A stretch of 64,000 bases of DNA, from assembly GCF_001553565.1 (NCBI RefSeq), contig NZ_CP014228.1:1674001-1738000 (forward strand). Direction: 5' to 3'. Below the pieces are notes generated by a model. That model saw nothing but the letters and a program-made list of their open reading frames with translations. It was not told where the DNA came from and did not search any database. This DNA comes from Actinomyces radicidentis (GTDB lineage Bacteria > Actinomycetota > Actinomycetes > Actinomycetales > Actinomycetaceae). A program made the position numbers and the translations under genes. Of this stretch, positions 1 to 64,000 are shown piece by piece. Numbering within the stretch: the stretch's first letter is position 1; the number at the start of each line of letters is the position of its first letter.

Positions 1-1789
1 CCCTGACGGCGACGTCGACCTCGGAGCCCGTGGCGATGAGGACGAGCTGGGGTGCGACCTCCGCGCCGTCGGCGCCGGTCGCCTCGGCGAGGACGTAGGC
101 GCCCTTGGCGACGCCCTTCGCGGCCTGCTCGGCGGTCGTGTTGACGGTGAGGTTCTGACGGGACAGAACGAGCCCGGCGGGGGTGTGGTGCCGCTTGAGG
201 ATCTCGTGCCACGCGGCGGCGGTCTCGTTGGCGTCGCCGGGGCGCACGACGTCGAGACCGGGGATGGCGCGCAAGGAGGCGAGGTGCTCGATCGGCTGGT
301 GGGTCGGACCGTCCTCGCCGACACCGATGGAGTCGTGCGTCCACACGAAGGTCGAGGGCGCCTCCATGATCGCCGCGAGGCGGACCGCGGCGCGCATATA
401 GTCGGCGAAGACGAGGAAGGTGCCACCGTAGGCGCGCGTGATGGAGTTCAGGCTGATGCCGTTGAGGATGCCCCCCATCGCGTGCTCGCGGATGCCGAAG
501 TGGATGGTGCGGCCGAAGGGGCCGTCACCCTCCTTCTGGGCGAGTGACTCGGGCAGGAAGCTCGGCTCGCCCTTCATCGAGGTGTTGTTGGAGCTGGCGA
601 GGTCCGCCGAGCCGCCCCACAGCTCCGGGACGACCGGAGCCAGGGCGTCCAGGACCTTCCCGGAGGCGGCGCGCGTGGCGATCGACTCGCCGGGCTCCCA
701 CGTGGGCAGGGCGTCCGCGAGGCCCTCGGGGAGCCGCTCCTCCTGGACGCGGTCGAGGAGCTCGGCGCCCGCCGGGTTGCCCGCCTTCCAGGCGCCGAAG
801 CGGGCGTCCCAGTCCCCGTGGGCGGCTTCGGCGCGCTCGGCAGCGTGCCGGCGCGTGTAGGCCAGGATCTCCTCGGGGACGTCGAAGCTCTTCTCCGGGT
901 CCAGGCCGAGTGCCTTCTTCAGGCCGGCGACCTCGTCGGCGCCGAGCTTGGCGCCGTGCGAGGACTCGGAACCCTGCTTGGTGGGGGCGGGCCACGCGAT
1001 GATCGTGTGCAGGCGGATGAGCGAGGGCCGCGTGGTCTCCGCGCGGGCGGCCTCGAGAGCGGCGTGGAGGGCGGCGTAGTCCTCCTCGTACTCGCCTCCG
1101 GTGGTCCAGTCGACGTCCTGGACGTGCCAGCCGTAGGCCTCGAAGCGGGCCGAGGGGTCCTCCGTGAAGGAGATGTCCGTGCTGCCCTCGATGGAGATGT
1201 CGTTGTCGTCGTAGATGGCGATGAGGTTGCCGAGCTGCTGGGTGCCGGCGAGGGATGCGGCCTCCGCGGCGACGCCCTCCTGCATGCAGCCGTCTCCGAG
1301 CACGGTGTAGACGTAGTGGTCGAAGACGGACTCGCCGGGAGCCGCCTTCGGATCGAGGAGGCCGTGCTCGCGGCGCGCCGCCATCGCCATGCCGACCGCG
1401 TTGGACACGCCCGCGCCGAGCGGACCGGTCGTCGTCTCGACACCCTTGGTGTGGTGGTACTCCGGGTGGCCGGGGGTCAGTGAGCCCCACTGGCGCAGCT
1501 CCGCGAGGTCGCTCACCTCGAGGCCATAGCCGGCGAGCGTCAGCTGGACGTACTGGAGGAGCGAGGCGTGCCCAGCGGAGAGGACGAAGCGGTCGCGTCC
1601 CAGCCAGAGCTCGTCGGAGGGGTCGCCCGTCATCTCGTACTGGTAGAGGAGGTAGGCGACTCCGGCCAGGGAGATCGGGGTGCCGGGGTGGCCGTTGCCG
1701 GTCTTCTCGACGGCGTCGGCCGCCAGCGCCTTGGAGATGTTGATCGCCTTGAGGTCCTTCTCGGACAGCTCGAAGGTCTCGTTGCTCAT
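1..1789 (-). CDS. tkt: Transketolase, 3' end beyond the window
   Basis: Thiamine-diphosphate enzyme that moves two-carbon ketol units between sugar phosphates in the non-oxidative pentose phosphate pathway; cytosolic. About 596 residues are visible from an ATG at 1789; the family is usually near 690-700, so roughly the last 100 residues lie outside the window. Visible motifs: GNGHPGTPIS (His34), the ThDP/metal-binding GDGCMQEG near residue 165, DDNDISIEG, and the pyrimidine-domain FGIREHAMG near residue 430. The start is set by AAGGAG at 1796-1801, six bases upstream. It is transcribed away from the aldose epimerase gene. Identification is secure. Confidence 0.96.
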   Translation of the reverse strand, partial: MSNETFELSEKDLKAINISKALAADAVEKTGNGHPGTPISLAGVAYLLYQYEMTGDPSDELWLGRDRFVLSAGHASLLQYVQLTLAGYGLEVSDLAELRQWGSLTPGHPEYHHTKGVETTTGPLGAGVSNAVGMAMAARREHGLLDPKAAPGESVFDHYVYTVLGDGCMQEGVAAEAASLAGTQQLGNLIAIYDDNDISIEGSTDISFTEDPSARFEAYGWHVQDVDWTTGGEYEEDYAALHAALEAARAETTRPSLIRLHTIIAWPAPTKQGSESSHGAKLGADEVAGLKKALGLDPEKSFDVPEEILAYTRRHAAERAEAAHGDWDARFGAWKAGNPAGAELLDRVQEERLPEGLADALPTWEPGESIATRAASGKVLDALAPVVPELWGGSADLASSNNTSMKGEPSFLPESLAQKEGDGPFGRTIHFGIREHAMGGILNGISLNSITRAYGGTFLVFADYMRAAVRLAAIMEAPSTFVWTHDSIGVGEDGPTHQPIEHLASLRAIPGLDVVRPGDANETAAAWHEILKRHHTPAGLVLSRQNLTVNTTAEQAAKGVAKGAYVLAEATGADGAEVAPQLVLIATGSEVDVAVR

Positions 1790-2134
1790 GCAGGACTCCT
1801 TCATCGGTTGAGGCTTCTGGCCGGGCGGGGCGTCGGGACCGCTCCGGCGGGCACGGCCGCATCCTCTCGCGAGGGTGCGACGCCGGACAACCGGGCCCGA
1901 GCACGGATGTGCACGGCTCTGACCGGCGTGCGTCGCATCGCACCCGTGGTACGCGACCGGGTCGTAGGAGGCGTACGAAGCGGCACCCCGATCGGCCGCA
2001 CGGGCGATGGCTCGTCGGTGCCGGACGGGGCGGTCCCGGGGCCCACTCGGTCGAGTCCCCCGCCACCCGCGCGACGTCCCTCCCACCGGTCCCGACGCTG
2101 GCCGTTGGGCTCGCCTGGGAGAGAGGATGACCCC
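1790..2134. promoter_or_regulatory. Divergent intergenic region between tkt and the epimerase gene
   Basis: These 345 bp must hold the promoters of two divergent genes. Visible are the tkt ribosome site (AAGGAG, minus strand, 1796-1801), the epimerase ribosome site (GAGAGAGGA near 2120-2128) and a short hairpin at 1858-1866/1871-1879 with a TCGC loop, which would lie in the tkt leader. I see no convincing -35/-10 pair on either strand and no small coding sequence with its own ribosome site. Confidence 0.5.
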
Positions 2135-3130
2135 ATGATCAACGGAGAGCTCATCGACCTGCGCGCCGGCGACTACGAGGCGCGCGTCGCCACCGCCGGT
2201 GCCACCCTCGTCCACCTGCGCCGTGCCGGGCGCGACCTCGTCGTCCCCTTCGACGCCGAGACCTCCCTGCCCTGCGGCTGGCAGGGCCGCGCCCTCGTGC
2301 CCTGGCCGAATCGCGTCAAGGACTCCCGCTACACCTACGGGGGCGAGGAGTACCTCCTGCCCTGCAACGAGCCGGAGACCGGCTCCGCGCTCCATGGCCT
2401 CGTCGGATGGTCCGACTTCCAGGTCGCCAGCGACACCGCCGCCGAGGACGGCACGGACGAGCCCGAAGGCGACGCACCCGACGACGCGCGCCAGCCTCTG
2501 AGCGAGGTCGCCCTCGAACTGAGCCTGCCGGCCTCCTACGGCTACCCGTGGGCGCTCGAGGTCTCCGTCCGCTTCGCGCTCGACGCCGTCACCGGCCTCA
2601 CCGTGACCACCACGACGACCAACGTCGGGGCCGCCGTCGCCGCGCCGCACGTCCCGGGAGCCCCCGAGGACGACGGAGGGCAGCTGCCGGCCCCGTACGG
2701 CGTCTCGGCCCACCCGTACCTCACGCGATCCGTGCCGCTGGACGAGTGCGTCCTCACCGTCCCGGCCGCGACCGTCCTCGACGCCGACCCCGAGTCGATG
2801 GCCCCCGCGGGCCGGCGACCGATCGAGGGCACGGAGTGGGACTGGCGCGAGGGCCGCCCGGTGGGGGAGACCTCCACCGACAACGCCTACACGGGCCTGC
2901 CCGACGGCCTGTGGGAGGTCCGACTCGCCGGCGGCGAGCCCGGTACCGTCGTCATGACGGCCGAGGCGCCGTGGGTGCAGGTGTACACCGGCGAGCACCT
3001 CTTCCGCCGCGGCGTCGCCGTCGAGCCCATGACCTGCCCCCCGAACTCCTTCAACACGGGGGACGACCTCGTCACTCTCGCGGTGGGGGAGTCGCACTCA
3101 TTCAGCTACTCGCTGCGCGAGGACCGCTGA
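2135..3130 (+). CDS. Aldose 1-epimerase family protein (GalM-like)
   Basis: Predicted to interconvert alpha and beta anomers of an aldose (mutarotase), acting in the cytosol; the exact sugar is not readable from sequence. The product is 331 residues, a normal family length. Family landmarks are present: HGLVGW with His87, SAHPYL with His193 (the likely general acid), DNAYTGL with Asp249, and VAVEPMTCPPN with Glu297 (the likely general base). The ATG at 2135 follows GAGAGAGGA; the frame stays open upstream but that stretch has no ribosome site. It sits divergently from transketolase, consistent with sugar metabolism. Inserted acidic residues around 105-125 look like a surface loop. Confidence 0.88.
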   Translation: MINGELIDLRAGDYEARVATAGATLVHLRRAGRDLVVPFDAETSLPCGWQGRALVPWPNRVKDSRYTYGGEEYLLPCNEPETGSALHGLVGWSDFQVASDTAAEDGTDEPEGDAPDDARQPLSEVALELSLPASYGYPWALEVSVRFALDAVTGLTVTTTTTNVGAAVAAPHVPGAPEDDGGQLPAPYGVSAHPYLTRSVPLDECVLTVPAATVLDADPESMAPAGRRPIEGTEWDWREGRPVGETSTDNAYTGLPDGLWEVRLAGGEPGTVVMTAEAPWVQVYTGEHLFRRGVAVEPMTCPPNSFNTGDDLVTLAVGESHSFSYSLREDR

Positions 3131-3233
3131 TCCGGCCCCGCCAGGCGGGAGCGCCGCGTCCGCCCCTGCTACAAGTCACGCCCCTGCGAACCGGGCAGGT
3201 GGTGGCACCCGCCGCCCCTTCGAGGAGACCGTC

Positions 3234-3758
3234 ATGACCGACCAGCCCGCCTCCGTTCCCGGCACCCCCGGGGCGGTGCCCGCGTCCTGCGCGCTCGCCG
3301 ACCTCGAGGTGCTCCCCGCCCGGCTCGCGCCCGACGGCGTCCTCGAGGTCCTCGTCGAGGTGACGAGCCTGCTCGCCGAGCCGAGCCGCCCCGTCGTCGC
3401 CGTGCGCGCCGCTGCCCGCGACGGTGCGCCCGAGCGCCGCCTCGACGCCGCCGTCATGCGCCTCGACCCCGCCCAGCGCAAGTGGGCCACCTTCCGTGTT
3501 CCGGCCGCGGCGCTCGCCGTCGGCGAGGGGGACGACCGCTGGACCGAGCCCGCTGAGGAGGTCCTCGTCGTCGGCGTCGAGGACGGCGACGGCCGCCTCC
3601 TACCCGAGCCGCTGCTCACGACGACGATCGCGGTCGTGGGGGAGCGGACGCCCGCACCGGCGTCATGGGAGCGTCTGCCCGAGTCCGTCACCTGCGAGGG
3701 CCGACCGGTCCTCGGCGTCGACGAGAACCTCTGCGACCCCGCCGAGCGGGACGGCTGA
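3234..3758 (+). CDS. Hypothetical protein, 174 aa
   Basis: I do not recognise this protein. It is acidic, has no signal peptide, membrane segment or cysteine cluster, and is rich in alternating hydrophobic/charged stretches such as VLEVLVEVTSLL and EVLVVGVEDGDG, which would suit a beta-sandwich or accessory domain. The ATG follows GAGGAG in a good position, and codon use is like that of its neighbours, so it is probably a real gene. It lies 103 bp downstream of the epimerase gene on the same strand and may share its transcript. It converges on the potassium-transport pair. Confidence 0.7.
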   Translation: MTDQPASVPGTPGAVPASCALADLEVLPARLAPDGVLEVLVEVTSLLAEPSRPVVAVRAAARDGAPERRLDAAVMRLDPAQRKWATFRVPAAALAVGEGDDRWTEPAEEVLVVGVEDGDGRLLPEPLLTTTIAVVGERTPAPASWERLPESVTCEGRPVLGVDENLCDPAERDG

Positions 3759-3781
3759 GCCCGGGCCCGGTCAGCGGGTGC

Positions 3782-4450
3782 TCAGCCCCGGTTGGCGAAG
3801 CGCTCGAGGAGCGCGGCGTCGCCGCCCACGACGAGAACGTCCTCAGCGGACACGAGCGTGTCCGGCGCGGCGTACTCGAAGGGCTCGCCCGGGCTCATGA
3901 GGCCGAAGACCGTCACGCCGTAGCGCGAGCGGATCTTCGACTCGCCGATGGTGAAGCCGACGAGCTCGCGCGGCGGGCGCATCTTGACGATGGTGAAGCC
4001 GCCCTTCTCCATCTCGATGTAGTCAAGCATGCGGCCGGAGACGAGGTGCGCTGCGCGCTGCCCGGCGTCGAACTCGGGGTAGACGACGTGGTGGCAGCCG
4101 ATGCGGCGCAGGATGCGGCCGTGGGCGCGGGAGACGGCCTTCGCCCAGATCTGCGGCGTCTCGAGGTCGACGAGGTTGCCGGCGATGAGGACGCTCGCCT
4201 CCAGCGAGCTCGCGGCGCCGACGACGGCGGTGCCGAACTCGGTCGCGCCGAGCTGCTCGAGGGCCTCCATGTCCGTGGCGTCGGCCTCGACGAGCGGGAT
4301 GCGGCCGGTCCACTGGCGCACGATGAGCGGGTCGGACTCGACGGCGAGCACCTCGCGACCGAGGCGGTCGAGGGTCGCGGCGACGGCCGAGCCGAAGCGG
4401 CCGAGCCCGATGACGAGGGTCGAGTCGGTGCGGTCGGTGCTGGCGGGCAT
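3782..4450 (-). CDS. Potassium uptake regulatory subunit, TrkA/KtrA family (RCK)
   Basis: Cytosolic nucleotide-binding ring protein that gates a Trk/Ktr potassium channel. The 222-residue product has a single RCK_N Rossmann domain (about 10-130) with the dinucleotide motif GLGRFGSA and the acidic end of beta-2 in AVESDP, followed by one RCK_C (TrkA_C) domain (about 140-220). One RCK_N/RCK_C pair is the KtrA/TrkA-N-only architecture, half the length of E. coli TrkA. AGGAG lies just before the ATG at 4450. It is 85 bp downstream of the membrane subunit gene on the same strand, so the two almost certainly form one operon. Confidence 0.92.
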   Translation of the reverse strand: MPASTDRTDSTLVIGLGRFGSAVAATLDRLGREVLAVESDPLIVRQWTGRIPLVEADATDMEALEQLGATEFGTAVVGAASSLEASVLIAGNLVDLETPQIWAKAVSRAHGRILRRIGCHHVVYPEFDAGQRAAHLVSGRMLDYIEMEKGGFTIVKMRPPRELVGFTIGESKIRSRYGVTVFGLMSPGEPFEYAAPDTLVSAEDVLVVGGDAALLERFANRG

Positions 4451-4535
4451 GGTGCTCCTGGGGTCGTGCGAGGGGAGTCGCCGCGAGGGGTGCTCCCGCT
4501 GCCCTCACAGTAGTCGCGGGCGCCCCGGCGGTCGC

Positions 4536-6089
4536 TCAGCCGATGAGGGGGCGCTCGGCGGGCATGCGGATGACGCGGCGCCGCTCGCGCATCGCCAGGG
4601 CGCTCGTGGCGGTCATCGTGCCGACGCGGCCGATGAACATGAGGCCGACGATGACGTACTTCGCGCTGAGCGGCAGGATCGGCGTGATGCCGGTGGACAG
4701 CCCCACGGTCGCGAAGGCGCTGATGACCTCGAAGAGGATGCGGTCGAGGGTGAGGTCGGTCAGCTGGAGGAGGAGGAGCGTCGCGACCCCGACGATCGTC
4801 GAGCCGATGAAGGCGACGGCCACGGACAGGCGCACGGTGGACAGGGTGATCCGCCGTCCGAAGGCCTCGATGTCCCGGTCGCCTCGGGCCTCGGCCATGA
4901 TCGCCAGGACGAGGACGGCGAAGGTGGAGACCTTGATGCCGCCGGCCGTCGAGGCCGAGCCGCCGCCGACGAACATGAGGGCGTCCTGGAGGAACCAGGT
5001 CGCCTCGTGCATGTGCTCGGGCGCGATGGTCGACAGCCCGGAGGAGCGCGCGTTGACGCCGTTGATGAGCGCCGTGAGGACCTTGCCGCCCAGCGGCAGC
5101 CCGCCGTAGGTGTTCGGGTTCGTCCACTCGAAGACGGCGATCGCGAGCGAGGACGCGACGGTTAGCGCCGTGTAGGTCGTCAGCGTCAGCTTCGTGTGCA
5201 GCGTCCACAGCCGCGGACGGCGCACGTGGCGCTGGATGTCGAGGATGACGGGGAAGCCGACGGCGCCGACGAAGGTGCCGACGACGATCGGCAGGCCCAT
5301 CCACCAGTCGCTCGCGTAGGGGGTGAGCCCCTCCGGCATGACGACGAAGCCGGCGTTGTTGAAGATCGACAGCGCCATGAAGACGCCGTACCACAGGGCC
5401 GTGGGCAGGTCCTGCCCGTGCGTGAGGAAGCGTGGGACGAGCACGAGGGTGAGGACGCCCTCGCAGCCGAGCGCCGTGTAGATGACGGCTCGGAGCAGGC
5501 TGGCGACGTCGCCGAGCCGGGACTGGTTCTCGGAGGCGGCCAGCATGCGCTGGGTGAGGCTGACGTGCCGGGACACGGCGAAGGAGAGCAGGGAGGCGAG
5601 CGTCATGATGCCGAGGCCGCCGACGGCGGCGCCCGCGATGATGACCGCCTGCCCGAAGGTCGACCAGTACGTCGCGGTGTCCACGGTGGTGAGCCCGGTG
5701 ACGCAGACGGCGGAGGTCGCGGTGAAGAAGGCGTCGATGAACGACGCCCGCTCGAGCCCCGCGGCGGTGGCGACGGGCAGGCAGAGCAGTCCGGTGATGG
5801 CGGCGATGATGGCGGCGAAGACCGCGACGGCCAGCCGGGCGGGGGCGAAGCGCGCGGCGCGCTCGACGCGGCCACGCAGCCGCAGGACGCTGCGCAGACG
5901 CGCCAGGACGCCGGCGTCCGCGTAGGCGACGTCGTCGGCTGCGACGACGGCCTCCCCGGAGGGGGCGTGGGCGCCCGTGGTGCGGCGCCGCGAGACGGCC
6001 GGGCGCACGGGGGCGTGCCAGTGGCGTCGGCCGCCACGGGTGCCCGTGGGGCGGTCGGGGGAGCTGCTCGGGGAGGGCACGGGCGTCAT
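4536..6089 (-). CDS. Potassium channel subunit, TrkH/KtrB family
   Basis: Integral membrane pore protein for potassium uptake, partner of the RCK protein encoded just downstream. The 517 residues begin with a hydrophilic arm of about 90 residues, followed by repeated membrane segments and re-entrant pore loops; stretches such as TSAVCVTGLTTVDT, NNAGF, GGGSASTAGGIKV and FATVGLSTGI are the four selectivity-filter-like repeats of the family. The ATG at 6089 has no good ribosome site, so the true start could be later in the hydrophilic arm. The gene is divergent from the small HTH gene at 6329. Confidence 0.92.
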   Translation of the reverse strand: MTPVPSPSSSPDRPTGTRGGRRHWHAPVRPAVSRRRTTGAHAPSGEAVVAADDVAYADAGVLARLRSVLRLRGRVERAARFAPARLAVAVFAAIIAAITGLLCLPVATAAGLERASFIDAFFTATSAVCVTGLTTVDTATYWSTFGQAVIIAGAAVGGLGIMTLASLLSFAVSRHVSLTQRMLAASENQSRLGDVASLLRAVIYTALGCEGVLTLVLVPRFLTHGQDLPTALWYGVFMALSIFNNAGFVVMPEGLTPYASDWWMGLPIVVGTFVGAVGFPVILDIQRHVRRPRLWTLHTKLTLTTYTALTVASSLAIAVFEWTNPNTYGGLPLGGKVLTALINGVNARSSGLSTIAPEHMHEATWFLQDALMFVGGGSASTAGGIKVSTFAVLVLAIMAEARGDRDIEAFGRRITLSTVRLSVAVAFIGSTIVGVATLLLLQLTDLTLDRILFEVISAFATVGLSTGITPILPLSAKYVIVGLMFIGRVGTMTATSALAMRERRRVIRMPAERPLIG

Positions 6090-6212
6090 TGTGGCCCCCT
6101 GTACCCGCCGCTTCCATCCTCCCTGGTCGACACACAGGTGACTGGAGTGTGAGTTGCGACGTGTGTGGCGTCTGAGAGTGAGAACGACCTGTGCGACACG
6201 AGGGGTGCGGGA

Positions 6213-6218
6213 TATATT
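6213..6218 (+). promoter_or_regulatory. Probable -10 box for the 6329 HTH gene
   Basis: TATATT stands out as an AT-rich island in a divergent region of 239 bp and lies about 110 bp before the HTH gene start. No good -35 hexamer is present 16-18 bp upstream (TGTGCG is the best), so the promoter could need an activator or another sigma factor. Confidence 0.45.
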
Positions 6219-6328
6219 GACCCCAGCACCGGAGCGGTCCGTGGGCGGTCCTCGAGACCCTTGCGAACGCCGTCGGCCCCGCCGCTCCGCGCCTCACTAG
6301 CAGACCTGACGACGGGACCTCAGCACCC

Positions 6329-6571
6329 ATGGCACCGGGCATCCCCAGCTCCTCCGGCGCTTCGAGCGCACCCTCCTTCCTCACCGTGGCCGAGGTGGCC
6401 GCGATGCTGCGCGTCTCGAAGATGACCGTCTACCGCATGGTCCACTCCGGCGACCTGCCCGCGATGCAGGTCGGACGTTCCTTCCGCGTCCCCCAGCGCG
6501 CCGTCGAGGAGTACCTCTCCGTCGGCCTGGGTGACTGGGGCCACGAGGACTCGGAGTCGACCGGCTCCTGA
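6329..6571 (+). CDS. Excisionase-fold/BldC-like helix-turn-helix protein
   Basis: Small DNA-binding protein of 80 residues with one MerR/excisionase winged-helix domain at about 17-64: FLTVAEVAAMLRVSKMTVYR, then MVHSGDLPAMQVGRSFRVPQRAVEEYL. This is the pattern of actinobacterial BldC-like proteins, which bind DNA cooperatively as regulators. No recombinase, phage gene or attachment site lies near, so a phage excisionase role is unlikely. It sits just upstream of the bS22 gene, a pairing I recall as common in actinobacteria. Residues before 15 are low complexity, and the exact start is moderately sure. Confidence 0.85.
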   Translation: MAPGIPSSSGASSAPSFLTVAEVAAMLRVSKMTVYRMVHSGDLPAMQVGRSFRVPQRAVEEYLSVGLGDWGHEDSESTGS

Positions 6572-6584
6572 GAGCCGGTAGGAT
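6557..6584 (+). promoter_or_regulatory. Candidate promoter for the bS22 gene
   Basis: TCGACC (6557-6562), a 16-bp spacer and TAGGAT (6579-6584) resemble a housekeeping promoter. The -35 lies inside the end of the HTH gene and the -10 straddles the first bases after its stop. A start near 6591 would give a 5' leader of about 130 nt. Confidence 0.4.
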
Positions 6585-6720
6585 GGGCCGGTCACCCGAG
6601 TGGCCGCAGTGACCCGTCCACGAGACCCGTCACCGATCGACCACCCGCTCGCCCGGCCCGCCGACCCCGTCGGCACCGGAGAGAGCGAGCACCCGGCACG
6701 CACGACCTAGAGGAGTCCCC

Positions 6721-6819
6721 ATGGGATCTGTCATCAAGAAGCGCCGCAAGCGCATGGCCAAGAAGAAGCACCGCAAGCTGCTGCGCAAGACGCGTCACCA
6801 GCGTCGGAACAAGAAGTGA
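6721..6819 (+). CDS. Small ribosomal protein bS22 type (AURKAIP1/COX24-domain), 32 aa
   Basis: A 32-residue, extremely basic peptide that begins MGSVIKKRRKRMAKKKHRK and ends in RRNKK. It matches the actinobacterial family annotated as AURKAIP1/COX24-domain protein, which was seen in mycobacterial ribosome structures as the 30S protein bS22 near the decoding region. Its ribosome site AGAGGAG (6709-6715) is ideally placed before the ATG. Half of its residues are Lys or Arg. A strong terminator follows at 6838. It is short enough to be missed by automatic gene finders with a length cut-off. Confidence 0.9.
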   Translation: MGSVIKKRRKRMAKKKHRKLLRKTRHQRRNKK

Positions 6820-6837
6820 CGGTCACCTGTTGACCCG

Positions 6838-6867
6838 GAGGCCCCGCACCACGGAGTGCGGGGCCTC
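6838..6867 (+). terminator. Intrinsic terminator after bS22
   Basis: A perfect 12-bp stem (6838-6849 with 6856-6867, GAGGCCCCGCAC and its complement) encloses a 6-nt loop and is followed by TTCTTCT, the best T-rich tail in this part of the window. Confidence 0.85.
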
Positions 6868-6873
6868 TTCTTC

Positions 6874-6894
6874 TACTCTGGCACCGTGCCAGAG
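6874..6894 (+). promoter_or_regulatory. Candidate -10 box with overlapping operator upstream of murB
   Basis: TACTCT (6874-6879) is a plausible -10 element about 67 bp before the murB start. It overlaps a perfect inverted repeat of 9 bp arms, CTCTGGCAC (6876-6884) and GTGCCAGAG (6886-6894), separated by one base. A repressor bound there would cover the promoter. The link to murB is inferred from position only. Confidence 0.4.
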
Positions 6895-6945
6895 CGCGGG
6901 CCCGCGCCCGCCGTCCGACCGAGCACCACCAGGAGCGTCCTGAGC

Positions 6946-8243
6946 ATGTCCGAGACCCCAGCCGCGACCCCCACCGCCCAGTACGGGCTGAGCGTCCCCG
7001 AGACGCTGGAGCAGGACGAGATGTGCATGATGCCGATCTCCGTCCACGCCGGACGCGAGGACTGGCCCGCAGGCGTCGAGGCCCTCGCCCGCCCCCTGGA
7101 CCCCGCGGCCCCCGCCCCCACCACCCTCGCCGAGCTCACCACCCTCCGGGTCGGCGGCCCCGTCCGCGACTACGTCGAGACCACCACCGAGGCCGAGCTC
7201 ATCGACGCCGTCCGCGCCGCCGACGCCGACGGCACCCCTCTCCTCGTCATCGGCGGCGGCTCCAACGTCCTCGCCTCCGACGCCGGATTCGACGGCGTCG
7301 TCGTGCGCGACGCCCGCACCGACGTCGACCTCTCCGCCGACGACCGCTGCGGCGGCGTCGAGTTCACCGCCGCCGCCGGCACCGCCCTCGACGACCTCGT
7401 CCGCCAGGCCATCGCCTCCGACTGGGGCGGCTTCGCCCCCCTGTCCGGCATCCCCGGCACCGTCGGCGCCGCCCCGTCCAGAACGTCGGCGCCTACGGCA
7501 CCGAGGTCGCCGAGCTCATCGCCGGTGTGCGCGCCTGGGACCGCCTCGAGAACCGCCCTGTGTGGATGCCGCTGGGCGACCTGCACCTCTCCTACCGCGA
7601 CTCCGCCCTCAAGCGCTCCCTCACCGACCCCGCCGTCGGCGGTGGCCGCACCTGGGGCCCCACCGGCCGCTGGGTCGTCCTCTCCGTCACCTTCGGCGTG
7701 CGCCAGGCCTCCCTGTCCGCCCCCATCGCCTACGGCCAGCTCGCCAAGACGCTCGGCGTCGAGGTCGGGGACCGCGTCGACTCGCGCGCCGTGCGCGACG
7801 CCGTCCTTGAGCTGCGCCGCTCCAAGGGAATGGTGCTCGACGCCGCCGACCACGACACGTGGTCGGCCGGCTCCTTCTTCACCAACCCGGTCCTCACCAC
7901 CGAGCAGGCGGCTGGCCTCCCCGAGGACGCGCCCCGCTACCCGGTCACCGATCACACCAAGGCCATCGTCGGCACCCGCGAGGCCCCCGTCGTCGAGGGA
8001 CTCGTCAAGACCAGCGCCGCCTGGCTCATCGACCACGCCGGCTTCGGCAAGGGCCACGCCGTCGGCGGCGTCCCGACCGACGAGGCCACGGCCGCCCTGT
8101 CGACCAAGCACGTCCTCGCCCTCACCAACCGCGGCACCGCCACCGCCGAGGACCTCGCCGCCCTGCGCGATGAGGTCGTCGACGGAGTCGAGTCCGCCTA
8201 CGGCGTGCGCCTCGTCCCCGAGCCCGTCCACGTCGGCTGGTGA
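6946..8243 (+). pseudogene. murB: murB, UDP-N-acetylenolpyruvoylglucosamine reductase, single-base frameshift
   Basis: FAD enzyme that reduces UDP-GlcNAc-enolpyruvate to UDP-MurNAc with NADPH in peptidoglycan precursor synthesis. The N-terminal part, in one frame, reads TTLRVGGP, then VIGGGSNVLASD, up to GIPGTVGAAP; the rest reads on in another frame as VQNVGAYG, YRDSALK, SAGSFFTNP and PEPVHVGW. The join is the C run at 7472-7475: one added C restores the expected GAAPVQNVGAYG and a protein of about 432 residues with all catalytic residues (YRDS Tyr/Arg, AGS Ser, PEP Glu). No other damage is seen. The ATG at 6946 has AGGAG ten bases upstream; MPIS at 7030 is an alternative start. A real lesion would need another murB copy; an assembly error is likelier. 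Confidence 0.9.
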
Positions 8244-9277
8244 GCGAGCCCGACGGCGCGGGCGCGCCCCTCGGCGCCGCCGTCGCCCCTGACGCAGGCG
8301 CCCACGGCGACTCGGGACGGTCGGCCGCCGCCTCGCTCGTCCCCGGGGCGCTCCTCCTCGTCGTCGCCCTCGTGTGGGGCTCGACCTTCCCCATGACGAA
8401 GGACGTCCTCACTCGGATGGGGACCCTGGACCTGCTCGCCCTGCGCTTCGCGCTCGCGGGCCTCGTCTCCGGCGTCGCACTCCTGCCCGCGCTGCGCCGC
8501 GCCGACCTCGGCACGTGGTGGCGCGGCGTCGTCCTCGGCCTCGTCTACGCCGCCGCCCAGGTCACCCAGACCCTCGGCATCGACCGCGCCGCCGCCTCCG
8601 TCTCCGGCTTCATCACGGCGCTCTACGTCGTCGGCACGCCGCTGCTCGCCTGGGCCCTGTGGCGGGTGCGCCCCGCCCGCTCGACGGCGCTCGGCGTCGT
8701 CCTCGCCCTCACCGGTGCCGGGGTCCTCGGACTGTCGGGCCTGCACGCCGGAGCGGGGGAGGCCCTGCTGCTCGCCGGCGCCGTCTTCTACTCCTTCCAC
8801 GTCGTCCTCCTGGGACGGTGGTCCACCGGGCGCAGCGCCTGGGCCCTCGCCGCGATCCAGATGATGACTCTCGGCGTCGCGCACGTCCTCATCGCCCTGC
8901 CCGGCGGCATCGCCGTGCCCGACCGGACCGGTGACTGGACCGCCGTCGTCTACCTGGCGGTCGTCGCCGGTCTCGGCGCCCTCGTCGTCCAGTCCTGGGC
9001 GCAGGCCCGCATGGACGCCGCGCGCGCCGTCGTCATCATGGCGCTCGAGCCCGTGTTCTCCGCGGTCTTCTCCGTGACGCTCTACCACGAGCCGCTCACG
9101 TGGCGGCTCGTCGTCGGCGGCGGGCTCATCCTCGCCGCGTCGATCGTCGTCGAGCTCGCGCCGGTGCTCGCCCGAGGCCGCCTCATGCGTGCGGCGGGCC
9201 CCGACGGGGCGGAGCCCGTGCCCGCGGCGCTCACGACCTCGATGCCCGACCGCTCCGAGGGCGACCCGCTGCCCTGA
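8240..9277 (+). CDS. EamA-family (DMT superfamily) transporter
   Basis: Predicted inner-membrane exporter of the drug/metabolite transporter superfamily, 345 residues with about ten hydrophobic segments arranged as two EamA repeats. The first repeat carries the typical VWGSTFPMTKDVL motif, and the second ends in ALEPVFSAVFSVTLYHEPLT, the conserved EP-rich C-terminal signature. The substrate cannot be told from sequence. The GTG start overlaps the murB stop by four bases (GTGA), so translation is probably coupled to murB. The last 40 residues are a hydrophilic tail. Confidence 0.88.
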   Translation: MSEPDGAGAPLGAAVAPDAGAHGDSGRSAAASLVPGALLLVVALVWGSTFPMTKDVLTRMGTLDLLALRFALAGLVSGVALLPALRRADLGTWWRGVVLGLVYAAAQVTQTLGIDRAAASVSGFITALYVVGTPLLAWALWRVRPARSTALGVVLALTGAGVLGLSGLHAGAGEALLLAGAVFYSFHVVLLGRWSTGRSAWALAAIQMMTLGVAHVLIALPGGIAVPDRTGDWTAVVYLAVVAGLGALVVQSWAQARMDAARAVVIMALEPVFSAVFSVTLYHEPLTWRLVVGGGLILAASIVVELAPVLARGRLMRAAGPDGAEPVPAALTTSMPDRSEGDPLP

Positions 9278-9346
9278 GGGGCCGGGCTCCCCGCGCGACG
9301 CGCCGTACCCGGGCCGGGAGGCGCTGCGCCGTCCACCGGCCGGCGC

Positions 9347-10432
9347 TCAGGCCGCAGCGGCCTCCTCGCCCGAGGTCGGCGCTGAAGCGGTCTCCGCCGC
9401 TGAGCGCTCGCCCGGGTCCGGTGACGCCAGCCACGCGTCCACCTCGGTGAGCCACGCGGCCTTCGACGTCGGCGAGGCGAGCGAGGCCCGGATCGAGCCG
9501 CGCGCCAGCTCGGCCAGCTCGGCGTCGTCGAGACCCTGCTCGCGGGCGATCGCGTACTGGTCGACGAGCCGGGACTGGAAGAGGAGCGGGTCGTCCGCGC
9601 CGAGCGCCACCTGCGCCCCGTGCTGGAGGAGCGTGCCCAGCGGCACGTCCGCCGGCCCGTGGTAGACGCCGAGGCACACGTTCGACGCCGGGCACACCTC
9701 GAGGCTGATCCCCGCGGCCACGACCCTGTCCAGCAGGGCCGGCTCCTCGCCCGTGCGGACCCCGTGACCGAGACGCGTGGGCCCCAGGGCGTCGACGACG
9801 TCGCGCACGTGCTCGGGGCCGAGCAGCTCACCCGCGTGGGGCATCGCGGCGAGGCCCCCTCGACGGGCGATCTTGAAGGCCGGCCCCCAGCTCGCCGTGT
9901 CACCGGCCCGCTCGTCGTTGGACAGGCCGAGGCCGATGACGGTGCCGGGGGCGTCGCCCGCGTAGCGCACCGCGAGGCGGGCCAGGGTGCGGGCGTCGAG
10001 CGGGTGCCGCATCCGGGAGGCGGCCACGATGACGGCAACCTCCACCCCGGTGAGCACCGTGGCCTGACGGGCGGCGTCGAGGATGATCTCGAGGGCCGGC
10101 GTGATCCCGCCGACGAAGGGCGCGTAGGAGGTCGGGTCCACCTGGAGCTCCAGGCGGCGGGAGCCCTCCGCGGCGTCGTCGAGCGCCGCCTCGAGGACGA
10201 TCCGGCGCATGGTCTCCTCGTCCGTCACCAGCTGGCGGGCGGTGTCGTAGGAGCGCTGGAAGCGGAACCATCCGCGGTGGTCCGCGGGGACGCGCAGCGG
10301 GTCGCCGTCCATGATCGACGAGGGCAGGCGCGTGCGCGAGGCCTGGGCCAGGTCGACGAGGGTCTCCAGGCGCATCGAGCCCGTGAAGTGGAGGTGCAGG
10401 TGCGCCTTGGGGAGCTTCGACAGGTCGCGCAT
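9347..10432 (-). CDS. add: Adenosine deaminase
   Basis: Zinc amidohydrolase that turns adenosine (or deoxyadenosine) into inosine in purine salvage; cytosolic. The 361-residue product has the family landmarks in order: KAHLHLHFTGSMR with zinc ligands His13 and His15, AMPHAGELLG (His and catalytic Glu), RLGHGVR, SLEVCPASNVCLG and LGADDPLLF with the metal-binding Asp. The usual SDDP triplet is ADDP here. The N-terminus is placed at ATG 10432 by homology; no clear ribosome site precedes it, so a leaderless message is possible. It is divergent from the kinase-like gene at 10511, with only 78 bp between. Confidence 0.92.
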   Translation of the reverse strand: MRDLSKLPKAHLHLHFTGSMRLETLVDLAQASRTRLPSSIMDGDPLRVPADHRGWFRFQRSYDTARQLVTDEETMRRIVLEAALDDAAEGSRRLELQVDPTSYAPFVGGITPALEIILDAARQATVLTGVEVAVIVAASRMRHPLDARTLARLAVRYAGDAPGTVIGLGLSNDERAGDTASWGPAFKIARRGGLAAMPHAGELLGPEHVRDVVDALGPTRLGHGVRTGEEPALLDRVVAAGISLEVCPASNVCLGVYHGPADVPLGTLLQHGAQVALGADDPLLFQSRLVDQYAIAREQGLDDAELAELARGSIRASLASPTSKAAWLTEVDAWLASPDPGERSAAETASAPTSGEEAAAA

Positions 10433-10510
10433 GCCGGGATTCTGCCACGCGTGCGGGCGCGCCCCGCCCGGCCGCCGCGCCTCGAGGGCGTCGTGGGGCA
10501 GACTGTGCCC

Positions 10511-11758
10511 ATGAGCAACGCGCAGGCCCGACTCGAGCCCGAGGAGGTCGCTCTCCTCACCGGCCCGCGCGCCGCCTCGGTCCTCTCCGCCGCCCTCGCG
10601 CCCACCGGGCAGCAGCTCGTCAGCTGGGAGGTGCACTCCGTCCACCACCGCCCCGGCGCGGGCGTGAGCGTCGGCTACACCGCCGTCGTCGCCGCCCCCG
10701 GGCGCCGCCAGGTCACCGAGTACCTCTGCGCCACCACCGCCCGCCTGTCCAACCCGAACGCCCCGGGTCTCACCCGCGTCGCCCCCACGGGCGGGGACGG
10801 CCCCGTCGTCCACGTGTGGCGCCACCCCGCGGACCCCGAGCTGCCCGCGCTCGCGGTCGCCTGCACCCCCTCGATGCTCTCGCGCCGCCTCGGCGTCGCC
10901 GTCAAGGCCACGATGGTCGCCTACCGGCCCACCCGCCGCGCGGTCGTCCGCGTCACCTACCCCGACTCCTCGACCGCCTACGCCAAGGTCCTCCGCCCGG
11001 ACCACTCCTCGGCCTTCGCCGAGCGCCACCGGATGCTCCGCGCCGCCGGCGTCCCCGCTCCCGCGGTCCTGCGCGACGACCCCGACGGCCTCGTCCTCCT
11101 GTCCACCGGCGCAGGAGTCCCGCTGTCCGGGCTCCTCTCGCGCGGCATGGACCGCGATCAGGCGACCCGCGTCTTCGCCTCGCTCACCGGGCTCCTCGAC
11201 GCCCTGCCCGCCTCCGCCCTCCAGCTCTCCGCCCACCCGGCCTGGTCCGAGCGCGCCCGCCACTACGCCCACGCCGCCGCGACGGTCCTGCCCGAGCACG
11301 CCGCCCGCGCCCGCGCCGTCGCCGACGGCGTCGAGCAGCTCATGGCCGCCACCGACGCCGGGCCCCTCGTCCCGGTCCACGGCGACTTCTACGAGGCCAA
11401 CGTCCTCATGGAGGGCGAGGGCGTCGCGAGCCTCCTCGACGTCGACTCCCTCGGACCCGGGCGTCGCGTCGACGACCTGGCCTGCCTCCTCGGGCACGTG
11501 AGCGTCCTCGACCACCTCGCCCCCGCCTCCTACCCGCACGTCCGCCCCGTCCTGGAGCGATGGACCGAGCTCGCGGAGCGGCAGGTCGACCCCGTGGCGC
11601 TGCGGGCCCGCTGCGCGGGCGTCGTCCTCTCCCTCGTCGCCGGCGCCCGCCGCGAGGACGGCGGACCCTGGCGCCCCGACGCCGAGGGGCGCCTCGCCCG
11701 GGCGGAGTCCTGGCTCGCGCAGGCCCGCGAGATCCAGGCGCGGCGCGGCGCGCACTGA
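10511..11758 (+). CDS. Aminoglycoside phosphotransferase-fold protein (small-molecule kinase)
   Basis: A 415-residue protein of the APH/choline-kinase fold. The catalytic loop reads VPVHGDFYEANVL (HGD-x4-N, Brenner motif), followed by SLLDVDSLGPGRRVDDLA with the metal-binding Asp. An N-lobe Lys is likely in AYAKVLRP. The first 110 residues are an extra beta-rich region seen in many actinobacterial members. The substrate is unknown: antibiotic resistance cannot be inferred from the fold alone, and a role with a sugar, amino alcohol or trehalose-type metabolite is as likely. The ribosome site is weak; the ATG start is chosen because it opens the conserved-looking region. Confidence 0.82.
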   Translation: MSNAQARLEPEEVALLTGPRAASVLSAALAPTGQQLVSWEVHSVHHRPGAGVSVGYTAVVAAPGRRQVTEYLCATTARLSNPNAPGLTRVAPTGGDGPVVHVWRHPADPELPALAVACTPSMLSRRLGVAVKATMVAYRPTRRAVVRVTYPDSSTAYAKVLRPDHSSAFAERHRMLRAAGVPAPAVLRDDPDGLVLLSTGAGVPLSGLLSRGMDRDQATRVFASLTGLLDALPASALQLSAHPAWSERARHYAHAAATVLPEHAARARAVADGVEQLMAATDAGPLVPVHGDFYEANVLMEGEGVASLLDVDSLGPGRRVDDLACLLGHVSVLDHLAPASYPHVRPVLERWTELAERQVDPVALRARCAGVVLSLVAGARREDGGPWRPDAEGRLARAESWLAQAREIQARRGAH

Positions 11759-11787
11759 GCCGGGTCCCGCCCCGGGCGCACCGTGTC

Positions 11788-11807
11788 CGTCACACGGCCG
11801 TGTGACG
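11788..11807. promoter_or_regulatory. 20-bp perfect palindrome, candidate operator for the symporter gene
   Basis: CGTCACACGGCCGTGTGACG reads the same on both strands. It lies 76 bp before the symporter start and 29 bp after the kinase stop. The central part has TCACA and TGTGA half-sites in an outward order, opposite to a CRP box. There is no loop or T tail, which argues for a dimeric regulator site over a terminator. Confidence 0.45.
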
Positions 11808-11883
11808 CGCGACATGAGTCTGACACGTGGCACTGCGACCCTGCCCGCATCCTCCCCATCCCCAGGGACGAAAGGGCAGACCC

Positions 11884-13347
11884 GTGCTCACGACCCCCAC
11901 CCTCCTCGTGCCGGCGATCGCTCCGGCCTCCTTCTCCGACGGCCTCAACGCCGTCGACGGCTTCATCTGGAGCAAGTACCTCCTCATCCCGCTCCTGCTC
12001 GGCAGCGGCATCATCCTCACCTGGCGCCTGCGCGGCATCCAGCTGCGCAAGCTCGGCCCCGCCCTTCGCTTCGCCTTCCTCCAGCGCGACGGCGGCGGTG
12101 AGGCCGCCAGCGCCGAGGGCGACATCTCGCACTACCAGGCGCTCACGACGGCGCTCGCCGCGACCGTCGGCGTCGGCAACATCGTCGGCGTCGCCACCGC
12201 CATCCACCTGGGCGGCCCGGGCGCCCTGTTCTGGATGTGGGTCACCGCCATCTTCGGCATGGCCTCGAAGTACTCCGAGGCCTTCCTCGCGGTCCGCTTC
12301 CGCACCACCGACGCCAACGGACAGCAGTCGGGCGGCCCCCAGTACTACCTGCGCGAGGCCATCAAGGGCACCCCGGGCAAGGTGCTGTCGATCTTCTTCG
12401 CCTGCTCGGCCGTCCTGGCCTCCTTCGGCATCGGCTGCATGACCCAGTCCAACGCGGTCGCCGCGCAGCTCGCCAACTCCTTCGGCTGGAGCGGCTGGGC
12501 CGTCGGCCTCGCCCTCGCCCTGTGCGTCGGCGCCGTCCTCCTCGGCGGCATCGAGTCCATCGGCAAGGTGACCGCCGGATTCGTGCCCATGATGATCGTC
12601 TTCTACGTCGGCGGCTGCCTCTACATCCTCGCCGTCAACGCCTCCGGCATCCCGCACTCCCTCGGCATGGTCTTCCACGACGCCTTCACCGCCCGCGGCG
12701 CCACCGGCGGCTTCGCCGGCTCCACCCTCATGCTCGCCATCCAGTACGGCGTCGCCCGCGGCATCTTCTCCAACGAGTCCGGCATGGGCTCGGCGGCCAT
12801 CGCCGCGGCCGCCGCGAGGACTAACCACCCGGCCCGCCAGGGCCTGGTCTCCATGACCCAGACCTTCATCGACACGATCATCGTCGTGTCCTGCACCGGC
12901 CTCGTCATCCTCACCACCGGCACCTGGACCGGCGACGACCCCGCCACCATGACCGGTGAGGCCTTCAGCCACGGCCTGCCCGGCACGTGGGGCCACGTCA
13001 TCGTGTCCCTCGCGATCGTCTTCCTCGCCGCCTCGACGATCCTCGGCTGGGCCTACTACGGCGAGCGCTGCGTCGAGCGCCTCCTCGGCGTCCACGCCGT
13101 CATCGTCTACCGCATCATCTTCACGATCTTCGTCTTCGTCGGCACGGTCACCGAGCTGACGGACGTGTGGACCTTCGCGGACATCGCCAACGGGCTCATG
13201 GCCATCCCGAACCTCATCGGCCTGCTGCTCCTGTCGGGCCTCATCGCCCGTGAGACGAGGGCCTACCTCTTGCAGGACCCGCACCTGCGCCGTGCGGGCG
13301 ACGACTTCAGCTCCGTGCCCGAGGTCGCCGACACCTCGCTGCGCTGA
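11884..13347 (+). CDS. Alanine/glycine:cation symporter (AGCS family)
   Basis: Membrane transporter predicted to bring in alanine or glycine with sodium or protons. The 487-residue product has about ten membrane segments and the AGCS hallmarks: TTALAATVGVGNIVGVATAI, GGPGALFWMWVTAIFGMASK, GGPQYYLREAI and GVARGIFSNESGMGSAAIA. The GTG at 11884 follows AAAGGG by seven bases; the frame is open upstream without a ribosome site. A 20-bp palindrome lies in its promoter region. The gene is alone and ends at a long palindrome shared with the convergent aminotransferase gene. A supply of alanine for peptidoglycan is a plausible use. Confidence 0.93.
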   Translation: MLTTPTLLVPAIAPASFSDGLNAVDGFIWSKYLLIPLLLGSGIILTWRLRGIQLRKLGPALRFAFLQRDGGGEAASAEGDISHYQALTTALAATVGVGNIVGVATAIHLGGPGALFWMWVTAIFGMASKYSEAFLAVRFRTTDANGQQSGGPQYYLREAIKGTPGKVLSIFFACSAVLASFGIGCMTQSNAVAAQLANSFGWSGWAVGLALALCVGAVLLGGIESIGKVTAGFVPMMIVFYVGGCLYILAVNASGIPHSLGMVFHDAFTARGATGGFAGSTLMLAIQYGVARGIFSNESGMGSAAIAAAAARTNHPARQGLVSMTQTFIDTIIVVSCTGLVILTTGTWTGDDPATMTGEAFSHGLPGTWGHVIVSLAIVFLAASTILGWAYYGERCVERLLGVHAVIVYRIIFTIFVFVGTVTELTDVWTFADIANGLMAIPNLIGLLLLSGLIARETRAYLLQDPHLRRAGDDFSSVPEVADTSLR

Positions 13348-13395
13348 CCGCCGCAGGGCTCCGGTCGAGCGCCCCTGCGGCCGTCCGACCGGGCC

Positions 13396-13451
13396 CGTCG
13401 ACGGCGGAGGGGGCCGCACCCGATCGGGTGCGGCCCCCTCCGCCGTCGACG
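13396..13451. terminator. 56-bp perfect palindrome between convergent genes
   Basis: Positions 13396-13423 are exactly complementary to 13424-13451: 28 pairs with no mismatch, centred on CGATCG. As RNA it would fold into a stem of about 26 bp with a GATC tetraloop from either strand, between the symporter gene (plus) and aminotransferase gene (minus). It has no T run. It is most simply a bidirectional terminator, unusually long and perfect. Confidence 0.75.
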
Positions 13452-13508
13452 CGGTGGCGTCTCACCGTCCGGCGCTCGCCCGTTCGGGGGAGCGCCCGAC
13501 GGCCGGGC

Positions 13509-14723
13509 TCACTGGACCTCGGCGAGCAGCTCCTGCACTCGGGTGACGCCCTCGGTGATGGCGTCGTCGCTCGTCGCGTAGGACAGGCGCAGGAAGCCGG
13601 AGGGGCCGAAGGCCTCTCCGGGGACGACGGCGACCTCGGCGTGCTCGAGGATGAGCCCCGCCAGGGTGGCCGACGAGTCGATCGTCGTGCCGCGCAGCGA
13701 CCGGCCGATGAGGCCCTCGACGCTCGGGTAGACGTAGAAGGCGCCCTGGGGGACGGGGACCTCGAGACCGTCGATCCGCGAGAGCATGTCCACGATGAGG
13801 CGGCGACGGCGGTCGAAGGCCGCGCGCATCCCGTCGACCGCCGACAGGTCCCCGGACATGGCCGCGAGGGCCGCGCGCTGGGAGACGTTGGCGACGTTGC
13901 TCGTCAGGTGCGACTGGAAGTTGGTGGCCGCCTTGACGACGTCGGAGGGGCCGATCATCCAGCCCACGCGCCAGCCGGTCATGGCGTAGGTCTTGGCGAC
14001 GCCGTTGAGGACGATCGTCTGCTCCGCGAGCTCGGGGACCAGCTTGACGACGTGGGCGGTCTCGGCACCGTCATAGAGGAGGTGCTCGTAGATCTCGTCG
14101 GTGATGACCCAGATCCCGCGCTCAAGGGCCCACTCGCCGATCGCGGTGAGCTCTGCGGGCGTGTAGACGGCGCCGGTGGGGTTCGAGGGGGAGCACAGGA
14201 GGAGGACCTTGGTGCGCTCCGTGCGCGCCTCCTCGAGCTGCTCGACCGTGACCTTGTAGCCCTGGTCGGCGCCGGCGAAGACCTCGACCGTGGTGCCGCC
14301 GGCGAGCGCGACGACCTCCGGGTAGGTGGTCCAGTACGGGGTGGGCAGGAGGACCTCGTCGCCCGGGTCCACGACGGAGGCGAAGGCCTGGAAGACGGCC
14401 TGCTTGCCGCCGTTGGTGACGAGGACGTCGTCGGGGGAGACCTCGTAGCCGGAGTCCCGCAGCGTCTTCGCCGCGATGGCCTCGCGCAGCACGGGCAGGC
14501 CCTTGGCGGGGGAGTACTTGTGGTTGGCCGGGTCCTTCGCGGCGGCGACGGCGGCCTCGACGATGTAGTCCGGGGTGGGGAAGTCGGGCTCACCGGCGCC
14601 GAAGCCGATGACCGGACGGCCGGCGGCCTTGAGGGCCTTGGCCTTGGCGTCGACGGCGAGCGTCGCTGAGGGGGCGATGGCGGCAAGACGGGCGGAGACT
14701 CGGCTCCTGGGTGCGGTACTCAC
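13509..14723 (-). CDS. Pyridoxal-phosphate aminotransferase, aspartate type (class I/II)
   Basis: A 404-residue fold-type I aminotransferase, most likely aspartate:2-oxoglutarate. Landmarks: [12 protein letters not shown] near the N-terminus, [35 protein letters not shown] (binding cofactor Asn), [12 protein letters not shown] (Asp/Tyr pair), [16 protein letters not shown] with the Schiff-base Lys244, and [10 protein letters not shown] with the substrate-carboxylate Arg. This is the subgroup Ib form typical of actinobacteria; a prephenate-accepting activity is also known in that subgroup. The ATG at 14723 is taken because it opens the family N-terminus. It sits upstream of and divergent from the tRNA-Trp/secE unit. 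Confidence 0.9.
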
Positions 14724-14948
14724 CCCGCCATGGTCCCACGCGGACGCCGGTGCGCGCAGGCGCGTTCAGCACCCGATCGACGGGCGGCCGCGGTTGCCCG
14801 GCCTGTCGCCGGCGGGCCGGCCGGAACCTCCCCGGGCGTCCGCTCCGACGCCGCCGGACCGGTCCGTCGGCCGTGGGTGACGTGTCGCAGCCCACCTGGG
14901 CGCGATTTCCCCTGGCGGGTAGCGTGTGGCATGATCAGTTCCCGCTGA

Positions 14949-15021
14949 AGGGCAGTGGCGCAATTGGTAGCGCACCGGTCTCCAAAACCGGCGGTTGTGG
15001 GTTCGAGTCCCGCCTGCCCTG
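14949..15021 (+). tRNA. trnW: tRNA-Trp (anticodon CCA)
   Basis: The acceptor stem AGGGCAG (14949-14955) pairs with CTGCCCT (15014-15020), with G15021 as the discriminator. The anticodon arm is CCGGT-CTCCAAA-ACCGG, giving CCA. The T arm contains GGTTCGAGTCC. CCA is not encoded. It lies just before secE, the usual actinobacterial order. Confidence 0.97.
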
Positions 15022-15116
15022 CTGAGAACGGCGGATCTGTCGGGAGATCCCGTCGGTTCCGTCTCTCTCGCCCGCGAGGGCGCAGACCGAACCGTCGACC
15101 CCGAGGACCGAAGAGC

Positions 15117-15353
15117 ATGAGCGAAGGCGCGACCGTCGCCAAGGGCACGCAGGAGAAGAAGCGCGGCTTCTTCTCGCGGATCGTGCTCTTCTTCAAGCAG
15201 GTCGTCGATGAGCTCCGCAAGGTCGTCTGGCCGACGCGCAACGATCTGTGGACCTACTTCGTCGTGGTCGTCGTCTTCATCGTCGCCATCATGGCCTTCA
15301 CCGGCGTCCTCGACGTCGCCTTCGACCGCCTCGTCATGTGGGCGCTCGGCTGA
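15117..15353 (+). CDS. secE: Protein translocase subunit SecE
   Basis: Small essential subunit of the SecYEG channel. The 78-residue product is the short single-span form: a basic amphipathic segment FFSRIVLFFKQVVDELRKVVWPTRNDL carries the conserved VVWPTR motif, followed by one membrane helix (about 46-70). The ATG at 15117 follows GAGGACCGAAGAGC. It is followed 57 bp later by nusG, an order conserved across most bacteria, and preceded by tRNA-Trp. Confidence 0.95.
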   Translation: MSEGATVAKGTQEKKRGFFSRIVLFFKQVVDELRKVVWPTRNDLWTYFVVVVVFIVAIMAFTGVLDVAFDRLVMWALG

Positions 15354-15410
15354 CGCCCACGAGCGCGCCCCGAGCCCGACGACTCACCCGTCACTGAAAG
15401 CAGGTACACC

Positions 15411-16256
15411 GTGTCCGAGGAGACCTTCTCCGCCGAGACCGCCGACGACGAGGCCCCCGTCCTCGACGCCGAGCAGCCCGAGACCGAGGCCCAGGAGGGT
15501 CAGGACGAGGCCCTCGAGGCCGCCGAGGTCGAGGCCGAGGACGCCGTCGAGGCCCCCGCCGAGGACGCCGTCGAGGCCCCCGCCGAGGACGCCGCGCCCG
15601 CGGTCGACCCCGTCGAGGAGTTCCGCAAGCGCCTCTCCTCCCTCCCCGGCGAGTGGTACGTCCTGCACACCTACTCCGGCTACGAGCGCCGCGTCGCCAC
15701 CGACATCATGGCGCGCGCCGAGAACTTCGAGCTCGAGGACTACGTCTTCGACGCCACCGTCCCCATGGAGACGGTCATCGAGGTCAAGAACGCGGGCAAG
15801 AAGAAGGAGGTGTCCCGCGTCCGGATCCCCGGCTACGTCTTCGTCCGCATGGACCTCGACGACCCGGAGACCTCCGACCGAGTGTGGCGCACCATCAAGG
15901 ACACCCCCGCCGTCACCGGCTTCGTCGGCGACCGGTACAACCCGGTCCCGCTGACCTTCGAGGAGGCCGTCTCCCAGCTCGGCCCCACCCCGGAGGAGGT
16001 CGCCGCCCAGCAGGCCGAGGCCCAGGCCGCTCCGCTGGAGTCCGGCGAGGGCAGCCAGATCTCGGCCGGCGGCCAGGTCTTCGAAGTCGCCTTCGAGGTC
16101 GGCGAGTCCGTCATCGTCACCGACGGCCCCTTCGAGTCGCTCCCGGCCACGATCTCCGAGATCCACCCGGACACCCAGAAGCTCCAGGTGCTCATCTCCC
16201 TCTTCGGCCGCGACACCCCGGCCGAGCTCTCCTTCAACCAGGTCGCCAAGATCTGA
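15411..16256 (+). CDS. nusG: Transcription elongation/antitermination factor NusG
   Basis: Binds RNA polymerase and links it to Rho or the ribosome. The 281-residue protein has an acidic arm of about 70 residues, then the NGN domain ([15 protein letters not shown] ... GYVFVRMDL), a linker and a KOW domain near the C-terminus ([19 protein letters not shown]). The acidic arm holds two exact 24-bp tandem units (15537-15560 and 15561-15584) encoding EDAVEAPA twice, a slippage-type repeat. Long acidic arms are common in actinobacterial NusG. The GTG start at 15411 is preceded by AGCAGG. Confidence 0.96.
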
Positions 16257-16273
16257 GTCACGAGCCAGCGCGG

Positions 16274-16383
16274 CGCCGGCGGCCGACCCCACCCGGGGCG
16301 GTCGCCGGCGTCGTGTCTCACAGGCCCTGAGCCTGTGATCCCGCGCACCGGGCGCGGTCGGGCCCCGCTCGCGGGGCTAAGAT
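16274..16383 (+). promoter_or_regulatory. Hairpins and candidate promoter between nusG and rplK
   Basis: An imperfect hairpin (CGCCGGCG at 16274-16281 with 16303-16310) may end the nusG transcript. It is followed by an 8-bp inverted repeat TCACAGGC (16318-16325)/GCCTGTGA (16331-16338). A third repeat, GCCCCGC-TC-GCGGGGC (16362-16377), directly abuts TAAGAT (16378-16383), a plausible -10 for rplK. No clear -35 is seen. Confidence 0.45.
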
Positions 16384-16471
16384 CGGTCCTCGTGCGCGCG
16401 CACGTCCACCGGGCGTGCCCCACCGCTGCGCGGCAGGCGTGCAGCGTTCCGGACAAGAAGGACCCATACAC

Positions 16472-16903
16472 ATGGCCCCCAAGAAGAAGGTCGCCGGGCT
16501 GATCAAGCTCCAGATCCAGGCCGGCGCCGCCAACCCCGCCCCGCCGATCGGCCCCGCGCTCGGTCAGCACGGCGTCAACATCATGGAGTTCTGCAAGGCG
16601 TACAACGCCGCGACCGAGTCGCAGCGCGGCAACGTCATCCCCGTGGAGATCACCGTCTACGAGGACCGCAGCTTCACCTTCGTCACCAAGACCCCGCCGG
16701 CCGCCGAGCTCATCAAGAAGGCCGCCGGCGTCGCCAAGGGCTCCTCGACCCCGCACACGGACAAGGTCGGTCACCTGACCCAGGCCCAGGTCCGCGAGAT
16801 CGCCGAGTCGAAGATGGCCGACCTCAACGCCAACGACGTCGAGGCCGCCTCCAAGATCATCGCCGGCACCGCCCGCTCCATGGGCATCACCGTCGACGCC
16901 TGA
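16472..16903 (+). CDS. rplK: 50S ribosomal protein L11
   Basis: Binds 23S rRNA at the GTPase-associated centre, where it works with L10 and L7/L12 and takes part in the stringent response. The 143-residue protein shows the family signature in full: [39 protein letters not shown] and the proline-rich hinge. The ATG at 16472 opens the conserved MAPKKKVAG; the frame continues upstream without a ribosome site, although GAAGGA at 16458-16463 serves this start well. It is followed by rplA after 87 bp. Confidence 0.97.
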
Positions 16904-16990
16904 GCCCCGCTCAGCACCGACACCCCCCCACAGACAAGAACCGTGGAAGGGCCTGCGCGGCCCGTTCACCACGACTGCAAGGAGAAGCAG

Positions 16991-17680
16991 ATGACCAAGC
17001 GCAGCAAGGCCTACCGCGCCGCCGCTGAGAAGATCCAGTCCGGGATCCTCTTCACCCCGGCCGAGGCCGTGAAGCTGGCCAAGGAGACCTCCGTGACGAA
17101 GTTCGACTCCACCGTGGACGTCGTCCTCCGCCTCGGCGTGGACCCCCGCAAGGCCGACCAGATGGTGCGAGGCACCGTGTCCCTGCCGCACGGTACCGGT
17201 AAGACCGCCCGAGTGATCGTCTTCGCCCAGGGCGACCGCGCCCAGCAGGCGCTCGACGCCGGGGCCGACGAGGTCGGCGGCGACGAGCTCATCGAGAAGG
17301 TCGCCGCGGGCTACACCGACTTCGACGCGGCCGTCGCCACCCCGGACCTCATGGGCAAGGTCGGCCGCCTCGGCCGCGTCCTCGGTCCCCGTGGCCTCAT
17401 GCCGAACCCGAAGACCGGCACCGTCACCATGGACGTCGCCAAGGCCGTCTCCGACATCAAGGGCGGTCGCATCGAGTTCCGCGTCGACCGCGCCTCCAAC
17501 CTCAACTTCGTCATCGGCAAGTCCTCCTTCACCGAGGAGCAGCTCGCCGAGAACTTCCGCGCCGCCCTCGACGAGATCCTCCGTCTCAAGCCGGCGTCCT
17601 CGAAGGGCCGCTACATCCTCAAGGCCACCATGGCCACGACGATGGGCCCGGGCATCCCGCTGGACGTCACGAAGGCCTGA
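16991..17680 (+). CDS. rplA: 50S ribosomal protein L1
   Basis: Forms the mobile L1 stalk beside the E site and in many bacteria represses its own rplK-rplA message. The product is 229 residues with the conserved [36 protein letters not shown] and GRIEFRVDR segments. AAGGAGAAGCAG stands just before the ATG at 16991. Two hairpins close the unit after its stop, so rplK-rplA appears to be a two-gene operon separate from rplJ-rplL. Confidence 0.97.
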
Positions 17681-17700
17681 TCGGGCCCGAACGCCTCATC

Positions 17701-17758
17701 GCGCCCTGCAGGGGCGCGCCGGCGCCGGCCGCCTCCCACCCGGGAGGCGGCCGGCGCC
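17701..17758 (+). terminator. Tandem hairpins after rplA
   Basis: A small hairpin (GCGCCC 17701-17706 with GGGCGC 17712-17717) is followed by a perfect 17-bp stem at 17721-17737/17742-17758 with an ACCC loop. There is no long T run, as is usual for terminators in this genome. The second stem is strong enough to end rplK-rplA transcripts. Confidence 0.75.
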
Positions 17759-17819
17759 GTTGACGTGGGCGGTGCCCGCTACAGTGGCCGCGTCAGAACC
17801 GCCCTCCGGGGAGCCCGAG

Positions 17820-18544
17820 ATGAGACAGCCCCCGCAGCCGACGGACCGACCCGACGGCGAGCCCCCAGGGCCCGCGACCGCGGACGCGCCGGGTGCCACG
17901 GCACCGACCGGGCTCCTCGGCGCACCCACCGTGCTGCCCGTGCGGCGCCTTGGCGGCGCCTACGTCCTCGACGAGCCCATCGGCGCCGGCGCCCGCGCCT
18001 TCTACGTCGTCGCCGACGGGGCCGTGACCGTCCACGACGCCGCGGGCGAGGCGGTCGGCACCGTCACGGACGCGCCCGAGCGCGGCTCCTGGGTCGTCTC
18101 CGGCGACATCTCCCCCGAGGACCTCCTCGCGCTGCTCGGAACCCGGCCGGGCCAGTACGACGTCGCCGTCGCCGGTGAGGGCGCTCCGGTCGAGGTCGCG
18201 CTGCGCAGGTCGGAGGGCTGCAGCGCCTCCGACCCGGGCGACGTCCCGCTCGCCCTGCGGCGCCCACCAAGGGTGAGGCCTGCGTCATCACGCCCCGCGG
18301 CCTCCTCGACGACGGCGGCCTCCTCGTCTCCGCCGACCAGCCGAGCAGCCGCACCGGCGCGACCGGCGAGCACCTCGTCTCCGTCGACCTCTCGGACGGC
18401 AGCGCCGAGTGGAGCGCCGCCGGTCCCCTCCTCGGCGTCGCCGCCCCGGCCGGGAGGGACTCCGGCGACGCCGAGGGCACGGCCCGCGTCGTCGTCGAGG
18501 ACGCGCACGGCGACGTCGTCGTCCTCGGACTGGCCACGGAGTGA
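17820..18544 (+). pseudogene. Unknown protein with a PQQ-propeller-like C-terminal part, single-base frameshift
   Basis: I do not recognise the family. From ATG 17820 (ribosome site GGGGAG) the frame gives a Pro/Ala-rich arm and then VLPVRRLGGAYVLDEPIGAGARAFYVVADG to about residue 150. At the C run 18263-18265 the coding signal moves to another frame, running GEACVITPRGLLDDGG, LVSVDLSDGSAEWS and VVVEDAHGDVVVLGLATE to the stop at 18544. One added C rejoins the parts into about 241 residues. LVSVDLSDGSAEWS resembles a beta-propeller blade. It lies between rplA and rplJ, where an accessory gene is unusual. TACAGT at 17780-17785 may be its -10. Confidence 0.6.
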
Positions 18545-18654
18545 GGTCCAGCGCGGTGCACCGTGGGCCCGGGTCGCCGCCGTCCCGGACGCGGGCCTCG
18601 CCCTGGCGGGAGCGCGGACGGAGTCCGACCGGGCCGGGGCTCCCCGCCCTGCGC

Positions 18655-19380
18655 TCAGCCCGCCAGCGCGCCCGCCCACGCGAGCACGGCGCCCGCCAGC
18701 AACGAGGGGCCGAGCGCGATCGCCGTGCGCCGACCCGCGCGCCCCGCCATGAGGAGCGCGAGGGCCACGACGCCCCCGATGACGAGGCCGCCCACGAGCC
18801 CCTGCACGGCCGTCCACGGGCCGGAGGTCCCGAGCCAGGTCCCCAGGACCGCCTCGAGCTTGACGTCACCCATCCCGAGGCCGGTCCGGGCGAGCGCCAG
18901 GACGAGCAGCGCGAGCCCCAGCCCCGCGCTGACGCCGAGGGCGCTCCACGCCCCGACGAGGACCGCACGGGTGACGACGAGGACGGCGGCGGCACCCAGG
19001 AGCCGGTTGGGCAGCCGGTGGACCCGCAGGTCCACCCAGCACGCCGCGGTCATCAGGACGAGGGCGGGGGAGAGCAACAGCGCCGTGCCCAGCAGGCGGG
19101 TCCCGGTCTCCCCGGCGAGGGACGCGCCGGCGGCGACGGCGAGGCCGAGGACGGCCCCGAGGAGCGCGTCGCGGAGGGGCATGCGACGACCCGAGGGGCC
19201 ACGGACCGCCTCCACCGACTGCGGACTCGACGCACCCGGCGCCGCCACCGCCGCGTGCAGCGCGGCCCGGGGCGCCGTCGCGACGGCGGACCGCGTCCGC
19301 TCCCGCGCGAGGGAGCCGGCGGGCGGCGCCGCGAGCGCGCCGGCGAGCGCGGCGAGCAGGACTGCGATGAGGTCGGGCAC
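18655..19380 (-). CDS. A24-family prepilin peptidase (short form)
   Basis: Membrane aspartyl protease of the type IV prepilin peptidase fold that removes leader peptides from pilin-like proteins. The 241-residue product has several hydrophobic segments and both catalytic aspartates: Asp117 in CWVDLRVHRLPNRLL and Asp172 in LGMGDVKLEAVLG. The cytosolic N-methyltransferase domain of full PilD enzymes is missing, as in TadV/CpaA-like and many actinobacterial forms. The start GTG at 19380 is chosen because the hydrophobic N-terminus begins there; there is no ribosome site. No pilin or secretion ATPase gene is nearby, so its substrates must be encoded elsewhere. It runs against the surrounding ribosomal genes. 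Confidence 0.85.
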   Translation of the reverse strand: MPDLIAVLLAALAGALAAPPAGSLARERTRSAVATAPRAALHAAVAAPGASSPQSVEAVRGPSGRRMPLRDALLGAVLGLAVAAGASLAGETGTRLLGTALLLSPALVLMTAACWVDLRVHRLPNRLLGAAAVLVVTRAVLVGAWSALGVSAGLGLALLVLALARTGLGMGDVKLEAVLGTWLGTSGPWTAVQGLVGGLVIGGVVALALLMAGRAGRRTAIALGPSLLAGAVLAWAGALAG

Positions 19381-19448
19381 GCGGCGAGTCTGGCACGCGC
19401 GACCGCGAGCGCGTGACGGATCGCACCGCCCTGTGGACGGCCGTGGCC

Positions 19449-19479
19449 TTGCCCGGCGCCCCGCAGGCGTGGTTACGTT
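19449..19479 (+). promoter_or_regulatory. Candidate promoter for rplJ-rplL
   Basis: TTGCCC (19449-19454) and TACGTT (19474-19479) lie 19 bp apart just before the L10 leader. The spacer is longer than usual, so the -35 assignment is weak. Confidence 0.35.
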
Positions 19480-19664
19480 GAGTCCTGCCAAAGACCGCAG
19501 GTCTCCCGGCCCTCCTCCGAGGATCGGGACCAAGTCCGACGACGTCGGAGCCAGCGCAGGTGAGAACGTGATCCCCGCCGTGATGACGGCGTGCGAGCCC
19601 CGTGCCACCGGCGCGGGGCTCCTTCCGTCGAAGGGCCCTGCGGATGACCACGGAAGGAGGGCCC
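19480..19664 (+). ncRNA. Probable L10 leader (autoregulatory 5' UTR of rplJ-rplL)
   Basis: The stretch carries the actinobacterial L10-leader look: GTCCTGCCAAAGACCGCAGG near its 5' side, AGCGCAGGTGAGAACG near 19553-19568, and a terminator-like hairpin GAGCCCCG (19595-19602)/CGGGGCTC (19614-19621) just before the L10 ribosome site. In known examples the L10(L12)4 complex binds this RNA and lowers rplJ-rplL expression. The assignment rests on pattern memory and position; boundaries are approximate. Confidence 0.65.
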
Positions 19665-20186
19665 ATGGCACGGCCTGAGAAGGAAGCGGCGGTCGCCGAG
19701 CTCACGGACAAGTTCCGTCAGTCCGACGCCGTCCTGCTGACTGAGTACCGCGGGCTCAGCGTCGCCCAGCTCAAGGAGCTGCGTCGTTCCCTCGCCGGTA
19801 ACGCCGAGTACGCCGTGGTGAAGAACACGCTCGCCACCATCGCCGCCCGCCAGGCCGGCTTCGAGGGCATCGCCGACGACCTCAAGGGCCCCACCGCCCT
19901 CGCGTTCGTCACCGGCGAGCCGGTGGAGGCCGCCAAGGCCCTGCGTGACTTCGCCAAGGACAACGAGCAGCTCGCCGTCAAGGGCGGTCTCATGGACGGC
20001 AACGTCCTGGACGCCGCCGCCGTCGAGAAGCTCGCGTCGCTCGAGTCCCGTGAGGTTCTGCTCGCCAAGGCCGCGGGCGCCGTGAAGGCGTCCCTGTCCA
20101 AGGCCGCGTACCTCTTCGCTGCGCCCGCCTCCAAGGCGGTCCGCACTGTCGACGCCCTGCGCGACAAGCAGGAGCAGGCGGCCTGA
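19665..20186 (+). CDS. rplJ: 50S ribosomal protein L10
   Basis: Base of the ribosomal stalk; it binds 23S rRNA with its N-terminal domain and carries L7/L12 dimers on its C-terminal helix. The 173-residue protein begins [17 protein letters not shown] and shows [18 protein letters not shown] and [13 protein letters not shown]. The start at 19665 is set by GGAAGGAGG at 19651-19659, which excludes an in-frame ATG at 19644. It is preceded by the L10 leader and followed by rplL. Confidence 0.97.
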
Positions 20187-20273
20187 CGGCCACCCGCGTC
20201 AACCCCATCCAACACACCCTGTGCTGAGAACAAAGACGGTGCAGGACCCCATTTCCAGGAAGGAACGCCCATC

Positions 20274-20660
20274 ATGGCGAAGCTGACCACCGACGAGCTC
20301 ATCGAGGCCTTCAAGGAGCTCACCCTCATCGAGCTGTCCGAGTTCGTCAAGGCCTTCGAGGAGACCTTCGACGTCACCGCTGCCGCTCCGGCCGCCGTTG
20401 CCGTTGCCGGCGCCCCCGCCGCCGGCGGCGAGGCCGCCGCCGAGGAGAAGGACGAGTTCGACGTCATCCTCGAGGCCGCTGGCGACAAGAAGATCCAGGT
20501 CATCAAGGAGGTGCGCGCCCTCACCTCCCTCGGTCTGAAGGAGGCCAAGGACCTCGTCGACGGCGCTCCCAAGGCCGTCCTCGAGGGCGCCAACAAGGAG
20601 ACCGCCGAGAAGGCCAAGGAGCAGCTCGAGGGCGCCGGCGCTACCGTCACCCTCAAGTGA
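20274..20660 (+). CDS. rplL: 50S ribosomal protein L7/L12
   Basis: Flexible stalk protein that recruits and stimulates translational GTPases. The 128-residue product has the N-terminal dimerisation helix pair ([22 protein letters not shown]), an Ala-rich hinge (about 36-58) and the globular domain [21 protein letters not shown] ending in GATVTLK. The ribosome site is AGGAAGG just upstream. Its higher molar need than L10 agrees with a good ribosome site and a strong terminator right after it. Confidence 0.97.
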
Positions 20661-20729
20661 GTCCCTCCCCGATGCCGTCGGGCACCGGCCGCTGAGGTCG
20701 GATCCGCCCGCGGCGGGGAACCTCATCTC

Positions 20730-20769
20730 GACGAGGCCCCGTCCACCACCTGGTGGACGGGGCCTCGTC
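20730..20769 (+). terminator. Terminator after rplL
   Basis: Positions 20730-20748 pair perfectly with 20751-20769 (19 bp; two unpaired C at the tip). In related bacteria the equivalent hairpin is partly read through to supply rpoBC; whether that happens here cannot be told. Confidence 0.8.
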
Positions 20770-21098
20770 CTGCGTGCGGGGGTGTGCGGAGCCTCGCGGG
20801 GCGCGGTCGTCGCGCCGCGTGGGCGGGCGGCTCGGAGAGGTCTGCGCGCGAGGACGCCGCCCCCGGCGGGAACGGGGCAGTATGCGCGGCTGTGGCGCGA
20901 ATCGCAAGAACCAATACCGGCGAGCCATGGATCGTGGTGTAGCAGGCGTGTACGCTAGCGCTTTGCGTCCATTGTGTGTACTGGCATCTCAGACGTTGCC
21001 CGACGCTCAGGCCCGCAAGCCGGGAGAGCGTTGGAACGGTGGAGCCGGTACCGGCATTGTACGCAGTGTGATCCCCGAGATGAGGGAAGGATCCCCCT
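20770..21098 (+). promoter_or_regulatory. rpoB upstream region
   Basis: About 330 bp without a gene. It turns notably less GC-rich from 20880 on, as expected of a promoter and leader region. TACGCT (20951-20956, preceded by TG) is the best -10 candidate but lacks a good -35. The ribosome site GAGGGAAGGA (21082-21091) serves the rpoB TTG. ORFs across this stretch have no ribosome site and are not believed. Confidence 0.4.
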
Positions 21099-24000
21099 TT
21101 GGCTGCCTCGCGCACCTACGCACCTACTGCCGCTGACATCGCCGCGCGTACCGCGTCGCGTCGTATCAATTTTGCGAAGATCCCGGAGCCCATGCAGGCC
21201 CCGAACCTCCTCGCCCTGCAGACCGAGAGCTTCGACTGGCTCGTCGGGAACGAGAGGTGGCGCGCCCGCGTGGACGCCGCCAACGCCGCGCACCCGGGCT
21301 CCCTGCCCGAGACGAGCGGCCTCGAGGAGATCTTCGACGAGATCTCCCCGATCGAGGACTTCGGCGAGACCATGGCCCTGTCCTTCCACGACCACCGCTT
21401 CGAGGAGCCGAAGTACACGGCCGAGGAGTGCCAGGAGAAGGACCTCACCTACTCCGCGCCCCTCTACGTCGTCGCCGACTTCGAGAACTTCCAGACGGGC
21501 GAGATCAAGTCCCAGACCGTCTTCATGGGCGACTTCCCGCTCATGACGTCCAAGGGCACCTTCATCGTCAACGGCTCCGAGCGCGTCGTCGTCTCCCAGC
21601 TCGTCCGCTCCCCGGGCGTCTACTTCGAGCGCACCACCGAGAAGGCCACGGACAAGTACGTCTACAACGTCAAGTTCATCCCCTCGCGCGGTGCCTGGCT
21701 CGAGTTCGAGATCGACAAGAACGACCACGTCGCCGTCCGCGTCGACCGCAAGCGCAAGCAGGACATCACCGTCTTCCTCCTCGCCCTGGGCATGGACGAG
21801 GCCGAGATCCGCGAGGAGTTCAAGGACTACCCGGTCCTCACCTCCGCCCTCGACGAGGACCGCAAGGTCACCACGCAGGACGAGGCCCTCCTCGACATCT
21901 ACAAGAAGATCCGTCCGGGCGAGCCGCCGAGCGTCGAGGCCGGCCGCACCCTGCTGGAGAACTTCTACTTCAACGCCAAGCGCTACGACCTCGCCAAGGT
22001 CGGCCGCTACAAGATCAACAAGAAGCTCGGCCTCACCGCCGACCTCACCGAGTCGGTCCTCCGCATCGAGGACATCGTCGCGGCCCTCAAGTACCTCCTC
22101 GCGCTGCACGCCGGCGCCGAGACGGTCGAGGGCGTCCGCAACGGCGAGATCACCGACATCGCCGTCGAGTACGACGACATCGACCACCTCGGCAACCGCC
22201 GCATCCGCCAGGTCGGCGAGCTCATCCAGTCGCAGGTACGCACCGGCATGAGCCGCATGGAGCGTCAGGTGCGCGAGCGCATGACCACCCAGGACGTCGA
22301 GGCCATCACGCCGAACACCCTCATCAACATCCGGCCCGTGACCGCCGCGATCAAGGAGTTCTTCGGAACCTCCCAGCTCTCGCAGTTCATGGACCAGAAC
22401 AACCCGCTGGCCGGCATGACGCACAAGCGCCGCCTGTCCGCGCTGGGCCCCGGCGGCCTCTCCCGCGAGCGCGCCTCCATGGAGGTCCGCGACGTCCACA
22501 CCTCGCACTACGGCCGCATGTGCCCCATCGAGTCCCCCGAGGGCCCGAACATCGGCCTCATCGGCTCGCTGGCGACCTACGCCCGCGTCAACCCCTTCGG
22601 CTTCATCGAGACGCCGTACCGCGTGGTCAAGGACGGCCTCGTCACCGACGAGACCCACTACCTCACGGCCGACGACGAGGACCGCCACATCATCGCCCAG
22701 GCGAACGTCGAGCTGACCGACGACAACCGCTTCGCCGAGGACCACGTGCTCTGCCGCGTCACCGGCGGCGAGCCGGCCCTCGTCGAGGCCTCGCAGGTCG
22801 ACCTCATGGACGTCTCGCCCCGCCAGATGGTCTCCGTAGGCACCTCGCTCATCCCGTTCCTCGAGCACGACGACGCGAACCGAGCCCTCATGGGTGCGAA
22901 CATGCAGCGCCAGGCCGTGCCGCTCATCCGTCCCGACGCCCCGCTCGTGGGCACCGGCATGGAGCGCCGCACCGCCGTCGACGCGTGCGACGTCCTCGTC
23001 GCCACCAAGGGCGGCGTCGTCACCGAGGTCTGCGCAGACTTCGTCCGCGTGGCCAACGACGACGGCACCGAGACCGTCTACAAGGTCGCGAAGTTCCGCC
23101 GCTCCAACCAGGGCAACTGCTACAACCAGCGCGTCGTGGCCACGGAGGGCGAGCGCGTCGAGGAGGGCTCCGTCCTCGCCGACGGCCCCGCCACCGAGGG
23201 CGGCGACCTCGCGCTCGGCCAGAACCTCCTCGTCGCCTTCATGTCGTGGGAGGGCCTCAACTACGAGGACGCCATCATCGTGTCCCAGCGGGTCGTCTCC
23301 GAGGACCTGCTCACCTCGATCCACATCGAGGAGCACGAGGTCGACGCCCGCGACACCAAGCTCGGTGCCGAGGAGATCACCCGCGACATCCCCAACGTCT
23401 CCGAGGAGACGCTGGCCAACCTCGACGAGCGCGGCATCATCCGCATCGGCGCCGAGGTCCGCTCCGGCGACATCCTCGTCGGCAAGGTCACCCCGAAGGG
23501 AGAGACCGAGCTGACCAGCGAGGAGCGCCTCCTGCGCGCCATCTTCGGTGAGAAGGCCCGCGAGGTCCGTGACACCTCCCTGCGCGTCCCGCACGGCGAG
23601 TACGGCATCGTCACCGGCGTGCGCGAGTTCGACGCCTCCAGCGAGGACGCCGAGCTCCCGGCCGGCGTCAACCGCATGGTCCGCGTCTACATCGCGCAGC
23701 GCCGCAAGATCACGGTCGGCGACAAGCTCTCCGGCCGCCACGGCAACAAGGGCGTCATCTCCAAGATCAACCCGATCGAGGACATGCCCTTCCTCGCCGA
23801 CGGCACCCCGGTCGACGTCATCCTCAACCCGCTCGGCGTGCCGAGCCGCATGAACGTCGGCCAGGTTCTCGAGCTGCACCTCGGCTGGGTCGCCTCCCGC
23901 GGCTGGGACGCCACCGCCGCCCGCGAGGCCGGCGAGGAGTGGGCCGTCCGCCTGCCGGAGAACGGCGTCAAGGCCGAGCCGCGCACCCCCGTCGCCACCC

Positions 24001-24620
24001 CGGTGTTCGACGGCGTCCGCGACGACGAGCTCATGGGTCTGCTCGACTCCACGCTCCCGAACCGCGACGGCATCCAGCTCGTCCAGCCCAACGGCAAGGC
24101 CCGTCTCTTCGACGGCAGGTCCGGTGAGCCCTTCCCGTACCCGATCTCGGTCGGCTACATGTACATCCTCAAGCTCCACCACCTGGTGGACGACAAGATC
24201 CACGCCCGCTCCACCGGTCCGTACTCGATGATCACCCAGCAGCCGCTCGGCGGCAAGGCGCAGTTCGGCGGTCAGCGCTTCGGCGAGATGGAGGTGTGGG
24301 CCATGGAGGCGTACGGCGCCGCCCACGCCCTCCAGGAGATCCTCACCGTCAAGTCCGACGACGTGAACGGCCGCGTCAAGGTCTACGAGGCCATCGTCAA
24401 GGGCGAGGACATCCCCGACCCCGGCATCCCCGAGTCCTTCAAGGTGCTCATGAAGGAGATGCAGTCGCTGTGCCTGAACGTCGAGGCGCTCGACCACGAG
24501 GGCAACGTCATCGGCCTGGACGACACGGACGACGACGGCCGCCGCGCCTCCGAGGAGCTCGGCTTCGACCTGGGCCGCCGCCCGGGCGGCGCCACCGCCT
24601 CGACGGTGGACGAGATCTGA
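21099..24620 (+). CDS. rpoB: RNA polymerase beta subunit
   Basis: Core catalytic subunit of RNA polymerase, 1173 residues, a typical actinobacterial length. The start is TTG at 21099, supported by AAGGA and by the usual MAASRT-type N-terminus. The rifampicin pocket starts at [14 protein letters not shown] (from residue 422) and runs through [15 protein letters not shown]; the Asp, His and Ser that most often mutate to resistance are wild type. The C-terminal part contains [18 protein letters not shown], the beta clamp/switch region that contacts beta-prime. It is followed 162 bp later by rpoC. Confidence 0.98.
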
Positions 24621-24782
24621 CCGAACCCACAGGCCCCGGTCGAGGGGCGGGGGAGCGGCTCACCCGCTGAGCCCCCGCCCGCCCCTCCCGGGAGCCCACG
24701 GGCCCCGCCGTCGTCGTGGAACCACGACTGCGGGCAGCCCCCACAGACACCTGAGCTGACATTTCATTCGGAAGTAGGAACT

Positions 24783-28742
<3,960 letters not shown>

Positions 28743-28784
28743 CCCGCTCCCGGCGCGGCCGTCCGCCGCGCTGAACCGGACCCA

Positions 28785-28820
28785 CGGAGGCCCGTCACCC
28801 CTCGGGGAGACGGGCCTCCG
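28785..28820 (+). terminator. Terminator after rpoC
   Basis: CGGAGGCCCGTC (28785-28796) pairs with 28809-28820, and an inner CCCC/GGGG closes a tiny loop, making one long hairpin. There is no T run, which is usual in this genome. Confidence 0.75.
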
Positions 28821-29197
28821 CCGTCGTACTCGGTCCGGCGGGGGCCGGTCCTCCGGGCGGGGGAGCGCGACCGCCGGCGCGAGCAGCACCGGGGTGTCCA
28901 GCACCACGGTCCGCGGTGGCGGCCCGGCCTGGCGGTCGTGGGCGCCGACCAGTAGTCTCGACCCCGGTGCCCCCTTGCGGGTCGCCGTTCTCCATTCCGT
29001 TCCCAGCCGGCGCGACCGGCCACGCGGGTCTGCCGCGGCGGGAACCGACGGGCCCCTCCGCGGGGCTCCGGGCGTCCGGACCACGGGTCCGCGAGACGCG
29101 CCGGCCCATGACCCGCGGCGACGTGCGCCGTGAGGGGAGCGGGGCCGGTACGAGGGCAGCAGAACTGTCCCACGCACTTCAAGATGGAGAATCAGTA
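28821..29197 (+). promoter_or_regulatory. Promoter and leader region of rpsL-rpsG-fusA
   Basis: About 380 bp without a gene. TAGTCT (28953-28958) is the best -10 candidate, with only a poor -35 (TGGCGG) 17 bp upstream. A small inverted repeat CGGACC-ACG-GGTCCG lies at 29077-29091. If the promoter call is right, the rpsL leader is over 230 nt long. The frame of rpsL is open back to 28916, but that extension has no ribosome site and no resemblance to S12. Confidence 0.4.
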
Positions 29198-29572
29198 GTG
29201 CCTACCATCCAGCAGCTGGTCCGCAAGGGCCGCTCGACGAAGCGCTCGGCGTCCAAGACGCCCGCGCTCAAGGCCAGCCCGCAGCGTCGTGGCGTGTGCA
29301 CCCGCGTGTACACCACCACTCCGAAGAAGCCGAACTCCGCCCTTCGTAAGGTCGCCCGCGTGCGCCTCTCGTCCGGCATCGAGGTCACCGCGTACATCCC
29401 CGGCGAGGGCCACAACCTCCAGGAGCACTCGATCGTGCTCGTCCGCGGCGGTCGTGTGAAGGACCTCCCCGGTGTCCGCTACCACATCGTGCGCGGCGCC
29501 CTCGACACCCAGGGCGTCAAGGGCCGTGGGCAGGCGCGCTCCAAGTACGGCGCCAAGAAGGAGAAGAAGTAA
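29198..29572 (+). CDS. rpsL: 30S ribosomal protein S12
   Basis: Decoding-centre protein of the small subunit, 124 residues. [32 protein letters not shown] and [13 protein letters not shown] are all canonical. Lys43 and Lys88, the usual streptomycin-resistance sites, are wild type, so no resistance allele is visible. The GTG start at 29198 follows TGGAGA. Its TAA stop overlaps the rpsG ATG by one base (TAATG), which suggests coupled translation. Confidence 0.97.
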
Positions 29573-30042
29573 TGCCTCGTAAGGGTCCCGCCCCCAAGCG
29601 CCCGCTCGTCGTCGACCCCGTCTACGGCTCGCCGGTCGTCACCCAGCTCGTCAACCGCGTCCTCCTCGACGGCAAGAAGTCCACCGCCGAGCGCATCGTC
29701 TACGGAGCCCTCGAGGGCGTCCGCGCCAAGACGGACCAGGACCCGGTCACCGTCCTCAAGCGCGCCCTGGACAACATCCGCCCGGCCCTCGAGGTCCGCT
29801 CCCGCCGCGTCGGCGGCGCGACCTACCAGGTCCCGGTCGAGGTCCGCCCCAACCGCGCCACCACCCTCGCCCTCCGCTGGCTCGTCGACTTCTCCCGCGA
29901 GCGTCGCGAGAACACGATGACCGAGCGCCTCATGAACGAGATCCTGGACGCGTCCAACGGTCTCGGCGCCGCCGTCAAGCGTCGCGAGGACATGCACCGA
30001 ATGGCCGAGTCCAACAAGGCCTTCGCCCACTACCGCTGGTAA
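29572..30042 (+). CDS. rpsG: 30S ribosomal protein S7
   Basis: Primary 16S rRNA binder of the small-subunit head, and in many bacteria the repressor of the str operon. The 156-residue protein has [40 protein letters not shown] and the C-terminal [20 protein letters not shown], all family typical. Translation is coupled to rpsL through a one-base overlap. A long hairpin follows its stop. Confidence 0.97.
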
Positions 30043-30050
30043 TCAGCAGA

Positions 30051-30090
30051 ACGTCGGCCGGGGTCCGCCCCCGGCGGCCCCGGCCGACGT
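30051..30090 (+). terminator. Hairpin between rpsG and fusA
   Basis: A 13-bp stem (30051-30063 with 30078-30090) continues inward as CCGCC/GGCGG around a CCC loop and is followed by CTCTTCTCCC. fusA starts 39 bp later, so it probably attenuates the operon or stabilises the rpsL-rpsG message and is not a full stop. Confidence 0.6.
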
Positions 30091-30129
30091 CTCTTCTCCC
30101 TCACTCGAACTGAACGAAGGACTCAACTC

Positions 30130-32274
<2,145 letters not shown>

Positions 32275-32285
32275 CTCTCCTGGCT

Positions 32286-32324
32286 CTCCCGGGGACCGGA
32301 CGGTTTGCGACCGGTCCCCGGGAG
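32286..32324 (+). terminator. Hairpin between fusA and tuf
   Basis: CTCCCGGGGACCGG (32286-32299) pairs perfectly with 32311-32324 around an 11-nt loop. tuf begins 143 bp downstream with a stretch of lower GC content (32360-32400) that may hold its own promoter, so the hairpin would separate the two transcripts. Confidence 0.65.
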
Positions 32325-32467
32325 GCCTCAGGGCGCTCGCACCGGCGACGCCCCGTCCAGTAAGATTTCCAACAATTCACCAGTAGAGACTCTCTGCGTC
32401 ACCACGGCTAGCATGTGATCCAGTCGTATCCCGACGAAGAGAACTACCCGAGTCCAGGAGGACACCA

Positions 32468-33658
<1,191 letters not shown>

Positions 33659-33689
33659 CGATCTGACGCAGGCTGACTGAGAAGTCATC

Positions 33690-33727
33690 GGGATCCCCCG
33701 GTCTCCGTGAGGAGGCCGGGGGATCCC
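33690..33727 (+). terminator. Terminator after tuf
   Basis: GGGATCCCCCGG (33690-33701) pairs with 33716-33727, and the stem continues inward through TCTCC/GGAGG to a GTGA tetraloop, giving 17 pairs with one G-T pair. Confidence 0.8.
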
Positions 33728-33820
33728 GGCGTTCGAGCGAGGGAGCGCTCCGCTCTGCGCCGGCGCGGACCCGGCGTCGGCTCACACGGGGGAGTGCGGG
33801 ATCGCCCGCGGCCCGACCGT

Positions 33821-33844
33821 GCGACACGCCCGAGCGCGTGGACC
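33821..33844 (+). repeat. 24-bp direct repeat, copy 1
   Basis: Identical over 24 bases to 34059-34082; it begins GCGACACGCC and ends GCGTGGACC. The copies are 238 bp apart start to start and both lie in the tuf-rpsJ gap. Confidence 0.85.
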
Positions 33845-34058
33845 AGGTGGGCGGTCTCACAGGGGGCGGGCGCCGTCTCGACTTCCATCGGGGCGGATGG
33901 CGCTGATAGCGTTACCGGGCTGGTGCGGACGGTGTCCGCGCGAGCCACCTCCCGGGGTCGACCCGGGAACCAGTCTGACGGACCCGATCCCATCGGGTTT
34001 CCGTGTGTCCAGACCGGCCACATCTACTTCACAGCGGAGCTCCTTGCGCGTCGCGATC

Positions 34059-34082
34059 GCGACACGCCCGAGCGCGTGGACC
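34059..34082 (+). repeat. 24-bp direct repeat, copy 2
   Basis: Exact match to 33821-33844. This copy lies 32 bp before the rpsJ start, so it would be in the transcribed leader. Flanking bases differ between the copies. Confidence 0.85.
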
Positions 34083-34114
34083 GGTCACCGAAAGTACGAG
34101 AGAGGTTAGGCGCC

Positions 34115-34423
34115 ATGGCGGGACAGAAGATCCGCATCCGGCTCAAGTCCTACGACCACGAGGTCATCGACAGCTCGGCGCGCAAGATCGTCGACGTCGT
34201 GACCCGCGCTGGTGCGACGGTCGTGGGCCCCGTGCCGCTGCCGACCGAGAAGAACGTGTTCTGCGTCATCCGGTCGCCGCACAAGTACAAGGACAGCCGC
34301 GAGCACTTCGAGATGCGCACGCACAAGCGGCTGATCGACATCATCGACCCGACGCCGAAGGCCGTCGACTCGCTCATGCGTCTCGACCTGCCGGCCGACG
34401 TCAACATCGAGATCAAGCTCTGA
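34115..34423 (+). CDS. rpsJ: 30S ribosomal protein S10
   Basis: Small-subunit head protein and partner of NusB in antitermination. The 102-residue product starts [19 protein letters not shown] and has [20 protein letters not shown], standard for the family. It opens the S10 cluster of eleven genes running to rpsQ, all on the plus strand with tight spacing. The start at 34115 follows GAGAGGTTAGG; any longer reading lacks S10 similarity. Confidence 0.97.
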
Positions 34424-34434
34424 GGACTGAAGCC

Positions 34435-35103
34435 ATGACTACGCTTAACCAGCCGGCTGCTGCCGCGCCTGCCAAGGCGCTGCTCGGCACCAAGCTCGGC
34501 ATGACGCAGATCTGGGACGAGAGCGGCATCCTCCGCCCCGTCACCGTCGTCCGCGTCGACACCAACGTCGTGACCCAGGTCCGCACCGTCGAGACCGACG
34601 GCTACGAGGCCGTCCAGCTCGCCTTCGGCGAGATCGACGAGCGCAAGGTCACCAAGCCCCTCCAGGGCCACTTCGCCAAGGCCGGGGTCGCTCCCCGCCG
34701 CCACGTCGCCGAGGTCCGCACCTCCCTCGCCGGTGAGTTCACCCCCGGCCAGGAGCTCACTGCGGAGACCTTCGAGGTCGGCCAGAAGGTCGACGTCACG
34801 GGCACCTCCAAGGGCAAGGGCTTCGCGGGCGTCATGAAGCGCCACGGCTTCCAGGGCGTCTCCGCCTCCCACGGTGCGCACCGCAACCACCGCAAGCCCG
34901 GCTCCGTCGGCGCCTGCGCGACCCCCGGTCGCATCTTCAAGGGCCTGCGCATGGCCGGCCACATGGGTCACGAGACCTCCACCGTCCAGAACCTCAAGGT
35001 GCGCGGGGTCGACGCCGACAAGGGCGTCCTCCTCGTCAACGGCGCCATCCCGGGCCCCAAGGGCGCGGTCGTCGTCGTCCGCACCGCCGTGAAGGGAGCC
35101 TGA
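34435..35103 (+). CDS. rplC: 50S ribosomal protein L3
   Basis: Early-assembly protein near the peptidyl transferase centre, 222 residues. [35 protein letters not shown] and the tip segment [23 protein letters not shown] are canonical. A short Ala-rich arm of about 14 residues precedes the conserved start. It follows rpsJ by 11 bp, with GAGGACTGAAGCC before the ATG. Confidence 0.97.
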
Positions 35104-35107
35104 CACC

Positions 35108-35752
35108 ATGGCACAGGCACTGACCGTCGACATCGTCGACTCCAAGGGCGCCAAGACCGGCACGGCCGAGCTCCCGGCCGCGGTCTTCGACGTCGAGACC
35201 AACATCCCGCTCATGCACCAGGTCGTCGTGGCCCAGCTGGCCGCGGCGCGCCAGGGCACGCACGCCACCAAGACCCGCGGCGCCGTCCGCGGCGGTGGCA
35301 AGAAGCCGTACCGCCAGAAGGGCACCGGCCGCGCACGCCAGGGCTCGATCCGCGCCCCCCAGTACGTCGGCGGTGGCACCGTCCACGGCCCGCAGCCGCG
35401 CGACTACAGCCAGCGGACCCCCAAGAAGATGAAGGCCGCGGCCCTGCGCTCGGCCCTGTCGGACCGCGCTCGCAACGGCCGCGTCCACGTCATCACCGAG
35501 TTCGTCACCTCCGAGACGCCCTCCACCAAGTCGGCTCTCACGGCGCTGCGCAACCTCACGGACCGCAAGTCCCTGGTCGTCGCCACCCGCGAGGACGAGC
35601 TCACCGCGCTCAGCCTGCGCAACGCCCCCGAGGCGCTCGTGCTCTGGGCCGACCAGCTCAACACCTACGACGTCCTCGTCAACGACGACGTCGTCTTCAC
35701 TGCCGCCGCCCTGGACGCGTTCCTCGGCAAGGGCGAGGAGGAGTCCAAGTGA
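35108..35752 (+). CDS. rplD: 50S ribosomal protein L4
   Basis: Lines the exit tunnel with its long loop, here [20 protein letters not shown], and in some bacteria represses the S10 operon. Length 214 residues. Only 4 bp separate it from rplC, and its TGA overlaps the GTG of rplW by 4 bases. Confidence 0.97.
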
Positions 35753-36054
35753 GCCTCGAGAAGTCCAAGAACCCCCGCGACGTCATCGTCGCGCCGGTCG
35801 TCTCCGAGAAGTCCTACGCCTGCATGGACCGTGGCCAGTACACGTTCATCGTGGCGCCGGGTTCCAACAAGACCGAGATCAAGCAGGCCGTCGAGGCCAT
35901 CTTCGACGTCAAGGTCGACTCCGTGAACACGGTCAACCGCAAGGGCAAGACCCGTCGCACCCGCACGGGCACCGGCAAGGCCAAGGACACCAAGCGCGCG
36001 ATCGTCACGCTGCGCGAGGGGACCATCGACATCTTTGGCGAACTGGCTGAGTGA
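35749..36054 (+). CDS. rplW: 50S ribosomal protein L23
   Basis: Exit-tunnel protein that docks SRP and trigger factor; 101 residues. It has the family pattern [19 protein letters not shown] and [26 protein letters not shown]. The GTG start overlaps the rplD stop (GTGA), so translation is probably coupled. Confidence 0.96.
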
Positions 36055-36077
36055 GCCAGGGAAGGTAAAGGATCGAC

Positions 36078-36914
36078 ATGGCAATCCGTAAGTACAAGCC
36101 GACGACGCCGGGTCGTCGCGGCTCCTCCGTGGCCGACTTCGTCGAGATCACGCGCAGCGAGCCCGAGAAGTCCCTCGTCCGTCCGCTGAGCAAGTCCGGT
36201 GGCCGCAACTCCAACGGCCGCGTCACCACCCGCCACAAGGGCGGCGGCCACAAGCGCGCCTACCGCGTCATCGACTTCCGTCGCAACGACAAGGACGGCG
36301 TGCCCGCCAAGGTCGCTCACATCGAGTACGACCCGAACCGCACCGCCCGCATCGCCCTGCTGCACTACGCCGACGGCGAGAAGCGCTACATCATCGCGCC
36401 GAACCGCCTCTCCCAGGGCGACGTCGTCGAGGCCGGCCCCAACGCCGACATCAAGCCGGGCAACAACCTGCCCCTGCGCAGCATCCCGACCGGTACGGTC
36501 GTCCACGCCGTCGAGCTCCGCCCCGGTGGCGGCGCCAAGATCGCCCGCTCCGCGGGCACCTCGGTCCAGCTCGTCGCCAAGGAGGGCAAGTACGCCCAGC
36601 TTCGCATGCCCTCCGGCGAGATCCGCAACGTCGAGATCTCCTGCCGCGCCACCATCGGCGAGGTGGGCAACGCCGAGCAGTCCAACATCAACTGGGGCAA
36701 GGCCGGCCGCATGCGCTGGAAGGGCGTCCGCCCGACCGTCCGCGGTGTCGTCATGAACCCGGTCGACCACCCGCACGGTGGTGGTGAGGGCCGCACGAGC
36801 GGTGGTCGTCACCCCGTCTCCCCGTGGGGCAAGCCCGAGGGCCGTACCCGTCGTCCCAACAAGTCCAGCGACCGCCTCATCGTGCGTCGTCGTCGGACCG
36901 GCAAGAAGCGCTGA
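36078..36914 (+). CDS. rplB: 50S ribosomal protein L2
   Basis: Large-subunit core protein needed for peptidyl transferase assembly; 278 residues. [18 protein letters not shown] at the N-terminus and the C-terminal loop [20 protein letters not shown], which carries the invariant His, are present. AGGGAAGG lies before the ATG. It is 23 bp downstream of rplW. Confidence 0.98.
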
Positions 36915-36926
36915 TAGGAGCCTGAT

Positions 36927-37205
36927 ATGCCGCGCAGCCTGAAGAAGGGTCCCTTCGTCGACGACCACCTCCTCAAGAAGGTGGACGTCCAGAACGAGAA
37001 GGGCACCAAGAACGTCATCAAGACCTGGTCCCGTCGTTCGGTCATCACGCCGGACTTCCTCGGACACACTTTCGCCGTCCACGACGGTCGCAAGCACGTC
37101 CCGGTCTTCGTCACCGAGTCCATGGTGGGCCACAAGCTCGGCGAGTTCGCTCCGACCCGTACCTTCCGTGGGCACGTCAAGGACGACCGCAAGGCGCGTC
37201 GCTGA
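36927..37205 (+). CDS. rpsS: 30S ribosomal protein S19
   Basis: Small-subunit head protein that forms a heterodimer with S13; 92 residues. It starts [19 protein letters not shown] and contains [20 protein letters not shown] and [13 protein letters not shown]. It lies 12 bp after rplB and 28 bp before rplV. Confidence 0.97.
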
Positions 37206-37233
37206 CGCCGTCGGAAGCAGAGAGGCAGAGAAC

Positions 37234-37611
37234 ATGGAAGCCAAGGCGCAGGCCAAGTACGTGCGCTGCACGCCGATGAAGGCCCGCCGCGTCGTGGACG
37301 TCGTCCGCGGCAAGCGCGCCGTCGAGGCCGTCAACGTGCTCCGATTCGCCCCGCAGGCCGCTGCGGTGCCGGTGCGCAAGGTGATCGAGTCCGCCATCGC
37401 CAACGCCCGGGTCAAGGCCGAGCGTGACGGCGAGCGGTTCGACGAGAACGAGCTCTTCATCACCGAGGTGTTCGCCGACGAGGGTCCGACCCTCAAGCGG
37501 TTCCGTCCCCGCGCCCAGGGGCGCGCCAGCCGGATCCTCAAGCGCACCTCGCACATCACCGTCATCGTCGGCGACAGGGCCGACTCCGCGAAGAAGGAAG
37601 GAGCCCGGTAA
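37234..37611 (+). CDS. rplV: 50S ribosomal protein L22
   Basis: Tunnel-wall protein whose beta-hairpin meets macrolides; 125 residues. [21 protein letters not shown] opens the conserved part and [22 protein letters not shown] forms the hairpin, which looks wild type. AGAGAGGCAGAGAAC precedes the ATG at 37234. The stop overlaps the rpsC ATG by one base (TAATG). Confidence 0.97.
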
Positions 37612-38429
37612 TGGGGCAGAAGGTCAACCCGACCGGGTTCCGCCTGGGCATCACCACGGACCACCGCTCGCGCTGGTTCGCCGACTCCACGAAGCCTGGT
37701 CAGCGCTACCGCGACTTCGTGGACGAGGACGTCAAGATCCGCCGCCTCATGGAGGACGGCATGGAGCGGGCGGGCATCTCCAAGGTCGACATCGAGCGCA
37801 CGCGTGACCGCGTCCGCGTCGACCTGCACACCGCCCGTCCCGGCATCGTCATCGGTCGCCGTGGCGCCGAGGCCGAGCGCCTGCGCGGTCAGCTCGAGAA
37901 GCTGACCGGCAAGCAGGTCCAGCTCAACATCCTCGAGGTCAAGAACCCCGACCTCGACGCGCAGCTCGTCGCCCAGGGCATCGCGGAGCAGCTCGCCAGC
38001 CGAGTCTCCTTCCGCCGTGCCATGCGCAAGGGCATGCAGTCCGCGATGCGCGCCGGCGCCAAGGGCATCCGCGTCCAGTGCGCGGGTCGCCTCGGCGGTG
38101 CCGAGATGAGCCGCTCGGAGTTCTACCGCGAGGGGCGCGTGCCGCTGCACACCCTCCGCGCGAACATCGACTACGGCTTCTACGAGGCCAAGACCACCTT
38201 CGGACGTCTCGGCGTCAAGGTGTGGATCTACAAGGGCGACATGACCGAGCGCGAGTTCGAGGCGCAGCAGGCCGTGTCCAGCCCCCGCGGCCGTGGTGGC
38301 CGTGGCGAGCGCCGCGGCGGCCGCCGCGGTGAGCGCGGTGACCGCGCTCCGCGTCAGAGCAACGAGCAGCAGGCCGAGCAGACGCCGGCCGCCGAGAACG
38401 CTGCCGCAGACCAGGGAACGGAGGCCTGA
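37611..38429 (+). CDS. rpsC: 30S ribosomal protein S3
   Basis: Part of the mRNA entry pore with S4 and S5; 272 residues. [14 protein letters not shown], a KH domain with [23 protein letters not shown]-type GxxG loop (IGRRGAEAE), and the C-terminal domain [20 protein letters not shown] are intact. The tail of about 50 residues is Gly/Arg-rich and then acidic, a variable actinobacterial extension. Its start overlaps the rplV stop. Confidence 0.97.
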
Positions 38430-38432
38430 GCC

Positions 38433-38852
38433 GTGCTCATCCCTCGCCGGACCAAGTTCCGCAAGCAGCACCGCCCGCACCGCTCGGGCCTGTCCAAGGG
38501 CGGCAACCAGATCGCCTTCGGTGACTACGGTATCCAGGCCCTCGAGCCCGCCTACATCACCAACCGCCAGATCGAGGCGGCTCGTATCGCGATGACCCGC
38601 CACATCAAGCGCGGCGGAAAGGTGTGGATCAACATCTTCCCGGACCGTCCGCTGACCAAGAAGCCCGCCGAGACCCGCATGGGTTCCGGTAAGGGCGCCC
38701 CCGAGTGGTGGGTCGCCAACGTCAAGCCCGGACGCATCCTGTTCGAGCTCGGCGGCGTCGACGAGCCGCTCGCCCGCGAGGCCATGCGCCGCGCGCAGCA
38801 CAAGCTTCCTATGAAGACCCGTTTCGTGACTCGTGAGGGTGGTGACGTCTGA
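38433..38852 (+). CDS. rplP: 50S ribosomal protein L16
   Basis: Late-assembly protein that positions A-site tRNA; 139 residues. [19 protein letters not shown] and [38 protein letters not shown] are all conserved; the Arg that is hydroxylated in some bacteria lies in this last segment's neighbourhood. The GTG is 3 bp after the rpsC stop, and its TGA overlaps the rpmC ATG (TGATG). Confidence 0.97.
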
Positions 38853-39097
38853 TGGCTATCGGTTCCAAGGGTCTGACCCCGTCCGACCTCGACGCCATGG
38901 ACAACGAGCGCCTCGCTGAGGAGCTCTCCAAGGCCAAGGCTGAGCTGTTCAACCTCCGGTTCGCCTCGGCGACCGGCCAGCTCGAGGACCACGGCCGTCT
39001 CAAGGCCGTGCGTCGCGACATCGCCCGCATCTACACGATCGTGCGCGAGCGCGAGCTCGGCATCCGTACCGCTCCGAGCACGGAGGAGTCCAAGTGA
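38852..39097 (+). CDS. rpmC: 50S ribosomal protein L29
   Basis: Two-helix protein at the tunnel exit, 81 residues. [22 protein letters not shown], then [28 protein letters not shown] are the family core. Short tails at both ends make it slightly longer than the usual 60-75. It overlaps rplP by one base and rpsQ by four. Confidence 0.95.
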
Positions 39098-39375
39098 GCG
39101 AGCAGAACGTCCAGCAGTCCACCGAGCGCGCCCAGCGCAAGGTCCGCACCGGTTACGTCGTCTCGGACAAGATGGACAAGACCGTCGTCGTCGAGATCGA
39201 GGAGCGCTACAAGCACTCGCTCTACGGCAAGGTCCTCCGTCGTTCCCAGAAGGCCAAGGTCCACGACGAGAACAACGAGGCGCACGTCGGCGACCTCGTC
39301 CGCGTCATGGAGACCCGTCCGCTGAGCGCCACCAAGCACTGGCGCCTCGTGGAGGTCATCGAGAAGGCCAAGTGA
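39094..39375 (+). CDS. rpsQ: 30S ribosomal protein S17
   Basis: OB-fold primary 16S rRNA binder, 93 residues. [27 protein letters not shown] and [23 protein letters not shown] are diagnostic. The GTG overlaps the rpmC stop by four bases. This is the last gene of the S10 cluster here; a terminator hairpin and a 435-bp gap separate it from rplN, unlike in organisms where S10 and spc are one operon. Confidence 0.96.
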
Positions 39376-39405
39376 CCTCTCGCTGAGCTTCACCCAGCAG
39401 CACCG

Positions 39406-39443
39406 CGACGCCGCCACCGCCCCTCGGGGAGGTGGCGGCGTCG
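39406..39443 (+). terminator. Terminator after rpsQ
   Basis: CGACGCCGCCACC (39406-39418) pairs perfectly with 39431-39443; CCCC/GGGG pairs inside the 12-nt loop. It splits the S10 and spc clusters into separate transcripts. Confidence 0.75.
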
Positions 39444-39449
39444 GCGTGC

Positions 39450-39474
39450 GGGGGGGGGGAAGAGAGAGAGGAGG
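39450..39474 (+). repeat. G10 homopolymer followed by an AG repeat
   Basis: Ten consecutive G (39450-39459) run directly into AAGAGAGAGAGGAGG. Such a tract is prone to slippage and to sequencing error. It lies in the gap between rpsQ and rplN, outside any gene. Confidence 0.8.
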
Positions 39475-39810
39475 TGCGGCGGCCCCGATCGCCCTGCCGA
39501 GGGCGCGGACGACGGCCGCCGGCCGGCTGGCCGGGCCGGTGGGCCCGGTGAGGAAGGGCACAGGAGTGCCCGCGGCTCCCAGGTTCCGCGTCAGGACGGG
39601 CGTCAACTAGGCTATGGGAGTTGCGCGCGCCCGCAGTGCGCCCGACAGAGACCTCGCGCACCTGCGCCTGTGTCTGCCGGGACCCACGCACGACGGACTC
39701 CACTCGCCCCTGGCGGGGAGAGCAGTGCGCATTCGCAGAAGGAACGTTCGGCTAGGCTCGCGCCCCCTCGGGGGACGTCGAGAACCGGCTCGACGACAGG
39801 AGAACACTCA
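39475..39810 (+). promoter_or_regulatory. rplN (spc operon) promoter and leader region
   Basis: About 335 bp without a gene. CTAGGCT occurs twice (TAGGCT at 39608-39613 and 39753-39758) and both could be -10 boxes; TTCCGC 18 bp before the first is a weak -35. The ribosome site for rplN is GACAGGAGAA at 39795-39804. Nothing else is seen. Confidence 0.4.
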
Positions 39811-40179
39811 ATGATCCAGCAGGAGTCGCGACTGACGGTCGCCGACAACACCGGTGCCAAGGAGATCCTTTGCATCCGTGTTCTCGGTGGCTCGGGTCGG
39901 CGCTATGCGGGTATCGGCGACACCATCGTCGCCACCGTGAAGGACGCCATCCCCGGCGGCAACGTCAAGAAGGGCGAGGTCGTCAAGGCGGTCGTCGTGC
40001 GCACCCGCAAGGAGCGCCGGCGCCCGGACGGCTCGTACATCCGCTTCGACGAGAACGCGGCCGTCATCCTCAACAACAACGGCGAGCCCCGCGGCACGCG
40101 CATCTTCGGCCCGGTGGGCCGCGAGCTTCGTGACAAGAAGTTCATGCGCATCGTGTCGCTCGCCCCGGAGGTGATCTGA
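39811..40179 (+). CDS. rplN: 50S ribosomal protein L14
   Basis: Large-subunit interface protein and docking site of the silencing factor RsfS; 122 residues. It begins [20 protein letters not shown] and has [20 protein letters not shown] and [24 protein letters not shown]. It opens the spc cluster. The ATG at 39811 has a strong AGGAG upstream; the open frame before it has none. Confidence 0.97.
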
Positions 40180-40181
40180 CA

Positions 40182-40526
40182 ATGGCACGCATCAAGAAGG
40201 GTGACCAGGTCCTGGTCATCGCCGGCAAGGACAAGGGCAAGACGGGGCGCGTCCTCGAGGTCCTCCCCGAGGTCGACCGCGTCGTCGTCGAGGGCGTCCA
40301 GCGCGTCACCAAGCACACCCGTGTGGGCCAGTCCGCCCAGGGCGCCCGCACCGGCGGCATCGAGACCGTCGAGGCCCCGATCCACGCCTCCAACGTCATG
40401 CTCGTCGACCCCAAGACCAAGCAGCGCACCCGCGTCGGCTTCCGCGTCGAGGAGGGCGAGCGCCCCAACGGCGCCAAGCGGACCGTGCGCGTCCGCTACG
40501 CCAAGAAGTCCGGGGAGGACCTGTGA
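40182..40526 (+). CDS. rplX: 50S ribosomal protein L24
   Basis: Assembly-initiating large-subunit protein, 114 residues, with a KOW motif at the N-terminus: [27 protein letters not shown]. It starts 2 bp after the rplN stop, and its TGA overlaps the upstream rplE start by four bases. Confidence 0.96.
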
Positions 40527-41083
40527 CCATGGCCGACTACACGCCCCGTCTCAAGACCAAGTACGCCTCCGACGTCGCGCCGGCCCTCCGCGAGGAGTTC
40601 CAGCACGCCAACGTCAACGAGGTCGGCCGCGTCGTCAAGGTGGTCGTCAACATGGGTGTGGGCGAGGCCGCTCACGACTCCAAGATGATCGAGGGCGCCG
40701 TCCGCGACCTCACCGCCATCACCGGCCAGAAGCCCCAGGTCACGAAGGCCCGCAAGTCCATCGCGCAGTTCAAGCTGCGCGAGGGCCAGCCGATCGGCGC
40801 GCACGTCACGCTGCGCGGCGACCGCATGTGGGAGTTCCTCGACCGCCTCATCTCCGTCTCGCTTCCCCGCATCCGCGACTTCCGCGGCCTGTCCCCGAAG
40901 CAGTTCGACGGCAACGGCAACTACACCTTCGGTCTCACCGAGCAGTCCGTGTTCCACGAGATCGACGCCGACTCCATCGACCGCGTGCGCGGCATGGACA
41001 TCACCGTGGTGACCACGGCCAAGACCGACGAGGAGGCCCGCTCGCTGCTCAAGCAGCTCGGCTTCCCCTTCAAGGAGAAGTGA
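40523..41083 (+). CDS. rplE: 50S ribosomal protein L5
   Basis: Central-protuberance protein that binds 5S rRNA and touches P-site tRNA. The 186-residue product has [39 protein letters not shown] and [20 protein letters not shown]. The GTG at 40523 overlaps the rplX stop (GTGACC), but an ATG six bases on (40529) gives the MADYTPRL start seen in relatives and may be the one used. Confidence 0.96.
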
Positions 41084-41084
41084 C

Positions 41085-41270
41085 ATGGCGAAGACCGCTC
41101 TCAAGGAGAAGGCCAACCGCAAGCCGAAGTTCGGCGTCCGGGCCTACACGCGCTGCCAGCGCTGCGGCCGCCCGCACTCCGTCTACCGCAAGTTCGGCCT
41201 GTGCCGAGTCTGCCTGCGCGAGATGGCCCTCAACGGTCAGCTCCCCGGTGTGACGAAGTCCAGCTGGTAA
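41085..41270 (+). CDS. rpsZ: 30S ribosomal protein S14, zinc-binding type (S14Z)
   Basis: Small-subunit head protein, the short C+ form of 61 residues. The zinc site is [20 protein letters not shown] (CxxC-x12-CxxC). It begins one base after the rplE stop. A longer zinc-free S14 for zinc limitation is not in this window. Confidence 0.97.
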
Positions 41271-41327
41271 GAAACTACGTCGCAGGTCCGCGAGGAAACC
41301 GCGACGAGGAAGGGCTGAGGCCCACTC

Positions 41328-41726
41328 ATGACTATGACAGACCCGATCGCAGACATGCTCACCCGTCTGCGCAACGCCAACAACGCCTACCACGACGTCG
41401 TCTCGATGCCGTCGAGCAAGCTCAAGGTCAACATCGCCGAGATGCTGAAGGCCGAGGGCTACATCGCCGACTACGAGGTCACCGACGCGGAGGTCGGCAA
41501 GACGCTCACGCTGAGCCTCAAGTACGGAGCCAACCGCCAGCGGGCCATCCAGGGCCTCAAGCGCGTCTCCAAGCCCGGCCTGCGCGTCTACGCCAAGTCC
41601 ACCAACCTGCCCAAGGTCCTCGGCGGCCTCGGGGTGGCCATCCTGTCCACCTCCTCCGGCCTCCTCACGGACAAGCAGGCCGAGTCCAAGGGCGTCGGCG
41701 GCGAAGTGCTCGCCTACGTCTGGTGA
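41328..41726 (+). CDS. rpsH: 30S ribosomal protein S8
   Basis: Primary 16S rRNA binder and, in E. coli, repressor of the spc operon. The 132-residue protein has [38 protein letters not shown] and the C-terminal rRNA-binding [35 protein letters not shown] precedes the ATG at 41328. A 57-bp gap separates it from the S14 gene. Confidence 0.97.
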
Positions 41727-41747
41727 GATAAGGAACGGAGGAAAACC

Positions 41748-42287
41748 ATGTCTCGTATTGGACGACTTCCCGTTCCGGTTCCCGCCGGAGTGGACGTCAC
41801 CATCAACGGCAACGAGGTGACCGTGAAGGGCCCCAAGGGCACCCTCTCGCGCGTCATCCCCGCCCCGCTGAGCGTCACCCGCCAGGAGGACGGCACCATC
41901 CTGGTGACCCGTCCCGACGACGAGCGCGAGTCCCGCTCGCTGCACGGCCTGTCGCGAACGCTCATCAACAACATGGTCGTCGGCGTCACCGACGGCTACA
42001 CGAAGAACCTCGAGATCGTCGGCACCGGTTACCGCGCCCAGCAGCGCGGCACCGCCATCGAGCTCTCGCTCGGCTTCTCGCACACCGTGACCGTCGAGGC
42101 CCCCGAGGGCATCACCCTCACGGTCGACGGCAACCTCAAGATCGCCGTCTCCGGCATCTCCAAGGAACAGGTCGGCGAGGTCGCGGCGAACATCCGCAAG
42201 ATCCGCCCGCCGGAGCCCTACAAGGGCAAGGGCGTGCGCTACGCCGGCGAGAACGTCCGCCGCAAGGTCGGAAAGGCTGGTAAGTGA
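41748..42287 (+). CDS. rplF: 50S ribosomal protein L6
   Basis: Two-domain protein near the sarcin-ricin loop and factor-binding site; 179 residues. [19 protein letters not shown] and the C-terminal [19 protein letters not shown] are characteristic. AACGGAGGAAAACC lies before the ATG. The stop overlaps the GTG of rplR by four bases. Confidence 0.97.
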
Positions 42288-42664
42288 CCATGGCTTACAC
42301 GATCAAGAGGGGCAAGTCGAAGGCTGTCGCCCGCAAGATCCGCCACCAGCGCGTGCGCAAGCACGTCAACGGCACGCCGGAGCGCCCGCGCCTCGTCGTC
42401 ACCCGCTCGAACCGCCACATGGTCGCGCAGGTCATCGACGACACCATCGGCCACACCCTGTGCTCGGCCTCGACCCTCGAGGACACCGTCAAGGGCGTCG
42501 AGGGCCACAAGGTCGGCCAGGCGCACAAGGTCGGCGAGCTCGTCGCCGAGCGCGCCAAGGCCCTGGGCATTGAGAAGGTTGTCTTCGACCGCGGAGGCAA
42601 CAAGTACCACGGCCGTGTCGCCGCCGTCGCCGACGGCGCCCGCGACGGCGGCCTGGTGCTCTGA
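42284..42664 (+). CDS. rplR: 50S ribosomal protein L18
   Basis: 5S rRNA-binding protein of the central protuberance, 126 residues in this reading. [25 protein letters not shown]-type motifs ([20 protein letters not shown]), [18 protein letters not shown] and [20 protein letters not shown] are conserved. GTG at 42284 overlaps the rplF stop; an ATG at 42290 is the alternative start. Confidence 0.96.
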
Positions 42665-42698
42665 GCACGACGACGACGAGAAGGAAGAGGAACATCTG

Positions 42699-43409
42699 AT
42701 GGCTGCACCGCAGCGAGACAGGTCCGCGTCGTCCAACGGCTCGGCCCAGAACAACGACGACCGTCGCGGCGAGGGCCGCGGCCGTCGCGACCGCAACAAC
42801 GACCGTCGCGACCGCAACAACGGTCGCGGCAACGACGACAAGTACATCGAGCGCGTCGTCACCATCAACCGCGTGTCCAAGGTCGTCAAGGGCGGCCGCC
42901 GCTTCACCTTCACGGCGCTGGTCGTCGTCGGTGACGGCGAGGGCACCGTCGGCGTCGGTTACGGCAAGGCGAAGGAGGTCCCCGCCGCCATCGCCAAGGC
43001 CGTGGAGGTGGCGAAGAAGAACTTCTTCCACGTCCCGATGATCCGTCGCACCATCCCGCACCTGGTCCAGGGCGAGGACTCCGCCGGAGTCGTCCTCCTG
43101 CGCCCCGCGTCCCCCGGTACCGGTGTTATCGCCGGTGGCCCGGTCCGCGCCGTGCTGGACTGCGCCGGCATCCACGACATCCTGTCGAAGTCGCTCGGCT
43201 CCTCGAACTCGATCAACATCGTCCACGCGACCGTGGACGCGCTCAAGAAGCTCGAGCAGCCGGAGGCCGTGGCCGCCCGCCGTGGTCTGGCCCTGGAGGA
43301 CGTCGCCCCGCAGTCCATGCTGCGTGCGCGCGCTGAGGGCGAGGCCGACAAGCGTGCAGCGGCCGAGAAGAAGGAGGCCGAGAAGGCCGCCGAAGGAGCT
43401 GAGGCGTGA
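42699..43409 (+). CDS. rpsE: 30S ribosomal protein S5
   Basis: mRNA entry and accuracy protein, 236 residues. The core has the dsRBD-like segment [19 protein letters not shown], the loop altered in spectinomycin resistance ([18 protein letters not shown], wild-type looking) and [19 protein letters not shown]. It carries an N-terminal arm of about 45 residues rich in Arg, Asn and Asp, with two near-identical 21-bp units (42783-42824) encoding RRDRNN repeats, and an Ala/Glu-rich tail. GAAGGAAGAGGAAC sets the start. Confidence 0.97.
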
Positions 43410-43603
43410 TGGCTAGCACCACGACCAAGCAGATCAAGGTCACCCAGGTCCGCTCGGGCATCGGCGGCACGCGCCGTCAGCGCGAGACCCTGAAGTCCCT
43501 CGGCCTGCGCAAGATCCGCCAGTCCGTCGTCCGCGAGGACAGCAAGTCCGTCCGCGGCATGATCGCCACGGTGGCGCACCTCGTCACCGTTGAGGAGGCC
43601 TGA
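43409..43603 (+). CDS. rpmD: 50S ribosomal protein L30
   Basis: Small large-subunit protein of 64 residues: [20 protein letters not shown] and [22 protein letters not shown] are the family core. The ATG at 43409 shares its A with the rpsE stop (TGATG); a GTG three bases upstream would add one residue. It precedes rplO by one base. Confidence 0.95.
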
Positions 43604-43604
43604 G

Positions 43605-44078
43605 ATGGCTGACAACGAGAACACCCAGGGGTCGGGGCAGGTCGTCAAGCTGCACCACCTCCGTCCCGCCGAGGGCTCCAAGATGGCCAAGACCCGCGTG
43701 GGTCGCGGTGAGGGCTCCAAGGGCAAGACCTCGGGCCGCGGTACCAAGGGCACGAAGGCCCGCTACCAGGTCCGTCCGGGCTTCGAGGGCGGCCAGATGC
43801 CCCTGGCCATGCGCCTCCCGAAGCTGCGCGGCTTCAAGAACTTCAACCGCGTTGAGTTCCAGCCGGTCAACGTCGGCCGCATCGCCGAGCTCTTCCCCGA
43901 GGGCGGCGCCGTGACGGTCGAGGACCTGGTCGCCAAGGGCGCCGTGCGCGAGGGCCACCTCGTCAAGGCGCTCGGCTCCGGCGACGTCTCCGTCAAGCTC
44001 GAGCTGACGGTCGACGCCTGGTCCGGCTCCGCCAAGGAGAAGATCGAGGCCGCCGGCGGTTCCGTCACCGCCCGCTGA
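43605..44078 (+). CDS. rplO: 50S ribosomal protein L15
   Basis: Organises domain II/V of 23S rRNA; 157 residues. [36 protein letters not shown]-type opening ([18 protein letters not shown]), [20 protein letters not shown] and [20 protein letters not shown] are typical. An N-terminal arm of about 15 residues precedes the core. TTGAGGAGG upstream serves the ATG at 43605. It is the last gene before a strong terminator. Confidence 0.97.
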
Positions 44079-44104
44079 GTCGGCTGACGGACGCCGACGC
44101 GTCC

Positions 44105-44151
44105 ACGAGGGCCCCGGTCGTGAGGAGAGATCCTTCGACCGGGGCCCTCGT
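44105..44151 (+). terminator. Terminator after rplO
   Basis: Positions 44105-44120 pair perfectly with 44136-44151 (16 bp, 15-nt loop), followed by TTGTG. It separates the ribosomal spc genes from secY-adk. Confidence 0.85.
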
Positions 44152-44270
44152 TGTGCGCGGGGACCGGCGCCGACCCCGGGCCACGTCCTCGGGGCCCAGG
44201 TGCGGGAGACGCGAGCGCGCCCGCTCGCGGCGCGAGTGACGCACGACCCGCCGCCGTGAGCCCCTCGACG

Positions 44271-44299
44271 CCGACAGCGCCCCGACCCCGGGGTAGGGT
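44271..44299 (+). promoter_or_regulatory. Candidate secY promoter
   Basis: CCGACA (44271-44276), 17-bp spacer, TAGGGT (44294-44299), placed after the rplO terminator and 73 bp before the secY start. The hexamers match the consensus at four positions each. Confidence 0.45.
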
Positions 44300-44372
44300 G
44301 TCGCCGGGCGTCCCGTGCGCCTGCGCGCGCCGCATCCAGCGGCGCTTCTCTTCCCCGTCCTCAGGAGACCGA

Positions 44373-45665
44373 GTGCTCAGCGCGTTCATGCAGGCGTTCA
44401 GGACGCCCGACCTGCGGCGAAAGCTGCTCTTCACCCTGGGCATCATGGCCCTGTTCCGCCTCGGCTCCGTCGTGCCCACCCCGGGCGTCGACCTCGCCAA
44501 CGTCCAGCAGTGCGTCGGCGAGAGCGAGGACGCGGGCCTGCTGAGCCTCATCAACGTCTTCTCCGGTGGAGCGCTGCTCCAGCTGAGCGTCTTTGCGCTG
44601 GGCATCATGCCCTACATCACCGCGTCGATCATCATCCAGCTGCTCCGCGTCGTCATCCCCCGGTTCGAGGAGCTCCACAAGGAGGGGCAGGCGGGCACCG
44701 CCAAGCTCACCGAGTACACGCGCTACCTCACCATCGGGCTCGGCGTCCTGCAGTCCGCGACGATCGTCGCGACCGCCGCCAACGGCAACCTCTTCACCGG
44801 GTGCTCCGTCGACGTCATCCCGAACGACGGCCCCGTCACGCTCGCGCTCATGATCATCACGATGACCGCCGGGACGGGCCTGATCATGTGGCTCGGCGAG
44901 CTCATCACCGAGCGCGGCATCGGCAACGGCATGTCCCTGCTGATCTTCACGTCCATCGTGGCCCGGATGCCGCAGAACCTGTTCTCCATCATCGGGGGCA
45001 ACGGCGGCTTCGCGAAGTTCCTCGGCGTCGTCGTCATCATCCTCATCGCCACCCTGGCCGTCGTCTTCGTCGAGCAGGCCACGCGCCGCATCCCGGTCCA
45101 GTACGCCAAGCGGATGATCGGTCGGCGGCAGTACGGCGGCTCCACGACCTACATCCCGATCAAGATCAACACCGCGGGCGTCATCCCGGTCATCTTCGCC
45201 TCGTCGATCCTGGCCATGCCGCAGCTCGTCGCCCAGTTCGCCAAGCCGACCTCCGGCTGGGTGCAGTGGGTGTCGAACAACCTCCAGCAGACCGACACGA
45301 TCTACCTCATCGGCTACGGCCTGCTCATCCTCTTCTTCACGTTCTTCTACACGGCGATCACCTTCGACCCGGAGGAGATCGCTGACAACATGAAGAAGTA
45401 CGGGGGCTTCATCCCCGGCGTCCGCGCCGGCGAGCCCACCGTCCGCTACCTGTCCTACGTCATCGATCGCGTGACGACGGCCGGCAGCGCCTACCTCGTC
45501 GTGCTGGCCCTCCTGCCGACCATCGCGGTCACGGTCATGGGCTTGTCGCAGAACCTCCCGTTCGGCGGCACGACGATCCTCATCATGGTGGGAGTCGGGC
45601 TCCAGACCGTCAAGGAGATCAACTCCCAGCTCCAGCAGCGCCACTACGAAGGGTTCCTCTCATGA
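44373..45665 (+). CDS. secY: Protein translocase subunit SecY
   Basis: Pore-forming subunit of the Sec channel with ten membrane helices; 430 residues, the usual length. FRTPDLRRKLLFTLGIMALFR, the plug region GGALLQLSVFALGIMPYITASI, and the cytosolic loops with RRQYGG and GVRAGEPT are family typical. The GTG at 44373 follows CAGGAGACC; a longer open frame upstream has no ribosome site and is not SecY-like. The stop overlaps the adk ATG by four bases. Confidence 0.97.
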   Translation: MLSAFMQAFRTPDLRRKLLFTLGIMALFRLGSVVPTPGVDLANVQQCVGESEDAGLLSLINVFSGGALLQLSVFALGIMPYITASIIIQLLRVVIPRFEELHKEGQAGTAKLTEYTRYLTIGLGVLQSATIVATAANGNLFTGCSVDVIPNDGPVTLALMIITMTAGTGLIMWLGELITERGIGNGMSLLIFTSIVARMPQNLFSIIGGNGGFAKFLGVVVIILIATLAVVFVEQATRRIPVQYAKRMIGRRQYGGSTTYIPIKINTAGVIPVIFASSILAMPQLVAQFAKPTSGWVQWVSNNLQQTDTIYLIGYGLLILFFTFFYTAITFDPEEIADNMKKYGGFIPGVRAGEPTVRYLSYVIDRVTTAGSAYLVVLALLPTIAVTVMGLSQNLPFGGTTILIMVGVGLQTVKEINSQLQQRHYEGFLS

Positions 45666-46246
45666 GCGCACGCATGGTCCTCCTCGGCCCTCCCGGGGCC
45701 GGCAAGGGCACCCAGGCCGCCCGCATCTCCGAGCGTCTCGGCATCCCCGCCATCTCGACGGGCGACATCTTCCGCGCCAACGTCGCGGGGGAGACCGAGC
45801 TCGGCAAGCAGGCCAAGCAGTACATGGACAAGGGCGAGTACGTCCCCGACTCCGTCACGAACGCGATGGTCAAGGACCGCATCGCGCAGGACGACGCAGC
45901 CGAGGGCTTCCTCCTCGACGGCTACCCCCGCACCGAGGCCCAGGTGAACGAGCTCGACGCCATGCTCGCCGAGGCCGGCCTCGCCCTCGACGTCGTGCTC
46001 GAGATCACCGCCGACAACGAGGTCGTCGTCGAGCGCCTCCTCAAGCGCGCCAGCGAGCAGAACCGCGCCGACGACACCGAGCCCGTCATCCGCCGCCGCC
46101 TCGAGGTCTACGCGGGGCAGACCGCGCCCCTCGCCGCGCTCTACGAGGCCAAGGGCCTCCTCGTGCGCGCCGACGGCATCGGCGCGGTCGACGAGGTCAC
46201 CGAGCGCATCATGACGGCCCTCGAGGCCGCCGGCGTCCGAGCCTGA
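45662..46246 (+). CDS. adk: Adenylate kinase
   Basis: Balances ATP, ADP and AMP. The 194-residue protein is the short form: P loop LGPPGAGKGTQA, AMP-binding AISTGDIFRANV and GFLLDGYPRTEAQV, and a small lid (RASEQNRADDTEPVIRRRLE) instead of the zinc lid. It is coupled to secY through an ATGA overlap, the usual secY-adk-map order. Confidence 0.97.
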   Translation: MSARMVLLGPPGAGKGTQAARISERLGIPAISTGDIFRANVAGETELGKQAKQYMDKGEYVPDSVTNAMVKDRIAQDDAAEGFLLDGYPRTEAQVNELDAMLAEAGLALDVVLEITADNEVVVERLLKRASEQNRADDTEPVIRRRLEVYAGQTAPLAALYEAKGLLVRADGIGAVDEVTERIMTALEAAGVRA

Positions 46247-46400
46247 CGCCACGGCCCGACGGCGCCCCGCCGCCAGGCCCGCCGCTGCGGCGGCACCCGC
46301 ACAGCAGCCCGGCGTCCCGACGCCGACCCCGGCGCCCGACCGGGTCCCCTCCCCACCGCTGCGCACCCAACGCGAGAGAGCACCGAACGAGGAGGAGACC

Positions 46401-47282
46401 GTGCTGTCACGGGAGCACATCCAGATCAAGACCAGGGACCAGGTCCTGCGCATGCGCGAGGCCGGACTCGTCGTCGCCGACATCCACGCCGCCCTGCGCG
46501 AGGCGGTCCGCCCCGGCACGACGACCGCCGAGCTCGACGCCGTCTCCGCCGCGGCCATCGAGCGCGGCGGGGCCCGGTCCAACTTCCTGGGCTACGAGGG
46601 CTACCCGGCCACGGTCTGCGTCTCGGTCAACGACGAGGTCGTCCACGGCATCCCGGGCGAGCGCGTCCTCGAGGCCGGTGACCTCGTCACCTTCGACTGC
46701 GGCGCCTACGTCACCGACGACGACGGCACCCAGTGGCACGGCGACGCCGCCTTCACCACCGTCGTCGGCGGCCGCTACGCCAGCGAGGCCGACCGCGTCC
46801 TCGACACCACGACCCGCGAGGCCCTGTGGGCCGCGATCGCCGCCGTCGCCCGCGCCGCCGCGGGGGAGGCCCGGGGCCGCGACGAGCGCCTCAACGTCGT
46901 CGGGGACTCCGTCGAGCGGGTCGTCGCGGAAGCCTCCCTGCGCGAGGGCGTCCCGCTCGGGATCCTCGAGGACTACGTCGGGCACGGCATCGGCACCGCC
47001 ATGCACATGGACCCCGACGTCCTCAACTACTCGGTCAAGCGCCGCGGACCGCGACTGCGCACCGGCATGGTCATCGCCATCGAGCCGATGCTCACGGCCG
47101 GCGGGCCCGAGGTGCGCGAGCTCGACGACGGCTGGACCGTCGTCACCGAGGACGGCTCCCGCGCCGCCCAGTGGGAGCACACCGTCGCCATCGTCCCCGG
47201 CGGGGTCTGGGTCCTCACGGCGCCGGACGGCGGTTTCGAGGGGCTGGCGCCCCACGGCATCGAGCCCCGTCCCCTCGTCTGA
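46401..47282 (+). CDS. map: Methionine aminopeptidase, type I
   Basis: Removes the initiator methionine from new proteins. The 293-residue product has all five metal ligands: Asp in FDCGAYV, Asp in HGDAAFTTV, His in GHGIGTAMH, Glu in IEPML and Glu in AQWEHTV. GAGGAGACC precedes the GTG at 46401. It is 154 bp from adk and probably in the same transcript. A C-terminal tail of about 20 residues ([11 protein letters not shown]) is extra to the catalytic fold. Confidence 0.96.
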
Positions 47283-47430
47283 CGCGCCGGCCCGGCCCGG
47301 ATACGGGCGGCCCGCAGCGGTGCCGGCCGGGGGAGCGCCCTCCCGCCCCGCCGCGTCCCCGCTCCGCGGTGTGTCCAGGAGCACCGGGGGAGTGGCCGTT
47401 CTCGCATGGAACGCGGCGGCGCGCCTGCCG

Positions 47431-47436
47431 TATTGT
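47431..47436 (+). promoter_or_regulatory. Candidate -10 box upstream of infA
   Basis: TATTGT is flanked by the short inverted bases GCCG/TGGC and stands out in a GC-rich gap of 284 bp between map and infA. No good -35 is seen. Its position fits a separate promoter for infA-rpmJ and the alpha cluster. Confidence 0.4.
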
Positions 47437-47566
47437 TGGCAGTCGGTGCGCCCGACGGTCCGGAGCGCCCGGCCCCGTTCGCACGGGCGCCGGACCGGGA
47501 CCGCACGCGCCGTCCGGCGACGTCGTCGCCGGGACCACTCGAGCGAGAAAGCACCGATGGAGGAAC

Positions 47567-47788
47567 ATGGCTAAGAAGGACGGCGTCATCGAGGTCGAGG
47601 GATCGGTCGTCGAGGCCCTTCCGAACGCGATGTTCCGGGTGGAGCTGAGCAACGGGCACGTCGTGCTCGCGCACATCTCCGGCAAGATGCGGCAGCACTA
47701 CATCCGCATCCTCCCCGAGGACCGCGTGGTCGTCGAGCTGAGCCCGTACGACCTCTCCCGCGGCCGCATCGTCTACCGGTACAAGTGA
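47567..47788 (+). CDS. infA: Translation initiation factor IF-1
   Basis: Single OB-fold factor that binds the A site of the small subunit during initiation. The product is 73 residues, the usual length: [40 protein letters not shown] and [20 protein letters not shown]. The ATG follows GATGGAGGAAC. It leads a tight group with rpmJ, rpsM, rpsK, rpoA and rplQ. Confidence 0.97.
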
Positions 47789-47823
47789 CAGTCCTCCCCG
47801 TGAGGGGATGACGGAGGAACATC

Positions 47824-47937
47824 ATGAAGGTCAAGCCGAGCGTCAAGAAGATCTGTGACAACTGCAAGGTGATTCGTCGCCACGGCCGTGTCATGGTCAT
47901 CTGCGAGAACCCGCGGCACAAGCAGCGCCAGGGCTGA
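47824..47937 (+). CDS. rpmJ: 50S ribosomal protein L36
   Basis: The smallest standard large-subunit protein, 37 residues, starting [19 protein letters not shown]. It is the zinc-binding (C+) form: Cys11, Cys14, Cys27 and His32 are present. ACGGAGGAACATC lies before the ATG at 47824, 35 bp after infA. Its length makes it easy to miss in automatic calls. Confidence 0.97.
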
Positions 47938-48113
47938 GGCCCGCCGCTGCCGGTCGCTGAGGACGAGGTCCCAGCGGCCACCCACAAGCACCCACCCCAG
48001 CGGACCCGCCGAGCGCGGGCCGCAACCCCCGGTTCCTGGAGGCCGGGGCCGCCGAACAAGGGTGGCGGGGGAGGTGGGCGACGACCTCCGGGAGCACACA
48101 GGAGAACCACACC

Positions 48114-48488
48114 GTGGCACGCATTTCCGGTGTCGACCTGCCTCGCGAGAAGCGAGTCGAGGTCGCACTCACGTACATCTTCGGGATCGGCCGCACGCGC
48201 GCGGACGAGACCCTCGCGGCGACCGGGGTCAACCCCGACACCCGCGTCAAGGACCTGACCGAGGACGACCTCGTCAAGCTCCGCAACCACATCGAGGCCA
48301 GCTACCAGGTCGAGGGCGACCTCCGCCGCGAGGTCCAGGCGGACATCCGCCGCAAGATCGAGATCGGCTGCTACCAGGGCCTGCGCCACCGCCGCCACCT
48401 CCCGGTGCACGGGCAGCGCACCAAGACCAACGCGCGCACGCGCAAGGGTCCCAAGCGCACCGTGGCCGGTAAGAAGAAGGCCAAGTAA
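48114..48488 (+). CDS. rpsM: 30S ribosomal protein S13
   Basis: Small-subunit head protein that touches the P-site tRNA and bridges to L5. The 124-residue product has [34 protein letters not shown]-type loop ([20 protein letters not shown]) and a basic tail. The GTG at 48114 follows CAGGAGAACCACACC. A 176-bp gap separates it from rpmJ and holds no other gene. Confidence 0.97.
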
Positions 48489-48557
48489 GCAGTAGTCCAC
48501 GACGCCGGGCCCCAGGGCCCGCCGTGGATCGACGACCTCATCGCAGAAGAAGGAAAC

Positions 48558-48959
48558 ATGCCTGCCAAGTCCCGTTCCGCCGTGCGCAAGCCGCGCCGCA
48601 AGGACCGTAAGAACGTCACTCACGGTCACGCCTACATCAAGTCCACCTTCAACAACACCATCGTGTCCCTCACGGACCCGACCGGCGCCGTCATCGCCTG
48701 GGCCTCCTCCGGCCAGGTCGGCTTCAAGGGCTCCCGCAAGTCCACGCCGTACGCCGCCCAGCTCGCCGCCGAGGCCGCCGCGCGTCGCGCGCAGGAGCAC
48801 GGCATGAAGAAGATCGACGTCTTCGTCAAGGGTCCGGGCTCCGGCCGCGAGACCGCGATCCGCTCCCTCCAGGCCGCCGGCCTCGAGGTCGGCTCCATCA
48901 CGGACGTCACCCCCCAGGCCCACAACGGCTGCCGCCCCCCGAAGCGTCGCCGCGTCTGA
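48558..48959 (+). CDS. rpsK: 30S ribosomal protein S11
   Basis: Platform protein that helps to shape the mRNA exit path; 133 residues. [41 protein letters not shown] and the end [12 protein letters not shown] are canonical. GAAGAAGGAAAC precedes the ATG. Note that rpsD (S4), which often follows rpsK, is absent here; the next gene is rpoA. Confidence 0.97.
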
Positions 48960-49126
48960 GACCACGAGGCCGACGCCGCCCCCGCCACCGCGAGGCGCCG
49001 GCGTCGGCCGCATCGCGCCCGCCCCACCGGGGCCCGCGCGGGCGGAGGCCGAGGCTCTCCCGGCCAGCCGCCCACCCATGAGGAACGACGTCATATAGCG
49101 GGCGTCGCGACGAAAGGAAACCTTCA

Positions 49127-50128
49127 GTGCTCATCGCACAGCGACCCACTCTCTCCGAGGAGGTCATCGAGGAGGACCGCCGCTCGCGGTTCGTCATCGA
49201 GCCCCTCGAGCCCGGCTTCGGCTACACGCTCGGCAACTCCCTGCGCCGCACGCTGCTGTCGTCCATCCCGGGCGCGGCCGTGACCAGCGTCCGCATCGAC
49301 GGCGTGCCCCACGAGTTCCGCACCATCGCCGGGGTCAAGGAGGATGTCGCCCAGATCATCCTCAACATCAAGGAGATCGTCCTCTCCTCGGAGAACGACG
49401 AGCCGGTCGTCATGTACCTGCGCAAGTCGGGCCCGGGCGTCGTCACCGCCGGCGACATCACCCCGCCCGCCGGCGTCCAGATCCACAACGAGGACCTTGT
49501 CATCGCCACTCTCAACGAGAAGGGCAAGCTCGAGATCGAGCTGACGGTCGAGCGCGGCCGCGGCTACGTCTCCGCCAACCAGAACAAGGACCCGAACGCG
49601 GAGATCTCCCGGATCCCCGTGGACTCGATCTACTCGCCGGTCAAGAAGGTCTCCTACGCCGTCGAGGCGACCCGTGTCGAGCAGCGCACGGACTTCGACC
49701 GCCTCGTCGTCGACGTCGAGACGAAGGCCTCCATCACCCCGCGCGACGCGCTGGCCTCCGCCGGCAAGACGCTCGTCGAGCTCTTCGGGCTCGCCCGCGA
49801 GCTCAACGTCGAGGCCGAGGGCATCGAGGTCGGTCCGTCCCCGATGGACCAGGCCCTCCAGCAGGACCTCGCCCTCATGATCGACGAGCTCGACCTGCAG
49901 GCACGCTCCTCGAACGCCCTCAAGCGCGAGGGCATCCACACCGTCGGTGAGCTCGTCGCGCGCAGCGAGGCGGACCTCCTCGACATCCGCAACTTCGGTG
50001 CCAAGTCCATCTCCGAGATCAAGGAGAAGCTGGCCGAGCTGGGTCTGTCCCTCAAGGGCTCCCCGGTCGACTACGTCTCGGAGGACGACTACACCAACCC
50101 CACGTTCAGCGACGAGCAGCAGGCCTGA
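49127..50128 (+). CDS. rpoA: RNA polymerase alpha subunit
   Basis: Scaffold of RNA polymerase and contact for UP elements and activators; 333 residues. The N-terminal assembly domain has [30 protein letters not shown]-type sequence ([20 protein letters not shown]), and the C-terminal domain has [20 protein letters not shown] and [16 protein letters not shown]. The GTG at 49127 follows GAAAGGAAACC. A 167-bp gap after rpsK ends in this ribosome site. Confidence 0.97.
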
Positions 50129-50158
50129 GCCCGCTCGCCTTTCTACTAGGAGACAACA

Positions 50159-50665
50159 ATGCCTCGCCCCACCAAGGGTCCCCGCCTGGGCGGCTCCGCC
50201 CAGCACGAGCGCCACATGCTGGCCAACCTGGCCACGCAGCTCTTCATCCACGAGTCCATCACGACCACGGAGGCCCGCGCCCGTCGCCTGCGCCCCTACG
50301 TCGAGAAGCTCATCACCAAGGGCAAGCGCGGCGACCTCCACGCCCGTCGCACCGTCCTCAAGAAGGTCACGGACAAGCAGGCCGTGTACCGCCTCTTCGA
50401 GGAGCTCGCCCCGCAGCTCGAGGGTCGCGACGGCGGTTACACCCGCATCGTGAAGACCGCGCCGCGCAAGGGCGACAACGCCCCCATGGCCGTCATCTCC
50501 CTCGTCCTCGAGCCGGTCGCCAAGAAGGAGGTCGTCAAGGACTCCGTCCAGACCGCCAAGAAGGCCGCCGACGCCGCCGTGGCGGAGGCTCCAGCCGAGG
50601 ATACCGCCGAGGCCGCCGGCTTCGAGCCCGCCGGTGGCGCCGACGCCCAGAAGGCCGAGGCCTGA
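50159..50665 (+). CDS. rplQ: 50S ribosomal protein L17
   Basis: Protein at the tunnel exit rim; 168 residues. [41 protein letters not shown] and [20 protein letters not shown] are typical. The last 40-50 residues form an Ala/Glu-rich acidic tail often found in actinobacteria. It follows rpoA by 30 bp, with CTAGGAGACAAC before the ATG, and is closed by a strong terminator. Confidence 0.97.
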
Positions 50666-50690
50666 CCCGGCCGCCGGTCCCAGCACCGCA

Positions 50691-50730
50691 CGGAGCGCCC
50701 GCCCTCCCCTCGGGGAGGGCGGGCGCTCCG
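50691..50730 (+). terminator. Terminator after rplQ
   Basis: Positions 50691-50709 pair perfectly with 50712-50730 (19 bp) around a TC tip. It ends the alpha cluster. The following 233 bp to the next start contain no recognisable feature beyond GC-rich sequence. Confidence 0.85.
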
Positions 50731-50963
50731 CCGTCCCCGGAGGACGTGGGCCCCGCTGCTCCGTGCGCAGCGACGGTCTCGGCGGGGCTCCGCGGTCCTC
50801 ACTGGTCCCCGGTCGTCGTGAGGCCGGCCTCGCGCCCCGTTGCGGGCGCACGGCCCGGGTGCGGGCGGGGTGCGGAACGGCGGCGGGAAACCGCGGGACC
50901 GCGCGGACGCGCGCCCTTCTAGCCTCGAGGTGTTCTCATTCCCCGTGTCCCATGGAGACTCCC

Positions 50964-52268
50964 GTGAAGCTTCTCAAGAACACCCTCACCTCGGCCGCGG
51001 CCCTCGCGCTCGTCATCGCCCCCGTCGCGGTCGTCGCCTCGGCCCCCGCCCCGGCAGCCGCGGCGGACGCGGTCTCCCTGTCGAACGTCCAGGTCACGAA
51101 CGAGACCGCGACCGCCTGGTCCACCGTCACCGTCTCCGCGGACTGGAGCGCCACCTCCCCGACGGCGGGCCAGACCTTCACCCTCAGCCTCGGGGAGGGT
51201 CTGCGCTGGCCTGCCGGCGTCGCCTTCCCCCTCACTGAGAAGAGCAACGGAGAGACCGTCGGCTCCTGCGTCGCGGCGGAGGGCTCCTCCGGTCTCGTGT
51301 GCACCCTCAACGCGAACGCGGAGAAGTGGGACACCCTCGAGGGCGGCGTCACCGCCTACGGCCAGATCACGAACGCCCTCGTCGGCAGGACCAGCTCGAC
51401 GCTCACCGCATCCGGCAGGACCTATACCGTCGTCCCCGGTGACGGCGACGGTGACGGCGTCTGCGACGTCAACTGCGACGGCGTGACCCCGAACGTCCCC
51501 GACGGCACGACCAAGAAGTACGGCTGGTTGGAGAAGAAGCTCGCCGACGGCACGAGCGAGTTCGAGTGGGCCATCAACGTCACCGGCTCCACCTCCTACA
51601 CCGTGTCGGACCCCGGCACCACGGTCGCCGGCGTCAGCTGCACCGACGGCTCCTGGGACGACGCGTACTCGCCGAGCCCCGCCGCCGTCATCGGGGACGG
51701 CACGGCCTCCTTCACCGCCCCGAGCACGACGACCGCCTGCCGGGTCACCGTCACCTCGACGACGACCGCCGACACCGCCACGAACACCGCGACCGTCAAC
51801 GGCGCCACGCTCACCGCTGACGCCAGGGCCACCGCCCAGGGCGAGGGCTGGGCCTCGGGCGCCAACGCCCCGGTCTCCACGCCGACGCCGAGCGATACGC
51901 CCACCGGCACGCCGTCCCCGACGCCGTCCAGCGCCCCGTCCGCTACGACGAGCGCGACTCCCTCCGGCAACCCGAGCGCCTCCGTGACGCCGTCCGCCTC
52001 GGTCACCCCGTCGGTCTGCGCCTCCCCGGCCGCCTCCGCGAGCGAGAGCCTCGCGGCCTCAGCCACCGCGACCGCGAGCACGACCGGCTGCGCCACCGCC
52101 CCCGCCGTCCACGGCTCCACCACGACGACCCCGGGCACCACGTCCACCACGTCCACCACGGGCCGCTCGCTGGCCCGGACCGGTGCTGACGCGGGCCTCG
52201 GCCTCGCCGCCGTCGCCGCCCTCGGCGCCGGAGTCTCCGCCCTGGCCGTCTCCCGCCGCCGCGCCTGA
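50964..52268 (+). CDS. Secreted, LAxTG-type sortase-anchored protein with a Ca-binding-like loop
   Basis: Unknown function. The 434-residue reading starts at GTG 50964 (TGGAG six bases upstream; an ATG at 50952 is the alternative) with a signal peptide MKLLKNTLTSAAALALVIAP and a likely AxA cleavage near residue 37. Two beta-rich, immunoglobulin-like stretches flank GDGDGDGVCDVNCDG (about 160-175), an Asp-rich loop with two Cys like dockerin or thrombospondin type-3 calcium sites. A Ser/Thr/Pro-rich stalk (about 310-400) leads to SLARTG, a hydrophobic helix and SRRRA, the layout of a class E sortase substrate. No sortase gene is nearby. It interrupts the alpha cluster-truA order. Confidence 0.78.
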   Translation: MKLLKNTLTSAAALALVIAPVAVVASAPAPAAAADAVSLSNVQVTNETATAWSTVTVSADWSATSPTAGQTFTLSLGEGLRWPAGVAFPLTEKSNGETVGSCVAAEGSSGLVCTLNANAEKWDTLEGGVTAYGQITNALVGRTSSTLTASGRTYTVVPGDGDGDGVCDVNCDGVTPNVPDGTTKKYGWLEKKLADGTSEFEWAINVTGSTSYTVSDPGTTVAGVSCTDGSWDDAYSPSPAAVIGDGTASFTAPSTTTACRVTVTSTTTADTATNTATVNGATLTADARATAQGEGWASGANAPVSTPTPSDTPTGTPSPTPSSAPSATTSATPSGNPSASVTPSASVTPSVCASPAASASESLAASATATASTTGCATAPAVHGSTTTTPGTTSTTSTTGRSLARTGADAGLGLAAVAALGAGVSALAVSRRRA

Positions 52269-52306
52269 GACCGCACCGGGCGCCAGAGCCCGGGCCTGAG
52301 ACCTCG

Positions 52307-52345
52307 GAGGGGCCCGCCACCGGATCGACCGGTGACGGGCCCCTC
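52307..52345. terminator. Bidirectional hairpin between convergent genes
   Basis: GAGGGGCCCG (52307-52316) pairs with 52336-52345, then after one mismatch CACCGG (52318-52323) pairs with CCGGTG (52329-52334) around ATCGA. It lies between the anchored-protein gene and the ROK gene. Confidence 0.75.
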
Positions 52346-52360
52346 GTCGTGCGCGTGCGC

Positions 52361-53125
52361 TCAGTCCCGCGTCATCGCCCAGCAGCGCGCCCCGCCGGTC
52401 ATCCCGGCCTCGTTGGGGACGACGACGACGTCGTCGCCCATGCGCGCCAGCTGGGCCGGCGTGATCCGGCGCGAGTTGCCCCCGCCCAGGTAGAGCCGGT
52501 CCCACATGTACATGGGGCGCAGCGCCTCGACGACGCGGCGCACGCGGCGCGACCAGTGGGCGTCCCCGAGCCGCAGCCGCTCGTGCTCCCCGATGTAGTC
52601 GTCGTAGGTGAGCCCCCAGCGCACCGGTCCCTGCGAGACCTCGACGTGCGGGGCGAGGACCCCGTTGTCGAAGACCGCGTTCCCGAGCCCGGTCCCGAGC
52701 GTCACGATCATCTCGTGACCGTGCCCGGTGACGACCCCGGCGCCCGCCACCTCGGCGTCGTTGAGGACGAGCGCGGGCACGCCCAGGCGGTCCGAGACGG
52801 CGCGCCCCATGTCGAAGTGCGCCCACTCGTCGACGAGCTCGGGGAGCACCCGGGAGCGCGGGCCGTCCTTCGTGATGTAGTGCGGCGTCGCGACGACCAC
52901 CCCGTGGCGGATCATGCCCGGCATGCCCACGGTCACCCTGTCGGCCGCGGGGAGCTGCTCGGCGAGCCCCGCGATCGTGTCGACGAGCTTCGTCGGCGGC
53001 AGCGGGTACGGCGTGGGGGTGCGGACGGCGCGGGAGGTGATCGTGCCCTCCCCGTCGAGGACGGAGGCCTTGATGCCGCCGCCGCCGCAGTCGACGGAGA
53101 GCGTGGAGGTCGTGGTCACCCGCAC
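52361..53125 (-). CDS. ROK-family protein, divergent (polyphosphate-glucokinase-like length)
   Basis: Sugar-kinase-fold protein of 254 residues. The N-terminal phosphate loop is [16 protein letters not shown], followed by [10 protein letters not shown], the catalytic-Asp region VLNDAEVAG and the second phosphate loop [15 protein letters not shown]. The length and lack of a CGCxGCxE zinc motif resemble polyphosphate glucokinases. However, the sugar-binding segment, usually with ExGH, reads [17 protein letters not shown], so the substrate is doubtful; it may not be a glucokinase. The start [12 protein letters not shown] is plausible but without a clear ribosome site. It is divergent from truA. 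Confidence 0.75.
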
Positions 53126-53190
53126 GACGCTACCGCTTCGTGGCCGGGCTCCGGGACGGCGCGGCGTCCGAGGCGTGGTCGAATGGGGCC

Positions 53191-54219
53191 ATGATCGAGC
53201 AGACCGGACCGGACGCCCCCACCGCCGGCGCGCCCGACGTCTCCGGCGACGCCGCGGAGCGCGGCCAGGGGGCCGACGGGGAGCACCTGCGGGTACGCCT
53301 CGACCTCGCCTACGACGGCACCGCCTTCGCAGGCTGGGCCGCCCAGCCGGGCCTGCGGACCGTCGAGGGCGTCCTGGCCGACGCCCTCGCCACCGTCCTG
53401 CGCGAACCCGTCCGCCTCACCGTCGCCGGACGCACCGACTCCGGCGTCCACGCCGCCGCCCAGGTCGCCCATGTCGATGTGAGCCGCTCCGCCTGGGAGC
53501 GGCTCCCCGGCCGCTCCGACCGTGCGCCGCAGGCCGCCCTCCTCACGCGCCTCGCAGGCGTCCTCGCACGGGAGGCCGCCGCCTCCAGCGGGAGCCACGG
53601 CCTCGGCACCGTGCCCAGGGGCGCCTCCGACCTCGTCGTCGCCGGCGCCCGAACCGCGCCGCCGGGCTTCGACGCGCGCTTCTCCGCCCTCGAGCGCCGC
53701 TACGTCTACCGCATCGCCGACGGCGCGGGGGAGGGGCGGGCCGCGGCGCCGCGCGACCCCGCCCGCCGCGGCCAGGTCCTGTGGGTCCCCGACGTCCTCG
53801 ACGTCGACGCCATGGCGGCCTCCGCCGCCCCGCTCCTCGGCGAGCACGACTTCCTCTCCTACTGCAAGCCGCGGGAGGGCGCCACCACCATCCGCACCCT
53901 CAAGCGCCTCGACTGGCGGCGGGAGCTCGACGGCCCCGACGCCGGGCTCGTCACCCTCACCGTCGTCGCCGACGCCTTCTGCCACTCCATGGTCCGCTCG
54001 CTCGTCGGCGCCGGCCTCGCCGTCGGGCAGGGGCGCAGGCCGGCCTCGTGGCCGGGCGATCTCCTCGCGGCCCGCAGCCGTGACGGCGCCGCGCCCGTCG
54101 CCCCGCCCCACGGGCTCACGCTCGAGGCGGTCTCCTACCCGCCCGACGCGGAGCTGGAGGTCCAGGCCGAGCGCGCCCGCGTCGTGCGGAGCCTGCCCGG
54201 CGGGGACTGCGGCTGCTGA
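53191..54219 (+). CDS. truA: tRNA pseudouridine(38-40) synthase
   Basis: Makes pseudouridine in the anticodon stem-loop of many tRNAs. The 342-residue protein has [17 protein letters not shown] and the catalytic Asp83 in [14 protein letters not shown], then [16 protein letters not shown] and [16 protein letters not shown]. It is longer than the 270-residue E. coli enzyme owing to an N-terminal arm of about 30 residues and insertions near 110-160 that are common in actinobacteria. The ATG at 53191 follows GGGG and is preferred over an in-frame ATG at 53140. It precedes rplM-rpsI, a conserved neighbourhood. Confidence 0.94.
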
Positions 54220-54527
54220 CCCGATGCCGGCCGGCTGCGGCGGGCAGGGCGGTCGGGACCGGGCGCCGGCGCGGGCGCCCGGACGAGGCGGACGCGTGGC
54301 GGGACTCACCCCGTCGGCGGCGCCTCATCCTTTGACCCTCTCGCTCGGGCGCCGGTATGGTGGGCAATCGTCGTGCAGCACGAGGTTGCGCGTCCGCGGT
54401 GCCGTCCCACTCGCCCCGGATCGCCAGTGCTCCGACCACTCACCTGACCATGGTGGTCACGCCGAACAGCGACGCTTCAACGCTTGATCGGCGCGTCCAC
54501 TCGCCAAGAGAAACGAAGGCAACGCCC
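54220..54527 (+). promoter_or_regulatory. Promoter and leader region of rplM-rpsI
   Basis: About 308 bp without a gene. It contains a good promoter (54332-54361), and in the predicted leader a near palindrome TGACCATGGTGGTCA (54446-54460) that could fold or bind a protein. GAAACGAAGGCAAC near 54510-54523 gives the rplM ribosome site. A leader of about 160 nt leaves room for feedback control, but no known leader family is claimed. Confidence 0.5.
54332..54361 (+). promoter_or_regulatory. Promoter of rplM-rpsI
   Basis: TTGACC (54332-54337), an 18-bp spacer and TATGGT (54356-54361) make the best housekeeping-type promoter in this window. Transcription would start near 54368. Confidence 0.7.
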
Positions 54528-54971
54528 GTGCGCACGTACACACCGAAGCCCGGCGACGTCGAGAAGAACTGGTACGTCATCGACGCCACCGACGTCGTCC
54601 TCGGCCGCCTCGCGGCCCAGGCCGCGACCCTGCTCCGTGGGAAGCACAAGCCCCAGTTCGCCCCGAACGCGGACGCCGGCGACTACGTCGTCATCATCAA
54701 CGCCGACAAGGTCGCCCTCACCAACGGCAAGGCCGACAAGAAGTTCGCCTACCGTCACTCGAACCACCCGGGCGGCCTCACCGCGACGTCCTACCGCGAG
54801 CTCCTGGCCACCCGCCCCGAGCTCGCTGTCGAGAAGGCCGTCAAGGGCATGCTGCCGCACACCAAGCTCGGCCGCGCCCAGCTGAAGAAGCTCAAGGTCT
54901 ACGCCGGTGGAAACCACCCGCACGCGTCGCAGAACCCGCAGGCTTTCGAGATCACCCAGGTCGCCCAGTAA
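54528..54971 (+). CDS. rplM: 50S ribosomal protein L13
   Basis: Early-assembly large-subunit protein, 147 residues. [47 protein letters not shown]-type segment and [22 protein letters not shown] are conserved. The GTG at 54528 follows GAAGGCAACGCCC. It is the first gene of the rplM-rpsI pair and follows a well-matched promoter. Confidence 0.97.
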
Positions 54972-55014
54972 GCGCCCCGGCGCTCGGCACCCCGCGACAA
55001 GCAAAGGACATATC

Positions 55015-55512
55015 GTGGCTGAGACCACTGTCGACATCGACGCGCTGGACGAGGAGAACGCCCCCTCCAGCTACACCACTGAGACCGACGGCGCCTCCGT
55101 CGAGGGCCGCGGCCAGTCCGTGACCGCCCCCGGCGCCGGCCTGGGCCGCCGCAAGGAGGCCGTCGCCCGCGTCCGCCTCGTCCCCGGCACCGGCCAGTGG
55201 ACGCTCAACGGCCGCACGCTCGAGGACTACTTCCCGAACAAGCTGCACCAGCAGCTCGTGCGCGCCCCCTTCACCATCCTCGACCTCGAGGGCCGCTTCG
55301 ACGTCATCGCCCGCATCGACGGCGGCGGCATCTCCGGCCAGGCCGGCGCCCTGCGCCTCGGCATCGCCCGCGCCCTCAACGAGATCGATCGTGAGGCCAA
55401 CCGCCCGACCCTCAAGAAGGCCGGCTTCCTCACCCGCGACGCCCGCATCGTCGAGCGCAAGAAGGCCGGTCTCCACAAGGCCCGCCGCGCCCCGCAGTAC
55501 TCCAAGCGCTGA
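55015..55512 (+). CDS. rpsI: 30S ribosomal protein S9
   Basis: Small-subunit head protein whose C-terminal tail (RRAPQYSKR, ending in the invariant KR) reaches the P site. The 165-residue product has [19 protein letters not shown] and [19 protein letters not shown]. An acidic arm of about 40 residues precedes the core, common in actinobacteria. AAAGGA lies before the GTG at 55015, 43 bp after rplM. Confidence 0.97.
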
Positions 55513-55550
55513 TCGCGCGCCGGGGAGCCCCGGCCCGCCCCAGCAGCGCA

Positions 55551-55599
55551 CGACGCCCCGCCACCCCGTCCTCGCGACGGCGTCGGCGGGGCGCCGTCG
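55551..55599 (+). terminator. Hairpin after rpsI
   Basis: GCCCCGCC (55555-55562) pairs with 55585-55592 and outer CGACG pairs with 55595-55599 around a small bulge. It lies 38 bp after the rpsI stop. Without a T run the call is moderate. Confidence 0.5.
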
Positions 55600-55801
55600 T
55601 ACCCGCCTCCCGGGCGCGGGGCCCGTCGGGCTCGGCGGACGCGGTCCGGGCGGCGCGCGTCGGAGACGTTGTGAGCGAGCCGGTGCCGCCGCCCTCGGCG
55701 CCCCGGCGCCACGCGCACAGCCCCTGCCTCGCCGTCTCGCAGGCTCCGCCCGCCGCGCGTGGGATGATGGCCCCAGCCCACCCACAGGAGGAACGGAACC
55801 C

Positions 55802-57163
55802 ATGGCACGACTCTTCGGCACCGACGGCGTGCGCGGACTGGCCAACGACCTGCTCACCCCCGCCCTCGCGGTCCAGCTCGGCGAGGCCGCCGCCAAGGTC
55901 CTCACCCGCGATACCCCCGCCTCGAAGCGCTCCCGCACCGGGCGCCCGCGCGCCATCGTCGGCCGCGACACCCGCGCCTCCGGCGAGTTCCTCGACCACG
56001 CCATCAGCGCCGGCCTGGCCTCCTCCGGCGTCGACGTCACCCGCGTCGGGATCCTCCCGACCCCCGCCATCGCGCACCTCACCGCCACGCAGGACATCGA
56101 CCTCGGCGTCGTCATCTCCGCCTCCCACAACCCCTTCCAGGACAACGGCATCAAGTTCTTCGCCCGCGGCGGCTACAAGCTCGAGGACGCCGTCGAGGAC
56201 GAGATCGCCTCACTCCTCGGCAAGGTCACCGACCTGCCCACCGGCGACGGCGTCGGCCGCGTCATCAAGGGCGAGACGGTCGCGGACCAGAACTACATCG
56301 GCCACCTCGTCGACTCCGTCGCCACCGACCTCGCGGGGCTGCGGATCGTCGTCGACGCCTCCAACGGCGCCGCCAGCAACGTCGGCCCCGCCGCGCTGCG
56401 CGCCGCCGGCGCCGAGGTCATCGTCATCAACGCCTCCCCGGACGGCCTCAACATCAACGACGCCTGCGGCTCCACCCACCCCGAGCAGCTCCAGCAGTAC
56501 GTCCAGTTCGTCGGCGCCGACATGGGCGTGGCCTACGACGGCGACGCCGACCGCTGCCTCGCCGTCGACGCCGAGGGCACCCTCGTCGACGGCGACCAGA
56601 TCATGGGCCTGCTCGCGGTCGGCATGAAGGAGGACGGGACCCTCGGCTCCGACACCCTCGTCGTCACCGTCATGAGCAACCTCGGCCTCATCCTCGCCAT
56701 GAAGGAGCACGGCATCCGCACCGTGCAGACCGGCGTCGGAGACCGCTACGTCCTGGAGAAGATGCTCCAGGGCGGCTACACCCTCGGCGGTGAGCAGTCC
56801 GGCCACGTCATCGACTCGCTCCACGCCACCACCGGGGACGGCGTCCTCACGTCGCTGCGCGTCGCCGCCCGCATGAAGCGCACCGGCAAGAGCCTCAAGG
56901 AGCTCGCCTCCATCGTCCAGCGCCTGCCGCAGACCCTCATCAACGTCAAGGGCGTCGACAAGGGCGCCGCAGGCACCAACAAGGCCGTCCAGGACGCCGT
57001 GGCCGCCGCCGAGCAGCGCCTCGGCGAGACCGGCCGCGTCCTCCTGCGCCCCTCGGGCACCGAGCCGCTCGTGCGCGTCATGGTCGAGGCCGCCACCCAG
57101 GAGGAGGCCGACGCCGTCGCCGGCGAGCTCGCCCAGGTCGTTCAGGCCAACCTCGCCCTCTGA
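55802..57163 (+). CDS. glmM: Phosphoglucosamine mutase
   Basis: Converts glucosamine-6-phosphate to glucosamine-1-phosphate for UDP-GlcNAc synthesis. The 453-residue product has MARLFGTDGVRGLAN, the phospho-serine Ser108 in VVISASHNPFQDNG, the metal loop AYDGDADRC, the sugar-specificity loop GGEQSGHVI and the phosphate-binding [30 protein letters not shown] precedes the ATG. With glmS nearby at 58567 it supplies the two consecutive steps of amino-sugar synthesis. It converges on coaA across a repeat-rich gap. Confidence 0.97.
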   Translation: MARLFGTDGVRGLANDLLTPALAVQLGEAAAKVLTRDTPASKRSRTGRPRAIVGRDTRASGEFLDHAISAGLASSGVDVTRVGILPTPAIAHLTATQDIDLGVVISASHNPFQDNGIKFFARGGYKLEDAVEDEIASLLGKVTDLPTGDGVGRVIKGETVADQNYIGHLVDSVATDLAGLRIVVDASNGAASNVGPAALRAAGAEVIVINASPDGLNINDACGSTHPEQLQQYVQFVGADMGVAYDGDADRCLAVDAEGTLVDGDQIMGLLAVGMKEDGTLGSDTLVVTVMSNLGLILAMKEHGIRTVQTGVGDRYVLEKMLQGGYTLGGEQSGHVIDSLHATTGDGVLTSLRVAARMKRTGKSLKELASIVQRLPQTLINVKGVDKGAAGTNKAVQDAVAAAEQRLGETGRVLLRPSGTEPLVRVMVEAATQEEADAVAGELAQVVQANLAL

Positions 57164-57167
57164 CGCC

Positions 57168-57277
57168 GAGATCGGGACGTCCTGACTCTGAGATCGGGCG
57201 GTTCTCCCCAGCCGGGGAGAACCGCCCGATCTCGTGGTTCAGATGTCCCGATCTCGAGGTCAGGACGTCCCGATCTC
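57168..57277. repeat. Nested inverted-repeat cluster between glmM and coaA
   Basis: Inner arms of 20 bp (57190-57209 and 57214-57233) are perfect complements around an AGCC loop. Outer arms of 19 bp (57168-57186 and 57259-57277, GAGATCGGGACGTCCTGAC and its complement) enclose them. The core GATCGGG or CCCGATC occurs five times, including an extra copy at 57246-57253. The inner hairpin alone would work as a terminator for both genes; the outer copies suggest a repeated palindromic element. Confidence 0.8.
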
Positions 57278-57326
57278 GCGGGGAGGCGGTGAGGCGCCCG
57301 ACCGGGCCACCTGCCCAGCGCGGCGC

Positions 57327-58442
57327 TCAGGCCTTGCGCAGGAGCACCTTGGAGACGTGGTGGTGCTCGTCCTTGTGGAGCACGAGGGTCGCCCGCCCAC
57401 GCGTCGGCGCGATGTTCTCCCTCAGGTTCGTGAGGTTGACGGACTCCCAGACCTCGTTCGCGGCGGTCACCGCGACGTCGTCGGGGATCGACGCGTAGCG
57501 CTGGAAGTAGGACTCCGGGTCCTCGAAGGCCGTGTGCTTGAGCGTGAGGAAGCGGTCGAGGTACCAGCGCCGGATGTGCTCGGGGTCGGCGTCGACGTAG
57601 ATCGAGAAGTCGATGAAGTCGCTCACCGCCAGCGCCGAGGAGCTCACGCGCGCCCCGGGCACCCCGGAGACCGACGGCGCCGAGACCGCGGCGGGCTCCG
57701 CCTCGAGGGCCTGGCGGCCGCGCGGCGCCGGCTGGAGGACGTTGAGCCCCTCGAGGACGAGGACGTCGGGGCGCTCCACCGTGATCGACTCGCCGGGGAC
57801 GACGTCGTAGACCTTGTGGGAGTAGACCGGCGCCTCGACCCGCGGCGCGCCGGACTTCACGGAGGAGACGAAGTCGAGGAGGGCGCGGCGGTCGTAGGAC
57901 TCCGGGAAGCCCTTCCGGGCGGTGAGCCCGCGCTCCTCGAGGACCGCGTTGGGCAGGAGGAAGCCGTCGGTCGTCACGAGGTCGACCCGCGGCGTCTCCG
58001 GGAAGCGGGAGAGCAGGTGGGCGATGAGGCGCGCCGTCGTCGACTTCCCGACGGCGACGGACCCGGCCACGGCGATGATGAAGGGGGTCGGCGGGACGTC
58101 GACGCCGAGGAAGCGGGAGGTGCGCCGCCCGCGCTCGCGGGTCGCGGTGATGTAGTCCTCGAGGAGGGCGGTCAGCGGCCGGTAGACGACGTCCACCTCG
58201 GGCAGGTCGATGGGGTCGCCGAGGCCCCGGAGCTTCTCGACGTCGGCCTGGGTCAGCGGCAGGGGCGCGGTCCGTGCGAGCGAGCGCCACTGGTCGCGGG
58301 TGAGCTCGACGTAGGGGGTGGGCGCGGGGGAGCCTTCGGGGCGGTCCGCGTTGGGGGAGACACTGGGGCGGTCCGGGGTGGGGGAGACGGCGGAGCGGTC
58401 CGGGGCGGGGCGCACGGAAGTCACCACACCAGTCTGACGCAT
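57327..58442 (-). CDS. coaA: Pantothenate kinase, type I
   Basis: First and rate-limiting step of coenzyme A synthesis. Family landmarks: [12 protein letters not shown] near the N-terminus, P loop [58 protein letters not shown] and [11 protein letters not shown], with an insertion of about 30 residues just after it. From ATG 58442 the product is 371 residues against a usual 310-320. The excess is mainly an N-terminal arm with three imperfect PDRxxVSP units, encoded by a degenerate 27-bp repeat near 58329-58410. A GTG at 58499 is a possible earlier start; neither has a good ribosome site. Confidence 0.92.
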
Positions 58443-58566
58443 CGCGAGCCACGAGGAGGGCATCCGCGCAGCTCCGCGCAGCCGGGCGGGAAACGTCACC
58501 CTCGTGCGCGCAACGCGCGTCGAAAGATCATTGAGCGTGCGCTGTTCTCATGCTTCGATCATTCCC
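58443..58566. promoter_or_regulatory. Divergent coaA-glmS intergenic region
   Basis: The 124 bp contain the promoters of both genes. The glmS side (58520-58566) is the AT-richest part, and GATCATT occurs twice (58530-58536 and 58557-58563). No ribosome site precedes glmS, which suggests a leaderless or very short-leader message. Confidence 0.35.
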
Positions 58567-60471
58567 ATGTGTGGAATCGTCGGCCACGTCGGCCCCCTGT
58601 CACCCTCCGACCGCTCGCTCACCGTCCTCATGGACGGCCTGGGCCGCCTCGAGTACCGCGGCTACGACTCGGCGGGCGTGGCCCTCGTCGGCCCCGAGGG
58701 ACTCGACGTCGTCAAGCGCGCCGGCAAGCTCGACAACCTGCGCGCGGCCCTCGTCGAGAACCCGCCCGCCCCCGCAGTCTCCGGCATCGGCCACACGCGC
58801 TGGGCCACCCACGGCGGCCCGACCACCGTCAACGCCCACCCGCACCGCGCCGGGAACCTCGCCGTCGTCCACAACGGCATCATCGAGAACTTCCGGCCCC
58901 TGCGCGCCGAGGTCGAGGAGGCCGGGCGCGTCCTCCTGTCCGACACGGACACCGAGGTCGCCGCCCACGTCCTCGACCTCGACCTGGCCTCCCGCCTCGA
59001 GGCCGCCGAGAACGAGGGCACCGCCCTCACCCAGGACCTCGTCGCCGACCTCCTTGTCGAGTCCATGCGCGCCGTCGCCCAGCGCCTCGAGGGCGCCTTC
59101 TCCCTCCTCGCCGTCACCCCGCTCGCCCCCGGCGTCATCGTCGCCGCGCGCCGCTCCAGCCCGCTCGTCATCGGCCTGGGCGAGGGCGAGAACTTCCTCG
59201 GCTCCGACGTCGCCGCCTTCGTCGCCTTCACCAAGCGCGCCGCCGAGGTCGACGACGACCAGGTCCTGCGCATCAGCGCCGACGAGGTCACCGTCTGGGA
59301 CGCCGACGGCGACGTCATCGAGCCCCGCACCTGGGAGGTCTCCTGGGACGCCTCCGCCGCCGTCAAGGGCGGCTACGAGACCTTCATGGACAAGGAGATC
59401 CACGAGCAGCCCACAGCCGTCGCCGACACCCTGCGCGGCCGCGTCGACGAGAAGGGCGAGCTCGTCCTCGACGAGATGCGCATCGACCCCGCCGTCCTGC
59501 GCAGCGTCGACAAGATCATCGTCGTCGCCTGCGGCACCGCCTCCTACGCCGGACACGTCGCCAAGTACGCCATCGAGCACTGGTGCCGCGTCCCCGTCGA
59601 GATCGAGCTCGCCCACGAGTTCCGCTACCGCGACCCCATCGTCTCGGAGAAGACCCTCACCGTCGCCATCTCCCAGTCCGGCGAGACCATGGACACGATC
59701 CAGGCGGTCCGCCACGCCCGCGAGCAGGGCTCCAAGGTCCTCGCCATCGTCAACACCTACGGCTCCACGATCGCCCGCGAGGCGGACGCCGTCCTGTACA
59801 CGCACGCCGGTCCCGAGGTCGCCGTCGCCTCGACGAAGGCCTTCCTCGCCCAGATCACCGCCTGCTACCTGCTCGGCCTCTACCTGGCCCAGCTGCGCGG
59901 CAACAAGTGGCCCGACGAGGTCGCCGACTACCTCGAGAACCTCGAGAGGATGCCGGAGAAGATCCAGCGCCTCCTCGACACCGAGGAGGAGTCCGTCAAG
60001 GCCCTCGGCGCCGAGCTCGCGGACAAGGACTCCTTCCTGTTCCTCGGCCGGCACGTCGGATACCCGGTGGCCCTCGAGGGCGCGCTCAAGCTCAAGGAGC
60101 TCGCCTACGTCCACGCGGAGGGCTTCGCGGCCGGAGAGCTCAAGCACGGCCCGATCGCGCTCGTCGAGGACGGTCTGCCGGTGTTCGTCATCGTCCCCAC
60201 GCCGCGTCGCCCCGTCCTGCACGACAAGGTCATCTCCAACATCCAGGAGATCCGCGCCCGCGGCGCCCGCACCATCGTCATCGCCGAGGAGGGCGACGCC
60301 GCCGTCGAGCCCTTCGCCGACGACGTCGTCCGCGTCCCGCGCACGCCCACCCTCATGTGGCCGCTCCTCACGGTGGTCCCGCTGCAGCTCTTCGCCGCCT
60401 CCCTCGCCAAGGCGAAGGGCCTCGACGTCGACCAGCCGCGCAACCTGGCCAAGTCCGTCACCGTCGAGTGA
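58567..60471 (+). CDS. glmS: Glutamine--fructose-6-phosphate aminotransferase (isomerizing)
   Basis: Makes glucosamine-6-phosphate from fructose-6-phosphate and glutamine, the entry to UDP-GlcNAc and the cell wall. The 634-residue protein starts MCGIVGHVG with the nucleophile Cys2 exposed after Met removal; the N-terminal glutaminase domain has RLEYRGYDSAG, HTRWATHGGP and HNGIIENF. Two SIS domains follow (ACGTASYAGHVAKY, SQSGETMDT, then FLFLGRHVGYPVALEGALKLKE), ending in PRNLAKSVTVE. The start at 58567 is fixed by Cys2. It is divergent from coaA and lies about 1.4 kb from glmM. Confidence 0.97.
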   Translation: MCGIVGHVGPLSPSDRSLTVLMDGLGRLEYRGYDSAGVALVGPEGLDVVKRAGKLDNLRAALVENPPAPAVSGIGHTRWATHGGPTTVNAHPHRAGNLAVVHNGIIENFRPLRAEVEEAGRVLLSDTDTEVAAHVLDLDLASRLEAAENEGTALTQDLVADLLVESMRAVAQRLEGAFSLLAVTPLAPGVIVAARRSSPLVIGLGEGENFLGSDVAAFVAFTKRAAEVDDDQVLRISADEVTVWDADGDVIEPRTWEVSWDASAAVKGGYETFMDKEIHEQPTAVADTLRGRVDEKGELVLDEMRIDPAVLRSVDKIIVVACGTASYAGHVAKYAIEHWCRVPVEIELAHEFRYRDPIVSEKTLTVAISQSGETMDTIQAVRHAREQGSKVLAIVNTYGSTIAREADAVLYTHAGPEVAVASTKAFLAQITACYLLGLYLAQLRGNKWPDEVADYLENLERMPEKIQRLLDTEEESVKALGAELADKDSFLFLGRHVGYPVALEGALKLKELAYVHAEGFAAGELKHGPIALVEDGLPVFVIVPTPRRPVLHDKVISNIQEIRARGARTIVIAEEGDAAVEPFADDVVRVPRTPTLMWPLLTVVPLQLFAASLAKAKGLDVDQPRNLAKSVTVE

Positions 60472-60479
60472 GGCCGGGC

Positions 60480-60567
60480 GGCCGCCGGCTCGGGGGACCC
60501 GAGTCGGCGGCCCCGCACCTACGGCGCAGGGGCCCCGCACCGCCGGCGCGGTGCGGGGCTCCTGCGC
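60480..60567. terminator. Two tandem hairpins between glmS and acpS
   Basis: The first is a 15-bp stem (60480-60494 with 60498-60512, GGA loop). The second is a 20-bp stem (60524-60543 with 60548-60567, CGGC loop, one G-T pair). The genes converge here, so each hairpin can end one of the two transcripts. Confidence 0.8.
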
Positions 60568-60601
60568 GCTCGCGGCGAGGAACGGGACGGTGAGGCGGGA
60601 A

Positions 60602-60988
60602 TCAGCCCTCGGCGACGACGAAGGCCTGCGCGAGCCGGGCGTCGTGGGCGAGCGCGAGGTGCCACCGGCGCGCGCCCAGCCGGGCGGCGGTGGCGGCCGC
60701 GACGCCGCTGAGGCGCAGCACCGGCGCCGCGCCCCGGCCCCCGCGCACCTCGATCTCCTGGAACGACCAGCCCCGCGGCGTCCGCTCGCCGCCAGCCGCC
60801 AGCGCGCTCCCGAGCGCCTTGAGCGCCGACTCCTTGGCGGCGAGGCGCGCCGCCACCGACTCGGTGCGCCCGGCGCAGACCGCGAGCTCCTCGGCGGTGA
60901 GGAGCCGCGAGGCGAGGGCAGGCGCCCGGCGCAGCCGCGCCTCCAGGCGCGCCACGTCCACGAGGTCGGTCCCGACGGCGATGATCAC
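60602..60988 (-). CDS. acpS: Holo-[acyl-carrier-protein] synthase
   Basis: Transfers 4'-phosphopantetheine from CoA to acyl carrier protein. The 128-residue product shows the two metal/CoA motifs: VGTDLVDVARLEARL with Asp8 and ARLAAKESALKALG with Glu53, followed by HLALAHDARLAQAFVV. The start is GTG at 60988 (IIAVGTDL). It is divergent from nnr with about 100 bp between, an arrangement common in actinobacteria. The nearby coaA gene belongs to the CoA pathway that feeds this enzyme. Confidence 0.93.
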   Translation of the reverse strand: MIIAVGTDLVDVARLEARLRRAPALASRLLTAEELAVCAGRTESVAARLAAKESALKALGSALAAGGERTPRGWSFQEIEVRGGRGAAPVLRLSGVAAATAARLGARRWHLALAHDARLAQAFVVAEG

Positions 60989-61090
60989 GGTACCAGTCTG
61001 CCCGACGGCGTAGCCGGGCCCACCGCGCTCGCGGAGCGCGCCCCGCCTGCCCGCAGCGCGCAGCTGCGCCGTCGGCGCGATGATGGGGCC

Positions 61091-62815
61091 GTGACCACCA
61101 GGACCGAACCGCGCACACTCGAGCCCCGCCGCGCCCACCGGGCCCGCGCCATCGCCGACGCCGAGGCGCCCCTGACCCGCGGCACGGACCGCTACATGGA
61201 GGCCGCCGCCCACGCCCTCGCCCTCGCCGCCGCCGAGGAGCTCCGCCTCGCCCGCGGCACCGTCCGGGGAGCCCGAGTCCTCCTCCTCGTCGGGGGCGGC
61301 CACAACGGCGGCGACGCCCTCCTCGCCGGGGCCCGACTGACCGCGCGCGGCTGCCGCGTCACCGCCCTCATGGCCACGGAGCACCCGCACGAGACCGCCC
61401 TCGAGCGGGCCCGGACCGCCCGCGTGGAGACCACTGCGGTGGGGGAGGAGGACGCCTCGGAGCGCGCCGCCGCGGCGCTCGCGACCGGCACCGACCTCGT
61501 CCTCGACGGCCTCACCGGCATCGGCGCCGCCGGCCCCCTCCGCCCCACGGCGGCCGCGCTGGTGGAACCGCTCATCGCCGCCGGGGAGCGGGGCGAGCGC
61601 CCCTTCCGGGTCCTCGCCGTCGACCTCCCCTCGGGCACCGGCGCCGACGACGGCGCCCTTCCCGGGCCCGTCCTCGCCGCCGACCGCACCGTCACCTTCA
61701 CCTGTCCGCGCGGCGCCCACCTCCTCCCGCCCGCCGCGCGGCGCTGCGGCCTCCTCGACGTCGTCGACCTCGGTCTGCCCGCGCCCGCCGGGGAACCGCT
61801 CGTCGAGCGCCCCGCCGACGCGGATCTCGGCGCCCGCCTGCGCGTCCCCGGCGACGCCGACCATAAGTACACGCGCGGCGTCGTCGGCCTCCTCGCCGGG
61901 TCCGAGAGCTACCCGGGCGCCGCCGTCCTCGCCACGACCGCCGCCATCCGCGCCGGCGCCGGCATGGCCCGCGTCCTCGCGCCGCGCCGGGTCGTCGACC
62001 TCGTCCTGGCCTCACGGCCCGAGGCCGTCCCCGCCGCCGGACGCAGCCAGTGCCTCGTCGTCGGTCCCGGCACCGCCCCCACCGAGGACCCCGACGCCCC
62101 CGAGGCCGCCCGCACCGCAGAGCTCCGCGACGCGGTCGCGGGCGTTCTCGACGACCCCGCCCCCGCCGTCGTCGACGCCGGTGCCCTCCCGCTCCTGCCC
62201 GGTCTGCTCGGCGACGGGCGGCGCTGCGCAGCCGTCCACGTCCTCACCCCGCACGCCGGAGAGGCGGCCTCCCTCCTCACCGCGCTCGGCGAGGAGACCA
62301 ACCGCGCCGGGGTCGACGCCGCACCGGGCGCCGCCGCGCGCGCACTCGCCTCACTCACCGGGGCGACCGTCGTGCTCAAGGGCACCCCCACCCTCGTCGC
62401 CAGGCCCGGCCGCGGGCCCGCCGACGCCGACGGGACCGCCGGCGCGCCACGCGACGAGCCAGGGGACGGGCCCCGGACCGCCGACGCGGACGGCGCCGCC
62501 CCCGACGCGCCCCTCCTGTCCCTGGACGCCGGACCCGGGTGGCTCGCCACCGCAGGCAGCGGCGACGTCCTCGCCGGCACCCTCGGAGCCCTCCTCGCCG
62601 CCGCCCGCGCCGACGAGGAGAACGGGCTCCGCCCCCTCGACCCCGCTGCGGTCGCGGCCCTGGCGGTCCGCCTCCACGCCGAGGCCGGGCGCCTGGCCTC
62701 CGAGCGCACGGGCGCCGCACCCGCCGGCGGACCGGTCGCGGCCCTCGACGTCGCCGAGGCGCTCCCGGCCGCCTGGCGGCTCCTCCACGACCGGGCCTGC
62801 TACGGCGCCGACTGA
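61091..62815 (+). CDS. nnr: Bifunctional NAD(P)H-hydrate epimerase / ADP-dependent dehydratase
   Basis: Repairs hydrated NAD(P)H. The 574-residue protein has an N-terminal YjeF_N epimerase domain (about 1-230; LLLVGGGHNGGDALLAGARL, LVLDGLTGIG, AVDLPSGTGADDG) and a C-terminal YjeF_C dehydratase domain (KYTRGVVGLLAGS, LVVGPGTA, LTPHAGEAASL, VVLKGTPTLV, TAGSGDVLAGTLGALLA). A low-complexity Ala/Gly/Asp-rich insert of about 40 residues splits the last two motifs and is unlike most relatives. The GTG at 61091 is the best start, with only a weak ribosome site. alr follows on the same strand. Confidence 0.92.
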   Translation: MTTRTEPRTLEPRRAHRARAIADAEAPLTRGTDRYMEAAAHALALAAAEELRLARGTVRGARVLLLVGGGHNGGDALLAGARLTARGCRVTALMATEHPHETALERARTARVETTAVGEEDASERAAAALATGTDLVLDGLTGIGAAGPLRPTAAALVEPLIAAGERGERPFRVLAVDLPSGTGADDGALPGPVLAADRTVTFTCPRGAHLLPPAARRCGLLDVVDLGLPAPAGEPLVERPADADLGARLRVPGDADHKYTRGVVGLLAGSESYPGAAVLATTAAIRAGAGMARVLAPRRVVDLVLASRPEAVPAAGRSQCLVVGPGTAPTEDPDAPEAARTAELRDAVAGVLDDPAPAVVDAGALPLLPGLLGDGRRCAAVHVLTPHAGEAASLLTALGEETNRAGVDAAPGAAARALASLTGATVVLKGTPTLVARPGRGPADADGTAGAPRDEPGDGPRTADADGAAPDAPLLSLDAGPGWLATAGSGDVLAGTLGALLAAARADEENGLRPLDPAAVAALAVRLHAEAGRLASERTGAAPAGGPVAALDVAEALPAAWRLLHDRACYGAD

Positions 62816-62844
62816 GCGGCCCGCCCGGGCGGACGCGGCCGTCG
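62816..62844 (+). repeat. 29-bp direct repeat, copy 1
   Basis: Begins on the base after the nnr stop. It matches 62877-62905 at 28 of 29 positions. Both copies contain the palindrome CGCCCGGGCG. Confidence 0.8.
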
Positions 62845-62876
62845 ACCCGCGTGCTGCGAAGCGTCACAGGAGGGTC

Positions 62877-62905
62877 GCGGCCCGCCCGGGCGGGCGCGGC
62901 CGTCG
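62877..62905 (+). repeat. 29-bp direct repeat, copy 2
   Basis: Second copy, 32 bp after the first, ending 25 bp before the candidate alr -10 box. The single difference is A in copy 1 against G here, at the 18th base. Confidence 0.8.
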
Positions 62906-62929
62906 CCGCCGCCCCGTGCGCGCCGGTGC

Positions 62930-62935
62930 CACAAT
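62930..62935 (+). promoter_or_regulatory. Candidate -10 box for a leaderless alr transcript
   Basis: CACAAT ends seven bases before the GTG at 62943, the spacing expected for leaderless actinobacterial messages. There is no ribosome site before that GTG. An in-frame ATG at 62934 overlaps the box and would be lost if this promoter is used. Confidence 0.4.
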
Positions 62936-62942
62936 GGCCCGC

Positions 62943-64000
62943 GTGAGCGAGCACAGCACCGCGGACAGGACCGAGCCGAGCGAAGGAACCGCACCCGAGG
63001 TCCAGGTCGTCGGGGGAGGAACCGCAGGACCGCTCGCCGGGGCCCCCACCGCCGCGACCTCCCGCGCCGTCATCGACCTCGACGCCCTCGCCCGCAACGC
63101 CCGCGTCCTCGCCGACGTCGCCGGCACCCCCTGGCTCGCCGTCGTCAAGGCCGACGCCTACGGCCACGGCATCGAGGCCGTCGCCACCACCTGCCTCGCC
63201 GCCGGCGCCACCTGGCTGGGCACCGCCCAGGTCGCCGAGGCCCTCCACCTGCGCGCCCTCCTCGACGCCCGCGGCACCTCCCGCCCCGAGCCCGGCCTCG
63301 ACGCCGTGCCCACGCCCGACGCCCCACGTCTCCTCGCCTGGCTCGTCCCCTTCCTCACCCCCGAGCAGGCCGCCGCCCCCGGCTCCGCGCTCCGCCAGGC
63401 GCTCGCCGCGGGCATCGACCTCTCCGCCTCCACCCCCGCCCAGGTCGAGGCCCTCGCCGCCGCCGCCCGGGCGGAGGGCCGCCCCGCCCGCGTCCACCTC
63501 AAGGCCGACACCGGCATGTCCCGCGCCGGCGCCGTCGCCGAGGACGTGCCGGCCCTGGCCGCCGCCGCCCGCCGAGCCGAGGAGGAGGGCTTCCTCGACG
63601 TCGTCGGACTGTGGTCCCACCTCTCGCGCGCCGACGAGCCCGACTCCGGCTCCACCGAGGAGCACCTGGCCCGCTTCCGCGCCGCCGAGGCGTCCGTGCG
63701 CGCCGCCGGCCTCACCCCGCGCGTCCGCCACCTCGCCGCCACGGGCGGACTCCTGTGGCACCCCGACGCCCGCCTCGACCTCGTCCGCGCCGGCATCGGC
63801 CTGTACGGCCTGTCCCCGGACCCGAGCGTCGCGACCTCGTCCGAGCTCGGCCTCAGCCCCGTCATGCGCCTCGAGGCGCCCCTCGTCCAGGTCAAGCGGA
63901 TCCCCGCCGGGCAGGCCGTCTCCTACGGCGGCACCTGGACCGCGCCCACCGACCGCTGGCTCGGGCTCGTGCCGCTCGGCTACTCCGACGGCCTGCCCCG
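62943..64000 (+). CDS. alr: Alanine racemase, 3' end beyond the window
   Basis: PLP enzyme that makes D-alanine for peptidoglycan. About 352 residues are visible. The barrel starts with RAVIDLDALARNARVL, then the cofactor lysine Lys69 in WLAVVKADAYGHG, HLKADTGMSRAGA, VVGLWSHLSRADEPD, RHLAATGGLLWHPDARLDLVRAGIGLYG, and the start of the second domain SYGGTWTAPTDRWLGLVPLGYSDG. The catalytic Tyr of the second domain lies beyond the edge. An N-terminal arm of about 40 residues and a linker of about 20 residues near 100-120 are extra to the family core. GTG at 62943 or ATG at 62934 are the candidate starts. Confidence 0.95.
   Translation, partial: MSEHSTADRTEPSEGTAPEVQVVGGGTAGPLAGAPTAATSRAVIDLDALARNARVLADVAGTPWLAVVKADAYGHGIEAVATTCLAAGATWLGTAQVAEALHLRALLDARGTSRPEPGLDAVPTPDAPRLLAWLVPFLTPEQAAAPGSALRQALAAGIDLSASTPAQVEALAAAARAEGRPARVHLKADTGMSRAGAVAEDVPALAAAARRAEEEGFLDVVGLWSHLSRADEPDSGSTEEHLARFRAAEASVRAAGLTPRVRHLAATGGLLWHPDARLDLVRAGIGLYGLSPDPSVATSSELGLSPVMRLEAPLVQVKRIPAGQAVSYGGTWTAPTDRWLGLVPLGYSDGLP

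Follow-up and report, generated by a model that had tools for sequence, protein, structure and literature searches.

The intergenic element between glmM and coaA

The window analysed here, a 64,000-nt stretch of the Actinomyces radicidentis genome, contains glmM and coaA as a convergent pair, with stop codons at 57161-57163 and, on the minus strand, 57327-57329. The features at this locus are as follows:

55802..57163, plus strand: glmM, phosphoglucosamine mutase (TIGR01455, 531.7 bits against a cut-off of 447.55)
57168..57189, plus strand: first plus-strand 22-nt unit, 4 nt past the glmM stop
57190..57209, plus strand: left arm of a perfect 20-bp stem, which includes the second plus-strand core (57190-57198)
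57214..57233, minus strand: right stem arm, which includes the innermost of the minus-strand cores (57225-57233)
57234..57255, minus strand: second minus-strand 22-nt unit, core at 57247-57255
57256..57277, minus strand: first minus-strand 22-nt unit, core at 57269-57277, 49 nt past the coaA stop
57327..58415, minus strand: coaA, type I pantothenate kinase (TIGR00554, 415.6 bits against a cut-off of 235), start codon uncertain

The gap between the two genes contains five GAGATCGGG cores: the plus strand carries two, with GATCGGG at 57170-57176 and 57192-57198, and the minus strand three, seen as CCCGATC at 57225-57231, 57247-57253 and 57269-57275. A 22-nt register is kept on either side (57168/57190 and 57225/57247/57269), the plus half leading out of glmM and the minus half out of coaA. 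The inner cores are joined by the perfect 20-bp stem (57190-57209 with 57214-57233), which has the loop AGCC, while GAGATCGGGACGTCCTGAC (57168-57186) has an exact inverted copy of 19 bp at 57259-57277. The first-pass annotation of this DNA had described five cores, a perfect 20-bp hairpin, a second 19-bp pair and one further core copy; our recount bears out each of these, with the further copy being the core at 57247-57255. The entire window holds seven GAGATCGGG, including the five at this locus, as against a mean of 1.91 in shuffled windows, of which 1 in 100 reached seven. The predicted fold of the sense RNA from 57160 to 57295 has an energy of -101.2 kcal/mol (z -9.29), which was equalled in none of 200 shuffles. 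The element thus has the GC-rich hairpin of an intrinsic terminator; on neither strand does a T run follow the stem or the outer pair.

A dispersed family of arrays at gene ends

The first-pass annotation had pointed to a genome search for additional copies, and this was productive: GAGATCGGGNNNTNNT has 119 matches in the 3.05-Mb A. radicidentis genome, against 0 for the control, and the exact 16-mer GAGATCGGGACATCCT occurs 69 times. Defining an array as a run of 16-mers matching at 13 or more of 16 positions, with the best matching at 14 or more, we recovered 72 arrays at 65 loci from 47 stretches around matches and the window. Fifty-two arrays have two units, seven have three and 13 have one unit over the threshold. 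The loci are denser at 0.75-1.5 Mb of the contig, where 31 of the 65 lie in 0.75 Mb.

The arrays are mostly extragenic. Based on our own uncurated gene calls from codon usage, 39 lie in tandem gaps, 24 in convergent gaps, five in divergent gaps and four within called genes. Counting gaps of 60 nt or more, these stretches have 146 tandem, 43 convergent and 42 divergent ones; hence convergent gaps account for 24/68 intergenic arrays as against 43/231 gaps, and divergent gaps for 5/68 as against 42/231. In this genome the arrays are also biased to the 3' ends of genes and to the sense orientation. As a convergent gap makes any array sense, the 24 arrays in such gaps are uninformative on orientation; those in tandem gaps comprise 29 sense and 10 antisense arrays. 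Altogether 53 of the 72 follow a same-strand gene, with the other 19 outside the sense 3' place, and 40 of these 53 (40/72) start between -2 and 23 nt from its stop codon. Neighbouring arrays less than 200 nt apart face each other in seven cases and diverge in none, the facing pairs being joined arrays at convergent or nearby gene ends. Two other gaps, near positions 1075775 and 1173606 of the contig (G000:C1), have facing arrays linked through a long palindrome at their centre, as in the window, with stem sequences that differ from that of the window.

Among the 46 genes immediately upstream of arrays, 10 were scanned, of which seven exceed a curated cut-off and three fall below it. Those identified are gatB, ilvD, a PatB-type lyase, thioredoxin, glutamate-1-semialdehyde aminomutase, glmM and coaA, and no common function is apparent among the scanned genes. 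Elsewhere in the genus, 72 of the 108 arrays with both neighbours called, from 121 in named species, follow a same-strand gene, while 36 do not. The 23 arrays of two further genomes, G005 and G028, comprise 12 behind a same-strand gene, 10 that are not and one that is not intergenic, pointing to a weak 3' preference there. One G005 array (G005:C1:14172) lies behind a tRNA gene, and the Actinomyces haliotis counterpart of the A. radicidentis array at G000:C1:9893 also lies behind an apparent tRNA end.

Anatomy of the repeat unit

The arrays have the layout core-linker-core, in which the core is (C)GAGNTCGG with T or G as the next base, and the linker sets the period, which is 22 nt or, in some lineages, 23 nt (G020, G014 and G030). 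The phase is exact. In A. radicidentis stretches picked regardless of spacing, 90 core pairs are 22 nt apart and 19 are 44 nt apart, the doubled period, with five or fewer at any other spacing between 9 and 59 nt. The loci of named species, which were picked with a 22-nt pattern, have 260 pairs at 22 nt, 146 at 44 nt and at most one at other spacings. Solitary cores are rare: in an unselected 200 kb of Actinomyces gerencseriae, 30 of the 32 GAGATCGGT cores lie within arrays and two stand alone, whereas 0 of the 23 GAGATCGG with A, C or G as the next base lie within arrays. Likewise, 26 of the 28 GAGTTCGGT in G005 lie within arrays. The linkers are lineage-specific, being GACATCCTGACCTC-like in A. 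radicidentis and TAGATATAACCATC-like in G005; in the named species they run TC, then four bases that vary, then TCCG, and close with a variable end. A conserved C at -4 and another at -1 mark the C-rich leader.

Distribution and turnover

Of 49 Actinomyces genomes, 14 have 25-591 pairs of GAGNTCGG spaced by exactly 22 or 23 nt (103 in A. radicidentis) and the remaining 35 have 0-6, as against 0-2 in 164 genomes from other genera of the family; the highest counts in reversed-pattern controls were 14 (G062) and 12 (G028). When a wider range of gaps was allowed, as many as 40 background pairs appeared in another genus, and these are taken to be coding sequence. A related 22-nt pattern was found in at least 120 stretches of named genomes, and all 80 of the matches listed come from Actinomyces, namely A. 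massiliensis, A. gerencseriae, A. israelii and A. haliotis. A two-unit pattern of the A. radicidentis type has 0 matches in the named genomes, a collection that may omit near genomes. The array family is restricted to a part of the genus Actinomyces.

The nearest relative found is A. haliotis, whose coaA is 97% identical and whose genome has 19 matches of the A. radicidentis unit type. Twenty-one of the 72 A. radicidentis arrays could be compared by eye with A. haliotis, the other 51 having no usable orthologous gap in the stretches fetched: 11 have an array of the same type, seven an array of another 22-nt type, one is doubtful and two have no array. In A. haliotis itself (C27:84000-103999, about 5930-8060) the ends of glmM and coaA are ~2.1 kb apart, with other sequence between them. 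Array position is kept mainly between sister species. Behind gatB, which was read in 30 of the 49 genomes, seven of them array-rich, A. radicidentis is the one genome to satisfy the array definition; at this place A. haliotis shows a pair of cores spaced by 24 nt, and what looks by eye like a decayed copy is present in A. massiliensis. Behind coaA, an array is present in A. radicidentis alone among the 30 loci read, and deep positional conservation was thus found at neither gene. In a coaA tree, whose weak backbone fits one gain as well as several, the eight array-rich species included fall into four small groups, and G028 is grouped with the array-poor G029.

RNA folding and termination

We folded 45 arrays from A. 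radicidentis, 45 from named species, 10 from G005 and 12 from G028. The mean z-scores in the sense orientation are -0.8, -0.3, -1.6 and -0.3, respectively, and in the antisense -0.4, +0.5, -1.5 and +0.6; the arrays therefore fold only slightly better than shuffles, and sense arrays slightly better than antisense ones. Pairing between positions -3 and 8 is possible in 61 of the 88 distinct contexts, as against 45.8 in shuffles (P 0.0002, uncorrected for kinship), and in 15 of 18 in A. haliotis, as against 9.0 (P 0.005). In A. radicidentis alone the figure is 19 of 28 against 15.4, which is not significant (P 0.13). A search of the window stretch and 15 loci against Rfam at the gathering cut-off returned tRNAs only, so a known RNA family was rejected as a candidate.

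The convergent order of glmM and coaA is kept in five array-poor congeners. In four of these the gap is 70-147 nt and contains another hairpin (z -1.6 to -3.8); the fifth has a gap of 541 nt (z -5.4); the corresponding gap of A. radicidentis is 170 nt (z -8.0). Given the other hairpins in the gap of array-poor congeners, the arrays probably act as a terminator here, and we predict that the two facing arrays double as a bidirectional one. As general stand-ins for terminator hairpins the arrays were rejected: the best hairpin following an array (37 ends) does not differ in strength from that at 94 ends without one (p 0.68), indicating that they are not general replacements for terminators.

Mobility

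The first-pass annotation had named a linked transposase as potential support for mobility. No Y1/RAYT transposase (PF01797) was detected in the A. radicidentis genome, which is 100% complete, while five of 14 control genomes were positive; on this search of A. radicidentis, RAYT-driven mobility was rejected. Some G005 arrays are embedded in a noncoding repeat, about 0.4-0.8 kb long, whose ends resemble GGCTCTTCCGGTTT and are taken to be ISL3-like. Copies of this repeat are found, for example, near 89070-89810 and 133610-134000 of G005:C1:1-200000. By pattern, five of the 11 G005 arrays have the ISL3-like leader, and one copy of the repeat has 8-bp matching flanks. Also in this genome, at about 108000-109460 of G005:C1, an ISL3-type element is inserted in an array leader with an 8-bp duplication. 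Neither ISL3-like ends nor an 8-bp duplication were seen by eye in the listed A. radicidentis arrays, and searches of the array-rich genomes G020 and G063 found no ISL3 transposases. Carriage by ISL3 is thus not general and, as a vehicle, was set aside for all but a part of G005. A phage or plasmid origin was likewise rejected, as one array pattern had 0 matches in viral contigs and the window stretch had none in plasmids and phages.

Relationship to known repeats

The closest parallel is offered by the REP and BIME elements with their RAYT transposases (PMC2817692, PMC3116915, PMC3686654 and PMC3733652). PMC2817692 describes them as present in over 100 copies per genome, extragenic, imperfectly palindromic and lineage-specific, with suspected roles in termination and protein binding. 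The first-pass label 'REP-like' accordingly holds in that the A. radicidentis arrays are dispersed, extragenic and 3'-biased. It fails in that REP/BIME units alternate, whereas those of Actinomyces are unidirectional tandems in the same orientation with a rigid period, 22 nt in A. radicidentis and exactly 22 or 23 nt among all carriers, with the cognate Y1/RAYT gene not found in A. radicidentis. The arrays are thus a REP-like yet distinct, genus-restricted family of phased arrays. Similarly, the TAACTGA repeats of Beggiatoaceae and other bacteria are described (PMC4679880) as short intergenic direct repeats occurring as many sets per genome and proposed to be a protein target; they are, however, head-to-tail heptanucleotides placed mostly upstream of start codons, in contrast to the spaced Actinomyces cores, which in A. 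radicidentis are mostly downstream of stops. STAR elements of staphylococci (PMC3532100) are also interspersed intergenic direct repeats, but differ in sequence and organism. Among the titles and abstract openings listed from the open-licence literature, we found no paper describing the Actinomyces arrays.

Interpretation

We favour the reading, with a probability of about 0.45, that this is a lineage-amplified family of phased arrays whose cores are a putative multi-site target of an oligomeric protein. The cores would be recognition sites that such a sequence-specific protein has to occupy side by side. Its target would most likely be DNA, in which two helical turns come to roughly 22 bp. 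Side-by-side binding would hold the spacing rigid while leaving the linker free to vary. We infer from the exact phase, the free linker and the rarity of solitary cores that protein binding fits better than an RNA function, and the first-pass suggestion of a multi-site protein target is in this respect plausible. Tandem transposase sites at the ends of transposons such as Tn7 and Mu, which an oligomeric protein occupies side by side, are comparable in size (~22 bp) and offer a lead. The family would amplify inside each lineage, much as REPs do, and at glmM/coaA two facing arrays make one long palindrome that probably serves as a boundary or bidirectional terminator of the convergent pair. Against this reading stand hairpins that are no weaker after arrays than elsewhere, the weak 3' preference in G005 and G028, array positions that are shared mainly by near relatives, and the 19/72 A. 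radicidentis arrays outside the sense 3' place.

A quite possible, though less probable, account is that of a selfish REP- or MITE-like repeat with no host function, copied by a transposase or by gene conversion, its 3' location resulting from the purging of insertions in genes and promoters. Lineage-specific amplification, the few positions shared at gatB, the swap of unit type at the same gap between sister species (7/21 by eye) and the ISL3-like leaders in the G005 repeat, one copy of which has 8-bp flanks, all agree with it. Yet it has to contend with the Y1/RAYT gene not found in A. radicidentis, the negative searches for ISL3 transposases in G020 and G063, and viral contigs, plasmids and phages without a match; moreover, the tight placing at stop codons and the sense bias in A. 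radicidentis exceed what purging alone predicts. We consider it unlikely that the unit is a 3' UTR RNA element that influences transcript stability or transcript ends, whether as a small stem-loop (CCG-AGNU-CGG) or as a site for an RNA-binding protein. The sense placement right behind stop codons, the pairing of positions -3 and 8 over all contexts and in A. haliotis, and the slightly better sense folds speak for such an element, but the mean fold z-scores are low in all four sets, the pairing is not significant in A. radicidentis alone, Rfam returned just tRNAs, and the spacing is stricter than RNA hairpins require.

Two further explanations have very little to recommend them. Uptake sequences of Neisseria occur as inverted pairs at gene ends, and the short conserved core and inverted pairs at gene ends seen here would suit a DNA uptake sequence; this is very improbable in view of copy numbers of tens to hundreds rather than thousands, and of the 30/32 cores in arrays against 2/32 solitary ones in the unselected A. 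gerencseriae sequence. The strong hairpin between convergent genes recalls a local duplication of a single terminator, the fallback of the first-pass annotation; as the sole explanation it is excluded by genome-wide repetition, mostly in gaps (68/72 arrays), and with 119 genome matches and a family common to 14 Actinomyces genomes its chance is practically nil.

A further extension of the protein-target reading, which we regard as decidedly unlikely, is that the arrays are gene-end boundaries, in which an oligomeric DNA-binding protein on the phased cores behind a stop codon would confront RNA polymerase as a polar roadblock or an insulator, the protein, the linker and the spacing (22 or 23 nt) co-changing by lineage.

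General considerations

These arrays add a genus-restricted, exactly phased repeat family to the known dispersed elements at bacterial gene ends. The 14 carriers and 35 non-carriers within one genus provide a clean comparison through which the protein that recognises or disseminates them could be traced. If the partner protein acts as a roadblock, the arrays would represent a new bacterial way of separating neighbouring genes.
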